64,000 bases of DNA, taken from contig JANWUR010000004.1 of NCBI GenBank assembly GCA_024958655.1, forward strand, positions 124,001 through 188,000, given 5' to 3'. The translations under genes and the position numbers were made by a program. Shown one piece after another: positions 1 to 64,000 of this stretch. Below the pieces are notes generated by a model. The model was not told the DNA's origin, searched no databases, and saw only the letters and a program-made list of their open reading frames with translations. Numbering within the stretch: the first letter of the stretch is position 1; each line of letters begins with the position of its first letter. The DNA comes from Cyanobium sp. FGCU6 (GTDB lineage: Bacteria > Cyanobacteriota > Cyanobacteriia > PCC-6307 > Cyanobiaceae).

Positions 1-2035
1 TCACCCACAGCCGCAGTACGTCGGCGCCGTAGGCCGGCTCCTGCTTCTCGTTCTTGCCTCCCTCCACCAGCACCGCAGGGTCCACCACATTGCCCAGCGA
101 CTTGCTCATCTTGCGGCCCTTCTCATCGAGGGTGAAGCCGTGGGTGAGCACCCGGCGGTACGGGGCGTGGCCGTTGACCGCCACCGAGGTGAGCAGGCTG
201 CTCTGGAACCAGCCGCGGTGCTGATCCGATCCCTCCAGGTAGAGGTCGGCGGGATAGGCCAGCCCCTCGTCGCTGGCGGGATGGTCGCCTCCGAGGCCGC
301 CGAGCACGCCGGCCCACGACGATCCCGAGTCGAACCACACGTCCATCGTGTCGGTGCCCTTGCGCCACTGATCGGCCTCGGCGGCCCAGGCGGGGGGCAG
401 CAGGCCGGCCTCGTCGCGCTCCCACCACACGTCGGAGCCGTGCTCAGCGATCAGCCCCTCGATGTGGCGCAGGGTGTCGGCGTTGAGCAGCACCTCGCCG
501 CTCTCGCGGTGATAGAAGACCGGGATCGGCACCCCCCAGGTGCGCTGGCGGGAGATGCACCAGTCACCCCGGTCGCGCACCATCGCCTCGATCCGGTTGC
601 GGCCGCTCTCCGGCAGCCAGTCCACGGCGGCGATCGCCTCGAGCGCCTGGCTGCGGAAGCCTTCCACCGAGGCGAACCACTGCTCGGTGGCGCGGAAGAT
701 CGTGGGCTTCTTGGTGCGCCAGTCGTAGGGGTAGCGATGGGCGTAGCACTCTTCGGCCAGCAGGGCACCGGCCTCTGCCAGGGCCGCGATGATCGCCGGG
801 TTGGCGTCCTTGAGCACGTTGAGGCCGGCGAAGGGGCCGGCCTCCTCGGTGAGGGTGCCGGCCTCATCCACGGGGCAGAGCACGGCCAGTCCGTATTTGG
901 CTCCGGTGGTGAAGTCGTCGACGCCGTGGCCCGGGGCGGTGTGCACCAGGCCGGTGCCGGACTCGGTGGTGATGTAGTCACCGCCGATCACCACCGGCGC
1001 GCTGCGCTCCAGCAGCGGATGGCCATACACGATGCCCTCCAGGTCGGCGCCCTTCACGCTCAGCAGCGGCTGCAGCGGGGCCCCCAGCCGCTCGCCGAGT
1101 CCCTCCACCAGCTCCCGGGCCACCACCAGGTGCCGCACCCGACCCTCCAGCTCCTGGCGGCAGATCGCGTAGTCGAGCCGGCCGTTCACCGACACCGCCA
1201 GGTTCGCCGGCAGGGTCCAGGGGGTGGTGGTCCAGATCGCCACCGCCAGCCCCTCCGCCTCCGGAGCGTCGGCCAGGGCCGTCAGGCCCGCCTGGCGCAG
1301 GCGGGCGGTCAGGCCCACGGGCAGCGTGCGCACCGGGAAGGCCACGTAGACGCTGGGGGAGGTGTGCCCGTCGGGGTACTCCAGCTCCGCCTCCGCCAGG
1401 GCGGTGCGGGAGCTGGGGCTCCAGTGCACCGGCTTGAGGCCCCGGTAGATGTGGCCCGCCAGCACCATCCGCCCGAACACCTGGATCTGGGCAGCCTCGT
1501 AGGCGCGGTCGAGCGTGAGGTAGGGCTGCTCCCAGTCGGCCCAGATCCCCCAGCGGCGGAAGCCCTGCTTCTGCTGCTCCACCTGCTCGAGGGCGTAGGC
1601 GCGGGCCCGCCGCCGCAGATCGATCGGCGTCAGCGAGCGGCGCTCCTCACCGCTCAGCCCCTGCAGAACCTTGAGCTCGATCGGCAGGCCATGGCAGTCC
1701 CAACCGGGCCGGAAGCGTGCCCGGCGCCCGTTGAGCAGGGCGTGCTTATTGATGATGTCCTTGAGGATCTTGTTCAGCGCATGGCCCACGTGCAGGGCCC
1801 CGTTGGCGTAGGGCGGCCCGTCATGCAGGGTGAAGCGTTCGCCGGGATTGCCGCCGCTCAGACGCTCGTAGAGGCCGATCTCCGCCCAGTACGCCTGCAG
1901 CTCGGGCTCCCGCACCCGCGCGTTGGCCCGCATGGCGAACGGCGTCTTCAGCAGGTTGAGCGTGTCCTTGTAGGGGGACGCTGAAGAGGACACGGTGGAG
2001 GATGCCGACGGGGTGGAGGCCGGGCTGGCGGTCAC
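1..2035 (-). CDS. ileS: Isoleucyl-tRNA synthetase, N-terminal two thirds (runs off window)
   Basis: Class I aminoacyl-tRNA synthetase that charges tRNA-Ile in the cytoplasm. The visible 678 residues hold the Rossmann catalytic core: the HIGH-type motif HVGH at residues 82-85, the WDCHGLPIE stretch after it, a long editing (CP1) domain, and the KMSKS loop at about residues 642-646. The C-terminal anticodon-binding domain lies beyond position 1. No ATG is in frame before the conserved YKDTLNLL segment, so the GTG at 2035 is chosen; it gives a low-complexity Ser/Thr/Ala leader of about 20 residues, and a later GTG is possible. It follows ycf66 on the same strand after a 23-base gap. The long open frame antisense to it (140-1984) is a GC-bias shadow. 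Confidence 0.96.
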
Positions 2036-2058
2036 ATCGCCTGGGCAGCAACGTTGGA

Positions 2059-2688
2059 TTATCCCGCTCCGTCGCCTTCCGGCTCCGGCTCGAGCGCTCC
2101 GGCCTCGAGCAGCAGGGCATCGATCGCTTCAAAGCCGGCCACTTCGCGCATCGCAGGGTCGCCGGCCGTGCCGGTCTCGTCGCGCTCATGCGCCGTCGAG
2201 GTGGAATCCTCGCTCGCCAGAGTTGCAGGCCCGGCGGTCGCCGCTGGCGCGCCCGGGGCCTCCGGCCGGATCCAGCGCTTGCCGCCTCCGCGGGGCTGTC
2301 GGCCGGCGCCGAACCGGCCGGAGAGAGCCTGGGCCTGGCAGACGACCAGCTCCAGCAGTCGTCCGAAGGCCGCCAGCAGCTGATTCAGCCGCTCGCGCCA
2401 GCGGGATGCCGAGCCAATCTGCAGCCGCTCCTCCTCGCCGAGCTGGCGCCAACGCGCCTGCCCGACCTCGCTGCCGAGCCGGCCGATCAGCAGCCCGCCG
2501 CAGAGCACGCCCAGCATCGGAGCCCCGCTGAGCCGATCGGCGCTGGTGACCAGCACCAGGCCGAGAAGCAGCACCAGGGCTCCCCACCCCGAATCCCGCG
2601 GCCGGCTCAGTTCGGGGACAAGCAGGGGAAGCAGCAGGATCGCCAGCCCCAGAAGCAGGGCCAGCAATCCTCCCAGGGTGGCGACCAT
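2059..2688 (-). CDS. ycf66: Ycf66 family membrane protein
   Basis: 209-residue protein of the Ycf66 family, known from cyanobacteria and some plastids, function unknown. The first 80 residues hold three hydrophobic segments, with a VPELSRPRD stretch after the first that is typical of the family. The rest is a soluble Ala/Gly/Glu-rich tail. The ATG at 2688 is chosen because the hydrophobic family domain begins at once after it; the frame is open further upstream, but that part would cross the tRNA-Leu gene and is not family-like. It probably shares a transcript with ileS. The soluble tail is poorly conserved and gives no hint of function. Confidence 0.8.
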
Positions 2689-2761
2689 GGCCGTTTGGCG
2701 GTGGCTCCCATTCTGGGCTTCGTGAGCGTGGGGTTCGATCGGCTGCCTAAAGTTCGCCCGC

Positions 2762-2843
2762 GCCCACCTGGCGGAATCGGTAGACGCGCTGGGTTTAGGT
2801 TCCAGTGACTCAGGTCGTGGGGGTTCAAGTCCCCCGGTGGGCA
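2762..2843 (+). tRNA. tRNA-Leu (anticodon UAG)
   Basis: An 82-base class II tRNA. Acceptor arms GCCCACC and GGTGGGC pair perfectly and are followed by discriminator A. The D-arm contains TGGCGGAATCGGTAGAC. The anticodon stem CTGGG/TCCAG closes a loop TTTAGGT with anticodon TAG. A long variable arm and a T-arm GGGGGTTCAAGTCCCCC follow. CCA is not encoded. Confidence 0.96.
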
Positions 2844-2943
2844 TTCCCGATCCGCGCTTTTCACCCGCGCCTCCCGGCAACCAGCGATGCGCTTTGCGGT
2901 TTCGTAATCTGTCCCCGGACCGCAGGCAGCCTCTCACCAGCTG

Positions 2944-3984
2944 ATGACCCCAGCGCTGCCCCAAGCCGGCCGACCCGTCACCGCCGTCAGCGGCTCCCTG
3001 TCCGTGCAGCGCACCACCGCCGTGCAGAGCGTGCCCCGGGCCTATCTCGACCCGCCGCCGGCCTGGAATCCCACCGTGGGGCTCTTCCTGGCCGGCTATC
3101 TACTGGCGGCCCTCACCATCTGGGGCTGGTTCGCGGGCGGCTGGCCCCTGCCGGCCCTGCTGGCCCTCGGCTTCCTCTCCCTCCACCTTGAGGGCACGGT
3201 GATCCACGACGCCTGTCACAACGCCGCCCATCCCAACCGCTTCTGCAACGCGGTGATGGGCCATGGCGCCGCCCTGCTGCTGGGATTCAGCTTTCCGGTG
3301 TTCACGCGGGTGCACCTCCAGCACCACGCCCATGTGAACGATCCAAAGCATGATCCCGATCACATCGTCAGCACCTTCGGCCCGCTCTGGCTGATAGCGC
3401 CGCGCTTTTTCTATCACGAGGTCTTCTTTTTCCGCCGTCGGCTCTGGCGCCGCTGGGAACTGCTCGAGTGGGGCATCGCCCGCGGCATTTTTCTGGCGAT
3501 CGTGCTGGCGGCCATCCGCTTCGATTTCCTTCCCTTCCTCTTCAACTGCTGGTTTGCTCCTGCTCTGATGGTGGGGGTCACCCTGGGTCTCTTCTTCGAC
3601 TACCTCCCGCACCGCCCCTTCCAGTCGCGCAACCGCTGGCACAATGCCCGCGTCTACCCGGGTCGCATGATGAACTGGTTAATCATGGGCCAGAACTATC
3701 ACCTGGTTCATCATCTCTGGCCCTCGATCCCCTGGTTCCAGTACCAGCCCGCCTATCTGGCCACACGCCATATCCTTGATGCCAAGGGATCACCCCAGCG
3801 CCTGGGCATGTTCGAAACCCGCAAGGATTTTCTCAACTTTCTGTACGACATCTTCCTTGGCGTTCGTAGCCACAAGCGGCGGCGCAGCCGACTTCGTCCG
3901 CTTGCCGCACTGATGCCCACCCGCTACACCCGTCGCCGGGTGCTTGAACTCCTGCATCGCACCGCCGTGTCACCGGTGCGTTGA
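2944..3984 (+). CDS. crtR: Beta-carotene hydroxylase CrtR
   Basis: Membrane di-iron hydroxylase that adds 3-hydroxyl groups to beta-carotene rings, giving zeaxanthin. 346 residues, slightly long for the family. Histidine boxes are HDACH at 88-92, HLQHH at 124-128 and HLVHH at 253-257, and the family stretches FPVFTRVHLQHHAH and FFDYLPHRPFQSRNRW are intact. Several hydrophobic segments flank the boxes. The first 20-25 residues are not conserved, so a later start such as the GTG near SVQRTTAV is possible. The C-terminus has an extra basic tail rich in Arg. It lies just after tRNA-Leu and faces gatC convergently. Confidence 0.93.
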   Translation: MTPALPQAGRPVTAVSGSLSVQRTTAVQSVPRAYLDPPPAWNPTVGLFLAGYLLAALTIWGWFAGGWPLPALLALGFLSLHLEGTVIHDACHNAAHPNRFCNAVMGHGAALLLGFSFPVFTRVHLQHHAHVNDPKHDPDHIVSTFGPLWLIAPRFFYHEVFFFRRRLWRRWELLEWGIARGIFLAIVLAAIRFDFLPFLFNCWFAPALMVGVTLGLFFDYLPHRPFQSRNRWHNARVYPGRMMNWLIMGQNYHLVHHLWPSIPWFQYQPAYLATRHILDAKGSPQRLGMFETRKDFLNFLYDIFLGVRSHKRRRSRLRPLAALMPTRYTRRRVLELLHRTAVSPVR

Positions 3985-3994
3985 TTCGGGCTGA

Positions 3995-4288
3995 TCAGTC
4001 CCCCAGGATCCGCGGGACCCGGAAGAAATCACCCTCCCGCTGGGGTGCCAGATCGAGCAGGTCCTCCCGCACCGGGGTGGGCGTCACCTCGTCCTCGCGG
4101 GTGACGTTCACCACCTCCACGGCACGGGTGGTGGGCGGCACGCCCTCGGTCTCCACCGCCTCGAGATGGGCCACGTAGTCGAGGATGCGCTCGAGCTGGC
4201 CGGTGTAGGTGGCGATGCGCTCCTCGGGCAGATCGAGGCGGGCCAGCTGAGCCACCTTGCGCACGTCGTCGGCGGAGATTCTGCTCAT
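3995..4288 (-). CDS. gatC: Asp-tRNA(Asn)/Glu-tRNA(Gln) amidotransferase subunit C
   Basis: 97-residue small subunit of the GatCAB amidotransferase, which converts mischarged Glu-tRNA(Gln) to Gln-tRNA(Gln). The N-terminal helix segment [15 protein letters not shown] and the C-terminal [17 protein letters not shown] are characteristic. The ATG at 4288 (MSRISADDV) is chosen; the frame is open further upstream but the extra residues are not family-like. gatA and gatB are not in this window. It lies 55 bases downstream of the creatininase-family gene on the same strand. Confidence 0.93.
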
Positions 4289-4343
4289 CCACGGGCTGTA
4301 CGAAGCATCAACCCTAGACGCCCGCGACCGTGGCCCCGTGGCG

Positions 4344-5126
4344 TCAGTCCTCGGCGAGGAAGGCCTCCAGCTCGGCGGCCAGGGCCGCGGCGGCCACATC
4401 CAGGAAGCGGGCGCCATGGTCGGGCCGGGCCAGATAAGGATCCGAGCCCATGCGCCCATCAGGGTGGCGGCGGCGGAAGTCGTCCGGGCCGTGGATCGGT
4501 CCCGCGGGCGCCGGCTCCGGCAGGGGACGCTGATGGGCCTGCAGCGAGGGTTCCAGGTGCAGGGTGAGGGCGATCTCGCTGGGGGTGGCGTGATGGCCCT
4601 CCTTCTCGCCGTAGAGCTCGCGGGCCTCGCGCATCACGGGGCCGGCGGTGAACCAGTTCGCCAGACGGCAGCGCAGCCGCCCCGCCACCGGCAGGCCGCG
4701 GCTGGCGGCCGTGGCGTAGGCCTCGGCGAAGGCGGCACGGGTGGTGGCGATGTTGCCCCCATGGCCGTTGATCACGAAGATCCGCTCGAAACCGTGGCGC
4801 GCCAGTGAAAGCACCACATCGTGGAGCACCGCCAGCAGGGTGGAGGGCTGCAGGCTCACCGTGCCGGGGAAGCCGAGGTGATGCTCGGCCATACCGAAGC
4901 TCTGGGCGGGGGTCACCAGCACGCCGGTGCGGCGGCCCACCTCCAAGGCCACCGCCTCGGCGGTGAGGGCATCGGTGCCGATGGCGCCGGTGGGGCCGTG
5001 CTGTTCGGTGGAGCCGAGGGGCACGATCACGCCCCGGCAGCGATCGAGGTAGGCCTCCACTTCCGGCCAGGTCCGCAGCTGCAGACGGATCGCTGCTGTC
5101 TCGGCAACAGGGCCTGGGGACGTCAT
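4344..5126 (-). CDS. Creatininase-family amidohydrolase
   Basis: 260-residue protein of the creatininase/FAPy-deformylase-like metallohydrolase family. It shows the family metal-site pattern: [17 protein letters not shown] near residue 35 (Glu, His and Asp ligands), INGHGGN, and a C-terminal [11 protein letters not shown]. The substrate cannot be told from sequence; relatives act on creatinine or on cyclic amides in flavin and deazaflavin synthesis. The ATG at 5126 is chosen because upstream sequence encodes a different small gene in another frame. It starts 4 bases after the stop of the 45-residue membrane protein gene, so the two are probably translated from one message. Confidence 0.88.
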
Positions 5127-5130
5127 CGGA

Positions 5131-5268
5131 TCAGTGGGCGGTGCCGTTGCCGTCGTAGTCGTCGCTGTCGTAGTAGCCACCGCGGGTGCCGAAGAACAGG
5201 GTGGCCAGGCAGAACAGGCCGCTGCCGGCCAGAAGCACGGTGCCGAGGTCGAAGCCGGGGCTGTCCAT
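5131..5268 (-). CDS. Small membrane protein, 45 residues
   Basis: 45-residue protein with one hydrophobic segment (about residues 9-27, [18 protein letters not shown]) followed by an acidic, Tyr-rich tail ending [15 protein letters not shown]. It has no recognisable enzymatic motif. The spacing (4 bases before the creatininase-family gene) and the sharp protein-like composition argue that it is a real gene, and I recall similar tails in picocyanobacterial small proteins, though this was not checked. Function unknown; a single-span thylakoid or plasma membrane accessory protein is possible. Confidence 0.6.
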
Positions 5269-5386
5269 CGGGACGGACCGACCCTGGAGGCCGGTTGGAA
5301 CTGGCGGCAGTCTGGCCGGGATCCGGGCCCGCCGCTGTCTTCCGTTGCCTTGGGCAGCATGGCCATCGCCGATGCCCGGCACCGCC

Positions 5387-6046
5387 ATGGCCTCCAACGG
5401 TGTTGTCCTTCCCCCCGAGCACTTCGCCCGCCCCGCCGAACTCGTCGCTCCTGGCCTGATCGGCTGCCAGCTGGTGCGCCGGCTGGCCGACGGCAGCCTG
5501 CGGCGCGGCGTGATCGTGGAGACCGAGGCCTACTGCCAGAGCGAGCCCGGCTGCCACGGCCACCGCCGTCGCACCCCCGGGAACGAAACCCTGTTCGGCG
5601 AGCCAGGGCGGTTCTATGTCTACGTGAGCTATGGCATTCACCACTGCGTGAATGTGGTCACGGATCGGGCCGAGTGGGCCAGCGGCGTGCTGCTGCGGGC
5701 TGCGGCGCTGCCGGGAGCACCGGAGCGGATCGCCGCAGGTCCGGCCCTGCTGGCGCGGGCCTTCGCCATCGGCGGCGACCATGACGATCGGCCCGCCGAA
5801 CCCGCCCACGGCCTCTGGCTGGAGGCGCCGCCGCCGCCGGTGGCGGCCCTGCTGGCCCGGGAGGGGCCGGCGGCGATCTTCCGCACCACCCGCATCGGCC
5901 TCTCCCGCGGCCAGGACCTCCCCTGGCGCTGGTATCTGCGGGGCAGCCGCAGCGTCAGCCGATCGGCCCCGGGCGATCGCCGCCCCCGCGTCGACCGGCT
6001 TGCCCCCTGGCTGGCGGACGGCGCCCCGGCCTCTACGGTTGGCTGA
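5387..6046 (+). CDS. mpg: DNA-3-methyladenine glycosylase (AAG/Mpg family)
   Basis: 219-residue base-excision repair enzyme that removes alkylated purines from DNA. The AAG-fold signatures are present: an N-terminal [11 protein letters not shown]-like segment, VETEAY with the catalytic Glu at about residue 45, [18 protein letters not shown], and GPALLARAF. The ATG at 5387 (MASNGVV) is chosen; an ATG at 5372 in the same frame is an alternative. It is divergent from the 45-residue gene and lies 19 bases before pyrB on the same strand. Confidence 0.9.
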
Positions 6047-6065
6047 TGAGTAGGAACGTGCAGCG

Positions 6066-7103
6066 TTGAGCGGCTGGAGCCATCGCCATGTGCTCGACCT
6101 GGCCTCGTTCTCCGTGGACGACTTCGCCACCGTGCTGGCTCTGGCCCAGCGCTTCCGGGCCCTGCCGGTATCGGGGGCGCGGAAGCTGCCGGCCCTGCAG
6201 GGCCGTCTGATGACCAGCCTGTTCTTCGAGCCCAGCACCCGCACCCGCAGCAGCTTCGAGCTGGCTGCCCGGCGCCTTTCAGCTGATGTGCAGAGCTTCT
6301 CTCCCTCCTCCAGCTCCCTGAGCAAAGGCGAGAGCCTGCTGGACACGGCCCGTACCTACGTGGCCATGGGCGCCGACATCCTGGTGGTGCGGCATCGCTG
6401 TGCGGCCGTTCCCCGGGCGCTGGCCCGTGACCTGGAGGCGGCCGGTGAGCGGGTGGCGGTGCTCAACGCCGGCGACGGGCTGCATAGCCACCCCAGCCAG
6501 GGACTGTTGGATCTGTTCACCCTCGCCCGCCATTTCGATCCGGCGGCACCGGGCCCCGCGGCCCTGGCCGGCCGCCGGATCGTGATCGTCGGCGACGTGC
6601 TGCACTCCCGCGTCGCCCGTTCCAATCTCTGGGCCCTGACCGCCTGCGGTGCCGATGTCGTGCTCTGCGGGCCGCCCACCCTGGTCCCCGACCTGTTCGC
6701 CGACTTCACCGCCGCGCCACCGCCCGGCCAAAGCCTCGATCCGGTGGCGCGGCGGGGCCGGGTCACGGTCGAGCGCTCGCTCGACCGTGCGCTTCCCGGA
6801 GCCGATGCGGTGATGACCCTGCGACTCCAGAAGGAGCGGATGCGTCAGCATCTGCTCACCAGTCTCGACACCTACCACCGGCTCTATGGGCTGAGCCAGC
6901 GGCGCATGGCCCTCTGCGGTCGCCCGGTACCCCTGCTCCACCCGGGCCCGGTGAACCGGGGGGTGGAACTGGCCGGCGACCTGCTCGACGATCCGTCATT
7001 GAGCCTGGTCGACGAGCAGGTGCGCAACGGCATCCCGGTGCGGATGGCCCTGCTTTATCTGCTGGCCGCGGGCGAGGCGGCAGCGGCTTCTACAGGAGCT
7101 TGA
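6066..7103 (+). CDS. pyrB: Aspartate carbamoyltransferase catalytic subunit
   Basis: 345-residue enzyme that joins carbamoyl phosphate and aspartate in the first committed step of pyrimidine synthesis. Motifs are [13 protein letters not shown] near residue 55 (carbamoyl-phosphate binding), [22 protein letters not shown] and the C-terminal LHPGPVNRG. The start is the TTG at 6066, followed by [11 protein letters not shown], which matches the usual family N-terminus. Spacing to mpg suggests co-transcription. The last 14 bases overlap the convergent ycf20 gene. Confidence 0.95.
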
Positions 7104-7449
7104 ACCCGTCGAGCAGCAGTCCGTAGAGCAGGCCGATCCTCCCCATGTCGAGCAGTTCGAGGCCCAGGTGCTCGCCGGGCCGCTCAAGCAACAGGCGTCG
7201 GCAGCGTGACGCCAGTTCGATGGCCAGCACGCAGACCAGAGCGGAGATCGGATCGAGGTAGGCGAGCTGACCGGTGATCGAGCCGAGAAGCGTTCCAATC
7301 CCGAAGGACACCAGCAGCACGATCAGCAGCAACGACATCCGTCTCCAGGGGTTGCCCGCCCATGCCGTCAGACGGTCGATGACCTGCACGGCATTGCGCT
7401 GGAAGCGGGTCTGCTGGTAGCGGAGGCGCCGCGGTGATGACGTCGGCAT
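7090..7449 (-). CDS. ycf20: Ycf20 family protein (DUF565)
   Basis: 119-residue membrane protein of the Ycf20/DUF565 family, conserved in cyanobacteria and plastids. Family features are [29 protein letters not shown], a second hydrophobic stretch [17 protein letters not shown], and the C-terminal [18 protein letters not shown]. Three or four membrane segments are visible. Algal relatives have been linked to photoprotective quenching, but the mechanism is not known. It converges on pyrB with a 14-base overlap, and the preceding 300 bases contain no gene. Confidence 0.85.
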
Positions 7450-7754
7450 CCGATCGGCATCCAGAGTGGGGGGCAGGGCGGCCCTGTCTCCCGGACACTG
7501 GCCGGAAGACAGGGTCGCTGGCAGGGATCCCCATCACCCGGCCTGGACCTGCTGCCCTATGTCTACACCATCTCTGGCGTACAGGCAGCGATTTGCCCCC
7601 ACCGATAGGGGATGCCAATAAAAAAGCCCTCGGCCTCGGCCGGGGCAGGGTGATGGGGACAGGGTCAGAAAACCAGCGGATCTGTGGCGGGGCAAGGGGG
7701 CAAGGCCGCTGCAGCGAGCGTCCCTGGGGGGACTTGACGGATCTCTGTGCCGAC
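7450..7754. other. Gene-poor gap of about 305 bases
   Basis: No convincing coding sequence lies here. It holds a minus-strand hairpin terminator at 7620-7646 and presumably the ycf20 promoter. A plus-strand open frame runs through it but has no recognisable domain and is antisense to the small gene beyond. Confidence 0.6.
7620..7646 (-). terminator. Rho-independent terminator for the 64-residue gene
   Basis: Read on the minus strand, the 21-base segment 7646-7626 folds into an 8-bp GC stem (GCCCCGGC with GCCGaGGGC, one bulged A) with loop CGAG, followed by six T. It lies about 110 bases downstream of the stop at 7755. Confidence 0.7.
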
Positions 7755-7949
7755 TCAGCCGTCGCCATCCTTCTTACGGCCCTTGCCCTCGAGCAGTTCA
7801 AGCAGGGCTTCCATCTGGGCCATCACGCCACGAACCTCTCCAGCCTCGGGCAGCAGACCATCCTCCATCACCCCTTGGTGCATCTCCCGGAGTTCCTGGC
7901 GGATGTAGCGGAGGTGGCTGACAACCTGCTCGCGCTTCGACTGCGACAT
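7755..7949 (-). CDS. Small conserved cyanobacterial protein, 64 residues
   Basis: 64-residue charged, probably all-helical protein beginning MSQSKREQVVSHLRYIRQEL and ending in a Lys/Gly/Asp tail. It has no membrane segment or known domain. Heptad-like spacing of Leu/Val/Met in the first 55 residues suggests a helical hairpin or coiled coil. I believe close relatives are widespread in picocyanobacteria, from memory and not checked. It is monocistronic, with its own downstream terminator. Function unknown. Confidence 0.7.
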   Translation of the reverse strand: MSQSKREQVVSHLRYIRQELREMHQGVMEDGLLPEAGEVRGVMAQMEALLELLEGKGRKKDGDG

Positions 7950-7992
7950 CGCTTCGGCGTGGACGAATCTACCCTTTTACCCCATCGCCTGC

Positions 7993-8154
7993 TCACTTCT
8001 CGCCAAAGCGGGCCTTGGCCTGTTCATAGAAGGCCTCATCAACGGTGCCGAGGCCGGCCTCTCTGGCGAGGCTCTCGATGCGTCGCCGCACCGCCGGCCT
8101 GACGAAGAAGGGGATCTCCTTGAGCCGCGCTTCGGCCTCCGGGGTCCAGGTCAT
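7993..8154 (-). CDS. Stand-alone PCP-reductase-type small domain protein
   Basis: 53-residue protein that is essentially one copy of the domain found at the C-terminus of the light-independent protochlorophyllide reductase subunit ChlB (Pfam PCP_red). The pattern is WTPEAEARLKEIPFFVR, then RRRIESLAREAG, then TVDEAFYEQAK. The ATG at 8154 is chosen; the frame is open upstream, but that stretch crosses tRNA-Ala. It begins 35 bases after the tRNA on the same strand and may be co-transcribed with it. Whether it acts in chlorophyll synthesis is unknown; the domain alone carries no catalytic centre. Confidence 0.78.
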   Translation of the reverse strand: MTWTPEAEARLKEIPFFVRPAVRRRIESLAREAGLGTVDEAFYEQAKARFGEK

Positions 8155-8189
8155 CGGCGGGCCGGCAGAGGAACAGGGGCAGGAACCGA

Positions 8190-8262
8190 TGGAGAATAGG
8201 GGACTCGAACCCCTGACCTCTGCGGTGCGATCGCAGCGCTCTACCAGCTGAGCTAATTCCCC
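8190..8262 (-). tRNA. tRNA-Ala (anticodon CGC)
   Basis: 73-base tRNA. The acceptor stem GGGGAAT/ATTCTCC carries the G3-U70 wobble that identifies alanine tRNAs. The D-arm is GCTCAGCTGGTAGAGC. The anticodon stem CTGCG/CGCAG closes the loop ATCGCAC, so the anticodon is CGC, reading GCG codons. The T-arm is AGGGGTTCGAGTCCCCT. The discriminator is A and CCA is not encoded. Confidence 0.95.
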
Positions 8263-8307
8263 GTCGCAGGCAATTATTGCCTCTGCCCCCCCTGCCGAGT
8301 CCACCCC

Positions 8308-8526
8308 GTGGCCGAATCCGGCGTCCCGATCACCCCCGAACTGCTGGCCAGTTTCGACGAGGCCTCCATCGCCGAGCTGGCCCGGCGGCTGGAGGACGAC
8401 GACTACCTCACCCCGTTCGCCGGCCTGGCGGACTGGCACCTGCTGCGGGCCCTGGCGATCCATCGCCCCGACCTGGCCCGTCCCTATGTGCACCTGGTCG
8501 ACCAGGAACCCTTCGATGAGGACTGA
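8308..8526 (+). CDS. DUF2555 family protein
   Basis: 72-residue acidic cytoplasmic protein. The central LADWHLLRALAIHRPDLARPYVHLV and the acidic C-terminus fit the cyanobacterial DUF2555 family, whose function is unknown. The GTG at 8308 is the only plausible start. Its last 11 bases overlap the start of coaBC, so translational coupling is likely, and the pairing with coaBC is one I recall from other cyanobacteria. Confidence 0.8.
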   Translation: MAESGVPITPELLASFDEASIAELARRLEDDDYLTPFAGLADWHLLRALAIHRPDLARPYVHLVDQEPFDED

Positions 8527-9859
8527 GCAGGCCGAACCGGCCCCTGCACCCGCTCCCTCTCCCCCCGATCCCCTCGCCGGTCGGCGGGTCCTGGTGCTGA
8601 TCAGCGGCAGCATTGCCGCTGTGAAGCTGCCACTGGTGGTGAGTGCCCTGGCGGCCCGTGGGGCTGCGGTCCGCTGCGCCCTCACTCCCTCCGCGGCCCG
8701 GTTGGTCAGTCCGGTGGCCCTGGCCAGCCTCTGCCGTCACCCCTGCGCCCTCGACGACGACCAGTGGAGCCACCGGGCGGCCCGGCCCCTGCACATCGAG
8801 CTCGCCGAATGGGCTGAACTGGTGCTGATGGCTCCCCTCAGCGCCACCACCCTGGGGCGCTGGGTGCACGGTCTGGCCGACGGGCTGGTGGCCAGCACGC
8901 TCCTGGCCTGCGAGGCACCGGTTGTGGTGGCTCCGGCGATGAACACGGCGATGTGGGAGGCAGAGCCGGTGCGCCGCAACTGGCAGGCCCTGCAGGCCTT
9001 CGAGCGGGTGGTTCCCGTCGCTCCGGGCCGCGGGCTGCTCGCCTGCGATCGGCGGGGGGAGGGGCGGATGGCCGAGCCCGAGCGGCTGCTGCTGGCCCTG
9101 GAATCGCTGGCCCTGCACGGCTGGCGGCGCGACTGGGACGGACGCCGGCTGCTCGTGAGCACCGGCCCCACCCGGGAGTTCCTGGATCCGGCCCGCTGCC
9201 TCACCAACCCCAGCACCGGCCGCATGGGCGTGCTGCTGGCCCAGGCGGCCCTGCAGCGCGGCGCGGCTGTCGACCTGGTGCACGGCCCCCTGAGCGTGGA
9301 CCCCGTTCTGCTGGATGGGCTCCAGTGCCACCCGGTGGTCTCGGCTGCCGAGATGGAGCGGCAACTCTCGCGTCTGCAGCCCGAGGCCGACGCGATCGCG
9401 ATGGCCGCCGCCATCGCCGACCATCGCCGGGTCGAGGCGAGGCACGACAAGCTGCCGAAGGACGACCTTCAGCAAGCCCTGAGCGATGGTTGGGAGCCGG
9501 TGCCCGACCTGCTGGCGGGGCTCGTCGCCCGCCGGCCAGCGGGCCAGCGGATCCTGGGCTTTGCCGCCCAGAGCGGCGACGTGCTGCCCCAGGCCCGCGC
9601 CAAGTTCGCCCGCAAAGGCTGTGATCTGATCTTCGCCAATCCGATCGACCTGCCCGCTGCCGGTTTCGGTTCAGCCTTCAACCAGGGGTGGCTGCTGGGC
9701 CCGGGGGAGCGGATCGAGGCGATCGCTCCGGCGCCGAAGCTGGCGGTGGCCCACCGGTTGCTCGACGCCCTGGCGGGCCTTCCCCTCAGGCAGCCAGCGA
9801 CTGCTCTCCCGCATCGGCCGGCAGAGGGTGGGACGCGTCCAGCTGCAGCAGATCCATGA
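8516..9859 (+). CDS. coaBC: Bifunctional phosphopantothenoylcysteine decarboxylase/synthetase
   Basis: 447-residue coenzyme A synthesis enzyme. The N-terminal half is the flavin decarboxylase CoaC (VLVLISGSIAAVKLP, then APAMNTAMWE); the C-terminal half is the CTP-dependent synthetase CoaB (VSTGPTREFLDPARCLTNPSTGRMG, MAAAIADHR, FAAQSGD). The ATG at 8516 overlaps the end of the DUF2555 gene. The last 25 residues, rich in Pro/Ala/Arg, extend past the usual end and overlap the convergent 115-residue gene by 74 bases. Confidence 0.93.
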   Translation: MRTEQAEPAPAPAPSPPDPLAGRRVLVLISGSIAAVKLPLVVSALAARGAAVRCALTPSAARLVSPVALASLCRHPCALDDDQWSHRAARPLHIELAEWAELVLMAPLSATTLGRWVHGLADGLVASTLLACEAPVVVAPAMNTAMWEAEPVRRNWQALQAFERVVPVAPGRGLLACDRRGEGRMAEPERLLLALESLALHGWRRDWDGRRLLVSTGPTREFLDPARCLTNPSTGRMGVLLAQAALQRGAAVDLVHGPLSVDPVLLDGLQCHPVVSAAEMERQLSRLQPEADAIAMAAAIADHRRVEARHDKLPKDDLQQALSDGWEPVPDLLAGLVARRPAGQRILGFAAQSGDVLPQARAKFARKGCDLIFANPIDLPAAGFGSAFNQGWLLGPGERIEAIAPAPKLAVAHRLLDALAGLPLRQPATALPHRPAEGGTRPAAADP

Positions 9860-10133
9860 AGGTGCGCAGCTGCAGCCGGGGGATGTAAGGCCAGCCGCCG
9901 CTGCGCTCCATCTCGGCCAGCAGGCGGAACAGGTCGTTGCGATCGGCTGGAAGGCTGTTACGGAAAGGGCCGTCCTGGATGCTTCGATGCAACTGTTCGA
10001 GCCGTCGCAGCAGATCGAGCAGGGCTTCGGGCTGTCCGTTCAGGTCGTTCGCCATGTGCTCGAGACTGGCGAGCTGGGCTTCCAGTCCGGCGATGGCCCC
10101 CCCCTCAGGGGGCGATGGAAAGGGCTGATTCAT
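9786..10133 (-). CDS. Conserved hypothetical protein, 115 residues
   Basis: 115-residue soluble protein. The N-terminal half is probably a helical hairpin (leucine-rich, EAQLASLEHMANDLNG); the C-terminal half has GGWPYIPRLQLRTFMDLLQL and ends in a Pro/Ala tail. No known domain was recognised. The ATG at 10133 is chosen because the frame upstream is antisense to psbO. It lies between coaBC and psbO, overlapping the coaBC end by 74 bases. Function unknown. Confidence 0.65.
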   Translation of the reverse strand: MNQPFPSPPEGGAIAGLEAQLASLEHMANDLNGQPEALLDLLRRLEQLHRSIQDGPFRNSLPADRNDLFRLLAEMERSGGWPYIPRLQLRTFMDLLQLDASHPLPADAGEQSLAA

Positions 10134-10196
10134 CGGACTCTCATACAGGTTGTTGCCAGTGAGCGCAAGCCGCCCGGATGGGGCGTTTCCCACCGG

Positions 10197-10202
10197 TAGG
10201 AT
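10197..10202 (+). promoter_or_regulatory. Candidate -10 element for psbO
   Basis: TAGGAT lies 42 bases before the psbO ATG, at a sensible distance for a sigma-70-type -10 box. No good -35 match precedes it. The same hexamer lies upstream of psbE and kdsA. Confidence 0.3.
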
Positions 10203-10244
10203 CCGCCCCAGCCCAGTCCCTGTTCCGTCTCTGCGGCTTCTCCC

Positions 10245-11057
10245 ATGCGTTTTCGTCCCCTGCTGGCCGTCGTGCTGGCGTTGTGCCTGACCCTGGTCAC
10301 CGCATGCAGCGGCGGAGCCAAGGCCGTGGATCGATCGAGCATCACCTATGACGACATCGTCAACACCGGCCTGGCCAACAACTGCCCCACGCTCCCCGAT
10401 TCGGCCCGCGGTTCCATCCCCCTGGAGTCCGGCGTTCGTTATCAGCTGCGGGAAATCTGCCTGCACCCCTCCGAGGTGTTCGTGAAGGGTGAGCCGGCCA
10501 ACAAGCGCCAGGAAGCCCAGTTCGTGGCGGGCAAGATCCTCACCCGCTACACCTCCAGCCTCGATCAGGTGTTCGGGGATCTCTCCGTTTCCGGAGACAA
10601 GCTCACCTTCAAGGAACTCGGAGGCATCGACTTCCAACCGGTCACGGTTCTGCTTCCCGGCGGCGAGGAGGTTCCCTTCACCTTCTCCAGCAAGGAGCTG
10701 ATCGCCGAGGCCAGCGGCGCTGCCATCAGCACCAGCACCGACTTCAGCGGTCCCTACCGGGCCCCCAGCTACCGCACCAGCAACTTCCTCGATCCCAAGG
10801 GTCGCGGTCTGACCACCGGGTACAGCAGCGCGGTGGGGCTGGTCCCGGCTGGTGATGAGTTTGCAGGCGAAACCGTCAAGGCCTACGTCGACGGCACCGG
10901 CACCATGAACTTCTCGATCACCAAGGTCGATGCCGAAACCGGTGAGTTCGCCGGCGTGTTCACCGCTCTGCAGCCTTCCGACACCGACATGGGCACCAAG
11001 GCCGCCGTCGACGTCAAGATCACCGGTGAGCTCTACGGTCGCCTCGAGAAGGCCTGA
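10245..11057 (+). CDS. psbO: Photosystem II manganese-stabilizing protein PsbO
   Basis: 270-residue extrinsic protein on the lumenal side of photosystem II that stabilises the Mn4CaO5 cluster. It has a signal peptide (about 27 residues, hydrophobic core then SGGAKA before VDRSS) for export to the thylakoid lumen; the LVTAC stretch in it resembles a lipobox. The mature start LTYDDIVNTGLANNCP-type segment, two Cys (NNCP and EICL) that form the family disulfide, and the internal GRGLTTGYSSAVGL are present. It is monocistronic, with a strong terminator after the stop. Confidence 0.97.
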   Translation: MRFRPLLAVVLALCLTLVTACSGGAKAVDRSSITYDDIVNTGLANNCPTLPDSARGSIPLESGVRYQLREICLHPSEVFVKGEPANKRQEAQFVAGKILTRYTSSLDQVFGDLSVSGDKLTFKELGGIDFQPVTVLLPGGEEVPFTFSSKELIAEASGAAISTSTDFSGPYRAPSYRTSNFLDPKGRGLTTGYSSAVGLVPAGDEFAGETVKAYVDGTGTMNFSITKVDAETGEFAGVFTALQPSDTDMGTKAAVDVKITGELYGRLEKA

Positions 11058-11101
11058 TCGGATCTGAACCGCCCGGGCGAGCCTCGCGATCGATTGCAAG
11101 C

Positions 11102-11129
11102 AAAAGGGGGGCCGAAGGGCTCCCTTTTT
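11102..11129 (+). terminator. Rho-independent terminator after psbO
   Basis: AAAAGGGGGGCC, a short GAA loop, then GGCTCCCTTTTT form a 12-bp stem (two G-T pairs) ending in five T and C. It lies 45 bases after the psbO stop. Confidence 0.8.
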
Positions 11130-11172
11130 CGTGTCTGACCGCCTTCCCCTCCGGGCTGCGGCTGGTCTGGGA

Positions 11173-11185
11173 GAATCGACGATTC
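11173..11185 (+). promoter_or_regulatory. Perfect 13-base palindrome upstream of sat
   Basis: GAATCG-A-CGATTC lies 24 bases before the sat start codon, where an operator overlapping a promoter would be. No regulator is assigned. Confidence 0.35.
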
Positions 11186-11209
11186 AGCCCCCCGCCACGG
11201 CCCGCTGCC

Positions 11210-12388
11210 ATGACGCTCACCCAGCCCGCCGTCCAACCCTTGTCCGCGGGGTTGATCGCACCCCATGGCGGCAGCCTGGTGGATCTGTTGGAGCCCACCG
11301 ACCAGCGTGAACAGTTGCGCGCCTCCGTGGACCGTGTGGTGGAGTGCAGCGACCGCAACGCCTGTGACGTGGAGCTGCTGATCGTGGGCGGCTTCTCGCC
11401 CCTGCGCGGTTTCATGCACCAGGAGGACTATGAGGCGGTGGTGGAGGGATTCCGCACCACCAGCGGCCTGCTGTTCGGCCTGCCGATCGTGTTCGACACC
11501 AACGATGCCGCGATCGCCGCTGGTGATCGGCTGCTGCTCACCTACCGCGGTCAGGAGCTTGCGGTCTTCACCGTGGAGAGCCGCTGGGAACCCGACAAGG
11601 TGCGCGAGGCGAAGGGGTGCTACGGCACCACCTCCCTGGAGCACCCGGCGGTACGCATGATCGCGAGCGAGCGCGGACGCTTCTACCTTGGCGGCCGGCT
11701 GCAGGGGCTCGAACTCCCCCGCCGCGTCTTCCCCTGCCGCACCCCGGCCGAGGTGAGGGCCACCCTGCCCGCCGGCCAGGACGTGGTGGCCTTCCAGTGC
11801 CGCAATCCCATCCACCGCGCCCATTACGAGCTGTTCACCCGCGCCCTGCACGCCACCAACGTCAGCGAGGCGGCAGTGGTGCTGGTGCATCCCACCTGCG
11901 GACCCACCCAGGACGACGACATCGCCGGCGAGGTGCGCTTCCAGACCTACGAGCGACTGGCGGAGGAGGTGGCCAACCCCCGCATCCGCTGGGCCTACCT
12001 GCCCTACTCCATGCACATGGCCGGCCCGCGCGAGGCGCTGCAGCACATGATCATCCGCAAGAACTACGGCTGCACTCACTTCATCATCGGCCGCGACATG
12101 GCCGGCTGCAAATCAAGCCTCAGCGGCGACGACTTCTACGGGCCCTACGAGGCTCAGGACTTCGCCCGCGATCACGCCAGCGAACTGGGGATGGAGACGG
12201 TGCCCTCCCTGAACCTCGTCTACACCGAGGAAGAGGGCTACGTCACCGCCGAACACGCTGAGGCCCGGGGCCTGCACGTGCGCAAGCTCAGCGGCACCCA
12301 GTTCCGCGCCATGCTGCGCGGTGGTGAGGAGATTCCGGAATGGTTCGCCTTCCGTAGCGTGGTGGAGGTGCTGAGGGCCGCGGCCTGA
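11210..12388 (+). CDS. sat: Sulfate adenylyltransferase
   Basis: 392-residue monofunctional ATP sulfurylase making adenosine phosphosulfate from ATP and sulfate, the first step of sulfate assimilation and of PAPS supply. The active-site motif QCRNPIHRAHYE (QxRNPxHxxH) and GRDMAGCKSS are present, and the length fits the family. The start MTLTQPAVQPLSAGLIAPHGG matches cyanobacterial relatives. The product would also supply the sulfotransferase encoded at about 35 kb. A 13-base palindrome and the psbO terminator lie upstream. Confidence 0.96.
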   Translation: MTLTQPAVQPLSAGLIAPHGGSLVDLLEPTDQREQLRASVDRVVECSDRNACDVELLIVGGFSPLRGFMHQEDYEAVVEGFRTTSGLLFGLPIVFDTNDAAIAAGDRLLLTYRGQELAVFTVESRWEPDKVREAKGCYGTTSLEHPAVRMIASERGRFYLGGRLQGLELPRRVFPCRTPAEVRATLPAGQDVVAFQCRNPIHRAHYELFTRALHATNVSEAAVVLVHPTCGPTQDDDIAGEVRFQTYERLAEEVANPRIRWAYLPYSMHMAGPREALQHMIIRKNYGCTHFIIGRDMAGCKSSLSGDDFYGPYEAQDFARDHASELGMETVPSLNLVYTEEEGYVTAEHAEARGLHVRKLSGTQFRAMLRGGEEIPEWFAFRSVVEVLRAAA

Positions 12389-12396
12389 AGTACCGG

Positions 12397-12419
12397 CGCT
12401 CCGCCGCTCCGGCGGGGTG
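12397..12419 (+). terminator. GC hairpin after sat, possible terminator
   Basis: CCGCC-GCTCC-GGCGG with wobble extension to about 9 bp begins 9 bases after the sat stop. No immediate T-run follows, but the next 30 bases are T-rich (ATTCCTTTACTTTG). It could end sat transcription or shape the ftsH leader. Confidence 0.4.
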
Positions 12420-12459
12420 GTTAACATTCCTTTACTTTGTTCTCAGGGAGACAGCCGAC

Positions 12460-14304
12460 GTGAAGAAGCGCTGGCGCAACGCGGGGCTCTATGTCCTGCT
12501 GGTGATCGTGTTCATCGCCCTCGGCACCGCCTTTCTGGAGCGGCCCGACCCGGCGCGTGCACCTCGCACCCTCCGCTACAGCGATTTCGTCGAGGCCGTT
12601 CAGGCCAACGAGATCTCCCGGGTGCTCATCTCCCCCGACCGGGGCACTGCCCAGGTGGTGGAGAACGACGGCCAGCGCGCCGTCGTCAACCTCGCTCCCG
12701 ACAAGGATCTGCTCAAGCTCCTCACCGAGCACAACGTCGACATCGCCGTCCAGCCCAGCCGTGAACCCGCCGCCTGGCAGCAGGCCATCGGCAGCCTGAT
12801 CTTCCCGCTGCTGCTGCTGGGGGGTCTGTTCTTCCTGCTTCGCCGCGCCCAGGGTGGCGGCGGCAATCCGGCCATGAACTTCGGCAAGAGCAAGGCCCGT
12901 GTCCAGATGGAACCTCAGACCCAGGTCACCTTCGGAGACGTGGCTGGGATCGAGGGCGCCAAGCTCGAGCTCACCGAAGTCGTCGACTTCCTCAAGAACC
13001 CCGATCGCTTCACCGCCGTCGGCGCCAAGATCCCCAAGGGTGTGTTGCTGGTCGGCCCTCCGGGCACCGGCAAGACTCTGCTGGCCAAGGCCGTGGCCGG
13101 CGAAGCCGGCGTTCCCTTCTTTTCGATCTCCGGCTCGGAGTTCGTGGAGATGTTCGTGGGTGTCGGCGCCAGTCGGGTGCGCGACCTGTTCGAGCAGGCC
13201 AAGAAGAACGCTCCCTGCATCGTGTTCATCGATGAAATCGATGCCGTGGGCCGCCAGCGCGGCGCCGGCCTGGGCGGCGGCAACGACGAGCGCGAGCAGA
13301 CCCTCAACCAGCTGCTCACCGAAATGGACGGCTTCGAGGGGAACACCGGGATCATCATTGTGGCCGCCACCAACCGGCCGGATGTGCTGGATCAGGCCCT
13401 GATGCGTCCCGGCCGCTTCGACCGTCAGGTGGTGGTGGATCGGCCGGACTACGCCGGGCGTCTGCAGATCCTCGAGGTCCATGCCCGCGGCAAGACCCTC
13501 GCCAAGGACGTCGACCTCGACAAGGTGGCGCGTCGCACGCCCGGCTACACCGGAGCCGACCTGGCCAACCTGCTCAACGAAGCCGCCATCCTGGCGGCCC
13601 GTCGCCAGCTCACCGAGATCTCGATGGATGAGGTGAACGACGCGATCGAGCGGGTGATGGCGGGTCCTGAGAAGAAAGACCGCGTGATGAGCGAGCGGCG
13701 CAAGCGCCTGGTGGCCTATCACGAGGCCGGCCATGCCCTCGTGGGGGCCCTGATGCCGGATTACGACCCGGTTCAGAAGATCTCGATCATTCCCCGCGGC
13801 CAGGCCGGGGGTCTCACCTTCTTCACTCCCAGTGAGGAGCGGATGGAATCAGGTCTCTATTCCCGCTCCTACCTCCATAACCAGATGGCCGTGGCCCTCG
13901 GCGGCCGGGTTGCTGAGGAGATCGTCTACGGAGAGGATGAGGTCACCACCGGTGCCAGCAACGACCTGCAGCAGGTGGCCAGGGTCGCCCGCCAGATGGT
14001 CACCCGTTTCGGCATGAGTGATCGTCTCGGCCCCCTGGCACTCGGCCGCTCCCAGGGCGGGATGTTCCTGGGTCGCGACATCGCAGCCGAGCGCGACTTC
14101 TCCGAGGACACCGCCGCGGCCATCGACGAGGAGGTGAGCCAGCTGGTGGCCGACGCCTACCGGCGTGCCACCGAAGTGCTGACCGCCAATCGGCCGGTGC
14201 TCGATGAACTCGCCGAGCTGCTCGTGGAGAAGGAAACTGTCGATGCCGAAGAGCTGCAGGAACTCCTGATCCAGCGCGACGTCAAGGTGGCCAGCTACGC
14301 TTAA
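12460..14304 (+). CDS. ftsH: ATP-dependent zinc metalloprotease FtsH
   Basis: 614-residue membrane AAA+ protease that degrades damaged or unassembled membrane proteins; in cyanobacteria it turns over photosystem II D1. It has an N-terminal membrane helix (8-24), a lumenal or periplasmic domain, a second helix near 112-128, Walker A GPPGTGKT at 199-206, Walker B VFIDEID, the SRH segment [20 protein letters not shown], and the zinc motif HEAGH at 421-425. The GTG at 12460 is preceded by GGGAG at a suitable distance. Which of the cyanobacterial FtsH paralogs this is cannot be settled here. Confidence 0.97.
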
Positions 14305-14380
14305 GCGCTTTGATCAAGCCCTCGCGATCAAGCGGCTGGCCCAGCCGCTGATCGCCTCCCTTCGCCGCCAGCCCCTGCTG

Positions 14381-14980
14381 GTGGTGCTTCGTCCCCCAAC
14401 CCCCGAACATGGCGCTCCTTCGCTCGAGCGTCTGTCGGCGGCGGGGCTTTTCCATGTGGAGGTCGCCTGGCAACCCGGCGACGCCTGGATTGCGGGCTGC
14501 CGCCAGCTGCGCCTCGCTTTCCCAGGCCTGTGCCTCGGGGCCGCTTCCGTGTGTACGGCCGAGGCCGTGGATGCCGTCGCTGAGGCGGGCTTCGCCTATG
14601 CCGTCTCTCCCGTGGCCCAGCGCTCGCTGGTGCAGAGGGCGGCTGAGCGCGGCCTGGCTCTGGTGCCGGGCGTGATGACGCCCACCGAGGTGCATGCGGC
14701 GATGGCCTGGGGCTGCCCGATCGTCAAACTCTTCCCAGCGGCGCCGCTGGGTGCGTCCTACTGGCGCCGGCTGCGCGAACCGCTCGGCGGAGCCTTGCCA
14801 TTCTGCATCGCCGCCGGTGGGCTCACGGTTGGCGATGTTGACCCCTGGCTGGAAGCCGGCGTCGATGCCGTGGCGCTGGGATCGGGCCTGGTGGAAAGCC
14901 TGGGCGAGGGGGACGACGCGCCATCGTTGGCGGCGTTGGCGGCGTTGGCTGCTCTCGCGACACGATGCGCCAGCCGATGA
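14381..14980 (+). CDS. KDPG/KHG aldolase family protein
   Basis: Class I aldolase (2-dehydro-3-deoxy-phosphogluconate / 4-hydroxy-2-oxoglutarate type). Visible features are GLFHVEVAW, FPGLCLGAASVC, AGFAYAVSP, LVPGVMTPTEVHAA, IVKLFPAAPLG with the Schiff-base Lys, and CIAAGGLTVGDVDPWLEAG. The only canonical start in frame is the GTG at 14381, yet the frame stays open back to 14270 and its translation (AQPLIASLRRQPLLVVLR) looks like the missing first helix and strand of the family, so a non-canonical start or an ftsH overlap is likely. The C-terminus ends in three LAA repeats. Confidence 0.8.
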   Translation: MVLRPPTPEHGAPSLERLSAAGLFHVEVAWQPGDAWIAGCRQLRLAFPGLCLGAASVCTAEAVDAVAEAGFAYAVSPVAQRSLVQRAAERGLALVPGVMTPTEVHAAMAWGCPIVKLFPAAPLGASYWRRLREPLGGALPFCIAAGGLTVGDVDPWLEAGVDAVALGSGLVESLGEGDDAPSLAALAALAALATRCASR

Positions 14981-15050
14981 GCCGCCGCTGAACCCAGCGG
15001 TTGCCATGGCGAGTCTGCAGTGCCACCGATGAGATAGTGATGCGATTGCC

Positions 15051-15218
15051 ATGTCCAGGCTTCAGCTGCAGAAGGAGATCTTCCAACGGCAACGCAAGAA
15101 AGTACCGGCAGGGGGTGTGATCGAGACCCTGGTGGAGAGCGGGGCCAAGTCCCAGTCGGATCGAGGCGGCTTGGCAAGCGCCACTGCTGCAGGCCTGGAC
15201 GTCGATCGCTATCCGTAG
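15051..15218 (+). CDS. Possible small protein, 55 residues
   Basis: An ATG-initiated frame of 55 codons starting MSRLQLQKEIFQRQRKKVP and ending LDVDRYP. It is basic at the start, with no membrane segment and no recognised domain. It sits alone in the 267-base gap between the aldolase and ndhJ and codes in the local third-position GC style only partly. It could be a real lineage-specific gene, a fragment of an older gene, or chance. Confidence 0.3.
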   Translation: MSRLQLQKEIFQRQRKKVPAGGVIETLVESGAKSQSDRGGLASATAAGLDVDRYP

Positions 15219-15247
15219 AGGATCGAATTCAAAAAGAGATCACGACC

Positions 15248-15844
15248 TCAGTAGGCATCCTGCATCTCATAGAAATCCGGCTGCACATAGTCCTTGCGCA
15301 GCGGCCAGCCCTTCCAGTCCTCAGGCATCAGCAGTCGCTTGGGATGGGGATGGCCTTCGTAGACGATGCCGAACATGTCGAAGGTTTCGCGCTCCTGCCA
15401 GTCGGCGCCGCGGAACAGGCCGTAGAGGCTGGGGATGGTGAGGCTGGCATCGCGGGGCAGGAACACCTTGAGCCGCACCTCCTCGGGCCTGGCCTCCGTG
15501 GGAAGTTTTTGGCCGCTGCCGGCGGCGGCGCTGGCGGGCGCCACCCGGTCGGCCAGCACCGCCAGCTTCACCAGGTGATAGAAGCTCACCAGCCTGCCGC
15601 CAGGACCCTCGTCGTAGCCGCCCTGGCATTGCAGGTAGTCAAAGCCGGTGGCCTTCAGGGCCGTTGCCACCACGGGCAGGAACGAAGGTTCCACCCCCAG
15701 CACCTCCACCCCCAGATGATCGGCGGGGAGCACCTCATGCTCGAAACCCTGGGAGGTGAGCCAGGTGCTCACCGGACCGGGGCCGGCGGGTGCCTCGATG
15801 GCGCCGGCGGAGGCGGCAGCGGCGGCTGGGGTTTCCTCAGGCAT
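15248..15844 (-). CDS. ndhJ: NAD(P)H-quinone oxidoreductase subunit J
   Basis: 198-residue hydrophilic subunit of NDH-1, the thylakoid complex that takes electrons from ferredoxin for cyclic flow and respiration; homologous to NuoC. The C-terminal signature [27 protein letters not shown] is intact. The N-terminus is an Ala-rich extension. The ATG at 15844 overlaps the end of ndhK by 8 bases, so the genes are coupled in the order ndhC-ndhK-ndhJ. Confidence 0.96.
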
Positions 15845-16604
15845 CGGTGGTGGAAGTGGCAGGGGATGTGGCAGCCGTCACGGCCTCGGGGACGCCGGCG
15901 GCCGTCGTGCCCACCGGCAGGCCGGCGGCGGCGGCGAGGGCGGCCTGCTGGGTTTCGGCCCGCAGGTAGCGGCCGTCGATGATCGGCTCCACCGCCTTGA
16001 GCTGGTGCTCCACGGTGAAGTAGCGGTGGGTGGGAAGGCGGACCCCGCGCTCGGTCAGGGTTTCGTTGCCCACCTTCTTGCGCAGCTTGATCACCGCATC
16101 GAAAATCGCCTCGGGACGCGGCGGGCAGCCCGGCAGATAGAGATCCACGGGGATCAGCTTGTCGACACCGCGTACCGCGGTGGTGGAGTCGGCCGAGAAC
16201 ATGCCACCGGTGATGGTGCAGGCGCCCATGGCGATGACGTACTTGGGCTCAGGCATCTGCTCATACAGACGCACCAGGGCGGGCGCCATCTTCATGGTGA
16301 CCGTTCCAGCCACGATGATCAGATCCGCCTGCCTTGGACTGGAGCGGGGGACCAGGCCGAAGCGATCGAAATCGAAGCGGGAGCCGATCAGGGCGGCGAA
16401 CTCGATGAAGCAGCAGGCTGTTCCGTAGAGCAGCGGCCAGAGGCTGCTGAGACGGGCCCAGTTGTGCAGGTCGTCGAGGCTGGTGAGGATCACGTTCTCC
16501 GAAAGATCGGAGGTGACCGTGGGCGCGCCCAACGGTGAACAACTGGCGGCGCGGAGGTCGCGCAGGGCGGCGACGGAGGGGGATTCGGAGGGGGTGAGGG
16601 TCAT
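15837..16604 (-). CDS. ndhK: NAD(P)H-quinone oxidoreductase subunit K
   Basis: 255-residue iron-sulfur subunit of NDH-1 (NuoB homologue) that carries cluster N2. Ligand cysteines are visible in [19 protein letters not shown] and PGCPPRPEA. The core spans about residues 35-205; the last 40 residues are an Ala/Thr/Val-rich tail. The ATG at 16604 is used; another in-frame start closer to the core is possible because the first 30 residues are not conserved. It lies between ndhC and ndhJ, overlapping ndhJ. Confidence 0.96.
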
Positions 16605-16616
16605 TTGCAGCGGGGA

Positions 16617-16979
16617 TCAGCTCCACTCGAGGGCGCCCTTGCGCCAGGCGTAGGCCAGCGCGACCACGAGGATGAAGATGAAGATCAGGGCCTCGATGAA
16701 CGCCAGCAGCCCGAGGCGATGGAAGGCCACCGCCCAGGGATAGAGAAACACTGTTTCAACGTCGAAGATGACGAAGACCAGCGCGAACATGTAGTAGCGG
16801 ATGTTGAACTGAATCCAGGCGCCGCCGATCGGCTCCATCCCGGATTCGTAGGTGAGCTCCCGCTCGCCCTGGCGGCTCTTCGGGGACAGCAGCTTGTTGG
16901 CCACCAACGCCAGCACCGGGACCGCTGCCGAAATCAGCAGGAACCCCAGGAAGGCGTCGTAGCCGGAGAGCACGAACAT
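16617..16979 (-). CDS. ndhC: NAD(P)H-quinone oxidoreductase subunit 3
   Basis: 120-residue membrane subunit of NDH-1 (NuoA homologue) with three transmembrane helices. The family loop [26 protein letters not shown] and [16 protein letters not shown] are intact. The ATG at 16979 ([10 protein letters not shown]) gives the usual length. It is first in the ndhC-K-J operon and is divergent from rubA, whose ATG is 127 bases away, so the two operons share this control region. Confidence 0.96.
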
Positions 16980-17106
16980 GCGGGACTGGCCCAGGCTGGG
17001 CGGCAGTCTGGCATCCGTGGCCCGGCGGTGGGTCTCCGCGGCGGCGCCAGCCACGGAGTGCAGACGCGCGCTCGATAGAGTTCGGCCGCACCTGCCCGGT
17101 CCCTGG

Positions 17107-17553
17107 ATGAGCACCGACGCTCCGACCGATCCTGCGGAAGCCGCGGGCGACGTCACGCCCCTCCCCTCCGCGCCGGAGGCCTCGGTGGCCCTCTCGACGG
17201 ATGCTCAGGCCGCCCCGGTGGAACCGCCGCCCATCGACCCGGCCACCCACCGGTTCGAGTGCCGCAGCTGCGGCTATGTCTACGACCCTGAGGAAGGCGT
17301 CCGCAAGCTGGGCATCGAAGCCGGAACCCCCTTCGCCGCCCTCGATCCCGCCAGCTTCCGCTGCCCGGTGTGCCGCAGCAAGGTGGGTGCCTTCAAGGAC
17401 ATCGGCCCGCGCAACAAACCCAGCGGCTTCGAGGAGAACCTCGATTTCGGCCTGGGCGTCAACCGCCTCACCCCGGGCCAGAAGAACGTGCTGATCTTCA
17501 GCGCCTTCGCCCTGGCGATCGCCTTCTTCCTCTCCCTCTACTCCCTCCGCTGA
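17107..17553 (+). CDS. rubA: Membrane-anchored rubredoxin RubA
   Basis: 148-residue rubredoxin needed for photosystem assembly in cyanobacteria, algae and plants. The iron-binding pairs are C52/C55 (CRSCGY) and C86/C89 (CPVCRS). The C-terminal hydrophobic helix ([18 protein letters not shown]) anchors it in the membrane. A Pro/Ala-rich linker of about 45 residues precedes the rubredoxin fold. The ATG at 17107 is chosen. Its stop overlaps the ycf48 start as TGATG, and the order rubA-ycf48-psbEFLJ is the conserved cyanobacterial one. Confidence 0.95.
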
Positions 17554-18563
17554 TGCTGCCCCCGCGCCTGCGACGCCTCGTCGCCCCCCTCCTGCCGCTG
17601 GCACTCGTGCTGGTGCTGGCCTTCGGCCTGGGCGGCTGCGTCACCACCGGCCTGTCGACCGCCGAGGGGAGCCCCTGGCAGCCGGTGCCCCTCGCCACCC
17701 GCTCCAATCCCCTCGACGTTGCCTTCACCGACGGCCAGCACGGCTTCCTGGTGGGCAGCAACCGCCTGATCATGGAAACCGCCGACGGCGGCGCCAGCTG
17801 GCAGGAGCGGGCCCTCGAGCTGCCGGAGGAGGAGAACTTCAGGCTGATCAGCATCGACTTCGACGGCCGCGAAGGCTGGATCGTGGGCCAGCCCGGCCTG
17901 CTGCTGCACAGCACCGACGCCGGCAAGTCCTGGAGCCGCCTGTTCCTCGATACCAAGCTGCCCGGCGAGCCGTACCTGGTGACGGCCCTCGGTCCGAAGA
18001 CGGCCGAACTGGCCACCAACGTCGGCGCCGTTTACCGCACGGCCGACGCCGGCGCCAGCTGGCAGGCCCTGGTGACCGACGCTGCAGGAGCCGTGCGCGA
18101 CCTGCGCCGCTCCGCTGACGGCTCCTACGTGAGCGTGAGCAGCCTGGGCAACTTCTTCGCCACCTGGTCGCCCGGCCAGGCGACCTGGCAGGTGCACCAG
18201 CGGGTGAGCAGCCAGCGGCTGCAGTCCATGGGCTTCCAGCCCGATGGCCGCCTCTGGATGGTGGCCCGCGGCGCCCAGCTGCGCTTCAACCCCGAAGCCG
18301 GCGATCCCGAGGACTGGAGCAAGCCGGTGATCCCGATCACCAATGGCTACGGCTACCTCGACATGGCCTGGGACCCCCGCGGCGGCATCTGGACAGGCGG
18401 CGGTAGCGGCACCCTGCTCAGCAGCCCCGACGGCGGCAGCCAGTGGATCCGCGATCCGGTGGCGGCCGCCCAACCCTCCAACTTCACCCGCATCGCCTTC
18501 CTCCCCGATGGCAAGGGCTTCGTGCTGGGCGAGCGGGGCACCCTGCTGCGCTGGGTGGGTTGA
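17553..18563 (+). CDS. ycf48: Photosystem II assembly factor Ycf48 (HCF136)
   Basis: 336-residue lumenal seven-bladed propeller protein that helps insert D1 during photosystem II assembly and repair. The signal peptide ends in a lipobox (GLGGC, Cys at about 27), so it is probably a lipoprotein. Repeated blade motifs such as ETADGGASWQE, HSTDAGKSWSR, RTADAGASWQA and SSPDGGSQW are visible. The start overlaps the rubA stop by one base. psbE follows after 92 bases. Confidence 0.95.
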   Translation: MLPPRLRRLVAPLLPLALVLVLAFGLGGCVTTGLSTAEGSPWQPVPLATRSNPLDVAFTDGQHGFLVGSNRLIMETADGGASWQERALELPEEENFRLISIDFDGREGWIVGQPGLLLHSTDAGKSWSRLFLDTKLPGEPYLVTALGPKTAELATNVGAVYRTADAGASWQALVTDAAGAVRDLRRSADGSYVSVSSLGNFFATWSPGQATWQVHQRVSSQRLQSMGFQPDGRLWMVARGAQLRFNPEAGDPEDWSKPVIPITNGYGYLDMAWDPRGGIWTGGGSGTLLSSPDGGSQWIRDPVAAAQPSNFTRIAFLPDGKGFVLGERGTLLRWVG

Positions 18564-18576
18564 GGAACTCTGCTTC

Positions 18577-18611
18577 CCTCTGTAACCAACCCCCTGCTGC
18601 GGGGGCAGAGG
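18577..18611 (+). other. Nested hairpin between ycf48 and psbE
   Basis: An outer stem CCTCTG/CAGAGG encloses an inner stem CCCCC/GGGGG around TGCTGC. No T-run follows, so it may be an attenuator, an RNA-stability element for the psbEFLJ message, or a weak terminator. Confidence 0.4.
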
Positions 18612-18626
18612 GTCCTCCCAGACCCC

Positions 18627-18632
18627 TAGGAT
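18627..18632 (+). promoter_or_regulatory. Candidate -10 element for psbEFLJ
   Basis: TAGGAT, within CCCTAGGATCG, lies 23 bases before the psbE ATG. It would give a very short leader and would place the nested hairpin upstream of the start site. No clear -35 box. Confidence 0.3.
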
Positions 18633-18655
18633 CGCCGGGCTGAACGCTTGTTGCC

Positions 18656-18904
18656 ATGGCTGCCGGCTCAACCGGAGAACGCCCGTTCTTCGAGATCATC
18701 ACGAGCATCCGTTACTGGGTCATTCATGCCGTGACCCTTCCCGCCATCTTCCTGGCAGGTTTTCTGTTCGTGTCCACGGGCCTCGCCTACGACGCCTTCG
18801 GCACGCCCCGCCCCGACGCCTACTTCCAGGCCCAGGAGAGCAAGGCGCCCGTCGTGAGCCAGCGCTATGAGGGCAAGAGCCAGCTCGACCTGCGCCTGAA
18901 ATAA
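18656..18904 (+). CDS. psbE: Cytochrome b559 subunit alpha
   Basis: 82-residue photosystem II core subunit. One transmembrane helix carries the heme-ligand His in [18 protein letters not shown]. The N-terminal [17 protein letters not shown] and the lumenal GTPRPDAYF are family hallmarks. First gene of the psbEFLJ operon; psbF follows after 3 bases. Confidence 0.98.
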
Positions 18905-18907
18905 GCC

Positions 18908-19045
18908 ATGACCCAGACCCCAGCCCCCACCACGCCGCGCAACTACCCGATTTTCACGGTGCGCTGGCTTTCCGTTCACGCCCTCGGCATCCCCACGGTG
19001 TTCTTCCTGGGAGCCCTGGCCGCCATGCAGTTCGTCCGCCGCTGA
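18908..19045 (+). CDS. psbF: Cytochrome b559 subunit beta
   Basis: 45-residue single-helix partner of PsbE, supplying the second heme ligand in [19 protein letters not shown]. The C-terminal AAMQFVRR is typical. It lies 3 bases after psbE and 4 bases before psbL. Confidence 0.97.
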
Positions 19046-19049
19046 GATC

Positions 19050-19175
19050 ATGGGCCTGCAACGCAATCAAAATCCGAACAACCTGCCGGTTGAACTGAAC
19101 CGCACCAGCCTCTATCTGGGCCTGCTGTTCATCTTCGTGATCGGCGTGCTGTTCACCAGCTACTTCTTCAACTGA
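19050..19175 (+). CDS. psbL: Photosystem II reaction center protein L
   Basis: 41-residue single-helix subunit near the QA and dimer interface. The sequence [19 protein letters not shown], followed by the hydrophobic span and the C-terminal TSYFFN, is diagnostic. It is two to three residues longer than usual at the N-terminus. Confidence 0.97.
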
Positions 19176-19192
19176 ATCGGGAGATCGTTTCC

Positions 19193-19393
19193 ATGAGCGG
19201 CAAGAAATCCACCCTGCCTGACGGCCGGATCCCCGATCGCCTCCCCGACGGCCGCCCGGCCGTGGCCTGGAAGAGTCGCTGGACCGAAGGTGTCCTGCCC
19301 CTCTGGCTCGTGGCCACCGCCGGTGGCATGGCCGTGCTCTTCGTGGTGGGCCTGTTCTTCTATGGCGCCTACGTAGGTGTGGGTTCGGCCTGA
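19193..19393 (+). CDS. psbJ: Photosystem II reaction center protein J
   Basis: 66-residue subunit with one membrane helix ([20 protein letters not shown]) and the typical C-terminus [11 protein letters not shown]. The N-terminal soluble part of about 30 residues, [15 protein letters not shown], is longer than in many cyanobacteria and is common in picocyanobacteria as I recall. Last gene of the operon, followed by a terminator. Confidence 0.96.
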
Positions 19394-19423
19394 GCCCGGA
19401 CCGCCCTGCATCCTCACCCAGCA

Positions 19424-19450
19424 AGCGGGCCCCTGGCGGCCCGCTTTTCT
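19424..19450 (+). terminator. Rho-independent terminator of psbEFLJ
   Basis: Perfect 8-bp stem AGCGGGCC/GGCCCGCT with loop CCTGGC, followed by TTTTCT. It lies about 30 bases after the psbJ stop and just before the convergent hisS end. Confidence 0.85.
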
Positions 19451-19463
19451 GTTGGACACAGGA

Positions 19464-20756
19464 TCAGGGCTGACGGCCGCAAGCCGCAAGGCTCTGCTTC
19501 ACCAGCGCCACCACCTCACCGGGAGGAAGCCTCCGCTCGGCCTGCTCGCCGCGCAGATCCTTGAGCTTGGCCACGCCCTCGGCGGCCTCCTCCTCGCCGA
19601 GCACCGCCGCCCAGGGGGCGCCGCTGCGATCGGCCCGCTTGAACTGCTTGGCGAAGGCGGCGCCGCTGGCGTCCCGCTCGGCGATCAGGCCCGCCTGGCG
19701 GGCCAGGCGGCAGAGCAGCAACGCCTGCTGCGCGCCAGCCTCGCCGCGGCTGATCACATAGAGGTCCGGGGCCGCCGACTGGCTCAGCTCAGCACCTTTG
19801 GCCGCCGCCTGGCTGAGCAGCAGCACCAGCCGCTCCATCCCCAGCGCCCAGCCCACCGCCGGGGTGGCCGGGCCGCCCAGCTGCTGCACCAGGCCGTCGT
19901 AGCGACCGCCGCCGCACACCGTGGCCTGGGCGCCGAGCTGGTTGCTGGTGATCTCGAAGGCCGTGTGGCCGTAGTAATCAAGACCCCGCACCAGGCGTGG
20001 GTTGAGCCGGAAGGGAATCGCCAGCGCCTCGAGGCCGCGGCGCACCTGCGCGAAACGCTCATGGCTCTCGGGGCTGAGGGCATCGTGCAGGCTGGGGGCG
20101 CCGGCCAGCACCGCCTGCGTATCGGGATGCTTGGAATCCAGCACCCGCAACGGGTTGGTGGTGATCCGCTGCTGCGAATCAGCATCCAGCTGCTCGCGAT
20201 GGGCCTCCAGCCAGGCCACCAGCTCGGCCCGGTAGCGGGCCCTGTCGTCGAGGGTGCCGAGCGAATTGAGCTCCAGCTCCAGGCCGCCCAGTTCCAGATC
20301 CGCCAGCAGATCCCAGGCGATCGCGATCGCCTCGGCGTCGCTTTCGGCATCGGCCACCCCCAGCAGTTCCACGCCGATCTGGTGAAACTGGCGCTGGCGG
20401 CCCGCCTGGGGTCGCTCGTAGCGGAACATCGGCCCGCCGTACCACAGGCGCTGGGGCCCCTGGCTCAGCAGCCCGTGCTGAATCGCGGCCCGCACCACTG
20501 AGGCTGTGCCCTCGGGCCGCAGGGTGCAGCTGCGCTCGCCGCGGTCGAGGAAGGTGTACATCTCCTTGCCCACCACATCGGTGGCCTCGCCGATACCGCG
20601 GGCGAACAGCTCGGTGACCTCCAGCAGCGGCGTACGGATCTCGTTGATGCCGGCGCGGCGGAAATGCTCGCGGGCGCTGGCTTCGATCCGCTGCCAGGTG
20701 GCGGTGACGGCGGGGAGCAGATCGACCATGCCCCGCAGGCTCTGGAGCGGTTCCAA
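19464..20756 (-). CDS. hisS: Histidyl-tRNA synthetase
   Basis: 430-residue class II synthetase. It shows the N-terminal LRGMVDLLP (motif 1 region), [11 protein letters not shown] (motif 2), the histidine A loop [14 protein letters not shown], and GMERLVLLL (motif 3), followed by the anticodon-binding domain. The ATG at 20756 gives the usual family start. It is convergent with psbEFLJ and lies downstream of the nucleotide-sugar operon on the same strand after a 57-base gap. Confidence 0.96.
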
Positions 20757-20813
20757 GGGATCAGGGAAGGCGGGAACGCCCCAGTGTGCCGCCTGGCGGG
20801 CCGGGATCCGGCC

Positions 20814-21839
20814 TCAGGCGAGGGCGTGGTACTGGCGGTACCAGCTGGCGAAGCGCTCCACCCCGGTCTCGAGCGGGGTGGTGGGGCGGAAGCCTGTCCA
20901 GGCCTCCAGGGCGGTGGTGTCCGCCGCGGTGGCGGGCACATCACCGGACTGCATCGGCTGCAGGTCGCGGATCGCTTCGCGGCCCAGGGCCTGCTCCAGC
21001 ACTTCGATGAAGCGCAGCAGCGGGATCGGCTGGCTGTTGCCGATGTTGAACAGCCGGTGGGGCACGGCCGCCGTGGCGGGGTCGGGAGCGAGCGGATCGA
21101 AGCCGGAATCAGCGGTGGCCGGCTTGTCGAGGCAGCGGATCACCCCTTCGGCGATGTCGTCGATGAAGGTGAAATCCCGCTCCATCCGGCCGTGGTTGAA
21201 CACCCGGATCGGCTCGCCGGCCAGGATGGCGCGGGCGAACAGCATCGGCGCCATGTCGGGCCGTCCCCACGGGCCGTAGACGGTGAAGAAGCGCAGGCCC
21301 GTGGCCGGCAGGCCGTAGAGATGGCTGTAGGTGTGGGCCATCAGTTCATTGGCCTTCTTGGTGGCGGCATAGAGGCTCACCGGATGGTTCACCGGGTGCT
21401 GCTCCGAAAACGGCATCCGCCGGTTGCCGCCGTACACCGAGCTGCTGGAGGCGTACACCAGATGCTCAACACCGTGGTGGCGGCAGCCCTCGAGGATGTG
21501 GCCGAAGCCCACCAGATTGCTCTGGATGTAGGCCGAGGGGTTTTCGAGCGAGTAGCGCACACCGGCCTGGGCGGCCAGGTGCACCACCCGGGAGGGCCGC
21601 TCGGCCTGGAACAGCGCGGCCATGGCGGCGCCGTGGGCGACATCCAGGCGCTGGAAGCGGAAGGCTCCCTGCGGGGCCGTCGCCTCCAGCCGCCGCAGCC
21701 GGGCTTGCTTGAGGGCGGGGTCGTAATAGGCATTGAGATCGTCGATGCCCAGCACCGTCTCACCGCGGGCGAGCAGCCGCAGGGCCACCTCCGCGCCGAT
21801 GAAGCCGGCGGCACCGGTGACCAGGACCAGGCCGCCCAC
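20814..21839 (-). CDS. NAD-dependent epimerase, probably UDP-glucuronate 4-epimerase
   Basis: 341-residue short-chain dehydrogenase-type sugar epimerase. It has the NAD-binding GAAGFIGAEVA, the catalytic YAATKKANE (YxxxK), and the segments HLAAQAGVRYSLENP and RFFTVYGPWGRPDMA, which are characteristic of UDP-glucuronate epimerases that make UDP-galacturonate. The start is the GTG at 21839. The stop of the upstream decarboxylase gene is one base away, so it is the third gene of a ugd-decarboxylase-epimerase operon. The exact sugar is inferred, not proven. Confidence 0.88.
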   Translation of the reverse strand: MGGLVLVTGAAGFIGAEVALRLLARGETVLGIDDLNAYYDPALKQARLRRLEATAPQGAFRFQRLDVAHGAAMAALFQAERPSRVVHLAAQAGVRYSLENPSAYIQSNLVGFGHILEGCRHHGVEHLVYASSSSVYGGNRRMPFSEQHPVNHPVSLYAATKKANELMAHTYSHLYGLPATGLRFFTVYGPWGRPDMAPMLFARAILAGEPIRVFNHGRMERDFTFIDDIAEGVIRCLDKPATADSGFDPLAPDPATAAVPHRLFNIGNSQPIPLLRFIEVLEQALGREAIRDLQPMQSGDVPATAADTTALEAWTGFRPTTPLETGVERFASWYRQYHALA

Positions 21840-21840
21840 C

Positions 21841-22785
<945 letters not shown>

Positions 22786-22789
22786 CGGT

Positions 22790-24202
22790 TCAGCCCTCAC
22801 CCACGCGCCAGACGTTGAGGCCGGCAGCGCGGGCCGCCGCGGCATCGGCCACCGCACGGGCGTCGAACAGCCAGGCGGGATGGCGCATCACCGCGGCGAT
22901 CGCCACCCAGTCGAGCTGGCGGTAGGCCCCCCATTCGGTGAGGATCAGCACCGCATCGGCCCCCCGGGCCGCCTCCTCGGGGCTGGCGGCCGGCACCCAG
23001 CCCCCCTCGCCGCTCAGCGAAGCCGCTCCCCCGCCCGGCGAACAGCCCAGGTCGCGCGCGATCTGCTCCGGCTCCACCTTCGGATCCACGATCGCCAGCG
23101 TGGCGCCCTCTTCAATCAGATCGCGGCAGATGCGGATCGCCGGCGCCTCGCGGGTGTCGTTCGTGTCGGCCTTGAAGGCGAAGCCCAGCACCGCCAGACG
23201 TTTGCCGGTGACGGTGCCGAACAGGTTGCGCACCACCAGGCGGGCAATCCGCTGCTGTTGCCAGCTGTTGAGCATCACCACCTGCTCCCAGTAGGCGGCG
23301 GGCTCCTCGAGGCCGTAATGGCGGCAGAGATACACCAGGTTGAGGATGTCCTTCTGGAAGCAGCTGCCGCCGAAGCCGGGGCCGGCCTGGAGAAACTTCG
23401 GCCCGATCCGCGAGTCGGTGCCGATCGCCCGAGCCACCTCGCGCACGGCGGCGCCGGTGGCCTCGCACAGGGCGGCGATGGCGTTGATCGAAGAGATGCG
23501 CTGGGCCAGAAAGGCGTTGGCCGTGAGCTTGGAGAGCTCGCTGCTCCACACATTGGTGCGCAGGATCCTTTCATCGGGCACCCATTGGCCGTAAACGCCG
23601 GCAAGGGCTTCGATCGCCCCGGCATCCTCGCCGCCGATCAGCACACGGTCGGGGCTCTCGAGATCGGCGATGGCGGTGCCCTCCGCCAGGAACTCAGGAT
23701 TCGAGAGCACCGAGAAGGTCTTGCCCTGGCCATCCGCCTGGGCGGCGCCGAGGATCGCGGTCACAGTCTCGGCCGTGCGCACCGGCAGCGTGCTCTTCTC
23801 CACCACGATCGTGTGGCCGCGGGCGGCGGTGGCCACCTGGCGGGCTGAGGCCTCGATCCAGCGCAGATCGCTGGCCTGGCCGGCCCCGAGCCCCCGGGTC
23901 TTGGTGGGCGTATTCACCGCCAGGAACACCATGTCGGCGGCGGCGATGGCGGCATCCACCTCGGTGCTGAAGTGCAGATTGCGGCCGCGGGCCCGGCCCA
24001 CCACCGCATCCAGCCCCGGCTCGTACACCGGCAGTCGACTGAGATCCGCGTCGTTCCAGGCGGCGATCCGCTGCTCGTTGAGGTCGACCACCGTGACCTG
24101 GATCTCGGGGCAGTGGTCGGCGATCACCGCCATGGTGGGGCCGCCCACATAACCGGCTCCGATGCAGCAGATGGAGCGGACCGGCGCAGGGACGGGAACC
24201 AT
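22790..24202 (-). CDS. ugd: UDP-glucose 6-dehydrogenase
   Basis: 470-residue enzyme oxidising UDP-glucose to UDP-glucuronate with two NAD+. It shows [40 protein letters not shown], and the catalytic Cys in [11 protein letters not shown], and resembles the animal/plant-type subgroup. The ATG at 24202 is chosen; an in-frame GTG at 24247 would add 15 residues. It is first in the three-gene operon and divergent from galE. Confidence 0.94.
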
Positions 24203-24324
24203 GATGCGGGAGAGATCCGGTTTGTCTGGCGGGGAGGCTACCGCCACTTCCCTGGATGCTCCAGTTCAAGCCATGGGGAAACCGCGCCCGTAGTGTCGGA
24301 AGTGGGTCCGGCAGTGACGACGGG

Positions 24325-25419
24325 ATGGAACAGGGAGCCGACTCCACGGTGCTGATCACGGGCGGGGCGGGGTTCCTCGGAAGCCACGCCACCCTGGTGC
24401 TGCTGGAGGCCGGCCGGTCGGTCGTGGTGCTCGACGACTTCAGCAACAGCCGACCGGAGGCCCTGCGCCGGGTGGCGGCCCTGGCGGGTCTCGAGGGCTG
24501 GAGCAGCACGGCACCCGGCCAATGGAGCGCAGGCCCGTCCACGGGGCCATCGCTGCAGGTGATCCGCGGTGACGTGCGCCGATCCGGCGATCTGGCGGAG
24601 GCCTTTGCCCAGGCCCCGATCGGGGCGGTGCTCCATTTCGCAGGCCTGAAGGCGGTGGCGGAATCGGTGCAGCAACCGTTGCGCTACTGGCAGGTGAACG
24701 TCGGCGGCAGCCTGCGGTTGCTGGAGGTGATGACGGCGCACGGCTGCCGCACGCTGGTGTTCAGCAGCAGCGCCACCCTGTACGGGCTGTGCGAGCGGGT
24801 GCCGATCGATGAGAGCGCCCCCGTCCAGCCGATCAATCCCTACGGCAGCACCAAGGCCGCCGTGGAGCGCCTCCTTGCCGACCTCGCCGCCAGCGAGCCC
24901 GGTTGGCGGATCGCCTGTCTGCGCTACTTCAATCCTGTGGGAGCCCACCCCAGCGGCCGGATCGGCGAAGACCCCAACGGCCTGCCCAACAACCTCTTCC
25001 CCCTGGTGAGCCAGGTGGCCCTGGGGCGACGTCCCCGGCTGCACGTGTATGGCTGCGACTGGCCCACCCCCGACGGCACCGGGGTGCGTGACTACATCCA
25101 CGTGATGGATCTGGCGGAGGGCCACCACGCCGCCCTGGCGTTGCTGGAGCAGGAACCTCCCCAGTGCCTCACCCTCAATCTCGGCAGCGGCCTGGGCCAC
25201 TCGGTGCTGGAACTGGTGCGAGCCTTCGAAGCCGCCAGTGGCCGTCCGGTGCCCTGGCAGGCCGCACCCCGGCGGCCGGGCGACTCTGCCGTGAGCATCG
25301 CCGATCCCAGCGCGGCTCAGCGGCTGCTCAGCTGGCAGGCCCGCCGCACCCTGGCCGAGTGCTGCAGAGATGGGTGGACCTGGCAGCAGGCCAACCCCCG
25401 CGGCTACGACGACGGCTGA
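24325..25419 (+). CDS. galE: UDP-glucose 4-epimerase
   Basis: 364-residue SDR enzyme interconverting UDP-glucose and UDP-galactose. Motifs are [44 protein letters not shown] (YxxxK), LRYFNPVGAHPSG and GTGVRDYIHVMDLAEGH. The ATG at 24325 (MEQGADSTVLITGG) is chosen over an upstream in-frame ATG at 24256 because the extra residues are not conserved. The C-terminal end overlaps the convergent membrane-protein gene by 16 bases. Confidence 0.94.
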   Translation: MEQGADSTVLITGGAGFLGSHATLVLLEAGRSVVVLDDFSNSRPEALRRVAALAGLEGWSSTAPGQWSAGPSTGPSLQVIRGDVRRSGDLAEAFAQAPIGAVLHFAGLKAVAESVQQPLRYWQVNVGGSLRLLEVMTAHGCRTLVFSSSATLYGLCERVPIDESAPVQPINPYGSTKAAVERLLADLAASEPGWRIACLRYFNPVGAHPSGRIGEDPNGLPNNLFPLVSQVALGRRPRLHVYGCDWPTPDGTGVRDYIHVMDLAEGHHAALALLEQEPPQCLTLNLGSGLGHSVLELVRAFEAASGRPVPWQAAPRRPGDSAVSIADPSAAQRLLSWQARRTLAECCRDGWTWQQANPRGYDDG

Positions 25420-27098
25420 ACCGTGCCGACGGCAGGACGCGGTTGGGGGGCCAGACGCCTGAAAACCCTGTACTGTCCGCTGCTCAGTCCCAGCTGATCG
25501 CTGATGTCCTGCCACACCCTCGGCGGTCGCCCGAGGCAACCGAGCAGGAAGGCCTCCGTGTTGGGACCGACCGGATCCGTGCGCATCCAGACCAGGTGGC
25601 GGTTGGCCTGATCGGTGAGCTGGCGGCAGACGCCCTCGATGCTGGTGGGCAGGCCGAGCCTGCGGGTGGCCCAGCTGGCCGCCAGCCCCTGCTGGTTGAG
25701 GCTCCACTCGGGACCGATGCCCACCGTGGTGGCCGGCTGGCGCAGCTGGCGCTGCAGGGCCACGTCCTGGGGGGCGGTGAAGCGGCGATCGGAGGGGGCA
25801 AGGCCGGCCAGATAGCGACGGACGGCTGCCCGATCCGCCTCGACGGCCAGCACCGGTGCCTTGGGACGGCGCGGCGCATTCAGCAGGCTGGCGATCAAGG
25901 TGTTGTTGAGGACGATCAGCAGCATCGCCACCATCACCACCCGGGCGATCCGGCGCATTGTGCGTGGGCGCACCTCCATGTCCCCGAAACCGCAGGCCAT
26001 GACCAGCAGCACAGGCAGCACCACCAGCTGCAGGTCGCCCTTCTCGAGAGCGGTCCGCTGCAGGGACAGCAGCAGTTCGAGCACGAAGACCAGGGCCAGG
26101 GCGGGCAGCACCAGCACGCGCTCCACCTGCTGGAACGGCTGGCGCCACTGCCGCGCAGTCAGGTTGAGCAGTCCGAGGGCCGGCACCGCCACCAGCAGCC
26201 AGATCGGCAGGCCAGCAACGTTCGTGGCCAGGACATCGCCGAGCAGGGGAAGCAGGCGGTCGCCCTCAGGGGCCCGACGACCCGCCAACTCCAGCGGCAG
26301 CTGCACTGCTCCGGCCCAGGCCAGGGGCACGCCGCCCGGCAGGACCGCGTAGGGCAGGAAAGCAAGAGCCACTGCAGCCAGCCCGCCTGCCAGCAAAGGA
26401 ACCACCCGCGGCAGGGGACGGGGCACCAGCAGCAACACCACCACGACCACCATCAGCAGCGGTGACGCCAGGGACTGGTTGCAGGCCACGGCCAGCCCCA
26501 GGGCGGCTCCCACCGTCGCCAGCTCCACCCCGTCCCTGCGGGGCGAACGGTCGGGCCGCTCCAGCAGCAGGCCGCTGATGCCATGCAGCGCCAGCACCAG
26601 GAATGCGTTGGCGAACTGCACAGGTTGGCCGGAGAGTCCACCGGGGAACATCTGGCCGAAGACCAGAAAGAGCACGCCCCCGAGCAGGGGCACGAGGGAA
26701 TCGGGGCGCAGGAGGATGAGGCCGGCGGCCCCGAGCCGGCGCAGGGACCTGCCCAGCAGGATGCCGCCCAGCAGGTTCACCGCCAGGATCACCAGGCGGT
26801 GGGCCGTGAGGCTGCCGAGCCAGGCCGACGGGGCATAGAGCAGCTGGGCCAGGGGCTGGCTGCCGTTCACCAGTCCGTCGTAGAGCAACTGCCCCTCCAG
26901 CAGCCGCTGGCCGGCATAAAGCAGTTCGTCGAGGCGCCCGTCGTAGGTGCCGGCGATGGTGGGCTGGCGCAGAAGGCGCACCAGCAGGCCCACCCCGATC
27001 AGGCACCCGAGCATCCAGCGCAGCGACCGAGGCAGGACAGGGTCCGATGCCTGGGGGCCGCGGACCCTGGCTGGCGACTCGGTCAAGGCAGGACCCAT
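25404..27098 (-). CDS. Polytopic membrane protein, possible GT-C glycosyltransferase
   Basis: 564 residues with roughly ten hydrophobic segments from about residue 25 to 420, then a soluble C-terminal domain of about 140 residues. The first loop, TYDGRLDELLYAGQRLLEG followed by a QPLAQLLYAP segment, has the acidic DE pair and layout of GT-C (GT39/ArnT-like) lipid-linked-sugar glycosyltransferases. No family is certain. The ATG at 27098 is chosen as the first start before the membrane region. It faces galE and lies downstream of cca, in a region devoted to surface sugars. Confidence 0.65.
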   Translation of the reverse strand: MGPALTESPARVRGPQASDPVLPRSLRWMLGCLIGVGLLVRLLRQPTIAGTYDGRLDELLYAGQRLLEGQLLYDGLVNGSQPLAQLLYAPSAWLGSLTAHRLVILAVNLLGGILLGRSLRRLGAAGLILLRPDSLVPLLGGVLFLVFGQMFPGGLSGQPVQFANAFLVLALHGISGLLLERPDRSPRRDGVELATVGAALGLAVACNQSLASPLLMVVVVVLLLVPRPLPRVVPLLAGGLAAVALAFLPYAVLPGGVPLAWAGAVQLPLELAGRRAPEGDRLLPLLGDVLATNVAGLPIWLLVAVPALGLLNLTARQWRQPFQQVERVLVLPALALVFVLELLLSLQRTALEKGDLQLVVLPVLLVMACGFGDMEVRPRTMRRIARVVMVAMLLIVLNNTLIASLLNAPRRPKAPVLAVEADRAAVRRYLAGLAPSDRRFTAPQDVALQRQLRQPATTVGIGPEWSLNQQGLAASWATRRLGLPTSIEGVCRQLTDQANRHLVWMRTDPVGPNTEAFLLGCLGRPPRVWQDISDQLGLSSGQYRVFRRLAPQPRPAVGTVQPSS

Positions 27099-27199
27099 GG
27101 GATTTCGGCAGCCTACCGGCCCCGGTCCATGTCCACCGGGATACCTGCCGATGTCGTCCGGGATGCCGCCACCCCGACGGGCGACGTCTTCCCCTGCGC

Positions 27200-28534
27200 T
27201 CAGGTTCTCTCCGCTCCCAGTCGTTCCCAGCGCCGGTCCCTGAGGCGCCGTCCCAGCTCCGGTCCGGGCCGCAGACCCTCTGCGGCCATGAGGTCCGCCC
27301 CGCTGACCCCGGCCCGCAGGTGGCGCCAGCGCAGCCACCAGCGCAGCAGAGGACGACGCGGACCGTCCCCGGCCGCCAGGGCCAGGGCCACCGCCTCCGG
27401 CGCCGCGCCTGGTTCCTCCAGCAACTCACACCAGTGGGCCGCCGTCCAGCTCCCGGGGGCGTGGCGGCCACCCGTGGCCTCGTGCGGCAGGGCGGCAAGC
27501 CGTTGCCGCAGCGCCAGGTAGCGCGCCAGCAGACGATGCTGACGGTGGGGGAGCTGGAGGCGCTCGGCCACGGCCAGGGGGTCGCCGGCACCCGCGAGCA
27601 GGGCCGGCAGCAGGGGCAGCCCCAGCCGGGCGGCCCTGCTCAGGCGCCGCTGCCAGTGCCGGTCGACCTGCAGGGCCGGATCCACCAGCACAAGCCCTCC
27701 CCAGCGCTGCAGGGTGGCCAGGGCCCGGGGCCAGGCCTCCCGCTCCAGCAGCAGCTCCAGCTCCATTCGCAGGCGGGTGGCCAGCGCCGGCGGTGCCTTG
27801 GCCGGGAGATCGCCGGGGCTCCAGGCCCAGGGCCAGGCCTGGAGGGTGGCGGCGATCTGGGCCCTGGAGTCGTCGGTCAGCTCGAACCCCAGCCGGGCCG
27901 CATAGCGGGCGCCCCGGATCACCCGGGTTGGGTCGTCGCGGACGCTGGCCCCGTGCAGGAAGCGCAGGCGCCGGGCCGCCAGATCCGCCAGACCCGCATG
28001 GGGATCCAGCAGGGCGCCGCCGCCATCGCCATTGAGCTGCAGGGCCATGGCGTTGAGCGTGAAGTCACGCCGGGCCAGGTCATCGCTGAGACAGCCGAAG
28101 CTGACCACTGGATTCTCCCCCGGCTGGGGATAGACCTCGCGGCGGGCGCTGGCCAGATCCAGCAACAGAGGGCCCTCCGGCAGCAGCAGTTCCAGCTCAA
28201 CCGTGCCGTAGGTCCCATGCTCCTGGAGGTAGAGCACGCCATCGGGGCCCACCACCCGGCACAGCCGGCGAGCCAGTTGCTGGGCAGGAGCCGCCGCACC
28301 GTCTGCCGCACCGTCCGGTGGCCGGTCCTCCCCGGCCGGGGCTGGCTCCACCACCAGGTCGAGATCGGGCACCCCCAACCAGGGGTCATTGTGAACCCGG
28401 TGCAGCAGCAGATCCCGCACGGCACCCCCCACCAGCGACAGCCTGTCGTCGCCGGCCGCGGCGCGCAGCAGGGGCAGCAGGGAGGGCGGCATCCCAGGCA
28501 GCGCCTCCACGGTGGGCGGGATCGGGCGGGTCAA
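27200..28534 (-). CDS. cca: CCA tRNA nucleotidyltransferase / poly(A) polymerase family
   Basis: 444-residue class II nucleotidyltransferase. The head has LVGGAVRDLLL and the catalytic DLDLVV; further motifs are GTYGTVELELLL, RRDFTLNAMAL and DDPTRVIRGARYAARLGFEL. Neither tRNA gene in this window encodes CCA, so such an enzyme is needed. The first in-frame start is the TTG at 28534, only 18 bases from the divergent kdsD ATG; a GTG at 28510 or ATG at 28492 is a plausible alternative. Confidence 0.9.
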   Translation of the reverse strand: MTRPIPPTVEALPGMPPSLLPLLRAAAGDDRLSLVGGAVRDLLLHRVHNDPWLGVPDLDLVVEPAPAGEDRPPDGAADGAAAPAQQLARRLCRVVGPDGVLYLQEHGTYGTVELELLLPEGPLLLDLASARREVYPQPGENPVVSFGCLSDDLARRDFTLNAMALQLNGDGGGALLDPHAGLADLAARRLRFLHGASVRDDPTRVIRGARYAARLGFELTDDSRAQIAATLQAWPWAWSPGDLPAKAPPALATRLRMELELLLEREAWPRALATLQRWGGLVLVDPALQVDRHWQRRLSRAARLGLPLLPALLAGAGDPLAVAERLQLPHRQHRLLARYLALRQRLAALPHEATGGRHAPGSWTAAHWCELLEEPGAAPEAVALALAAGDGPRRPLLRWWLRWRHLRAGVSGADLMAAEGLRPGPELGRRLRDRRWERLGAERT

Positions 28535-28552
28535 GGGCTCCGGATGGTGAGA

Positions 28553-29575
28553 ATGGCCGCATCATCCCGGAGCCAATCCTTGTCTGCCCTCACGCGCTGC
28601 CTGGAGGAGGAGGCCGCCGCCATCGCGGCCAGTGCCCAGCGTCTCGATCCCCACCAGGTGGAGGCCGCCCTGCAGCTGCTGGATCGCGCTGCCGATGGCC
28701 GTGCCAAGCTGGTGATCACAGGGGTGGGCAAGAGCGGGATCGTGGCGCGCAAGATCGCCGCCACCTTCTCCTCGATCGGGCTGATGGCGATCTATCTCAA
28801 TCCCCTCGATGCGCTGCATGGCGACCTCGGGGTGGTGGCACCCGACGACGTGACCCTGCTGCTCTCCAACAGCGGCGAGACCCAGGAGCTGCTGGAGATC
28901 CTGCCTCACCTCAAACGTCGGGGCACCGGCCGCATCGCCCTGGTGGGGCGACTGGAATCGAGCCTGGCCCGCGCTTGCGACGTGGTGCTCGACGGGTCTG
29001 TGGACCGGGAGGTATGCCCCCTGAACCTGGCGCCCACGGCCAGCACAGCCGTGGCCATGGCCATCGGCGATGCCCTGGCGGCCGTGTGGATGGAGCGGCG
29101 CGGCATCTCCCCCCAGGACTTCGCCCTCAACCACCCGGCCGGCTCGCTGGGCAGGCAGCTCACTCTCACCGCCGCCGACCTGATGGTGCCGGTGGCCCGG
29201 CTGGCGCCGCTGCAAGCCGGCACGCCGCTGCCGGAGGTGATCGCCCACCTCACCGCCGACGGAGTCGGTGCCTGCTGGGTGGCCCGCGACGATGACGGGC
29301 ATCGGCTGCAGGGCCTGATCACCGACGGCGATCTGCGGCGGGCGCTCCAGACCCATGGGGCGGAGACCTGGAACCGCCTCACGGCAGCCGACCTGATGAC
29401 GGCAGATCCGATCACGATCGGCGACGACACCCTGGCGATCGAGGCCCTGGCCCAGATGGAGCGCAACCGGCGCAAGGCGATCGGCGTGCTGCCGGTGGTC
29501 ACCGGGGCGCAGACGATGCTCGGCCTGCTGCGCCTCCACGATCTGGTGCAGGCAGGTCTGACCACGGGTGCCTGA
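28553..29575 (+). CDS. kdsD: D-arabinose-5-phosphate isomerase
   Basis: 340-residue KpsF/GutQ-type enzyme converting ribulose 5-phosphate to arabinose 5-phosphate, the first step to Kdo. The SIS domain (about 35-190) shows VITGVGKSGIVARKIAATF, LNPLDALHGDLG, LLSNSGETQEL and NLAPTASTA, then FALNHPAGSLGR. Two CBS domains follow (about 205-335). The ATG at 28553 is chosen; an in-frame ATG at 28544 is possible. It is divergent from cca and followed at once by an acyltransferase gene. Confidence 0.94.
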   Translation: MAASSRSQSLSALTRCLEEEAAAIAASAQRLDPHQVEAALQLLDRAADGRAKLVITGVGKSGIVARKIAATFSSIGLMAIYLNPLDALHGDLGVVAPDDVTLLLSNSGETQELLEILPHLKRRGTGRIALVGRLESSLARACDVVLDGSVDREVCPLNLAPTASTAVAMAIGDALAAVWMERRGISPQDFALNHPAGSLGRQLTLTAADLMVPVARLAPLQAGTPLPEVIAHLTADGVGACWVARDDDGHRLQGLITDGDLRRALQTHGAETWNRLTAADLMTADPITIGDDTLAIEALAQMERNRRKAIGVLPVVTGAQTMLGLLRLHDLVQAGLTTGA

Positions 29576-29579
29576 CCGG

Positions 29580-30659
29580 ATGAATGGAACCCAAGCGGTG
29601 GATCCGGCGCCCCAGGCCGGGCGAAACGCCGCAATCGATCTGCTGCGCGGCAGCAGCATGCTCTACATCGTGGGCTTCTGGCACCTGCTGGGCTATGTCG
29701 ACGGCATCGATGGTTACAAGAACGCCGTCACCTATCCCCTCACCATTGCCGTCCTTGGCCTTTTCACGCTGATGGCCGGCTGCCTGGCCGGCGGGCGGGA
29801 GGTTCGCAGAGGTTCTGATCTCTTTCAGTACTACCGTGCCCGCGCCCGTCGCATCCTGCCGCCCTACGCGCTGGCCGTGGTGCTGTTCGTGCCCACGGGA
29901 CTGCTGCGATGGCCTGATGTGCCCAGGGGACTGCTGCTGCTGCCGGCCTTCGATGGCGATCCGCTGCGCACGCTCTGGTACGTCAACATCCTGGTGCTCT
30001 GCTATGTCCTGGCCCCCCTGCTGCTGATGCTGCGCCATCGGCTGCAGGCCTCCGGAGCCAGCCGGGCCTGGGCCCTGGGCCTGGCGGCCGGATGCAGTGC
30101 TCTCGCCCTGGCCCTGCTGGTGCGGCTCTGCCCCGGGCTCGATCCCCGCTTCACCCTCTATTTCCCGGCCTTCGCCACGGGACTGCTCCTGGCCCGACCC
30201 CTGCTCGACCCGCAGCGCAGGGCCCTCACCGGCTTCCAACAGGTGGGCCTGATGACAGTGGCGGTGGCAAGCGTGGCCCTCACCGTCGGCGTAGACGGCC
30301 GTGACTTCGAAACCAGCCTGCGCGCACTGCCGATGGCCACGGTCGTTCCTGCTCTGGTGGTGCTCGCCTGCACCCGCCGCTGGCAGCGGCTGAACCTGCC
30401 CAGGTGGCTGCAGGCCGTGAGCTACGCCAGCTATTTCATGTACCTCTTCCATCGCCCGATCCTGCGGTTCGTGACCGACACGGCCGTCGGCCTCTCGGTG
30501 CCCCAGCCCTGGCCCCTGCTGCTGATCCTTCTCGCCGTCGGCATGCCCCTGGTGGTGGCGATCTCCTGGTGGGGGCAGCGGCTCTACGACCAGAGCCTGA
30601 AGGCCTCATCGCGGGCGGCGAACCACTCGGCCGCCAACACACCACCGCTGGTGCGGTAA
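29580..30659 (+). CDS. Acyltransferase family 3 membrane protein
   Basis: 359-residue polytopic membrane acyltransferase, of the kind that O-acetylates or otherwise acylates surface polysaccharides. The N-terminal RNAAIDLLRGSSMLYIVGFWHLL carries the usual R near the first helix and a His in the second half, RARRILPPYALAVVLFVP matches the family's RR-P segment, and about ten hydrophobic helices follow. A GTG at 29568, overlapping kdsD, is an alternative start. The last 76 bases overlap the convergent glycosyltransferase gene. Confidence 0.82.
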   Translation: MNGTQAVDPAPQAGRNAAIDLLRGSSMLYIVGFWHLLGYVDGIDGYKNAVTYPLTIAVLGLFTLMAGCLAGGREVRRGSDLFQYYRARARRILPPYALAVVLFVPTGLLRWPDVPRGLLLLPAFDGDPLRTLWYVNILVLCYVLAPLLLMLRHRLQASGASRAWALGLAAGCSALALALLVRLCPGLDPRFTLYFPAFATGLLLARPLLDPQRRALTGFQQVGLMTVAVASVALTVGVDGRDFETSLRALPMATVVPALVVLACTRRWQRLNLPRWLQAVSYASYFMYLFHRPILRFVTDTAVGLSVPQPWPLLLILLAVGMPLVVAISWWGQRLYDQSLKASSRAANHSAANTPPLVR

Positions 30660-31291
30660 TCGCGGAACCAGGGGCCGCCCAGGGTCCAGTGCACCAAGGC
30701 AGCCCCTCCCTGGGACGCCGGCTCCGGCCGGGGCGGCTGCACGTCGATCAGGTGGTTCCAGCGCTCGATCGGCAGGGCGCCGATCTCGTGGTCACCGGCG
30801 AGCCATTCCATGCGGTGCAGCTGCAGGCCGGAGACCGAGTTGACAAAGTCGGGGGTGAGGGCGGTGCAGCGGGCGCAGTTGAACAGCATCAGCGAGCTCC
30901 AGTTCTTCTTCTCGTAGCGGGTCTGCAGCGCCCCGAGGAACTTCACGTCTTCACGGGGCACGTGATCGTGCTGCACGCACTGCAGGGCATAGCGCTCATC
31001 CCTCAGGGCCCACAGCTCGGCGATGTCGCCGCGGGCGAGCATGTCGCAGTCCATGAAGATCGCCCAGCCCTTGTAGTCCATCAGGCAGGGCACCAGGAAG
31101 CGGCTGAACGAGAACTCGGTGCTCTGGCGGGGATCCCGCTCCCGCCGGTAGAGGCCCTCGAGCTGACGAGCCACGATCGGGGTGAGCGCCAGGGGCTGGG
31201 AACTGTGCTGGTAGAGGCTGTCGATCAGCACGTTCACAGCCGCCCGCTCGTGGGGGTCGTAGCCGATGAACACGGGAATGGGCAGGGCCAT
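30584..31291 (-). CDS. Family-8-like glycosyltransferase, copy A
   Basis: 235-residue GT-A-fold protein resembling glycosyltransferase family 8. It has the N-terminal PVFIGYDPHERAAVNVLIDS, a FSRFLVP helix, and the metal-binding GWAIFMDCDMLARGDI (DxD as DCD at about 79-81), plus LAGDHEIG and VHWTLGGPW near the end. The sugar is unknown. It is closely related to the gene at 38427-39146, in both protein and DNA. It follows kdsB on the same strand, with an AT-rich probable promoter in between, and its end overlaps the acyltransferase gene. Confidence 0.85.
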   Translation of the reverse strand: MALPIPVFIGYDPHERAAVNVLIDSLYQHSSQPLALTPIVARQLEGLYRRERDPRQSTEFSFSRFLVPCLMDYKGWAIFMDCDMLARGDIAELWALRDERYALQCVQHDHVPREDVKFLGALQTRYEKKNWSSLMLFNCARCTALTPDFVNSVSGLQLHRMEWLAGDHEIGALPIERWNHLIDVQPPRPEPASQGGAALVHWTLGGPWFRDYRTSGGVLAAEWFAARDEAFRLWS

Positions 31292-31340
31292 GGAGAAGAT
31301 GCGGGCGACGATCGGGGGCCATCGCCCGCAGGGGAGCGAG

Positions 31341-31380
31341 GCTTCATTGTAAGCATTGTACTATGATGTCGTTATGAAGC
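31341..31380. promoter_or_regulatory. AT-rich island with inverted and direct repeats upstream of copy-A glycosyltransferase
   Basis: GCTTCAT (31341-31347) and ATGAAGC (31374-31380) form a perfect inverted repeat; inside it CATTGTA occurs twice in direct order (31345-31351 and 31354-31360). On the minus strand these repeats give TACAAT -10 boxes about 55 bases before the glycosyltransferase ATG. This is the most AT-rich spot nearby. Confidence 0.4.
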
Positions 31381-31426
31381 AGGGTGGGAGTGCCGAGGGC
31401 TCCTACGCCGGGCCGACGGCCCAGGA

Positions 31427-32200
31427 TCAGCCCGCCTCGGCCGCCGCGATCGTGCGGGCCTGCGCCAGCTGCTCGGCCGTGTCCACCGACAGGGATTCCC
31501 CCTCCACCGTGAAGGTGCCGATGCCGATGCCCGCCTCCAGCAGCCTCAGCTGCTCCAGCTTCTCGATCTCCTCCAGCGGCGAGTGTGGGAGATCGTTCCA
31601 GCGGGCCAGCACATCGGCCCGGTAGCCGTAGATGCCCACATGGCCCCAGAAGGGCGCATGGGCATGCCACTCGGCCGGATCCACACCGCGCACGTGGGGG
31701 ATCGCCGAGCGGGAGAAGTAGAGCGCTCGCCCGTCGGCGGACACCAGGGTCTTGACCACGTTGGGATTGTGCACCTTGTCGGCGCCCATCCGGTACACCG
31801 GCGTCAGCACCTCCGTGGCGGGCCCCCGCCGCTCGAACTCCGCCGCCATCGCATCGATCGCCTGCGGATCGATGAACGGCTGGTCACCCTGCACGTTGAG
31901 GATCACCGTCTCGCCAGCCGTCGCCCCGGCCAGAGCCACGATCGGCTCCACCACCGAGGCGATGCGCTCGCTGCCGGAGGCGCAGGCGGGGCTGGTGGCC
32001 AGGGCCTCGAAGCCCCAGTCCGCCGCCGCGGCGATCAGCTCATCGCTGTCGGTGCAGAGCACCACCGCCTCGGGCCGGCGGGCCTGACGGCAGCGCTCCA
32101 GCACCCGCCGCAGCATCGGGCGGCCACCGATGTCGGCCATCACCTTGCCCGGCAGGCGCGAAGACTCCAGCCGCGCCGGCACCGCCACGACGAACCGCAT
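31427..32200 (-). CDS. kdsB: CMP-Kdo synthetase (3-deoxy-manno-octulosonate cytidylyltransferase)
   Basis: 257-residue enzyme activating Kdo with CTP. The nucleotide-binding N-terminus VAVPARLESSRLPGKVMADI, then ILNVQGDQPFIDP, SRSAIPHVRG, HVGIYGYRADVL and SPLEEIEKLEQLRLLE are all typical of KdsB and separate it from sialic-acid CMP synthetases. It lies 55 bases downstream of the HIT gene on the same strand. Confidence 0.95.
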   Translation of the reverse strand: MRFVVAVPARLESSRLPGKVMADIGGRPMLRRVLERCRQARRPEAVVLCTDSDELIAAAADWGFEALATSPACASGSERIASVVEPIVALAGATAGETVILNVQGDQPFIDPQAIDAMAAEFERRGPATEVLTPVYRMGADKVHNPNVVKTLVSADGRALYFSRSAIPHVRGVDPAEWHAHAPFWGHVGIYGYRADVLARWNDLPHSPLEEIEKLEQLRLLEAGIGIGTFTVEGESLSVDTAEQLAQARTIAAAEAG

Positions 32201-32255
32201 CCCTTCTGAGCGCCGATCTGGCGGAGCTTACGGCTCCCCCCCTCACTCACCAGGC

Positions 32256-32711
32256 TCACCAGGCGGCCGTGGCCTCCCGCGCCCGCGCCACCAGCTGGGC
32301 CACCAGCTCCGGATCAGCGGCCGTGCGCCCGCCGCCGGCGACCTGGCGGTAGAGGTCGGCCACACCCCAGCTCTCGGTAGCGGCATCGGCACCGTGGCGG
32401 GGGATCAGATGCAGGTGGAAATGGCGCGCACCCTCCCCGAAGGCGATCGCATACACCCGCTCGCAGCCGGTGAGGTCGCGCACCAGGGCGCTGGAGCGCT
32501 GCAGCATCGGGCCCAGGTCGGCGCATTCGGTGGCGTCAAAGTCGATCGCCCCCCCCACATGGCGCAGGCTGTCGAGCACCAGCCAGCCGGGCAGCGGCGC
32601 CGGCAGGGGATGGTGGCGCAGCAGCCAGACACCGCCGCGGTGGATCTGCTGCTCAGCACCGGCGGCTCCGGCGTGAATGCGGCAGACGCCGCAGGGGGTG
32701 GATTCGGCCAT
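32256..32711 (-). CDS. HIT family nucleotide hydrolase
   Basis: 151-residue HIT-fold protein. The catalytic histidine triad is in ARHFHLHLIPRH at about residues 95-100. CGVC near the N-terminus may bind zinc, as in many HIT proteins. Relatives hydrolyse dinucleoside polyphosphates or AMP conjugates; the substrate is not known here. It is first on a likely HIT-kdsB transcript and divergent from a GT2 gene. Confidence 0.88.
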   Translation of the reverse strand: MAESTPCGVCRIHAGAAGAEQQIHRGGVWLLRHHPLPAPLPGWLVLDSLRHVGGAIDFDATECADLGPMLQRSSALVRDLTGCERVYAIAFGEGARHFHLHLIPRHGADAATESWGVADLYRQVAGGGRTAADPELVAQLVARAREATAAW

Positions 32712-32785
32712 GCGCCAAGCTTGACCCAGAACCGGCCGCGCCCATCGCTCTCCCCGCCACCCCCTCTGCCAGCGACGACGGCCTG

Positions 32786-33655
32786 GTGGTGGTGACCGTG
32801 GCCTACGACAGCGGCGCCGTTCTGCCCGGCCTCGCCACCGACCTGGCCCGGCAGTCGCGGCCCCCCGAAGCCTGGCTCGTGGTGGACAACAGCCCGCTGA
32901 GCGCGCCGCTGGCGGTGGAGACCCTGGCGGCCCCAGGCCTGGCAGTGCGCCCCCTCAGCGGCGGCGAGGGCGAGGGGTTCGGCGCCGGCTGCAACCGCGC
33001 CCTCGAGCGGCTGGACGCCGAAGGCTGGCGCGGCTGGGTGTGGCTGCTCAACCCTGACACCGCCCTGCCCCGCGGCCATGAGCTGGCCCAGCTGCTGGCG
33101 ACGCTGGCCGCGCTGCCGGCCATGGCCCTGGTGGGCACCGCCGTGGACGACGGCCATGGCGGCACCGAGGCAAGCGGCGGCTGGATCGACCCCGGCCTGG
33201 CCTTCCGCCGCCGCGGCCTCGTGGCCGCCCATCGGCAGCGGCAGCAGCCCCTGGCGGTGGACTGGCTGAGCGGCTGCAGCCTGGTGCTGCGGCCCAGCGC
33301 CCATCAACCGCCGGCCCGCTTCGATCCCCGCTTCCCCCTCTACTACGAGGACATGGATCTCTGCCTGCGCCAGCGGGCCCTCGGGGCTCCGGTGATCTGG
33401 CTGCCGACGCCTGCGGTGCTGCACCGCCGCGGCACTGGCAGCGCCGCCCCCGGTCCGCGCCGGATCCGGCTCTCCACGCTGGGCTATCTGCGGTTCCTGA
33501 GGCGCCATACCCCATCCTGGGTGTTGGCGCTGCGCACCGCCCGGCTACTGCTGCTCAGCCTGCTGCGCCTGCCGCTGCGCCCCCGCCGCAGCCTCGCCGC
33601 CCTGCAGGCCGGCGCCACCGTGCTCATCGAAGCCCTGCGGGGCCTGCCCGCCTGA
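32786..33655 (+). CDS. Glycosyltransferase family 2
   Basis: 289-residue GT-A glycosyltransferase of the rhamnosyltransferase-like GT2 group. It has VVVTVAYDSGAVL, the donor-site NNS/GCNRAL segment, WVWLLNPDTALP (DxD equivalent), and the later LYYEDMDLCLRQRALG (ED acceptor site). A basic C-terminal stretch rich in Arg and Leu may associate with the membrane. Three GTG codons in a row start the frame; 32786 is used. The GT4 gene begins 6 bases after its stop. Confidence 0.88.
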   Translation: MVVTVAYDSGAVLPGLATDLARQSRPPEAWLVVDNSPLSAPLAVETLAAPGLAVRPLSGGEGEGFGAGCNRALERLDAEGWRGWVWLLNPDTALPRGHELAQLLATLAALPAMALVGTAVDDGHGGTEASGGWIDPGLAFRRRGLVAAHRQRQQPLAVDWLSGCSLVLRPSAHQPPARFDPRFPLYYEDMDLCLRQRALGAPVIWLPTPAVLHRRGTGSAAPGPRRIRLSTLGYLRFLRRHTPSWVLALRTARLLLLSLLRLPLRPRRSLAALQAGATVLIEALRGLPA

Positions 33656-33660
33656 GGTCG

Positions 33661-34743
33661 ATGTCCCGTCCCACGCCCCTGGCCCTGTTCAACGGCAGCT
33701 ACCTCAGCCGCAAGCCCACCGGCATCGGCGTGGTGGCTCGCGATCTGGTCGGCGCCCTCGATCCAGGGCGGGTGCCGCTGCTCGATCCGCTCGGGCTGGG
33801 CCGCCGCGGCAGCCTGCCGATCCCGGCCACCCTCTCGCCCGAACACGGCCGCCGCGGCCACTGGGCCCGGCTGGTGTGGACCCAGAACGAACTGCCGAAG
33901 CTGCTGCGCCGCCACGGCGCTCCCCTGCTGCTCTCGCCCCTGCCCGAGGCGCCGCTGCTGAAGGGGGTGCGCTCGGTGGTGCTCGCCCACGACCTGCTGC
34001 CGCTGCGCTATCCCCAACTCACGCCCCTCCTGGCCTATCACCTCGCCTACGTACCGTTGGTGCTGCACCGTGCCGTGCGGGTGCTGTGCAACTCGGAGGC
34101 CACCGCCCGGGAGGTGCACCAGCGGCTGGGTGTTCCGGCACGCCGGCTGATCCCGATCCGGCTGGGCTTCGATCCGGGGCTGCTGCGGCCCCTGGGCCTG
34201 GAGCGGCAGCCCTTCTTCCTGGTGCTGGGCCGCCACGACCCCCACAAGAACCTGGAGCGGGCGCTGCGGGCCTTCGCGGCCGTGCCCGATCCGCAGGGGG
34301 ACCTGCGCCTGAAACTGGTGGGCCCCCACGACCGCCGCTACACCCCCCGGCTGCAGCAGCTCGCCGGCGAGCTGGGCATCGCCGGCCGCTGCGACTGGCT
34401 GCCCTGGGTGAGCGACGCCGAACGCCTGGAGCTGCTCAACCGCTGCCGCGGCCTGCTGCTGGTGAGCCTGTGGGAGGGCTTCGGACTGCCCGCCCTGGAG
34501 GCGATGGCCTGCGGCGCCCCGGTGATCGCCGCCCGCGCCGGCGCTCTGCCCGAGGTGGTGGGCGAGGCCGGGCTGCTGGTGAATCCACGCGACCCCGCCG
34601 CGATCGCCGCCGCTCTGAGCGATCTGGGCCGCGACGGGGCCCTGGCCAGGCAACTGGAGGCAGCGGGCCCGGCCCGCGCCGCCGGCTTCCGCTGGAATGC
34701 TGCCGCCGCCCAGGTCACCGCCGTGCTGGAGGACTGCGCCTGA
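33661..34743 (+). CDS. Glycosyltransferase family 4 (GT-B)
   Basis: 360-residue GT-B glycosyltransferase. The N-terminal FNGSYLSRKPTGIGVVARDL, VLAHDLLPLRYP, the central LVLGRHDPHKNLERALRAF, and the donor-binding WEGFGLPALEAMACGAPVI with the E-x7-E pair are typical of mannosyl- or rhamnosyl-type GT4 enzymes. It is coupled to the GT2 gene before it and converges on the sulfotransferase gene. Confidence 0.92.
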   Translation: MSRPTPLALFNGSYLSRKPTGIGVVARDLVGALDPGRVPLLDPLGLGRRGSLPIPATLSPEHGRRGHWARLVWTQNELPKLLRRHGAPLLLSPLPEAPLLKGVRSVVLAHDLLPLRYPQLTPLLAYHLAYVPLVLHRAVRVLCNSEATAREVHQRLGVPARRLIPIRLGFDPGLLRPLGLERQPFFLVLGRHDPHKNLERALRAFAAVPDPQGDLRLKLVGPHDRRYTPRLQQLAGELGIAGRCDWLPWVSDAERLELLNRCRGLLLVSLWEGFGLPALEAMACGAPVIAARAGALPEVVGEAGLLVNPRDPAAIAAALSDLGRDGALARQLEAAGPARAAGFRWNAAAAQVTAVLEDCA

Positions 34744-34781
34744 GGGGCTGAGGGACCCGGGGCGCGGGCGACGGATTGCCG

Positions 34782-35474
34782 TCAGAGGCCGCTGAGCTTG
34801 CTGTGCAGGGCCACGTCGAGGCGGGCGCGCTGCAGCGAACGGTCGAGGAAGCGGTAATCCTTGCGGTACACCTGCCTGGCCTTCGCTTCCAGCTCGGGAG
34901 TGTAGAAGCTGCCGTAAGGGGGGCATTGACCGCCCTTGATGAGGTCCCTGAGTTGATCGCGCCCCAGCTGGGCAGGGGCCACCGAGGCCAGCTCCACCCC
35001 CACCCTGGCTGCTGCCTGCCGGTCGCCGCGCACCCGGAACGGCATCGCCACCTCGGTGCCGCAGAGGCCATTCACATAGCGGCAGAGGGGTTCGAGGTCG
35101 TCGGCATCGAAGACCCGATCGAACCGCCTCCAGCGGTAGCGGCTGCGCTGGGGCTTGAAGTGGACCTTGTCCACACAGCGGAAGCGGTGGAGGTGGAGTT
35201 CGTCGACGAAATCGGCGAAGGTCCCGAGCCGGGCGTCAGGGCAGAGCCGCAGCGATGCCTCCCGGTAGCGGCTGTGCTCCACGTACTTGTTGAGGTAAGC
35301 GCTGACCAGGCGCCGCAGTGGATTGCGGAACACGAACAGCCGCCCATCGCCCACGGGAATGGTGCGGCTCCGCTCCACCTCCCAGGCGAAGTCGGCGACA
35401 CTCCGGCAGGCGGCCTTGGGGGAGGCGCAGATCACCAGGCGGTCGATGCGGCTGACCAGAGCCCTGGGCGCCAT
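34782..35474 (-). CDS. Sulfotransferase family 2-like protein
   Basis: 230-residue carbohydrate-sulfotransferase-like protein. The 5'-phosphosulfate-binding segment is LVICASPKAACRSV (residues 11-24) and the 3'-phosphate-binding segment is LFVFRNPLRRLVSAYLNK, both standard for PAPS-dependent enzymes of this family. The C-terminal FYTPELEAKARQVYRKDYRFL is also typical. The ATG at 35474 puts the PAPS motif near the N-terminus; an in-frame ATG at 35564 adds 30 residues. No signal peptide is seen, so it probably acts in the cytoplasm on a glycan precursor. Confidence 0.85.
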   Translation of the reverse strand: MAPRALVSRIDRLVICASPKAACRSVADFAWEVERSRTIPVGDGRLFVFRNPLRRLVSAYLNKYVEHSRYREASLRLCPDARLGTFADFVDELHLHRFRCVDKVHFKPQRSRYRWRRFDRVFDADDLEPLCRYVNGLCGTEVAMPFRVRGDRQAAARVGVELASVAPAQLGRDQLRDLIKGGQCPPYGSFYTPELEAKARQVYRKDYRFLDRSLQRARLDVALHSKLSGL

Positions 35475-35582
35475 GAAGGGGGTCGAGCCGTGCTCGAACG
35501 TACAAGAGGTTGTGCACGAATTTACCCACAGGGAGAGGCCCCAGGTGTCGACCTGGCCGGGCATGCTCCCTGCACCGGCCTC

Positions 35583-36443
35583 TCATTCGCACCAGATCAC
35601 AGCGGGATCCTCAGCGGCTTCGCCCCGCACGGAGGCCCGCAGCCGTTGATCGGAAGCCGGTGGCAACGCCACCCTCACCACCGATCCGGCCACCCGCCAG
35701 CGCAGGGCGGCCAGCAGCATCAGGCTCTCCCCCACCAGCACCGTCCCCCGCCAGGAGGGCAGCAGCTGCTCGGGGGGGACCTGCAGGCAGGCGTCGCCCT
35801 CCGCCAGCGGCAGGGTCCAGGAGCGCTTGCCCCGGACCGGATGGGGAATCAGCCACCAGGGCCGCGGCAGGGCGGCGGCCTGCTGCTGCAACCGCTCCAC
35901 GCCGGGGGAGTCGATGATCAGGGTCCCCTGCGGCGGCGGGAGCCGGGCAACCAGGGCGCCTTCGGGAAGGTCTTCCGGGCGATCGAACAAGGGGCCCAGA
36001 TCCCGGCAGCGGAAGCGTGCGCACCAGGGAGCCCGCCAGGCCGGGACATCGGAGAAAAGCCAGTAGTCGATTCCTGCGGGGAAGGCCAGGGGATCGACCG
36101 CCCTGGGCACGTCGCGGTACTGATCCAGGCCGTCATCGAGCAACACGAGCCGCCGGGACCTGGCGGTGAGCTGGCGCAGAGCGCGGCCGGCGTTGCGCAG
36201 ATGGGCCAGGCGCAGCTCCCGCACAGCTCCCGCCAGCGCCAGCGGCACCAGCAGCGCCAGGGTCAGGGGGTGCACCGGCAGGCGCAGGGGCCAGAGCCGG
36301 CGGTCCTGGGGCCCGAGCCGCATGCGCCGTGGCTCCCAGATCAGGAGCTCCAGCCCGCCGCCGCCGGCGATCTCCAGGCCGCGCCGCAACCGCCGTGCCG
36401 CCTCCAGATGCACGGCGTTGCTCGCCACGGTCACCCGGATCAC
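35583..36443 (-). CDS. Unassigned protein in glycan island, 286 residues
   Basis: 286 residues, with no family assigned. The first 100 residues resemble a Rossmann-like half (IRVTVASNAVHLEAARRLRRG, then a hydrophobic stretch LTLALLVPLALAG). A central RLVLLDDGLDQYRDVPRAVDP and the Trp-rich WLFSDVPAWRAPWCARFRCRD stand out. The second half has LIIDSPGVERLQQQ and RPWWLIPHPVRGKRSW. This two-lobed layout recalls GT-B polysialyltransferase-like proteins. It overlaps the downstream end of the GT2 gene at 36440 by 4 bases, so it is in that operon. Confidence 0.7.
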   Translation of the reverse strand: MIRVTVASNAVHLEAARRLRRGLEIAGGGGLELLIWEPRRMRLGPQDRRLWPLRLPVHPLTLALLVPLALAGAVRELRLAHLRNAGRALRQLTARSRRLVLLDDGLDQYRDVPRAVDPLAFPAGIDYWLFSDVPAWRAPWCARFRCRDLGPLFDRPEDLPEGALVARLPPPQGTLIIDSPGVERLQQQAAALPRPWWLIPHPVRGKRSWTLPLAEGDACLQVPPEQLLPSWRGTVLVGESLMLLAALRWRVAGSVVRVALPPASDQRLRASVRGEAAEDPAVIWCE

Positions 36444-37450
36444 GCCGGCCGCCCCACCGCACCTTCACCGGCCCGCCGCCGCAACCGCTCCAGCCTTCCA
36501 CGTCCCAGGCCCAGCACCAGCACCGGCAGGTGCAGCAGCTGGCGGCCCGTGCGCCACCAGAGCCGGTGCCACCAACGCACCGGCCAGCGCCCCTGCCGGG
36601 AAGGGGGCACGAGCTTGGGGGGCAGCTCCGCGAGGAACACCTCGGGGATCGCCAGGAAGCAGCTCCAGAACGCCATGCGCCTGGCGTGGTCGATCTCGTC
36701 GGCCGTCTCGGTGGAGGGGCGCGGCACGGAGGAGCCCACCACCCGCCACACCCCGGGCGCCATCGGCTCGTAGACGCTGGCGGGGGTGCGCGGACCCCAG
36801 GGATGGTGGGCCGCCAGCAGGCGGTTGCCCAGCCGGGAGGAGCGCATCGTCGCCAGCCCCAGGCTGCGGCGCAGGGCCTGCCCCTCACCGGCCCGCGGCT
36901 GGCCCATGCGCTCCTCGTTCGAGTGCTCGATCACGCCGATCGCCTCGGTGGGCAGCAGCCCGAGACGCAGCCCCTGCTGCACCTCCAGCCTGGCGCGCAG
37001 ATCCTTGTCCTCGAAGCCCCAGCCGCGCAGGAACTCGTTGAAGCCGCCCACGGCGGTGAAGGTGTCGCGCTCCATCAGGAACTGGCCGTAGCGGCCCTCA
37101 CCGCCATGGCCCACCCACACCGGCCCCGCCGCCAGCAGCACCTCCGGATCAAGGGCCACGGTGGGCCAGCAGTCGGCATCCATCCGCATCAGCCAGAGGC
37201 CGCTCGCCAGGCCGAGGGCGAAGTTGTAGGCGCGGGAGGGATTCCAGCGGCGCTCCCCCTCCACCCGCAGCAGGCGCAGCCGCGGATCAGCCGGCAGGTC
37301 CTCGCGACGCAGGGGCTCGCGGCTGCTCCAGTCCACGATCAGGTGCTCCTCGTGGTGGGGCCAGGCGGCCACCCGGTGCGCGGTGGCAAGCAGGTGCTCG
37401 CGCCGGTTCATGCAGACGGTGACGACGCTGAGGCGCGACCGCTCGCTCAT
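36440..37450 (-). CDS. Glycosyltransferase family 2, tandem copy 1
   Basis: 336-residue GT2 enzyme with the galactosyltransferase-type second half. It has LSVVTVCMNRREHLLA, the metal site LMRMDADCWP (DAD), GGFNEFLRGWGFEDKDLRARL (acceptor ED), and a C-terminal membrane-associating GRWPVRWWHRLWWRTGRQ. Its start overlaps the stop of the neighbouring paralog as ATGA. Sequence is strongly similar to that neighbour, most of all in the first 55 residues and the Trp-rich segment. Confidence 0.88.
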   Translation of the reverse strand: MSERSRLSVVTVCMNRREHLLATAHRVAAWPHHEEHLIVDWSSREPLRREDLPADPRLRLLRVEGERRWNPSRAYNFALGLASGLWLMRMDADCWPTVALDPEVLLAAGPVWVGHGGEGRYGQFLMERDTFTAVGGFNEFLRGWGFEDKDLRARLEVQQGLRLGLLPTEAIGVIEHSNEERMGQPRAGEGQALRRSLGLATMRSSRLGNRLLAAHHPWGPRTPASVYEPMAPGVWRVVGSSVPRPSTETADEIDHARRMAFWSCFLAIPEVFLAELPPKLVPPSRQGRWPVRWWHRLWWRTGRQLLHLPVLVLGLGRGRLERLRRRAGEGAVGRPA

Positions 37451-38436
37451 GGCGATCTCCTCCGCCCCGCCGTGAGCAGGGCCTGGGCCCCCGCCAGGAG
37501 CTGAACCGGGACCAGCACCAGCCGGCGGCCGGTGTGCCACCAGAGCCGGTGCCACCAGCGCACCGGCCAGCGCCCGCCACGCTCCGGCGGGAACAGGCTC
37601 CAGGGCATCACCTCCAGAGCCACCTCCGGGATCACCAGAAAGGCTCCCCAGAAGGTCATGCGCCGCACATGCACCAGTTCCGCCGCCACCGGCGCCGGCG
37701 GCCGCGGCAGCGACTCCGGCTCGAGGCGCCACAGGCCCGGAGCCGTCTCCTGGTAGCGGGCGCCGCCGCCGGCGGTGCCCCAGGGGCAGTGGGCGGCCAC
37801 CACCCGGTTGGCGATGCGGGTGGCCCGCATCGCCGCCTGGCCGCGGGCCGCCTCCAGGCCGCCGGGGCGGGCAGCCCTCCCCTGCCCGGCCCGCTCCTCG
37901 TCGCCATGCTCGATCACCGCCAGCCAGTCGGGCGGGATCACGGCCGGGTCGTGGCCGGTGCGCAGCCGCAGCCGGGCCTGCAGGTCCTTGTCGTCGAAGC
38001 CGTAGCCCACCATCAACTCGTGGAAGCCGCCCACCGCCGCCACCAGCGCAGCATCCAGCAGCAGCTGGCCCTTGCGGCCCTCAGGGCCGCTGCCGAAGGC
38101 GCAGAGCAGCCCGCTGCCGGGAAGCCGCAGCGCAGGATCCTCGGGGTCGAAGCGCGCGGTCGGCCAGGCGTCGGCGTCGAGCTTCAGCAGCCGAGCGCCG
38201 CGGGCATGGTCGAAAGCGAAGTTGTAGGCCCGGCAGAGGTTCCAGCGATCCTCGCCCTCCAACCGCAGCAACCGCAGCCGCGGATCGGCCGGCAGCTCTG
38301 CGCGGCGCAGGGGTTCGCGGCTGCTCCAGTCCACGATCAGGTGCTCGTCGTGGTGGGGCCAGGCGGCCACCCGGGGCGCGGTGGCGAGCAGGTGCTCGCG
38401 CCGGTTCATGCAGACCGTGACGACGCTCAGTCCCAC
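37447..38436 (-). CDS. Glycosyltransferase family 2, tandem copy 2
   Basis: 329-residue paralog of the gene at 36440-37450. It has GLSVVTVCMNRREHLLA, LLKLDADAWPT (DAD), GGFHELMVGYGFDDKDLQARL and GRWPVRWWHRLWWHTGRR. The GTG at 38436 is chosen because it sets the start at the same point as the paralog and overlaps the preceding gene by only 10 bases; a GTG at 38469 is an alternative. It is the middle gene of the run GT8-like copy B, GT2 copy 2, GT2 copy 1, unassigned 286-residue protein. Confidence 0.87.
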   Translation of the reverse strand: MGLSVVTVCMNRREHLLATAPRVAAWPHHDEHLIVDWSSREPLRRAELPADPRLRLLRLEGEDRWNLCRAYNFAFDHARGARLLKLDADAWPTARFDPEDPALRLPGSGLLCAFGSGPEGRKGQLLLDAALVAAVGGFHELMVGYGFDDKDLQARLRLRTGHDPAVIPPDWLAVIEHGDEERAGQGRAARPGGLEAARGQAAMRATRIANRVVAAHCPWGTAGGGARYQETAPGLWRLEPESLPRPPAPVAAELVHVRRMTFWGAFLVIPEVALEVMPWSLFPPERGGRWPVRWWHRLWWHTGRRLVLVPVQLLAGAQALLTAGRRRSP

Positions 38437-39146
38437 AGGCCCATGGCGTCGTCGCGGGCGCGGTACCACTCCGCTGCCAGCACGCCACCCATGGTGAACT
38501 GCTCCCGGAACCAGGGTCCACCCAGCGTCCAGTGAAGCAGGGTCGGCCCCCCCTGCTCAGCGCCGGCTTCCGGGGCCGCCTGCACGTCCACCAGATGGTT
38601 CCAGCGGTCGGGCAGGGCACCGATCTCGTGGTCGCCGGCCAGCCAGTGGAAGCGATGCAGTTCCAGTCCGCTGGCGCTGTTCACGTAGTCGGGGGTGAGG
38701 GTGGTGCAGCGCTCGCAGTTCAGGAGCATCAGGGAGCTCCAGTTCTTCTTCGGATAGGCGCTCTGCACCTCGCCGAGGAACTTCACGGTTTCTCCGGGCA
38801 CGTGCTCGTGCTGCACGCACTGCAGGGCATAGGCCGCGTTACGCGCCTGCCAGAGATCAGCGATGTCGCCGCGGCAGAGCATGTCGCAGTCCATGAAGAT
38901 CGCCCAGCCGCTGTAGCCGCACAGGTGGGGCACCAGGAAACGGGTGAAGGAGAAGGCGGTGCTCTGCTTCGGATCCCGTTCCCTGCGAAACAGCCCCTGC
39001 TTCTCCAGTTGAGGCGTGACAAGGGGCGTGATCGCCAGCGGCATGCTGCTGTGCTGATAAAGGCTGTCGATCAGCACATTGGTGGCCGCCCGCTCCCGGG
39101 GGTCGTAGCCGATGAAGATCCGGATCGGTTCGGCGGAGGGTTCCAT
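38427..39146 (-). CDS. Family-8-like glycosyltransferase, copy B
   Basis: 239-residue paralog of the protein at 30584-31291. It has IFIGYDPRERAATNVLIDS, FTRFLVP, the DCD metal site in GWAIFMDCDMLCRGDI, LAGDHEIG and LHWTLGGPW. The two copies share most residues and long near-identical DNA stretches. It heads a four-gene minus-strand run and is divergent from uvrD with 114 bases between the starts. Confidence 0.86.
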   Translation of the reverse strand: MEPSAEPIRIFIGYDPRERAATNVLIDSLYQHSSMPLAITPLVTPQLEKQGLFRRERDPKQSTAFSFTRFLVPHLCGYSGWAIFMDCDMLCRGDIADLWQARNAAYALQCVQHEHVPGETVKFLGEVQSAYPKKNWSSLMLLNCERCTTLTPDYVNSASGLELHRFHWLAGDHEIGALPDRWNHLVDVQAAPEAGAEQGGPTLLHWTLGGPWFREQFTMGGVLAAEWYRARDDAMGLWD

Positions 39147-39260
39147 CGACGTCAGACGCTGGCTGCAATTTACGCGCGTCCCCAGCCGTCCCCCGGCAGG
39201 GGGCCGGCCCCGTCGACGGTCCGCAGGAGGCCAGGGAAGGCACCGTTAAAGTGCGGGTAC

Positions 39261-41665
<2,405 letters not shown>

Positions 41666-41669
<4 letters not shown>

Positions 41670-42787
41670 GCGGCCCGCGCCAGCCTCCCGCGGTGCTTGT
41701 GCTCACCGGCGGCCTGGTCCACCTGGTGCACCAGCTGGCGGTGGTGCGCGAACTTCCCGAGCTGGCCGCGGCCCCTGCACCCGCCGCGGAAGCCGTGCCG
41801 CCGTCGATCGGCGTGCTGATCACCGGGGTGCTGCGCCGCGATCCGGTGGCCCTGGCGGGTCTGCACGGGGCAATCGAACGCTGGCTCGCGCTGCTGCGCC
41901 AGCGGGATCCCACGGCCTTCGGCGGCCTGCATCTGCTGCCCCACGAGGACGCCGCCGAGGCCGAACACTGGTCGATCGTCTGCCTCAACAACCAGTGGGT
42001 GAAGGGCCAGCGCAGCGTGATCGCCCGCCTCGATCTGCGCGACTGGGTGGTCTGCGGCGACGGCCTGGGGATCTATTACCGCTGCGCCCGCGAGCTGCGG
42101 GCCCTGCTGCCCAGCCTGCTGAACCGGCCCATCCCCGAACCCGGGCGGCGTGTGCGCTACGTGCTCAGCGGCCGCCAGCCCCTCTGGCACCGCCCCCCCG
42201 TTCCCCCGCAGCTCCCGCCGGAACGGCGCCGGCGAGAGCTGTTCGAGGCCCTGGTGGCCAGCCAGTCGGAGGAGGCCACCGCAGCCGTTGAGCTGTGCCT
42301 GGCGGCGGCAGAAACGGCCCCGCCCGGGCGGCCGCTGTGGCTGTGCTCGGTGCCGAATCTGGCCCACCAGTTCCCCGGCCACCAGATCCCGATGGCCGTG
42401 CTCGAACCGTGGCGGCAGCAGCTGGAGCAGCTCCATGGCTTCGATCCCGCCTTGGATCGGCTGGTGCTGATCGACCACCCCAAGGCGCCGCCCCAGGGCA
42501 GCTTCGGGCCCCGCGGCGAACCCTGGCTGGCGGGGCCCCTGCGCACGCCGGTGGCGCTGGAGGTGCTGGTGGAGCTGCTGATCCGGCGCCGCAGCTGCCG
42601 GCCCGTGGTGGTGGCCGGACTCACGTCGGCCCTCTACGGGGTGCGCAGGCTCACCGGGGGCGAAGTGGTGTGGCTTGGCCTGGCCCCGCTCTGGCGGGCC
42701 AACCCGCTGTACCGCCGCAAGCCCCTGGAGTTCCTGCACCGCTGCCTGCGGGCGGCGCGGATGGCACGGATCACCGGCTCCGGATAG
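41666..42787 (+). CDS. Unassigned protein coupled to uvrD, possibly polysialyltransferase-like
   Basis: 373 residues starting at a TTG that overlaps the uvrD stop. Notable segments are VLVLTGGLVHLVHQLAVVREL, IGVLITGVL, IVCLNNQWVKGQRSVIARLDL, VVCGDGLGIYYRCARELRAL, LVLIDHPKAPPQ and VVVAGLTSALYG. Their order (an N-terminal nucleotide-fold half, then a His-Pro region and a Ser/Thr loop) resembles bacterial alpha-2,8-polysialyltransferase-type GT-B proteins, but this is inference. No membrane segment is seen. Convergent with the polymerase-like pair. Confidence 0.75.
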
Positions 42788-42790
42788 GCC

Positions 42791-44029
42791 TCAGTAGCGC
42801 ACCTGCCAGGGCCAGCGGTCGGGGATGCAGAGAAACTCGTCGTTGCGGCCGCAGAGCAGGGTGCCGGAGGGCAGGAGCCTTCCCTCCAGCCAGTACTGGA
42901 ACGTGATGTACAGAGCCGGCAACACGCACCAGGTGGCTCTGTAGCGCTGCAGCCAGGCCAGGTAGAGGATCAGCAGGAAGAAGGCCACCGTGTCCGCCAG
43001 CCGGCTGGTGATCTGGGGCAGCCAGAGGTGGTCGATCGATTGCTGCACCGCGATGTAGAGCAGGCCGAAGAGCAGCAGCAGCAGGGTGATGGGACACCGC
43101 AGCAGCCTCAGGGGGGTCAGCCGCCGCTGCACGCAACCCAGCAGCAATCCGAAGAACAGGGCACGCTGCAGCCGGCCCACCACGCTGCGCACCGGGTAGC
43201 GGTTGTAGTAGTCGTCCTGGGCGTAGTCGAAGAAGCGATCGAGGGCCATCGGGGCCGCCAGCAGGAACAGGAGCAGACAGGCCAGCCCCAGAAGCAGCCA
43301 GAGGGCGAGGCGGCCCCGGCGGGCGCCCGGCGCCCCGGCATCGGACCCGGCGAAGGAGGCTCGCAGCCGGGCGGCCAGTTCCGGCAGCCGCAGCAGCAGG
43401 GGCGAGAGGCTCAGGGGAAGGTTGAGCACGAAGGTGTTGTGGGTGAGCGCGGAGAGACCCACCCCCAGGCCCAGCCAGCGCCAGGGCAGGCGGATCAGGC
43501 GGGCGGTCTGCAGCAGCAGCGGCAGCAGCAGCAGAGTCGCCAGCGCCTGGCGGGTGTGGGCGTTCTGGAGGAACCCGCGCAGCATCGGGCTGCAGGTGAT
43601 CAGCAAGGCCCACCAGCCGGCCCAGGCCGGCACCCCCCAGAGCCGAGCCAGCAGCGCCGGGGCGGCGGCGAAGCAGGTGGCCACCAGCCCCTGCACGGCT
43701 GCCATCCGGTAGGGCAGCAGCAGGATCAAGGGTCCCAGCAGCCGCCAGAGGGGTTCGGGAGGGGCCCGATCCGGATCCCATTCCAGATAGTGGGAGAAGC
43801 GGGTGGTGTCACTGTTGCCCCAGCTGGCGAGGGTGAAGAACACCGCCACCAGCGCCAGCAGAACCGCCAGCGCCCCCCACCAGATGCGCTGCCGGCCTCG
43901 CACCGCGGCCCAGTGGATCAGGATCGCCAGCAGTCCTTCCGCCACGAACAGCGTCACCAGCAGCAACGGCGCCTGGGTGACCTGATCGATCCGGAAGGGG
44001 GCGGCGGGGGGAAAGACAGGGGGGATCAT
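42791..44029 (-). CDS. Polytopic membrane protein, putative polysaccharide polymerase, copy 2
   Basis: 412 residues with about ten transmembrane helices and a large central loop region, the layout of Wzy/EpsG-type polymerases. Features are APFRIDQVTQAP near the start, FTLASWGNSDTTRFSHYLEW, LLPYRMAAVQGLVA, SPMLRGFLQNAHTRQALA, and a Cys-containing C-terminus CGRNDEFLCIPDRWPWQ. The start overlaps the stop of the upstream paralog as ATGA. No Wzx flippase is seen nearby. Confidence 0.78.
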   Translation of the reverse strand: MIPPVFPPAAPFRIDQVTQAPLLLVTLFVAEGLLAILIHWAAVRGRQRIWWGALAVLLALVAVFFTLASWGNSDTTRFSHYLEWDPDRAPPEPLWRLLGPLILLLPYRMAAVQGLVATCFAAAPALLARLWGVPAWAGWWALLITCSPMLRGFLQNAHTRQALATLLLLPLLLQTARLIRLPWRWLGLGVGLSALTHNTFVLNLPLSLSPLLLRLPELAARLRASFAGSDAGAPGARRGRLALWLLLGLACLLLFLLAAPMALDRFFDYAQDDYYNRYPVRSVVGRLQRALFFGLLLGCVQRRLTPLRLLRCPITLLLLLFGLLYIAVQQSIDHLWLPQITSRLADTVAFFLLILYLAWLQRYRATWCVLPALYITFQYWLEGRLLPSGTLLCGRNDEFLCIPDRWPWQVRY

Positions 44030-45258
44030 GGCTCTCCACCCCAACGGATCTGCCACGGCCAACGATCCGGCAGGCAGAAGAAGGAGTCGTTGCGACCACA
44101 GATCACCGTGAGGCTCTCGGGGAGCCGCTCCAGCAGCCAGTAGTTGAGCGTCACCATCAGCGAGGGCAGCACCGCCCAGCGCGCGCGGTGGTGTTCGAGC
44201 CAGGCCAGCCACACGATCAGCAGGAACAGGCCGGCCGTGTCCGCCAGCCGGTTCGTGATCGAGGGCACCCATCCCTGGCGCAGCGATTCCTGCAGCAGCA
44301 GCAGCAGCAGGAAGAAGCCGGCCAGCTGACGGGAGTGTCCGCAGGCCAGCAGCCGTCGCCAACCGAGCCGCCGCTGCCAGCACACCATGGCGGCACCGAT
44401 GAGCATCGCCAGCTGCAGGCGGGCGATCGGCAGCATGAGCACGTAGCTGTTGAAGAAGCTCTCTCTCAGGGCGTAGGTCTGAAACTTCATCCAGGCCATC
44501 GGCGCAACGAGCACCAGCAGCCCGGCCCCGACCGTCAGCAGGGCCCCGATCCCGATCAGCCGCCGCCCGTGCAGCGATCGCCGTGCCGGTTGGCCCAGCC
44601 GCGCCTCGGGCCCTGGCCCCGCCAGGAGCCTGGACAGCACAGCCAGGGCCGCCGTCGGCACGAAGGTGGTGTGGATGCCGGCGGCGGCGAAGGCGGTGAG
44701 GGCGATCCAGCCCTGTCGCACCGGCGCCAGGCGACCGGCCCCTAGCAGCAGGGGCACCAGCAGCAGGGTCATCAGGGCCTGGCGGCTGACGCCGTTCTGC
44801 AGAAAGGTGCGCAGCAACGGACTGAACACCACGAGCAGGGCCCACCAGCCACCCCAGGCCCGGGCACCCCAGCGCCGGGCCAGCAGGATCGGCATCAGGG
44901 CGTAGGCACCGGCGACCAGCCCGTGAACGAGGGCCATCCGGTAGGGCAGCGCCGGGATCATGGGTCCGATCAGCCACCAGAACAGTTCCCCGCGGGTCAA
45001 GCCGGCGCGGTCGAGGGTGAAGAAGTGGCTGAGCTTGGTGACGTCGCTGGTGCCCCAGGCGCCGAGTCCGAACAGCATGGTCACGAGCGCCGGCAGCAGG
45101 ATGGCCCCAGCGGCCCAGAGGCGCCAACGGCCGTTCCTGGCCGCCAGGGTCATCACCACGGCCGAGACAATCAGCCCCAGGGTCAGCAGCGTCAGGCCCA
45201 GGGGCGCCGCAGTCACCTGGTCGATCCGATAAGGGGCGCGGGTGGGGAAGGGAAGCAT
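44026..45258 (-). CDS. Polytopic membrane protein, putative polysaccharide polymerase, copy 1
   Basis: 410-residue paralog of the gene at 42791-44029. It shares RAPYRIDQVTAAP, GAWGTSDVTKLSHFF, LPYRMALVHGLVAG, SPLLRTFLQNGVSRQALM and the C-terminal CGRNDSFFCLPDRWPWQ, with about ten transmembrane helices. The ATG at 45258 is chosen; upstream codons are antisense-like. It follows the 377-residue gene after 8 bases and is coupled to its paralog, so kdsC, the 377-residue gene and both membrane proteins look like one operon. Confidence 0.78.
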   Translation of the reverse strand: MLPFPTRAPYRIDQVTAAPLGLTLLTLGLIVSAVVMTLAARNGRWRLWAAGAILLPALVTMLFGLGAWGTSDVTKLSHFFTLDRAGLTRGELFWWLIGPMIPALPYRMALVHGLVAGAYALMPILLARRWGARAWGGWWALLVVFSPLLRTFLQNGVSRQALMTLLLVPLLLGAGRLAPVRQGWIALTAFAAAGIHTTFVPTAALAVLSRLLAGPGPEARLGQPARRSLHGRRLIGIGALLTVGAGLLVLVAPMAWMKFQTYALRESFFNSYVLMLPIARLQLAMLIGAAMVCWQRRLGWRRLLACGHSRQLAGFFLLLLLLQESLRQGWVPSITNRLADTAGLFLLIVWLAWLEHHRARWAVLPSLMVTLNYWLLERLPESLTVICGRNDSFFCLPDRWPWQIRWGGEP

Positions 45259-45266
45259 CGCCGGCG

Positions 45267-46400
45267 TCAGGGCGTAAGGCGTTCGGACGGTCTCAGCAGC
45301 TCCCGCAGGGACGCCCTCTCCCGCACGCGATCGAATCCCCAGTAGGGATCCAGCAGCTCCCGCACGGCAGCGGTGGAAGCTGCGGGAGCCAGGCTCAGGG
45401 CCTGCTGCAGTGCGGCGCTCAGCCGCTGCCGTTCCGCCCACTCGGCGGCCTCCTCCCGGGCCTTGTCGCCCGCCAGGGCCGAGAGGTCCTGCTCGGCCTG
45501 CACGGCGATCCAGTGCAGCCGCAGGCCGAGGGCGACGCCATAGCCGAGGTGGGTGCCGAAGGCGTTGCTGGCCAGACCGTCACTCAGTTCCACCAGCGTG
45601 CGCATGGCGTCGAGGAACCAGGGATTGGAGCGGTGGCCATTGCAGGCCACGATCCACTCCGGCGGCAGCCCTGAGAGCTCCGGATCCTTCCAGTGCCGCA
45701 GCCAGATCACGCTGCGGTAGCCCCCCGCCCGCGCGGCGTCGGCCACCGCCTCGATGCAGGCAGCCGCATCCATCCGCCGCTCCACCTGGTCCCAGCTGTG
45801 GGCCAGCACCACCAGCAGGGTGGGACCGAGCTGTTGCCGCAGACGCTGGATCCCGGCGTGCTCGAGCACGGGCCGGGCGTAGGCGATCCAGGGGCCGATC
45901 GGCACCGCCGGCAGGCCGAAGCGCTCCTGGAGCCAGGCGGCTCGCCGCGGACCCATGCACAGATAGCCCCGGGTCCATGGGCGGGGGCTTTCGAAGGTGG
46001 CGGTGCGGCTCACCTTGAGCCCATGCTCCAGCAGCCAGGGCAGGGGCGGGCCGATCAGCGGCAGGCCGGCGTGGCGCTTGAGCTGCACGTCGTGGCCGTA
46101 GTGATGGGAGGAATTCTCCAGCTCACGCTGCGCAGGGCTGAAGAAGGCCTTGCGGCCGGCGGAGGATCGGAAGGAGCCCCGGTCCCAGAGGTCGGCGCAC
46201 ACCTGAGGAGCCAGCGGCCGGGTGGCGAAGGCCTGATGCACCAGACCCCGGTAGGCCGCCAGGGCCTGCCACTGGTCGCTGTCGGCCCGGGCCGCCCAGG
46301 TGAGGGGGGTGAGCGGCAGAGGGCCAAGGCGACCGTCTCGAAGAGCGCGGTGCAGACGGATGCGCAACCGATCGCGCAGGGTGCGGCTGGGATCAGTCAT
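45267..46400 (-). CDS. Unassigned protein overlapping kdsC, 377 residues
   Basis: 377 residues, soluble. The N-terminal third has a basic helix (RTLRDRLRIRLHRALRDG) and WDRGSFRSSAGRKAFFSPAQ. The middle has WTRGYLCMGPRRAAWLQERFG and LLVVLAHSWDQVERRMD. The last third has VIWLRHWKDPELSGLP and, most tellingly, LSDGLASNAFGTHLGYGVAL, the kind of late loop that in GT-B glycosyltransferases sits over the donor site. Family not recognised. Its ATG lies within the last codons of kdsC. Confidence 0.75.
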   Translation of the reverse strand: MTDPSRTLRDRLRIRLHRALRDGRLGPLPLTPLTWAARADSDQWQALAAYRGLVHQAFATRPLAPQVCADLWDRGSFRSSAGRKAFFSPAQRELENSSHHYGHDVQLKRHAGLPLIGPPLPWLLEHGLKVSRTATFESPRPWTRGYLCMGPRRAAWLQERFGLPAVPIGPWIAYARPVLEHAGIQRLRQQLGPTLLVVLAHSWDQVERRMDAAACIEAVADAARAGGYRSVIWLRHWKDPELSGLPPEWIVACNGHRSNPWFLDAMRTLVELSDGLASNAFGTHLGYGVALGLRLHWIAVQAEQDLSALAGDKAREEAAEWAERQRLSAALQQALSLAPAASTAAVRELLDPYWGFDRVRERASLRELLRPSERLTP

Positions 46401-46971
46401 TGCGATCCCGCCATCCGGCCTCCGCCAGGTCGCTCCAGGAACCGCGGGCCCGCAGGATCTCTTCGGCCAGACGCCGCACCGCCCCGTCGCCACCGTTGCG
46501 ATCGAGGACCCAGTCGGCCCGCTGCCGCAATGGCGCCACCGCATCGGCCGTGCAGAGCAGCAGACCGATCGCCGGGCGGACCGCCAGATCGTTGAGGTCG
46601 TCGCCCACGAAGGCACTTTCTGCCTGCTTCACCCCCAGCAGCTCCTGCAGATCGCGCAGGGCGGCGGGCTTGTCCCGCACGCCGGTGAGCACGTGGCGGA
46701 TGCCCAGGTAGCGGGCACGCTGTTCGGTGGCGCCGCTCTTGCCGCCGCTGAGCCAGGCCACCTCCACACCCGCCTGCTGCAGCAGGCGTATGCCGAGCCC
46801 GTCGCGCACGTCGAAGCGCTTGAGCACCTCCCCCGATTCGGTGGTCCAGAGGCCGCCGTCGGTGAGCACCCCGTCCACATCCAGCACCAGCAACCGCAGT
46901 GAGCCCAGCTGGGCTCGGCATCGGGCACGGCCGCGGCGATGACGCCAGCGTCGGTGGAGCGTGCGCAGCAC
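46393..46971 (-). CDS. kdsC: 3-deoxy-manno-octulosonate-8-phosphate phosphatase
   Basis: 192-residue HAD-superfamily phosphatase without cap domain, removing phosphate from Kdo-8-phosphate. Motif I is LLVLDVDGVLTDGG; GIRLLQQAGVEVAWLSGGKS, a Lys in VRDKPAALRDL, and FVGDDLNDLAV (motif IV) follow. The C-terminal RNGGDGAVRRLAEEIL matches KdsC. It starts 8 bases after kdsA ends, and its end overlaps the 377-residue gene by 8 bases. The basic N-terminal 25 residues are not family-like, so a later start is possible. Confidence 0.92.
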   Translation of the reverse strand: MLRTLHRRWRHRRGRARCRAQLGSLRLLVLDVDGVLTDGGLWTTESGEVLKRFDVRDGLGIRLLQQAGVEVAWLSGGKSGATEQRARYLGIRHVLTGVRDKPAALRDLQELLGVKQAESAFVGDDLNDLAVRPAIGLLLCTADAVAPLRQRADWVLDRNGGDGAVRRLAEEILRARGSWSDLAEAGWRDRND

Positions 46972-46979
46972 CGATGTCG

Positions 46980-47789
46980 TCAGAGGGTGCTCACGGCCGC
47001 ACCCCCGGCCAGGGGGGCACGGATCGCCATCAGCTGCTCGAGCAGGGGTTCAAGTCGATGCAGCGGCACCATGTTCGGGCCGTCGCTGAGGGCATTCTCA
47101 GGATCGGGATGCACCTCCATGAACAGGCCGTCCACCCCCACAGCCACGGCCGCGCGGGCGAGCGGGGCGACGAACTCCCGCTGACCGCCGCTGGAGGTTC
47201 CGCGCCCGCCTGGCTGCTGCACCGAATGGGTGGCATCGAAGATCACAGGGCAGCCCAGATCATGGAGCTGGGGCAGGCTGCGGTAGTCGACCACAAGAGT
47301 GTTGTACCCGAAGCTGTTGCCCCGCTCAGTGAGCAGCACCTCGCCCGCGCCGGCATCGCGCAGCTTGGTCACCACCTGGGCCATGTCCCAGGGAGCGAGA
47401 AACTGGCCCTTCTTCACGTTGATCGCCTTGTCGGTGCCGCGGGTGGCCTCGGCGGCGGCCACGAGCAGATCGCTCTGGCGGCAGAGGAAGGCGGGGATCT
47501 GCAGCACGTCCACCACCTCGGCCACCGGCGCGGCCTGCTGACTCTCGTGGATGTCGGTGAGCACGCGCAGGCCGAAACGGCGCTTCACCTCGGCGAGCAC
47601 CTCGAGGCCGGCATTCACACCCGGGCCGCGATAAGAGCGGCCGGAACTGCGATTGGCCTTGTCGAAGCTGGCCTTGAAGATGTAATCGATGCCAAGCCGA
47701 TCAGTGATCGCCTTCACCTGCTCGGCGATCGAGAACACGAGATCCTCGTTCTCGATCACACAGGGGCCGGCAATCAGCGTGAACGGCAT
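46980..47789 (-). CDS. kdsA: Kdo-8-phosphate synthase
   Basis: 269-residue class I aldolase-fold enzyme condensing arabinose-5-phosphate with phosphoenolpyruvate. It has [71 protein letters not shown] and [18 protein letters not shown]-type residues at the N-terminal site suggest that metal dependence could be examined. First of a kdsA-kdsC-377 aa-polymerase pair run. Confidence 0.96.
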
Positions 47790-47816
47790 GGGCCAGGACA
47801 GGGAAAACGTACATCG

Positions 47817-47822
47817 ATCCTA
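47817..47822 (-). promoter_or_regulatory. Candidate -10 element for kdsA
   Basis: TAGGAT on the minus strand, within CCCTAGGATCG, lies 28 bases before the kdsA ATG. The same 11-mer precedes psbE. No convincing -35 box. Confidence 0.3.
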
Positions 47823-47835
47823 GGGTGCTCCCGGT

Positions 47836-49701
47836 TCAGCCCACCAGTCGACGCTCGAGCGACGCCAGATCCCTGAAGCTCTCGGAGCGCTGCTGCAGCT
47901 CCTCGAAGCTGCCCCATGCCTTGATGCGGCCCTGCTCGAATTCATAGATCCGATCGCAGCGCATCACCGTGGAGAGGCGGTGGGCGATCACCACGGTGGT
48001 GCAACGGCGGCCGATCACTTCGAGGGCCTGAATGATTTCATTCTCCGTGCGATTATCAAGGGCGCTGGTGGCTTCATCCAGGAGCAGAAATTCGGAGCCC
48101 CTGTAGAAGGAACGCGCCAGGGCCAGGCGCTGACGCTGGCCTCCGGAGAGCTGCAGGCCGTTCTCGCCGATCGGGGTGTGCAGCCCGTAGGGCAGTTCGG
48201 AGACAAACTCATCAAGCTGGGCCGCCTCGAGGGCGCTCCAGACAGCATCCTGGTCCACCTCATCCTCCTCCTTACCGAAGGCCACGTTCTCCAGAACGCT
48301 GGCATCGAGGAGATTGATGAACTGGGGCACCTGGGAGCAGCAGGCCTGCCAGGCCGGCCGATCCAGATCAGATACGGGAATGCCATCGAGCGTGAGAGCA
48401 CCCCTCCCGGGCTCGAGCAGGGCCAGCAGCAACTGAGCCGTCGTGGTCTTGCCGCTGCCGGTGGTACCCACGAAGGCCACGCGGGATCCCACGGGGATGG
48501 TGAGGTCAATGCCCCTGAGCACCCAGTCAGCGGATCCGGGGTAGGCGTACCAGACGTCCTGAAGGCCGATCGAGCGGGTGGGGAAGACGCCCAGGGGGCT
48601 GGGCACACCCGGATCACCGAGCACCGGCCGACCGGTGGGCAGGCGCAGATACTCCAGGGTGGTGTCGATCACGGGAAGACCGCCCCGCAACTGGTTCATC
48701 GAGGCGAAGAAGTCCTGGAGGGGAGGCGTGAGCCGCAGGGCCGCCACCGCGAGGGAAGCCAGAAAGGGCAGCACACTGCGGATATCGGAGCGATCGCCGC
48801 CCATCAGGGGCGGCACAGCACCGACGGCGAAGATCAGAGTGATGCCCAGGGGCTCGATCAGTACCCGCGGGATCGTGGGCAGCAGCTCGGTGACCCAGGC
48901 ATGGCTCTTGGCCCGCTCGCCGGTGCGCACGAAGGCTTTGCGGAAGTGGTCTTCGGAAGCGGTGAGCTTGATGTCGCGGATGGAGCCGAGTGATTCCAGC
49001 AGGATGTGGGCGGTGCGGGATTCGAGCCGCAGCTTCTGCTTGGCGGCATGGCGGAGATAAGGGGTGATCAGCTGGGAGATCAGCAGATAGGCGCCCACGA
49101 GAGCCGAGATCAGCAGAACAGCCGACCAGCGCCCGATCACCAGAATGCCGATCGAGAGCAGAGCGATCGAAAAAATGCTGCCCACCATCTTGAGCAGCGG
49201 ATTGACGACGGAATTTGAAGTTTTCTTAATATGACTCAGCACCATCGTCGAAAGCTTGGCGGTGCTTTTCGAAAGGTGATACTCATAACCCTGAGCCAGT
49301 ACATTGGCATGGATCATGTTGGAGAGATCGATCCACACCCTCGCGGTGAGTCGTTGCTGCAGGAACTGCAGACCGAACTTGACGAACGACGCGAGCCAGG
49401 AGAGGATCACAAAGATCAGAATCAGCCATAGGCTCTGATCCACGGCATCACCACCGAACACCTTCACCCCAGGCACCCTGTCCTCGAGATCGGCACCCAC
49501 CAGGGAACCCATGAGCCGGGCGATCACCGCCACCGAGCCCAGATCAAGGATGCCGGGGATCAGCGAGAAGGCCACCACCCGACGCAGTTGGCGCAGCCGC
49601 TCTGCAGGCAGATAGGCCATCAGTGCCCTCAGCTGGCGGGCGGTGCGGCTCCTGGCGAAGATCCTGGAGAGGGGCCGTAGGCGTCTTGGACTTGAACCCA
49701 T
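47836..49701 (-). CDS. ABC exporter, fused membrane and ATPase domains
   Basis: 621-residue half-transporter of the MsbA/PglK type that flips or exports lipid-linked substrates. The N-terminal region (about 25-330) has six membrane helices. The ATPase has Walker A GTTGSGKTT at about 410-418, Q-loop SQVPQFINLL, signature LSGGQRQRLALARS near 515, Walker B FLLLDEATSALD near 537 and a His switch VIAHRLS. In this setting it could move the glycan or its lipid-linked precursor; this is inference. It lies upstream of kdsA on the same strand. Some codons in the membrane domain are less GC-rich than its neighbours. Confidence 0.9.
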   Translation of the reverse strand: MGSSPRRLRPLSRIFARSRTARQLRALMAYLPAERLRQLRRVVAFSLIPGILDLGSVAVIARLMGSLVGADLEDRVPGVKVFGGDAVDQSLWLILIFVILSWLASFVKFGLQFLQQRLTARVWIDLSNMIHANVLAQGYEYHLSKSTAKLSTMVLSHIKKTSNSVVNPLLKMVGSIFSIALLSIGILVIGRWSAVLLISALVGAYLLISQLITPYLRHAAKQKLRLESRTAHILLESLGSIRDIKLTASEDHFRKAFVRTGERAKSHAWVTELLPTIPRVLIEPLGITLIFAVGAVPPLMGGDRSDIRSVLPFLASLAVAALRLTPPLQDFFASMNQLRGGLPVIDTTLEYLRLPTGRPVLGDPGVPSPLGVFPTRSIGLQDVWYAYPGSADWVLRGIDLTIPVGSRVAFVGTTGSGKTTTAQLLLALLEPGRGALTLDGIPVSDLDRPAWQACCSQVPQFINLLDASVLENVAFGKEEDEVDQDAVWSALEAAQLDEFVSELPYGLHTPIGENGLQLSGGQRQRLALARSFYRGSEFLLLDEATSALDNRTENEIIQALEVIGRRCTTVVIAHRLSTVMRCDRIYEFEQGRIKAWGSFEELQQRSESFRDLASLERRLVG

Positions 49702-49731
49702 CGATCAACGCTATGGGAAACCCCTCCCGCA

Positions 49732-50706
49732 TCACCCCCGCGCCAGCCAGCGCCTGAGCCGCCCCTGCAACTGGTCGGCTCGCACCCTCCAGATCGGAGG
49801 GGGCCGCAGGGGAGGCTCGCCATGGAAGCGCAGCCGCCAGTGGGCGTCGATCGCCTCCAGCGCAGCGCGCCAGCGCTCCAGCAGCACGGGTTCCGCACAC
49901 GCGTCCAGCAGCATCGTCAGGCGTTCCGGTGGCGGCAGCCAGGCCGCGGGACGGGCCACGGCAGCGCGGATGCGCTCCAGATCGGCCACCAGGGTGCCGC
50001 AGCCGATCTGATGGCCCATCTGGCCGGGGTCGAGGCTGTCGGCCAGGGCGTGATTGAAGCTGCTGAACACCACGCAGCCGCAGGCCAGGGCCTCGAGCGG
50101 GGGCAGCCCGAAGCCCTCGCTCACCCCGCGGCCACGCCAGTAGTCGGCCGAGTCGTACAGCACAACCGTGGCGCTGTTGAACAGATCCACCAGATCGTCG
50201 ACCCAGCCGCTCTGCACCTCCACCCGCAGGCCTGCCCGGCGCAGCTCCGGCACCAGCCGATCGAGCACGTAGCTGCTGGTCTTGCGCCGCTGCACCAGAA
50301 CATCGATGGGCCGACGAGGGAGCGCACCGCCCTCACCCCGGCCGCGGGCCCCCCGCTCCAGCCACATCGGCTCCAGGGCGTTGGGCACCAGGAACAGGGG
50401 GTTCCTTGGAGCGCGATCGCCCCAGTAGCCCAGGGTGTTGCGACTCACCGCCAGCACCGGCACCCCGGGCGGGAGGTCAAAGCCGTAGCCGCTGCTGTGG
50501 GCGTGATAGGCCACGGGGCGACCCCTCAACCTTCGCAGCTGCCGGGGCACATCGAACCCCCAGCTCACCACCCAGAGAGCCTGCCCCGGGGCCGGCTCAC
50601 GGCGCAGCAGATCAGATAGGAAGGCATGATCCGCTTCTCGCTGCCGGTACGTCACCACCTCGGTGGGGCGCAGCCCAGCCACCAGACGGGCGGTCTGCTG
50701 CTCCAC
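49732..50706 (-). CDS. Glycosyltransferase (GT4-like), N-terminus uncertain
   Basis: At least 324 residues of a GT-B glycosyltransferase. It has YHAHSSGYGFDLPPG, VLAVSRNTLGYWG, VPNALEP, IDVLVQRRKTSSYVLDRLVPEL and the donor-site GVSEGFGLPPLEALACGCVVFSS. The first canonical start is the GTG at 50706, but the frame is open upstream into the ho1 end, and codons 50760-50707 translate to IRFLVPGTSSRFRGGGLL, which looks like the missing first beta-strand and glycine loop. A non-canonical start near 50784 to 50760 is therefore likely. It is the last gene of a ho1-GT pair. Confidence 0.8.
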   Translation of the reverse strand: MEQQTARLVAGLRPTEVVTYRQREADHAFLSDLLRREPAPGQALWVVSWGFDVPRQLRRLRGRPVAYHAHSSGYGFDLPPGVPVLAVSRNTLGYWGDRAPRNPLFLVPNALEPMWLERGARGRGEGGALPRRPIDVLVQRRKTSSYVLDRLVPELRRAGLRVEVQSGWVDDLVDLFNSATVVLYDSADYWRGRGVSEGFGLPPLEALACGCVVFSSFNHALADSLDPGQMGHQIGCGTLVADLERIRAAVARPAAWLPPPERLTMLLDACAEPVLLERWRAALEAIDAHWRLRFHGEPPLRPPPIWRVRADQLQGRLRRWLARG

Positions 50707-50780
50707 CAGCAGACCGCCGCCGCGGAACCGGCTGCTGGTGCCCGGTACCAGGAAACGGATGGGGTTCAGCTCGGGAACGC

Positions 50781-51494
50781 TCAGGCCGCCACCGCCTCGG
50801 TGCTGCCTGAGCGCTGGCGGCGGGTGAGGAAGCCGAAGAGCACCTTGCCGATGGCGGCGATCAGATTGCCCTCGAGTTCCTGGAACATCGTCATGTTGCA
50901 GTGGAAGGCCTGGTTGGCCTCCGCCACGATGCGATCGGCCGTGGCCTGATCGATCGGCAGGGCATCGAGGGTGGCCCGGTAGTTGGTCTTGAAGCCCTTC
51001 TCATCGGGGATGGCGTCGAACTCGTAGAAGCGCAGGCCATCGTGCTCGCCCAGGTTCATGGCCTTCTGGGCGATGTTCTTGAGGATCTGGCCGCCGGAGA
51101 GATCGCCGATGTAGCGCGTGTAGTGGTGACCCACGAGCAGCTCGGGAGCCTCCTTGGCCACCTGGCGGATCCGGGCCACGTAGGCCTGGGCACCGGGCGT
51201 GGCGGTGGCCCTGGCGCGCCAGTCGGGACCGAAGTAGAAGGCCAGATCCTGCTCGAGCGACTCGCGGCGGTTGAGCTCGGGGAAGGCGATCGGACCCACC
51301 ACAGGGTGCGCCGTGAGGCGGCCGATCTCCTCCTCCATGGCGCTGTACACGTGCCAGAGGTCGGCCACCAGGGTGCGGTAGCTGGCCTTGTCCACCACTC
51401 CCTTGAGGAAGCAGCTCACGAAGCCGGTGTTCTCGGCCATGGTGTGGGCCTTCTTCGTTCCCTCACGGAGCTGGGAGGCCAGGGCGACGGACAT
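50781..51494 (-). CDS. ho1: Heme oxygenase
   Basis: 237-residue ferredoxin-dependent enzyme that opens heme to biliverdin, the precursor of phycobilins. The proximal His is in TKKAHTMAENTGFVSCFLKG, and HHYTRYIGDLSGGQIL is the distal helix with the conserved Gly residues. NMTMFQELEGNL lies near the end. The ATG at 51494 (MSVALASQLREGT) is the usual start. It may share a message with the downstream glycosyltransferase. Confidence 0.95.
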   Translation of the reverse strand: MSVALASQLREGTKKAHTMAENTGFVSCFLKGVVDKASYRTLVADLWHVYSAMEEEIGRLTAHPVVGPIAFPELNRRESLEQDLAFYFGPDWRARATATPGAQAYVARIRQVAKEAPELLVGHHYTRYIGDLSGGQILKNIAQKAMNLGEHDGLRFYEFDAIPDEKGFKTNYRATLDALPIDQATADRIVAEANQAFHCNMTMFQELEGNLIAAIGKVLFGFLTRRQRSGSTEAVAA

Positions 51495-51619
51495 CGTTCG
51501 ACAGGGGTGGCGGGAGAAGCCTTCGCAGGGGGCGCGCCGGCAAGGGTGCGGGCTCCGGAAGGGGCGACCCATAAAGGTAGAGGTGGCCTCGACGACTGCG
51601 GCGACAAGGTTGCGAAGGG

Positions 51620-52063
51620 TTACGCGGCGGCGTGGGCCTCGTCGCCGAACAGGTCGAAGAGATCGCGGCAGAACCGCTGAAGCTCGCCCACCACCTCCGC
51701 CTGGGGCAGATGGCTGCCGGAGGGATGCCAGTCCCCCACCGTGGCCAGCCGCCAGCGTTCCGACTCATAGGTGAGGCCCCGGATCGTCACCCCCAGCAGC
51801 CGCGGCCGGCGGGCCGCATCGGCCGGTGGCCGCTCCAGCCGCAGCTGCACCAGCAGCGAGCGGCACTGGGTGCGGGGGCTCCAGCCGGGAAAGTGAAAGG
51901 AGAGGTCCACGGTCTCGCGGTCGGCGAAGGCGCGGGTGAGCGGATCGTCGCGCCAGGGGGTGAGGTTGGCCCGGGCGGCGGGGAAGCGGGCACGGAACAG
52001 GGTGACGGCCGAGGCGATCGCCTGGGCCAGTTCCAGCGATCGGGCCTGATCGGCCGCATTCAT
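51620..52063 (-). CDS. Conserved hypothetical protein, 147 residues
   Basis: 147-residue soluble protein with no recognised domain. It has an N-terminal helix, then LTPWRDDPLTRAFADRETVDLSFHFPGW, TQCRSLLVQLRL, LLGVTIRGLTYESERWRLA and the C-terminal helix ELQRFCRDLFDLFG. Alternating strands in the middle suggest a beta-sheet fold. The ATG at 52063 is used; a second in-frame ATG at 52090 adds 9 residues. It is divergent from icd with only 69 bases between starts. Function unknown. Confidence 0.7.
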   Translation of the reverse strand: MNAADQARSLELAQAIASAVTLFRARFPAARANLTPWRDDPLTRAFADRETVDLSFHFPGWSPRTQCRSLLVQLRLERPPADAARRPRLLGVTIRGLTYESERWRLATVGDWHPSGSHLPQAEVVGELQRFCRDLFDLFGDEAHAAA

Positions 52064-52132
52064 GCCGTTTCCCCTGAGCAGAATCCCCACATGGCCGAAA
52101 CCTAGGCTCGCCGAAGCCTTCCTGCGGAATCA

Positions 52133-53563
<1,431 letters not shown>

Positions 53564-53597
53564 CCCACCACGGCGCACAGGACGCCAGACTGCCCCC

Positions 53598-54947
53598 ATG
53601 AGCGCCTCCCCCACCGGCGCCGTGGTCCCCGCCGGCATCACCGACCCGTGCGTGCACTGCGGCTTCTGCCTGCCCACCTGCGCCAGCTACCGGGTGCTGG
53701 CCACGGAGATGGATTCGCCGCGGGGGCGCATCCACGCCCTCAAGGCGATCGAGGCGGGCGAGCTGACGCTTGATGCCACGGTGGCCAGCCATTTCGACAG
53801 CTGCCTGGGCTGCTTCGCCTGTGTCACCGCCTGCCCTTCCGGCGTGCGCTACGACCAGTTGATCGAAGCGGCAAGGCCGCAGCTGAACGCCCCCGAGCTG
53901 CGCAGCCCGGCCCAGCGCGCCTTCCGCCGCACCCTGTTCAGCCTGCTGCCCTACCCGGCCCGCCTGCGAGCGGTGCTCGCGCCGCTGCGGGCCTACGCCG
54001 GCACGCCCCTGCAGGCCATGGCCCGGCGCACCGGCCTCACCCGCCTGTTCGGGCCCCAGATCGAGGCGATGGAGCGCCTGCTGCCGCCCCTGGCTCCCGA
54101 AGCCTTCCGCGACGACCTGCCCGTGGTGGTGCCGGCCCGGGGTGAGCGGCGGCAGCGGGTGGGGCTGGTGCTGGGCTGCGTGCAGCGCCTGTTCGATCCG
54201 GCGGTGAACGCCGCGGCCCTGGAGGTGCTGAGCGCCAACGGCATCGAGGTGGTGATCCCGCCCGAGCAGGGCTGCTGCGGCGCCGTCACCCATCACCAGG
54301 GGGAACTGGAGCACACCCGCACCCTGGCCCGCGATCTGATCGCCCGCTTCGAGGCGGTGATCGGCCCGGGCCGGCCGGCGGGCCCGGAGCCCCTCGACGC
54401 TGTGCTGGTGGCGGCCTCCGGCTGCGGCCACACCCTCAAGCACTACGGCGCGATCCTGGAGGAGGAGTCGGGGGGCAGCTTCGCCGCCCGGGTGGCCGAC
54501 ATCCAGGAGTATCTCGATCGCGTGGGCCTGAGCGAGGGTTTCGCGGCCTCCCTGCGGCCGCTGCGCCATGCCGATGGCCAGGCGGCCACCGCCGAGCGGC
54601 CGCTGGAGCTTGCGTACCACGACGCCTGCCACATGCTGCATGGCCAGGGCCTGCGGGAGCCGCCCCGCTCCCTGCTGGGCCGGATCCCGCACGTGCGCCT
54701 GCGTGAGGCCACCGAAGCCGGCGTGTGCTGCGGCAGCGCCGGCATCTACAACCTGGTCCAGCCCGAGGAGGCCGCCGAGCTGGGGCGGATCAAGGCCGCC
54801 GATCTGGCCGGCACCGGGGCGGCGATCGCCGTGAGCGCGAACATCGGCTGCAGCCTGCAGATCCGCCGCCACCTCGAGGAGAGCGGCCGCCCGCTGCCGG
54901 TGCTGCATCCGGTGCAGTTGCTGGCCCGCAGTGCCGCCGGTGGCTGA
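53598..54947 (+). CDS. glcF: Glycolate dehydrogenase, iron-sulfur subunit GlcF
   Basis: 449-residue iron-sulfur subunit of the glycolate-oxidising complex used in photorespiration. Two 4Fe-4S motifs use C18, C21, C24, C28 and C69, C72, C75, C79. Two CCG (cysteine-rich) domains follow, seen as GCCGAVTHHQGE and CHMLHGQ...VCCGSAGIYN. The next gene can start at an ATG overlapping its stop. glcE lies 3.3 kb downstream; glcD is not in the window. Confidence 0.93.
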   Translation: MSASPTGAVVPAGITDPCVHCGFCLPTCASYRVLATEMDSPRGRIHALKAIEAGELTLDATVASHFDSCLGCFACVTACPSGVRYDQLIEAARPQLNAPELRSPAQRAFRRTLFSLLPYPARLRAVLAPLRAYAGTPLQAMARRTGLTRLFGPQIEAMERLLPPLAPEAFRDDLPVVVPARGERRQRVGLVLGCVQRLFDPAVNAAALEVLSANGIEVVIPPEQGCCGAVTHHQGELEHTRTLARDLIARFEAVIGPGRPAGPEPLDAVLVAASGCGHTLKHYGAILEEESGGSFAARVADIQEYLDRVGLSEGFAASLRPLRHADGQAATAERPLELAYHDACHMLHGQGLREPPRSLLGRIPHVRLREATEAGVCCGSAGIYNLVQPEEAAELGRIKAADLAGTGAAIAVSANIGCSLQIRRHLEESGRPLPVLHPVQLLARSAAGG

Positions 54948-55006
54948 TGTGCGCTCCGCTACGCAGCGGGGTCGATACCATCTCAGCCTTCTTCCGCTCC
55001 CGCTCC

Positions 55007-55912
55007 ATGCAGGCACCGACCGGCGATGGCCCGACCGCCGGCACTGATGGCGACCTGCTCCACGACCCGGCCTTCCAGCAGCTGATCCGCCGGCGACTGG
55101 TGGGAACGGAATGGCTCAAGAACGTGGTGATCGTGGGCAGTGCTCCCAGCGCCCCCCGGCTCGATGAACACCTGGGGGACGACACGATCGTGGTGGCGCT
55201 CAACAACGCCCACCGGGCCGTGTCGCGGGTGGATTTCTGCCTCTACAGCGACGACCTGCCCGCCGCCGACAAGCCGGCCCGCTGCGCGGTGATCGGCCGC
55301 TCCAGTCCCCACTACGGCCCGGCGCAGCAGCGCTTCGGCGGTGTGCTCCACGGCGGCGGCACCATGGCCTTCAACGCCGCCTACTGGGTGCTGGCGAACT
55401 TTCCTTTCGCCCAGCTCTCGTTCTTCGCCTGCGACATGGTGTACGAGGGCGAACGCAGCCACTTCTACGGCAGGGGCCAGCCCGATCCCCTGCGCCGCGA
55501 CATCACCCTGCAGAGCCTGGAGGCAAAGTCGCTGCGGCTGTTCTGGATGGGTCTCGAGCAGCAGGTGCTGGTGCTGAACGCTTCGGCCGAGGCCCGCTCG
55601 CGGCTGCGGCTGCCGCGGCTGGGCTCGGGGCTGCCCCTGTCGCACCTGCTGGTCGAGGAGCGTCACGAAGCGATGGGCGCGCTGCGGGAGCGGCTGCGCC
55701 CCCTCGCCGAACGGGCCCTGGAACGGGAGGCCATGGCTCCCTGTGATGGCCTCCGGCACGACTACTGGCAGCTGGAGGAGGATCCGGCGGTCTGGCGCCA
55801 CGTGCACACCTGCGACGACCTCTGGATGGAGCTCGATCCCGAGATCCAGGCCTTCGGCACCCGGCTGGCCGAACGGCACGAGACACCGCTCACCGTCGCC
55901 GCCCCACGCTGA
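55007..55912 (+). CDS. Putative glycosyltransferase-like protein, 301 residues
   Basis: 301 residues. The N-terminal NVVIVGSAPSAPRLDEHLGDDTIVVALNNAHR and RVDFCLYSDDLPAA resemble the nucleotide-binding fold of GT42 sialyltransferases or DUF115 proteins (V-I-x-G-x-x-P-S opening, then an Asn-rich strand). HGGGTMAFNAAYWVLANF and LSFFACDMVYEG are further features. The ATG at 55007 is chosen; an ATG at 54947 overlapping the glcF stop is possible, but the sequence between contains a hairpin (54956-54969). Donor and acceptor are unknown. Confidence 0.65.
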   Translation: MQAPTGDGPTAGTDGDLLHDPAFQQLIRRRLVGTEWLKNVVIVGSAPSAPRLDEHLGDDTIVVALNNAHRAVSRVDFCLYSDDLPAADKPARCAVIGRSSPHYGPAQQRFGGVLHGGGTMAFNAAYWVLANFPFAQLSFFACDMVYEGERSHFYGRGQPDPLRRDITLQSLEAKSLRLFWMGLEQQVLVLNASAEARSRLRLPRLGSGLPLSHLLVEERHEAMGALRERLRPLAERALEREAMAPCDGLRHDYWQLEEDPAVWRHVHTCDDLWMELDPEIQAFGTRLAERHETPLTVAAPR

Positions 55913-55927
55913 GACCCGGCTGCGCCG

Positions 55928-57319
55928 TCAGCCCGGTCCGCCCTGCTCCATCCAGGCCCAGGCCTGTCTCAAGGTGTCGGCGTCCCCCAGATTCCCAGGA
56001 AACGTGAGCACCGGCAGCCCGGGTCCGCCAGCCACCGGGACCAGCACCACGGACAGCCCCGGCAGCAGCTGTCCCTGCAGGTCCACCCGCTCGAGGCCCA
56101 GGCCATCGGCCAGCAGGGTGTGGGTGGTGATCCCCCCCTTGCTGATCATGTAGCCCAGATCTGGAGCCAGCGAACCCCCGAGCCGGGCCATCAGCCCCGC
56201 CAGGGCCAGGCCCAGGGCCCGCCGCTCGGCGGCATGGCGGCAACGCAGCTCGCCCCGGCTCGTGAACAGCACCGGCGTGCGCCCCTCGGCGAGCACCGCC
56301 TGCAGCTGCTGGAGCCAGTCGGCCTCGAGCGAGGCCAGCAGCCGCTCGGGCAGGGGGCCCTCCAGCACCCGGTGAAGGCGCGCCACCGGCAGTTCGATCC
56401 CCCGGCAGAGCGGCTCTGTGAGCAGCCTCTCCAACTGGGCATCGGCCAGGGGGACGTGGGAACCCACCAGCACCAGCCCCGGCAGGGGGCGATCCCCCTG
56501 ATCCCGCCGCCGCAGGCCAGCCAGAGCGGCGGCATCGAGGGGCTGGGGAGGCAGGGCCGCAAGGGCGGCCGGCAGGCCGGCCGCGCTCTGGGCCAGGAAG
56601 CGGCGGGGGCGGCGGGAGGAGGCCTCGCCGTCGCCGGAAGGGGCGCTCAGATCCCGCAGGGCGGCAGCCAGAGCCTGCAGGTGCACCGGGCGCTCGGCGT
56701 CCACCGCCACCAGCGCCTGATCGGCGAAGGCCGCCAGCCGCTGCCGCAGCCGGGCGGGATCGCCTTCCAGTTCCGCCAGGCCCAGGCGCTGCACTTGGGC
56801 CGCGCTCAGGCGACCGCCGCTGCGCTCCTCCACCCAGTCGGGCAGGTGGCTGGTGGCGTAGCCGAACAGACCGTCGCGGGCGAAGGCGCTCTCGTGCACC
56901 GGCCGGCCGTGCAGCAGGTGCACCCCATCCACGGTGGTGCGGCCGCCCTCCAGGAAGGCGGGAACGAGCAGGGTGGCATCGAAGGGACCCAGGGCTGCCG
57001 CCAGCTCCTCCACCTCCAGCGGGAAGTGGCCCCGCAGGGTGGAATCCCCCCGGCTCACCAGAATCCAGCCATCGACAAGGCCCCGCTCCCGGGCCCGCGC
57101 CAGGGCGGGAACCAGCGCGGCCGCCAGCTCCCTGATCCGCGCCCGCGCCTCGTCGGGGCCGAGGGCGCGGGTGTTGGCCAGCAGAAACAGCAGCGGCGAC
57201 GGATCGGCCAGGGCCGCATCCAGGGTGACCGGGTCCCAACGCAACAGCAGGGGGCAGCCATGCACCGTCTGGGAGCCGGTGGGGTCGTCGTCGATCACGA
57301 CGATTTTCAAGGGCGTCAA
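55928..57319 (-). CDS. Four-carbon acid sugar kinase family protein (DUF1537)
   Basis: 463-residue protein of the OtnK/DUF1537 kinase family, which phosphorylates four-carbon sugar acids such as erythronate or threonate. It has IVVIDDDPTGSQTVHG, VSRGDSTLRGHFPLEVEEL, and the ATP-site ISKGGITTHTLLADGLGL followed by FPGNLGDADTL. The TTG at 57319 sets the start one residue or two before the conserved strand. Usual partners (OtnC-like aldolase, dehydrogenases) are not adjacent. It is divergent from the SGNH hydrolase with 75 bases between starts. Confidence 0.88.
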   Translation of the reverse strand: MTPLKIVVIDDDPTGSQTVHGCPLLLRWDPVTLDAALADPSPLLFLLANTRALGPDEARARIRELAAALVPALARARERGLVDGWILVSRGDSTLRGHFPLEVEELAAALGPFDATLLVPAFLEGGRTTVDGVHLLHGRPVHESAFARDGLFGYATSHLPDWVEERSGGRLSAAQVQRLGLAELEGDPARLRQRLAAFADQALVAVDAERPVHLQALAAALRDLSAPSGDGEASSRRPRRFLAQSAAGLPAALAALPPQPLDAAALAGLRRRDQGDRPLPGLVLVGSHVPLADAQLERLLTEPLCRGIELPVARLHRVLEGPLPERLLASLEADWLQQLQAVLAEGRTPVLFTSRGELRCRHAAERRALGLALAGLMARLGGSLAPDLGYMISKGGITTHTLLADGLGLERVDLQGQLLPGLSVVLVPVAGGPGLPVLTFPGNLGDADTLRQAWAWMEQGGPG

Positions 57320-57394
57320 CAGCGGCGGAACCCCCCATGCTGAGGGATCGGCAGGGAGCCGATAACGTGTCAGCCCGGTCCCCGATCCGCGTCG

Positions 57395-58231
57395 ATGCTC
57401 TCCCCATCAGCTGTGCGAACGCTGCGGATCATGCCGATGGGTGACTCGATCACGGCCGGCGAGCGGGTTCCCGGTGGCTATCGGTCTCCCTTGCGCGACC
57501 GGATCACCGGCCAGGGATGGAGGGTGGATTTCGTCGGCAGCCAGTACCAGCCGGGCGACACCTCCGCCGACAGGGAGCACTGGGGCCGACCGGGGTGGGG
57601 CATCGCCGATACCGACGAGGTGATCAACGGGCGTCGTTACGTGTCGCTGCAGGCCAATGAGGGCCCCGGGGGAGCCTGGCGCCACGGCCTGTGGGATGAC
57701 CTGGAGTCGGCCATCTCAGCGCGCTACTTCTCCCGCTCCAGCGACGTCGACAACGTGCTGCTGCTGATGGTGGGCACCAACGATGTGGTGCACCAGGTGG
57801 TGGAGCAGCGCAACGGGGCCCGACCCGCCGGCGATCGCGGCAACGACGGCAGGGGCGAGCAGCAGGATCGCATCGGCGAGGCCACGATCGACCGGCTGAA
57901 GGCCTTTCTGAACCGGGTCGACCGGTTTGCCGGTCGGGCGGGTCTGGACTTGAAGGTGGTCCTGGGAACCATCCCCCGGTTCGACAACTCCTGGAACGCC
58001 GGCCGCCTGAAGGATCCGATCAGTGCCGTGATGCAGCAGGAAGCCACGGAGGTGAACCGCTGGATCCGCCAGGGCGCCAGCGGCCTGGCTCTGCGCACCA
58101 TCACGGTCACCCCGGTCGACCAGCGGGCCGCCGTCGGCAACTCCCTGATCGATGGCCTCCATCCCGATGCCACCGGCTATCGCAGGATGGCCGACACCTG
58201 GTGGCAGGGCATCCAGGACGCCCTCGCCTGA
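57395..58231 (+). CDS. SGNH/GDSL esterase (CE3-like)
   Basis: 278-residue SGNH-fold esterase. Block I is RIMPMGDSITAGE (catalytic Ser in GDSIT), with GGYRSPLRDRI and VDFVGSQYQPG typical of carbohydrate esterase family 3 and related deacetylases; block III is MVGTNDV and block V IDGLHPDATGYRRMA. No signal peptide is visible. CE3 enzymes remove acetyl groups from xylan-type glycans; here the substrate could be the acylated surface glycan, which is speculation. It lies 24 bases before glcE. Confidence 0.84.
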   Translation: MLSPSAVRTLRIMPMGDSITAGERVPGGYRSPLRDRITGQGWRVDFVGSQYQPGDTSADREHWGRPGWGIADTDEVINGRRYVSLQANEGPGGAWRHGLWDDLESAISARYFSRSSDVDNVLLLMVGTNDVVHQVVEQRNGARPAGDRGNDGRGEQQDRIGEATIDRLKAFLNRVDRFAGRAGLDLKVVLGTIPRFDNSWNAGRLKDPISAVMQQEATEVNRWIRQGASGLALRTITVTPVDQRAAVGNSLIDGLHPDATGYRRMADTWWQGIQDALA

Positions 58232-58255
58232 AGTCCCCGCCCTTAGGGTGCTCCG

Positions 58256-59482
58256 GTGCTCGTCTCCCCTCCCCCATCCTCTCCCCCCATCACCGGGATG
58301 CTGAGTCCTGGGCGTAAGGAAGTGCCCGGGGTTGTACGGGCCCTGCACGAGGAGGGCACTCCCTGGCTACCGGCGGGCCTCACCAGCCGACTGACCTGGG
58401 GCCCCCCGCTGAACCGCCCCCATCGGGTGCTGAGCGTGGCCGCTCTGGATCGCATCCTCGAGCACAACCCCGGCGATTTCACGATCACCGTGGAGGCGGG
58501 AGCCTCCCTGGAGGCGGTTCAGGCGGCTCTGCAAGCCGAAGGTCAGTGGCTGGCGCTCGATCCACCCTGGGGCACCGGTTCCCTGGGTGGGGGCAGCATC
58601 GGCGGACTGGTGGCCCGGGGCATGGCCGGCGGCTACCGCCAGCGCTACCTCGGTGTGCGCGACCAGATCATCGGCATCGGCCTGCTGCGCAGCGACGGGG
58701 TGGCCGCCCGCGCCGGCGGCAAGGTGGTGAAGAACGTGGCCGGTTACGACCTGATGCGCCTGTTCTGCGGCAGCTGGGGGTCGCTGGGGCTGATCACCGA
58801 CGTGACCCTGCGCACCCTGCCGCTGCCGCCCCAGCGCCGGGGCCTGCTGGTGCAGGGTCCCCTGGCCGAGCTGGCCTGCCTGGCCCGCTGGCTGCTGGGC
58901 TCCAGCCTCAGTCCCGAGCGGATCGACTGGTGGAGCGCCGAGCTGGCCGCGGCCGCCGGACTGGCCGCCGAACCCCTGCTGCTGATCGGGCTGGCAAGCG
59001 TGCAGGCCACCACGCTCGAGGATCAGATCGTCTGCATCGCGGGCCACACGGATCGGGCGGCCCGGTGCCTTGACCCGGCGGAACTGGAACGGCTGCTGGC
59101 GGAGGCCCGCGGTGGAGCGGCCGGGCTTTCCGAGCAGGGCTGGCTGCTGCGGGTCGGAGTCGCTCCCGACCGGGTGGATCGGCTCCTGGCCGCTCCCGAA
59201 TGGGGCAACCTGCTCGGCTCGATCGCCGCCGGCAGCGGACTCGGACTGGCATGGTCGTCCGGACAGACCCCGGTGGCTCCCGAGGCGATCCAGAGCCTGC
59301 GCCTTCTCTGCCGGGAGCTGGACGGCCACCTGACGGTGCTGGAGCAGCCCCAGAGCTCCTCGCTGCCGGCCTGGGAGGATGCCCCCTCGAAGCCGCTGAT
59401 CGAAGCCGTCAAGCGGCAGTTCGATCCGCTGAACCAGCTCGCCCCCGGACGCCTGCCCGGGGTGGCCGAGCCCCGCGGCTGA
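58256..59482 (+). CDS. glcE: Glycolate dehydrogenase, FAD-binding subunit GlcE
   Basis: 408-residue FAD-binding oxidoreductase (PCMH-type) subunit of glycolate dehydrogenase. It has DFTITVEAGASLEAVQAALQ, LDPPWGTGSLGGGSIGGLVA, VKNVAGYDLMRLFCGSWGSLGLITDVTLRTLP and a C-terminal VKRQFDPLNQLAPGRLPG. The GTG at 58256 is used; a later ATG (residue 15) is possible. It is normally paired with GlcF, encoded 3.3 kb upstream, with three unrelated genes between. Confidence 0.91.
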   Translation: MLVSPPPSSPPITGMLSPGRKEVPGVVRALHEEGTPWLPAGLTSRLTWGPPLNRPHRVLSVAALDRILEHNPGDFTITVEAGASLEAVQAALQAEGQWLALDPPWGTGSLGGGSIGGLVARGMAGGYRQRYLGVRDQIIGIGLLRSDGVAARAGGKVVKNVAGYDLMRLFCGSWGSLGLITDVTLRTLPLPPQRRGLLVQGPLAELACLARWLLGSSLSPERIDWWSAELAAAAGLAAEPLLLIGLASVQATTLEDQIVCIAGHTDRAARCLDPAELERLLAEARGGAAGLSEQGWLLRVGVAPDRVDRLLAAPEWGNLLGSIAAGSGLGLAWSSGQTPVAPEAIQSLRLLCRELDGHLTVLEQPQSSSLPAWEDAPSKPLIEAVKRQFDPLNQLAPGRLPGVAEPRG

Positions 59483-59497
59483 AGCGCCGGCGGCGGC

Positions 59498-60370
59498 TCA
59501 CACCTCCTCCACCCGGTAGCGGCAACCGAGCGTCAGCTGCTCCCCGGGCTCCAGCTCCAGGCGCCCATCGCCGCTCAGCAGCGCCCCGCGGGGGCCGCTC
59601 CAGGGTTCCAGGCACACCATCGGCCGCGGCGGATCGGTCCACACCACCACCCGGTCCATCGGCGGGCGGGTTTCAAGGGTCACCGCCCGGCCGGCCAGCG
59701 GATCCAGCAGCCGCACCGAAGCCGTGGCCTCGGCCAGCAGATCCACGCCCTCGCCCAGGTGCTCCAGCCGCTCGGCGGTGTGCGCCGGCGCCATCGCCAC
59801 CTGATCCAGGCAGGTGGGCGGCAGCCCCTCCAGCCGCACCAGCGCAGGGTCGTCCACCGCCAGATAGGGATGAAGGCCGAGGCTGAAGGGCATCAGCGGG
59901 CTCCCCGGGGTGCCCCCCGGCTCACTGCGGTGCAGGACACGGGCCTCGATCGCCAGGGCCCCCGGTTCAGTGCGCAGCTCCAGTTCGAGGCGGAAGGCGA
60001 AGGGGAAGCAGGCCCGGGTCATGGCGTCGTCTTCCAAGGTGAGCCGCACGCCGGCATCGCCGGGCAGGGCCTCCAGCCGCCAGGGGCGGTCGCGGGCGAA
60101 ACCGTGCTGAGGCAGGGAGAAGCGGCCCTGGGGCAGGGGCAGCACCCCACCGGGAAGCCCCCCGCAGATCGGGAACAGGATCGGGATGCCGCCCCGCACC
60201 GAGGCCTTCGGATCGGCGAAGCGCACGGCGTCGAAGTAGAGGATCTCGCGGCCGCCGCAGCGCCAGCCGCTCACCAGGCCGCCCCGCTCGGGCACGATCC
60301 GCAGCCGGTCGCCGCGGCCATCCTCGAACAGCTGATGGGGATAGGGATCAGGGCAGGGCCGCAACGGCAT
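59498..60370 (-). CDS. Aldose 1-epimerase family protein
   Basis: 290-residue galactose-mutarotase-fold protein. It has GGIPILFPICGGLPGG, LPQHGFARDRPWRLE (first catalytic His), SLGLHPYLAV (second His) and LEPWSGPRGALLSGDG near the end, the pattern of the hexose-6-phosphate/D-hexose mutarotase branch. The ATG at 60370 is chosen; an in-frame GTG at 60382 adds 4 residues. Its start overlaps the end of the alpha/beta-hydrolase gene, and it converges on glcE. Confidence 0.88.
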   Translation of the reverse strand: MPLRPCPDPYPHQLFEDGRGDRLRIVPERGGLVSGWRCGGREILYFDAVRFADPKASVRGGIPILFPICGGLPGGVLPLPQGRFSLPQHGFARDRPWRLEALPGDAGVRLTLEDDAMTRACFPFAFRLELELRTEPGALAIEARVLHRSEPGGTPGSPLMPFSLGLHPYLAVDDPALVRLEGLPPTCLDQVAMAPAHTAERLEHLGEGVDLLAEATASVRLLDPLAGRAVTLETRPPMDRVVVWTDPPRPMVCLEPWSGPRGALLSGDGRLELEPGEQLTLGCRYRVEEV

Positions 60371-61295
60371 CGGCGCTCTCACAGGCGGCCCCGACCGTAG
60401 CGGCGCAGGCCGGTGCCGCCTGCTCGGCGATCCAGGCCAGCAGCTCGGCGTTCACCCGTTCCGGAATCTCATCGTGGGGGCAGTGGCCGGCGTCGAGCAC
60501 CACCTCCGTGGTGACGGCGGGGGCGTGGCGCAGGAAGCGCTGGCGGCGGCCGGCGGCATCGATCCAGGGATCGCGCTGACCCCAGAGCAGCAGCAGCGGC
60601 GCCTGCAGCTGGGCGAACAGGGCGTCGAGGGGCTCACCGCGGGGAATGTCGAACACGGTGCGGAACACCCCGAAGGCGCCGGGATCGAGGGAGGGGCGGC
60701 GGATCGCCTGCACCAGCTCCTCATCCACATGGGTCTGGTCCACATACACCCGCTGCAGGGTGCGGCGGATCGTGGCGGGCCGGCGCAGGTTCTCGAACAG
60801 CAGCCGCTGCACCACCACGCTCCTGAGCACGGCACCACCGATGGTGCGGCGCGCGATCGCCCCCCAGCCGCCGGGCGGAGCCTGCTCCTCGCTGAACGGA
60901 CCGGCGGCGTTGAGCAGCACCACCCCGGCCGCCGCCGGGCCGAGGGCGGCGCCGGCGGCCAGGGCCGCATAGCCGCCCAGGGAGTTGCCCACCAGCACCG
61001 TGGGCCGGCCGATGCGCTCGTTCACGTAGGCCACCAGCTGGTCGCGCCAGAGGGCGCCGCCATAGGCAAGACCGGCGGGCTTGGCGCTGCGGCCGAAGCC
61101 GAGCAGATCGACGGCATGCACCTCGTGGCGGCCGGCCAGCACCGGCACGTTGTGGCGCCAGTGGTCGGTGGAGGCCCCGAAGCCGTGCACCAGCAGCACA
61201 GCCGGCCCCACGGGATCGGCGGGAGCCCGCCGCAGGCTGTGCACCGGATGCCCCTGGAAGCTCCAGGGAGCAGACGTCCCGGAGGCGTCGGTCAC
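60348..61295 (-). CDS. Alpha/beta-fold hydrolase
   Basis: 315-residue alpha/beta hydrolase. The oxyanion-hole segment is LLVHGFGASTDHWRHN, the nucleophile elbow is LVGNSLGGYAA (Ser), the acid is in LLLWGQRDPWI and the His in DAGHCPHDE. Similar cyanobacterial proteins are annotated as chlorophyll dephytylases or haloalkane-dehalogenase-like enzymes, but nothing here fixes the substrate. The start is the GTG at 61295. It overlaps the mutarotase-like gene by 23 bases. Confidence 0.88.
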   Translation of the reverse strand: MTDASGTSAPWSFQGHPVHSLRRAPADPVGPAVLLVHGFGASTDHWRHNVPVLAGRHEVHAVDLLGFGRSAKPAGLAYGGALWRDQLVAYVNERIGRPTVLVGNSLGGYAALAAGAALGPAAAGVVLLNAAGPFSEEQAPPGGWGAIARRTIGGAVLRSVVVQRLLFENLRRPATIRRTLQRVYVDQTHVDEELVQAIRRPSLDPGAFGVFRTVFDIPRGEPLDALFAQLQAPLLLLWGQRDPWIDAAGRRQRFLRHAPAVTTEVVLDAGHCPHDEIPERVNAELLAWIAEQAAPACAATVGAACESADAVAALP

Positions 61296-61365
61296 GGCGA
61301 GGAGGCGAAGGGTGGCGCGATGTTAAGGAGCAGGAAACGGGCCACGGGCAGAGCGCCGGGGGGGA

Positions 61366-61926
61366 TCACCGCCAGTCGAGCCAGGGCAGGCAGGGAACGA
61401 TCGCCGGGGTGGCCGCGCGGTAGGCGGCGTAGCCGGGATGGGCGGCGACCAGCCCCTGCTCCTCGCGGCGGGCCTTGCCGCCGAGCACCGCCGCCAGGGC
61501 CAGCAGCAGCAGCAGGTGCAGCAGGCTGCCGAGCAGCACCGCCATGCCGAGGGCGCCGATCAGCACGGCCCGGTAGAGGGGGTGGCGGCAGTGGGCGTAG
61601 GGGCCCTCGGTGACGAGCGGGGCGCCGGGGATCGGATCGGGCAGCGGCGTGAGGCTCGACCCCAGCCCCAGGAACGACTGCAGGGCCAGCAGCAGGGCGG
61701 CGACCACCAGAACCACCCCCAGCAGCCGCAGGGCCGGGGGCCAGACCAGACCCAGGGCCTCAGGTTCCGGCAGGGGAGGCAGCAGCAGGGCGGCGATCAA
61801 CAGCAACTGGGCCGCCAACCACCATTCGCCACGGCGGTTGTCGAGCCAGCCGGCGCGGCTGAACCCCCAGCGCGCCAGCAGCCCGGCGGCGCCTTCTGCA
61901 GGAGCCTCAGGAGGGTTGGTCGACAA
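61366..61926 (-). CDS. Isoprenylcysteine-methyltransferase-like membrane protein
   Basis: 186 residues with four or five membrane helices. The C-terminal half shows GPYAHCRHPLYRAVLIG and the EEQGLVAAHPGYAAYRAAT block of the ICMT/phospholipid-N-methyltransferase superfamily, which use S-adenosylmethionine. The TTG at 61926 overlaps the end of the antiporter gene by 20 bases. Function unknown; methylation of a lipid or protein terminus is possible. Confidence 0.82.
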   Translation of the reverse strand: MSTNPPEAPAEGAAGLLARWGFSRAGWLDNRRGEWWLAAQLLLIAALLLPPLPEPEALGLVWPPALRLLGVVLVVAALLLALQSFLGLGSSLTPLPDPIPGAPLVTEGPYAHCRHPLYRAVLIGALGMAVLLGSLLHLLLLLALAAVLGGKARREEQGLVAAHPGYAAYRAATPAIVPCLPWLDWR

Positions 61927-63244
61927 GGGCGCCCTGGCGGGAGAGCACCAGTCTGAGCAGGATGGGGGCCAGGAAGGTGGTGCCGATCACCATCAGCAGG
62001 ATGGCGGCCTCGAGGGCCGGGGTCAGGATGCCGGCCTGGCTGCCCAGCCCCAGGAAGATCAGGCCCACCTCGCCGCGAGGCATCATCCCGAGACCCACCA
62101 CCAGCCGGTTGGTCTTCTCCTTGCTCCAGTAGCTCCAGCCGGCCGCCACCTTGCCGGCGATCGCCACCACCAGCAGGAAGGCGGCCAGCACCAGACCCTG
62201 GCGGTTGTCGGGATCGAACGGGTTGAGCACCGAGAGGTCCATGGCGGTGCCGATCAGCACGAAGAACACGGTGGCGAACAGGGCCACCAGCGGCTTCACC
62301 GTTTCCTGGATCGCTTCGGTATGGCGGCTGGCGCTGAGAATCAGGCCGGCGGCGAAGGCCCCCAGGGCAGCCTCCAGGCCGATGGCCTGGGCAGCGAAGC
62401 AGCATAGGGTGAGCACCACGAAGCCGGCCACCACCACCTCGCCCGGGGCCCGCAGCTGATCCAGCACCCAGTCGAAGGCGGGGGCGGCGGTGCGGCTGAG
62501 GAACAGGGCGGCGGCCACGAACACCAGGGCCGCCATCACCAGCTTCAGGATCGGGCCCAGGGAGAAGGAGCCGCCCCCGGCCAGGGCCACCACCACCGCC
62601 AGGATCACGATGCCGAGGATGTCGTCGAGCACGGCGGCGCCGATCACCGTCTGCCCCTCGCGGGTCTTGAGGAACTTGAGCTCGCCGAACACGCTGGCGG
62701 TGATGCCGATGCTGGTGGCGGTCATCGCGGCGCCGGCGAAGATCGCCGGGAAGAGCGGCACGTCAAAGAGAAAGACCAGGCCGGCGGTGCCGAGGGCGAA
62801 GGGCAGCACCACCCCGGTCACCGCCACGGTGGTGGCCTGCACACCCACCGCCACCAGCTCATCGAGTTCGCTCTCGAGGCCGGTGAGAAACAACAGGGCG
62901 TAGAGGCCGAGCTGGGACACGGCCTTGAGGTTGGGGAACGTCTCCTGGTAGATGTCCTGCACCACCTCGGGGGTCACATCCGCGAGCGAGCCCACCAGGG
63001 CCAGCAGTCCGTGGTTCAGCTGGGCATGCGCCTCCGGCGGCAGGATCAGGTGAAAGCCCGACACGCCGATGATCACCCCGGCCACGAGCTCGCCGAGGAT
63101 CGTCGGCAGCTCCAGCCGCACCATCAGCTCGGCCAGGGTGCGGGCGGCGAGAAAGATGATCAGGAAACGGCCCACCTGCAGCAGGGTTTCCACCACCTCC
63201 TCCTGGTGGTTGCCGATGGCGAGCAGCAGCGGCGGCAGGGGCAT
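61907..63244 (-). CDS. CPA2-type Na+/H+ antiporter
   Basis: 445-residue polytopic membrane protein of the monovalent cation:proton antiporter-2 family (NapA/KefB type). It has ELPTILGELVAGVIIG, LLFLTGLESELDEL (the half-site of the gate), TATSIGITASVFGEL, GAAVLDDILGIVIL (ion-binding Asp-Asp pair), and GMMPRGEVGLIFLGLG. No C-terminal RCK domain is present. The ATG at 63244 gives a hydrophobic start; the frame is open further upstream but not conserved. It is divergent from glgP. Confidence 0.92.
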   Translation of the reverse strand: MPLPPLLLAIGNHQEEVVETLLQVGRFLIIFLAARTLAELMVRLELPTILGELVAGVIIGVSGFHLILPPEAHAQLNHGLLALVGSLADVTPEVVQDIYQETFPNLKAVSQLGLYALLFLTGLESELDELVAVGVQATTVAVTGVVLPFALGTAGLVFLFDVPLFPAIFAGAAMTATSIGITASVFGELKFLKTREGQTVIGAAVLDDILGIVILAVVVALAGGGSFSLGPILKLVMAALVFVAAALFLSRTAAPAFDWVLDQLRAPGEVVVAGFVVLTLCCFAAQAIGLEAALGAFAAGLILSASRHTEAIQETVKPLVALFATVFFVLIGTAMDLSVLNPFDPDNRQGLVLAAFLLVVAIAGKVAAGWSYWSKEKTNRLVVGLGMMPRGEVGLIFLGLGSQAGILTPALEAAILLMVIGTTFLAPILLRLVLSRQGALVDQPS

Positions 63245-63457
63245 GGGATTGGTGAAGGAGGCGATGCGCCGGAATCGCGGGACCTTAACCCCAGCAGCCC
63301 GGGGTGTTCGGTTGCTGATCACGCCAAGGCGGCAGAGCGCAAAACGGCTGCGACCGCTACGGTTCTCTCGGGCGTTCCATGAAGGGGGCGGGTGAATCCC
63401 CTCGCTTCCAGCGCCGTCCGGCGTGACGCCCGACCGCAGGAGACGCCGAACGACGCC

Positions 63458-64000
63458 ATGACCGAGCACCAGCCCCTCGCCCTGCGGCTGCCCACACCGG
63501 GCTGCTACGCCGACCCCGATCGCAGCGGACTGGCCGCCGACGACGTGTTCGACGGCATGACCGAGCACCTCTTCTACACGCTCGGCAAGCTGGCCCCGGC
63601 CGCCAGCCGCCACGACCTCTACATGGCGCTGAGCTACGCGGTGCGCGACCGGCTGATGACCCGCTACCTCGCGGGCATCGAGGCCCTCTCCGCCACCCCC
63701 ACCCGTGTGGTGGCCTACCTGTCGGCCGAGTTCCTGATCGGCCCTCAGCTCAGCAACAACCTGCTGATGCTCGGCATGCGCGAGGCGGCAGCGGAGGCCC
63801 TGCGCCGTTTCGGCATCGCCGACATCGAGGAGATCCTCGACGTGGAGGAGGAACCGGGCCTGGGCAACGGCGGCCTCGGCCGGCTGGCGGCCTGTTTCCT
63901 GGAGTCGCTGGCCTCGCTGCAGATCCCGGCCACCGGCTACGGCATCCGCTATGAGTTCGGCATCTTCGACCAGCTGATCCGCGACGGCTGGCAGGTGGAG
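63458..64000 (+). CDS. glgP: Glycogen/starch phosphorylase, N-terminal part (runs off window)
   Basis: First 181 residues of alpha-glucan phosphorylase, which releases glucose 1-phosphate from glycogen. Family features visible are YMALSYAVRDRLM, VAYLSAEFLIGPQLSNNLL, EEEPGLGNGGLGRLAACFLESLASL and ATGYGIRYEFGIFDQ. The active-site Lys for pyridoxal phosphate lies beyond the window. The ATG at 63458 is the first in frame. The 213-base gap before it has no other gene. Confidence 0.95.
   Translation, partial: MTEHQPLALRLPTPGCYADPDRSGLAADDVFDGMTEHLFYTLGKLAPAASRHDLYMALSYAVRDRLMTRYLAGIEALSATPTRVVAYLSAEFLIGPQLSNNLLMLGMREAAAEALRRFGIADIEEILDVEEEPGLGNGGLGRLAACFLESLASLQIPATGYGIRYEFGIFDQLIRDGWQVE

Follow-up and report, generated by a model that had tools for sequence, protein, structure and literature searches.

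A GT-B-fold protein encoded beside kds genes in Cyanobium sp. FGCU6, a candidate CMP-Kdo transferase with relatives among pseudaminic-acid genes

The transferases of CMP-activated sialic acids and Kdo that belong to families GT29, GT38, GT42, GT52, GT80, GT99 and GT107 have in common a (K/R)XHP motif for CMP binding, according to PMC12887879, in which KrkA (GT140) is described as being without the K/R of this motif, and a QXXXD nucleophile motif as being kept in the retaining Kdo transferases of GT99, GT107 and GT140. The same paper (PMC12887879) points, for known Kdo and Pse transferases, to an axial C5 substituent common to the two acids, and describes the group formed by GT99 (WbbB), GT107 (KpsC), GT118 (KpsS1) and GT140 (KrkA) as serving Kdo as well as Pse. 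The family considered here resembles this group in its GT-B-type fold and in appearing to serve both kinds of acid, but differs from it in having neither a PF05159 match nor a conserved (K/R)XHP or QXXXD. With WaaA (GT30) it has in common the GT-B fold and the presumed CMP-Kdo donor, whereas PF04413 is unmatched at E up to 1 in 28 family members; with the sialyltransferases of GT38, GT42, GT52 and GT80 it would share donors that are CMP-activated 2-keto-3-deoxy acids, but not their (K/R)XHP, and it has no Pfam match. The comparison with WaaA, KpsC/KpsS, GT52 and GT38 that was proposed in a preliminary description of this DNA gave no match to their Pfam families, GT52 and GT38 being presumably represented in that collection.

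As to the glycans concerned, the LPS of two marine Synechococcus has been reported to be without Kdo, and other cyanobacteria to be with or without it (PMC4515613), so that lipid A is an unlikely acceptor and a Kdo product is undocumented for the picocyanobacterial group. In the openly licensed literature, neither the family nor a cyanobacterial Kdo transferase is described among the matches listed, which is a weak negative.

The gene lies in a window of 64,000 nucleotides from Cyanobium sp. FGCU6, i.e. the whole stretch of DNA that was analysed, where it occupies positions 45267-46400 of the minus strand, with its ATG at 46398-46400 and its stop at 45267-45269, and encodes, as judged from reading frame, translation, family and model, a 377-residue GT-B protein that is a candidate CMP-Kdo transferase. 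The plus strand across the same interval contains a stop, and a plus-strand frame was therefore rejected as the gene; the minus-strand frame is not a chance open reading frame, since 62-91% identity is retained across 25 other named loci. Two features of the arrangement given in the preliminary description hold: its start and the 3' end of kdsC share 8 bases, and the membrane protein pair begins 8 bases past the stop, with the ATG of the next gene at 45258.

Upstream are kdsC, for Kdo-8-phosphate phosphatase (46393-46971, minus strand; TIGR01670, 147.6 bits against a cut-off of 106.95), and kdsA, for Kdo-8-phosphate synthase (46980-47789, minus strand; TIGR01362, 404.2 bits, cut-off 314). Further away in the window are kdsB, for CMP-Kdo synthetase (31427-32200, minus strand; TIGR00466, 187.7 bits, cut-off 155.2, and also PF02348), and a kdsD-like gene for an arabinose-5-phosphate isomerase with SIS and CBS domains (28544-29575, plus strand, start set by alignment). 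All four are located within 20 kb of the gene, and thus the four steps to CMP-Kdo are encoded. Beyond kdsA follow an MsbA/PglK-like ABC transporter (47836-49701, minus strand), which scores below the cut-offs of named subfamilies, and a GT4-type glycosyltransferase (49732-50706, minus strand), both in kept synteny. On the other side are polymerase-like membrane protein 1 (44026-45258, minus strand) and the related protein 2 (42791-44029, minus strand), with six and seven hydrophobic segments, respectively, in a simple scan; the start of protein 2 was placed, presumptively, by an ATGA overlap. No Pfam family scores above cut-off over the pair (42791-45258), which resembles a duplicated Wzy-type polymerase. 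A 372-residue open reading frame at 41666-42787 (plus strand), with no Pfam or NCBIfam match, remains in the vicinity of the two polymerase-like genes and of the candidate transferase gene in most picocyanobacterial loci of sufficient length.

The protein is probably a GT-B-fold CMP-ulosonate transferase that uses CMP-Kdo in Cyanobium sp. FGCU6. The computed basis of this reading consists of fold, conservation, gene order, co-occurrence and a genome without WaaA- and KpsC/KpsS-type proteins; the donor, the acceptor, the roles of polymerase and transporter and the catalytic residues are inferred. The suggestion, made in the preliminary description, of a possible CMP-Kdo-using transferase of a new family is accordingly supported by the fold and by co-occurrence with kds genes. 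With somewhat less assurance, we favour the broader proposal that it represents the Kdo branch of an undescribed family of GT-B CMP-ulosonate transferases, which bind CMP without (K/R)XHP and serve pseudaminic or similar acids, and one clade of which went over to Kdo in picocyanobacteria. This clade would incorporate Kdo into a Wzy-type polymer at the surface of organisms with a presumably Kdo-free LPS.

No match covering the 377-residue protein was found in Pfam, in NCBIfam or among PDB sequences (the last being searched with single proteins and with a profile). The Pfam scan of the window protein returned DUF1194 alone, at E 0.15; in that of 28 family members, four families with no relation to one another appeared, each in no more than two members and at a best E of 0.02. 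Some members are fused to other domains, namely to an FkbM methyltransferase (L071), to a GT4 domain (L077) and to a methyltransferase-like domain just under its Pfam cut-off (L075), and the domain common to these three is covered by no Pfam family. The three fusions sit in pseudaminic-acid clusters, and the proteins of L072-L074 are similar to that of L071 in length.

The nearest named relative, at 91% identity, is that of Cyanobium sp. FGCU52. Carriers amount to 20 of 42 sampled genomes in the window's genus, its own counted, and the gene was found in 25 named loci that are picocyanobacterial by title or gene order; the two sets overlap, apparently for 16 carriers, and were never summed. One of the loci (L036, CALPNT020000044.1) is titled Bifidobacterium breve and has a typical picocyanobacterial kds locus, so that the name of the bin is probably wrong. 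Among the 20 genus carriers, G034 (locus L019) has an inner TGA within the gene match and no kdsC in front, and may hold a decaying copy or an assembly error. Profiles reached two marine Synechococcus-type genomes (G305 and G334) and more distant cyanobacteria, and a class-wide survey with a broad profile found the family in 22 of 388 genomes and 13 of 159 genera, the 22 carriers including five from one genus (g206) and six from the window's own family. A plasmid search with the window protein gave no match; tblastn with the relative from G324 led to an Aureibacter plasmid, with 82% of the query aligned at 37% identity, and to two Azospirillum plasmids, with 58% aligned at 25-26%. Searches of phages with a distant relative, and of viral contigs with a relative and then a profile, yielded nothing useful.

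Within the genus, the gene goes with the Kdo pathway. KdsA, searched in the 42 genus genomes and six others, is present in all 20 genus carriers (19 above cut-off, one split into two pieces) versus 8 of the 22 non-carriers (Fisher p 7e-6, uncorrected for kinship), and none of the 14 KdsA-less genomes of the genus has the gene. For KdsB, 17 of the 20 carriers have a match above cut-off; in G034 it is in two pieces and below cut-off, and in G022 and G039 none was found. The order kdsA-kdsC-gene is the same in 25 of 25 named loci, and in 22 of them a polymerase-like gene follows directly. In the marine genomes G305 and G334, the family gene stands directly after kdsA and is followed by a polymerase-like gene, and genes resembling kdsB and kdsC are no more than 10 kb away; in the most divergent genus member (G020), 13 kb separate the gene from kdsA. 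In G334, the polymerase-like gene behind the family gene (L085, about 8218-9291, minus strand) is in broken reading frames.

Sulfotransferase-like proteins (PF13469) lie beside kds genes in marine Synechococcus-type genomes (L084:2220-3077, L084:4593-5474, L095 and L096), and of two that were tested against PF13469 one is below cut-off; in G045 and G284, where the family gene was not found, such a protein comes directly behind kdsA. Kdo-containing glycans may be sulfated in these organisms.

Outside the Kdo-linked clade, the company of the gene changes. The co-occurrence with kds genes expected from the preliminary description holds throughout the genus, but distant relatives do occur away from kds genes, in the company of genes for pseudaminic or similar nonulosonic acids. 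Read strictly, this bears on the refuting condition set in the preliminary description, namely frequent presence without kds genes, but it widens the idea to CMP-ulosonate transferases rather than ending it. All 22 class-wide carriers have a ulosonate synthase in the same genome, at most 38 kb from the gene; in 18 of them no more than 3 kb separates it from KdsA or from a PseI-type synthase, and the other four are G020 (KdsA at 13 kb), G539 (NeuB at 18 kb) and G324 and G533 (NeuB/PseI at 33 and 38 kb). In the last two genomes the gene stands 33-38 kb from the pse genes, amid other genes, and KdsA, sought among the distant carriers in these two, is below cut-off. A strong NeuB match (at least 130 bits) is found in all 13 carriers that a further profile search gave outside the window's family, versus 74 of 291 genomes overall (hypergeometric 8e-9, uncorrected for kinship). 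On the Aureibacter plasmid, the family gene occurs together with pseB, pseC, pseF and pseI, followed by an EpsG-family protein; on the Azospirillum plasmids, a NeuB-family gene is about 7 kb away. All four of the Aureibacter and cyanobacterial proteins that were tested pass the curated PseI cut-off, the one from G324 being encoded 33 kb away from the family gene; the remaining cyanobacterial synthases are labelled PseI-type on their best match alone. A tested Azospirillum protein of the NeuB family fails both the NeuB and the PseI cut-offs.

In a tree of 28 rows, a chosen subset of loci whose Kdo or nonulosonate contexts were assigned by the analyst, the 14 Kdo-linked members fall on one side of a single branch with support of 100/100 and the 14 others on the opposite side. 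A single change between Pse-type and Kdo donors would be the simplest reading of this pattern; its direction hangs on the root, and several long branches caution against reading the deeper order.

Of other Kdo transferases, the search covered two types, WaaA (PF04413) and the KpsC/KpsS domain (PF05159). WaaA exceeds its cut-off in none of 26 genomes, which include 10 of the 20 carriers; weak matches appeared in two genomes, and the controls (E. coli, Caulobacter and Bacteroides) were positive. PF05159 was not found in the window's genome, and it is absent from 12 and present in 8 of the 20 genus carriers. Over the 28 KdsA-bearing genomes of the genus, 12 have the gene alone, 8 the gene and PF05159, 7 PF05159 alone and one (G028) neither; among the 14 KdsA-less ones, the family gene is found in none and PF05159 in three, one by a weak match. 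By this tally, the gene acts like one of two alternative routes for Kdo use in KdsA-bearing genomes. In G025, G026, G038 and G040, which have KdsA and not the family gene, there is a PF05159 match at a distance of 4-5 kb from kdsA. KpsS-like PF05159 proteins at that distance from kdsA (L088:14730-15974, L089:14744-15916 and L094:14409-15656) may be an unrelated replacement; hhalign of the family against such proteins gave a probability below 1%, in a weak test whose profile consisted of three near-identical rows. The genome with neither type, G028, has kdsA, kdsB, kdsC and kdsD-like genes (L091), so that a further Kdo transferase may exist in this genome.

The full-length model was confident only from about residue 100, residues 1-94 being modelled poorly and largely missing from distant relatives, and a trimmed model was therefore built of the core, residues 95-377 (45270-46118, minus strand). 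Its fold, a check set beforehand, is predicted with a mean pLDDT of 88.9 and a pTM of 0.88 and supports the assignment of the core as a GT-B enzyme, a class with two Rossmann-like lobes that enclose the active site. In the VIA comparison, the best 50 rows are all GT-B-fold enzymes as labelled from their titles, and structures of GT30, GT52, GT80, GT99 and GT107 are not among them. The first nine rows are TagF, TarL and two capsule multienzymes (Z 9.3-10.4, rmsd 4.1-4.8, 232-250 residues aligned), users of cytidine nucleotides, in part by their titles; then come UDP-GlcNAc epimerases and UDP-/TDP-sugar GT-B enzymes at Z 9.3 and below. The lead of the cytidine users is narrow, with margins of about 1, and is thus suggestive only. 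A structure search of a viral library returned mostly generic glycosyltransferases with weak scores.

The first VIA rows, the nearest solved folds, raise the question of whether the protein instead transfers alditol phosphates from CDP-glycerol or CDP-ribitol, as a relative of TagF, TarL and Bcs3-type capsule enzymes, which have cytidine nucleotide donors and move alditol phosphates and not ulosonic acids. Besides the ranking, an invariant HG motif of the family resembles the active-site histidine of TagF. However, the identity to these enzymes is 9-10% over the aligned part; the TagF-like domain, Glyphos_transf in Pfam, is unmatched at E up to 1 across 28 members; the CDP-glycerol synthase TIGR01518 exceeds its cut-off in none of 40 carriers, ten of which give weak matches; and the neighbouring genes are different, being those of ulosonate synthesis. 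Such an activity therefore appears very unlikely.

Somewhat more credit, although it too is unlikely, is given to an ordinary glycosyltransferase of the same polysaccharide, which would use a UDP-, GDP- or dTDP-sugar and would be found with kds or pse genes on account of another sugar shared by these polymers. Many UDP-sugar enzymes have the GT-B fold in common with the core (Z 8.3-9.3), Foldseek, the order of which differs from that of VIA, puts them first, with low TM-scores, and other glycosyltransferases are encoded nearby. Against this stand the association of one clade with Kdo and of others with Pse-like acids, for which a shared donor type is likelier than a shared second sugar, the frequent direct adjoining of gene and synthase (the gap, measured in 13 pseI-linked loci, is 0-25 bases in 7 of them), and the PF05159 protein present in 7 of the 8 KdsA-bearing genus genomes that are without the gene.

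Since UDP-GlcNAc 2-epimerases come after the first nine VIA rows, at Z up to 9.3, and since PseG likewise has a GT-B-like fold, the protein might also take part in donor synthesis, as a hydrolase or epimerase of the PseG or NeuC kind, rather than in transfer. This is the most improbable of the alternatives. The established Kdo pathway has no hydrolase or epimerase step of this kind and so requires no such enzyme, and fusions with GT4 and methyltransferase-like domains suit glycan assembly better. Moreover, a separate PseG-like gene lies beside the family gene in the four clusters tested (two above the PseG cut-off and two below), so that the family protein is seemingly not needed for donor synthesis there; further PseG-like genes in pse clusters were recognized by similarity.

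For the preferred reading, that of a CMP-ulosonate transferase, the chief doubts arise because the CMP motif is missing, the structural neighbours are TagF-like and donor use is inferred. A (K/R)XHP sequence is found in 1 of 42 rows of the family, at a non-conserved site, and QXXXD is kept at no position family-wide; it is present somewhere in 23 of 42 rows, most commonly at residues 66-70, before the core, in 10 rows that are close relatives. As neither motif is conserved, the family either binds CMP differently or has a different donor. A reading of HWKDP (residues 236-240) as a degenerate form of the HP motif was dropped, the hhalign behind it not being significant.

What is conserved was defined over 17 divergent members. 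Y101-G102 (46095-46100, minus strand) and H126-G127 (46020-46025, minus strand; a candidate catalytic site) are invariant, as is G355, with P170 nearly so; in H201-S202 (45795-45800, minus strand), a candidate contact of the donor phosphate which in the model follows the first strand of the C-terminal lobe, the histidine is invariant and the serine nearly so. The late loop singled out in the preliminary description, N279-Y287 (NAFGTHLGY; 45540-45566, minus strand), has in most relatives an N followed by G(T/S)H, and lies within SDGLASNAFGTHLGYGVAL (residues 273-291 of the 377-residue protein), which is strongly kept among close relatives. With the known motifs not conserved, the invariant YG, HG and H of HS, together with the mostly retained GH..(N/D)P.F and G(T/S)H, make up a candidate active site.

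On these grounds, a soluble GT-B enzyme would move an ulosonic acid from its CMP-activated form onto a growing surface glycan. In Cyanobium sp. FGCU6, the donor would most likely be CMP-Kdo, supplied by the products of kdsD, kdsA, kdsC and kdsB, and the product most likely a lipid-linked repeat unit, which the neighbouring ABC transporter may flip and the polymerase-like pair may join to others. The relatives in other cyanobacteria and on the Bacteroidota and Azospirillum plasmids would use CMP-pseudaminic or a similar CMP-nonulosonic acid. In the proposed mechanism, the C-terminal lobe, through HS and the GH..NP.F and N.(F/I)GTH loops, would hold the CMP part of the donor, while H126, which belongs to the HG motif and lies at the cleft, would act on the acceptor, in a manner compatible with either a retained or an inverted anomer.

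Many picocyanobacteria have Kdo-pathway genes, yet the LPS of marine Synechococcus is reported to be Kdo-free, and the gene offers a concrete enzyme and locus for the destination of Kdo in these organisms. If the broader proposal is true, the wider family would supply the missing transferase in a number of pseudaminic-acid clusters, provide a natural series for a change of donor between Pse and Kdo on one fold, and give an example of CMP binding achieved without the motif of the known families.
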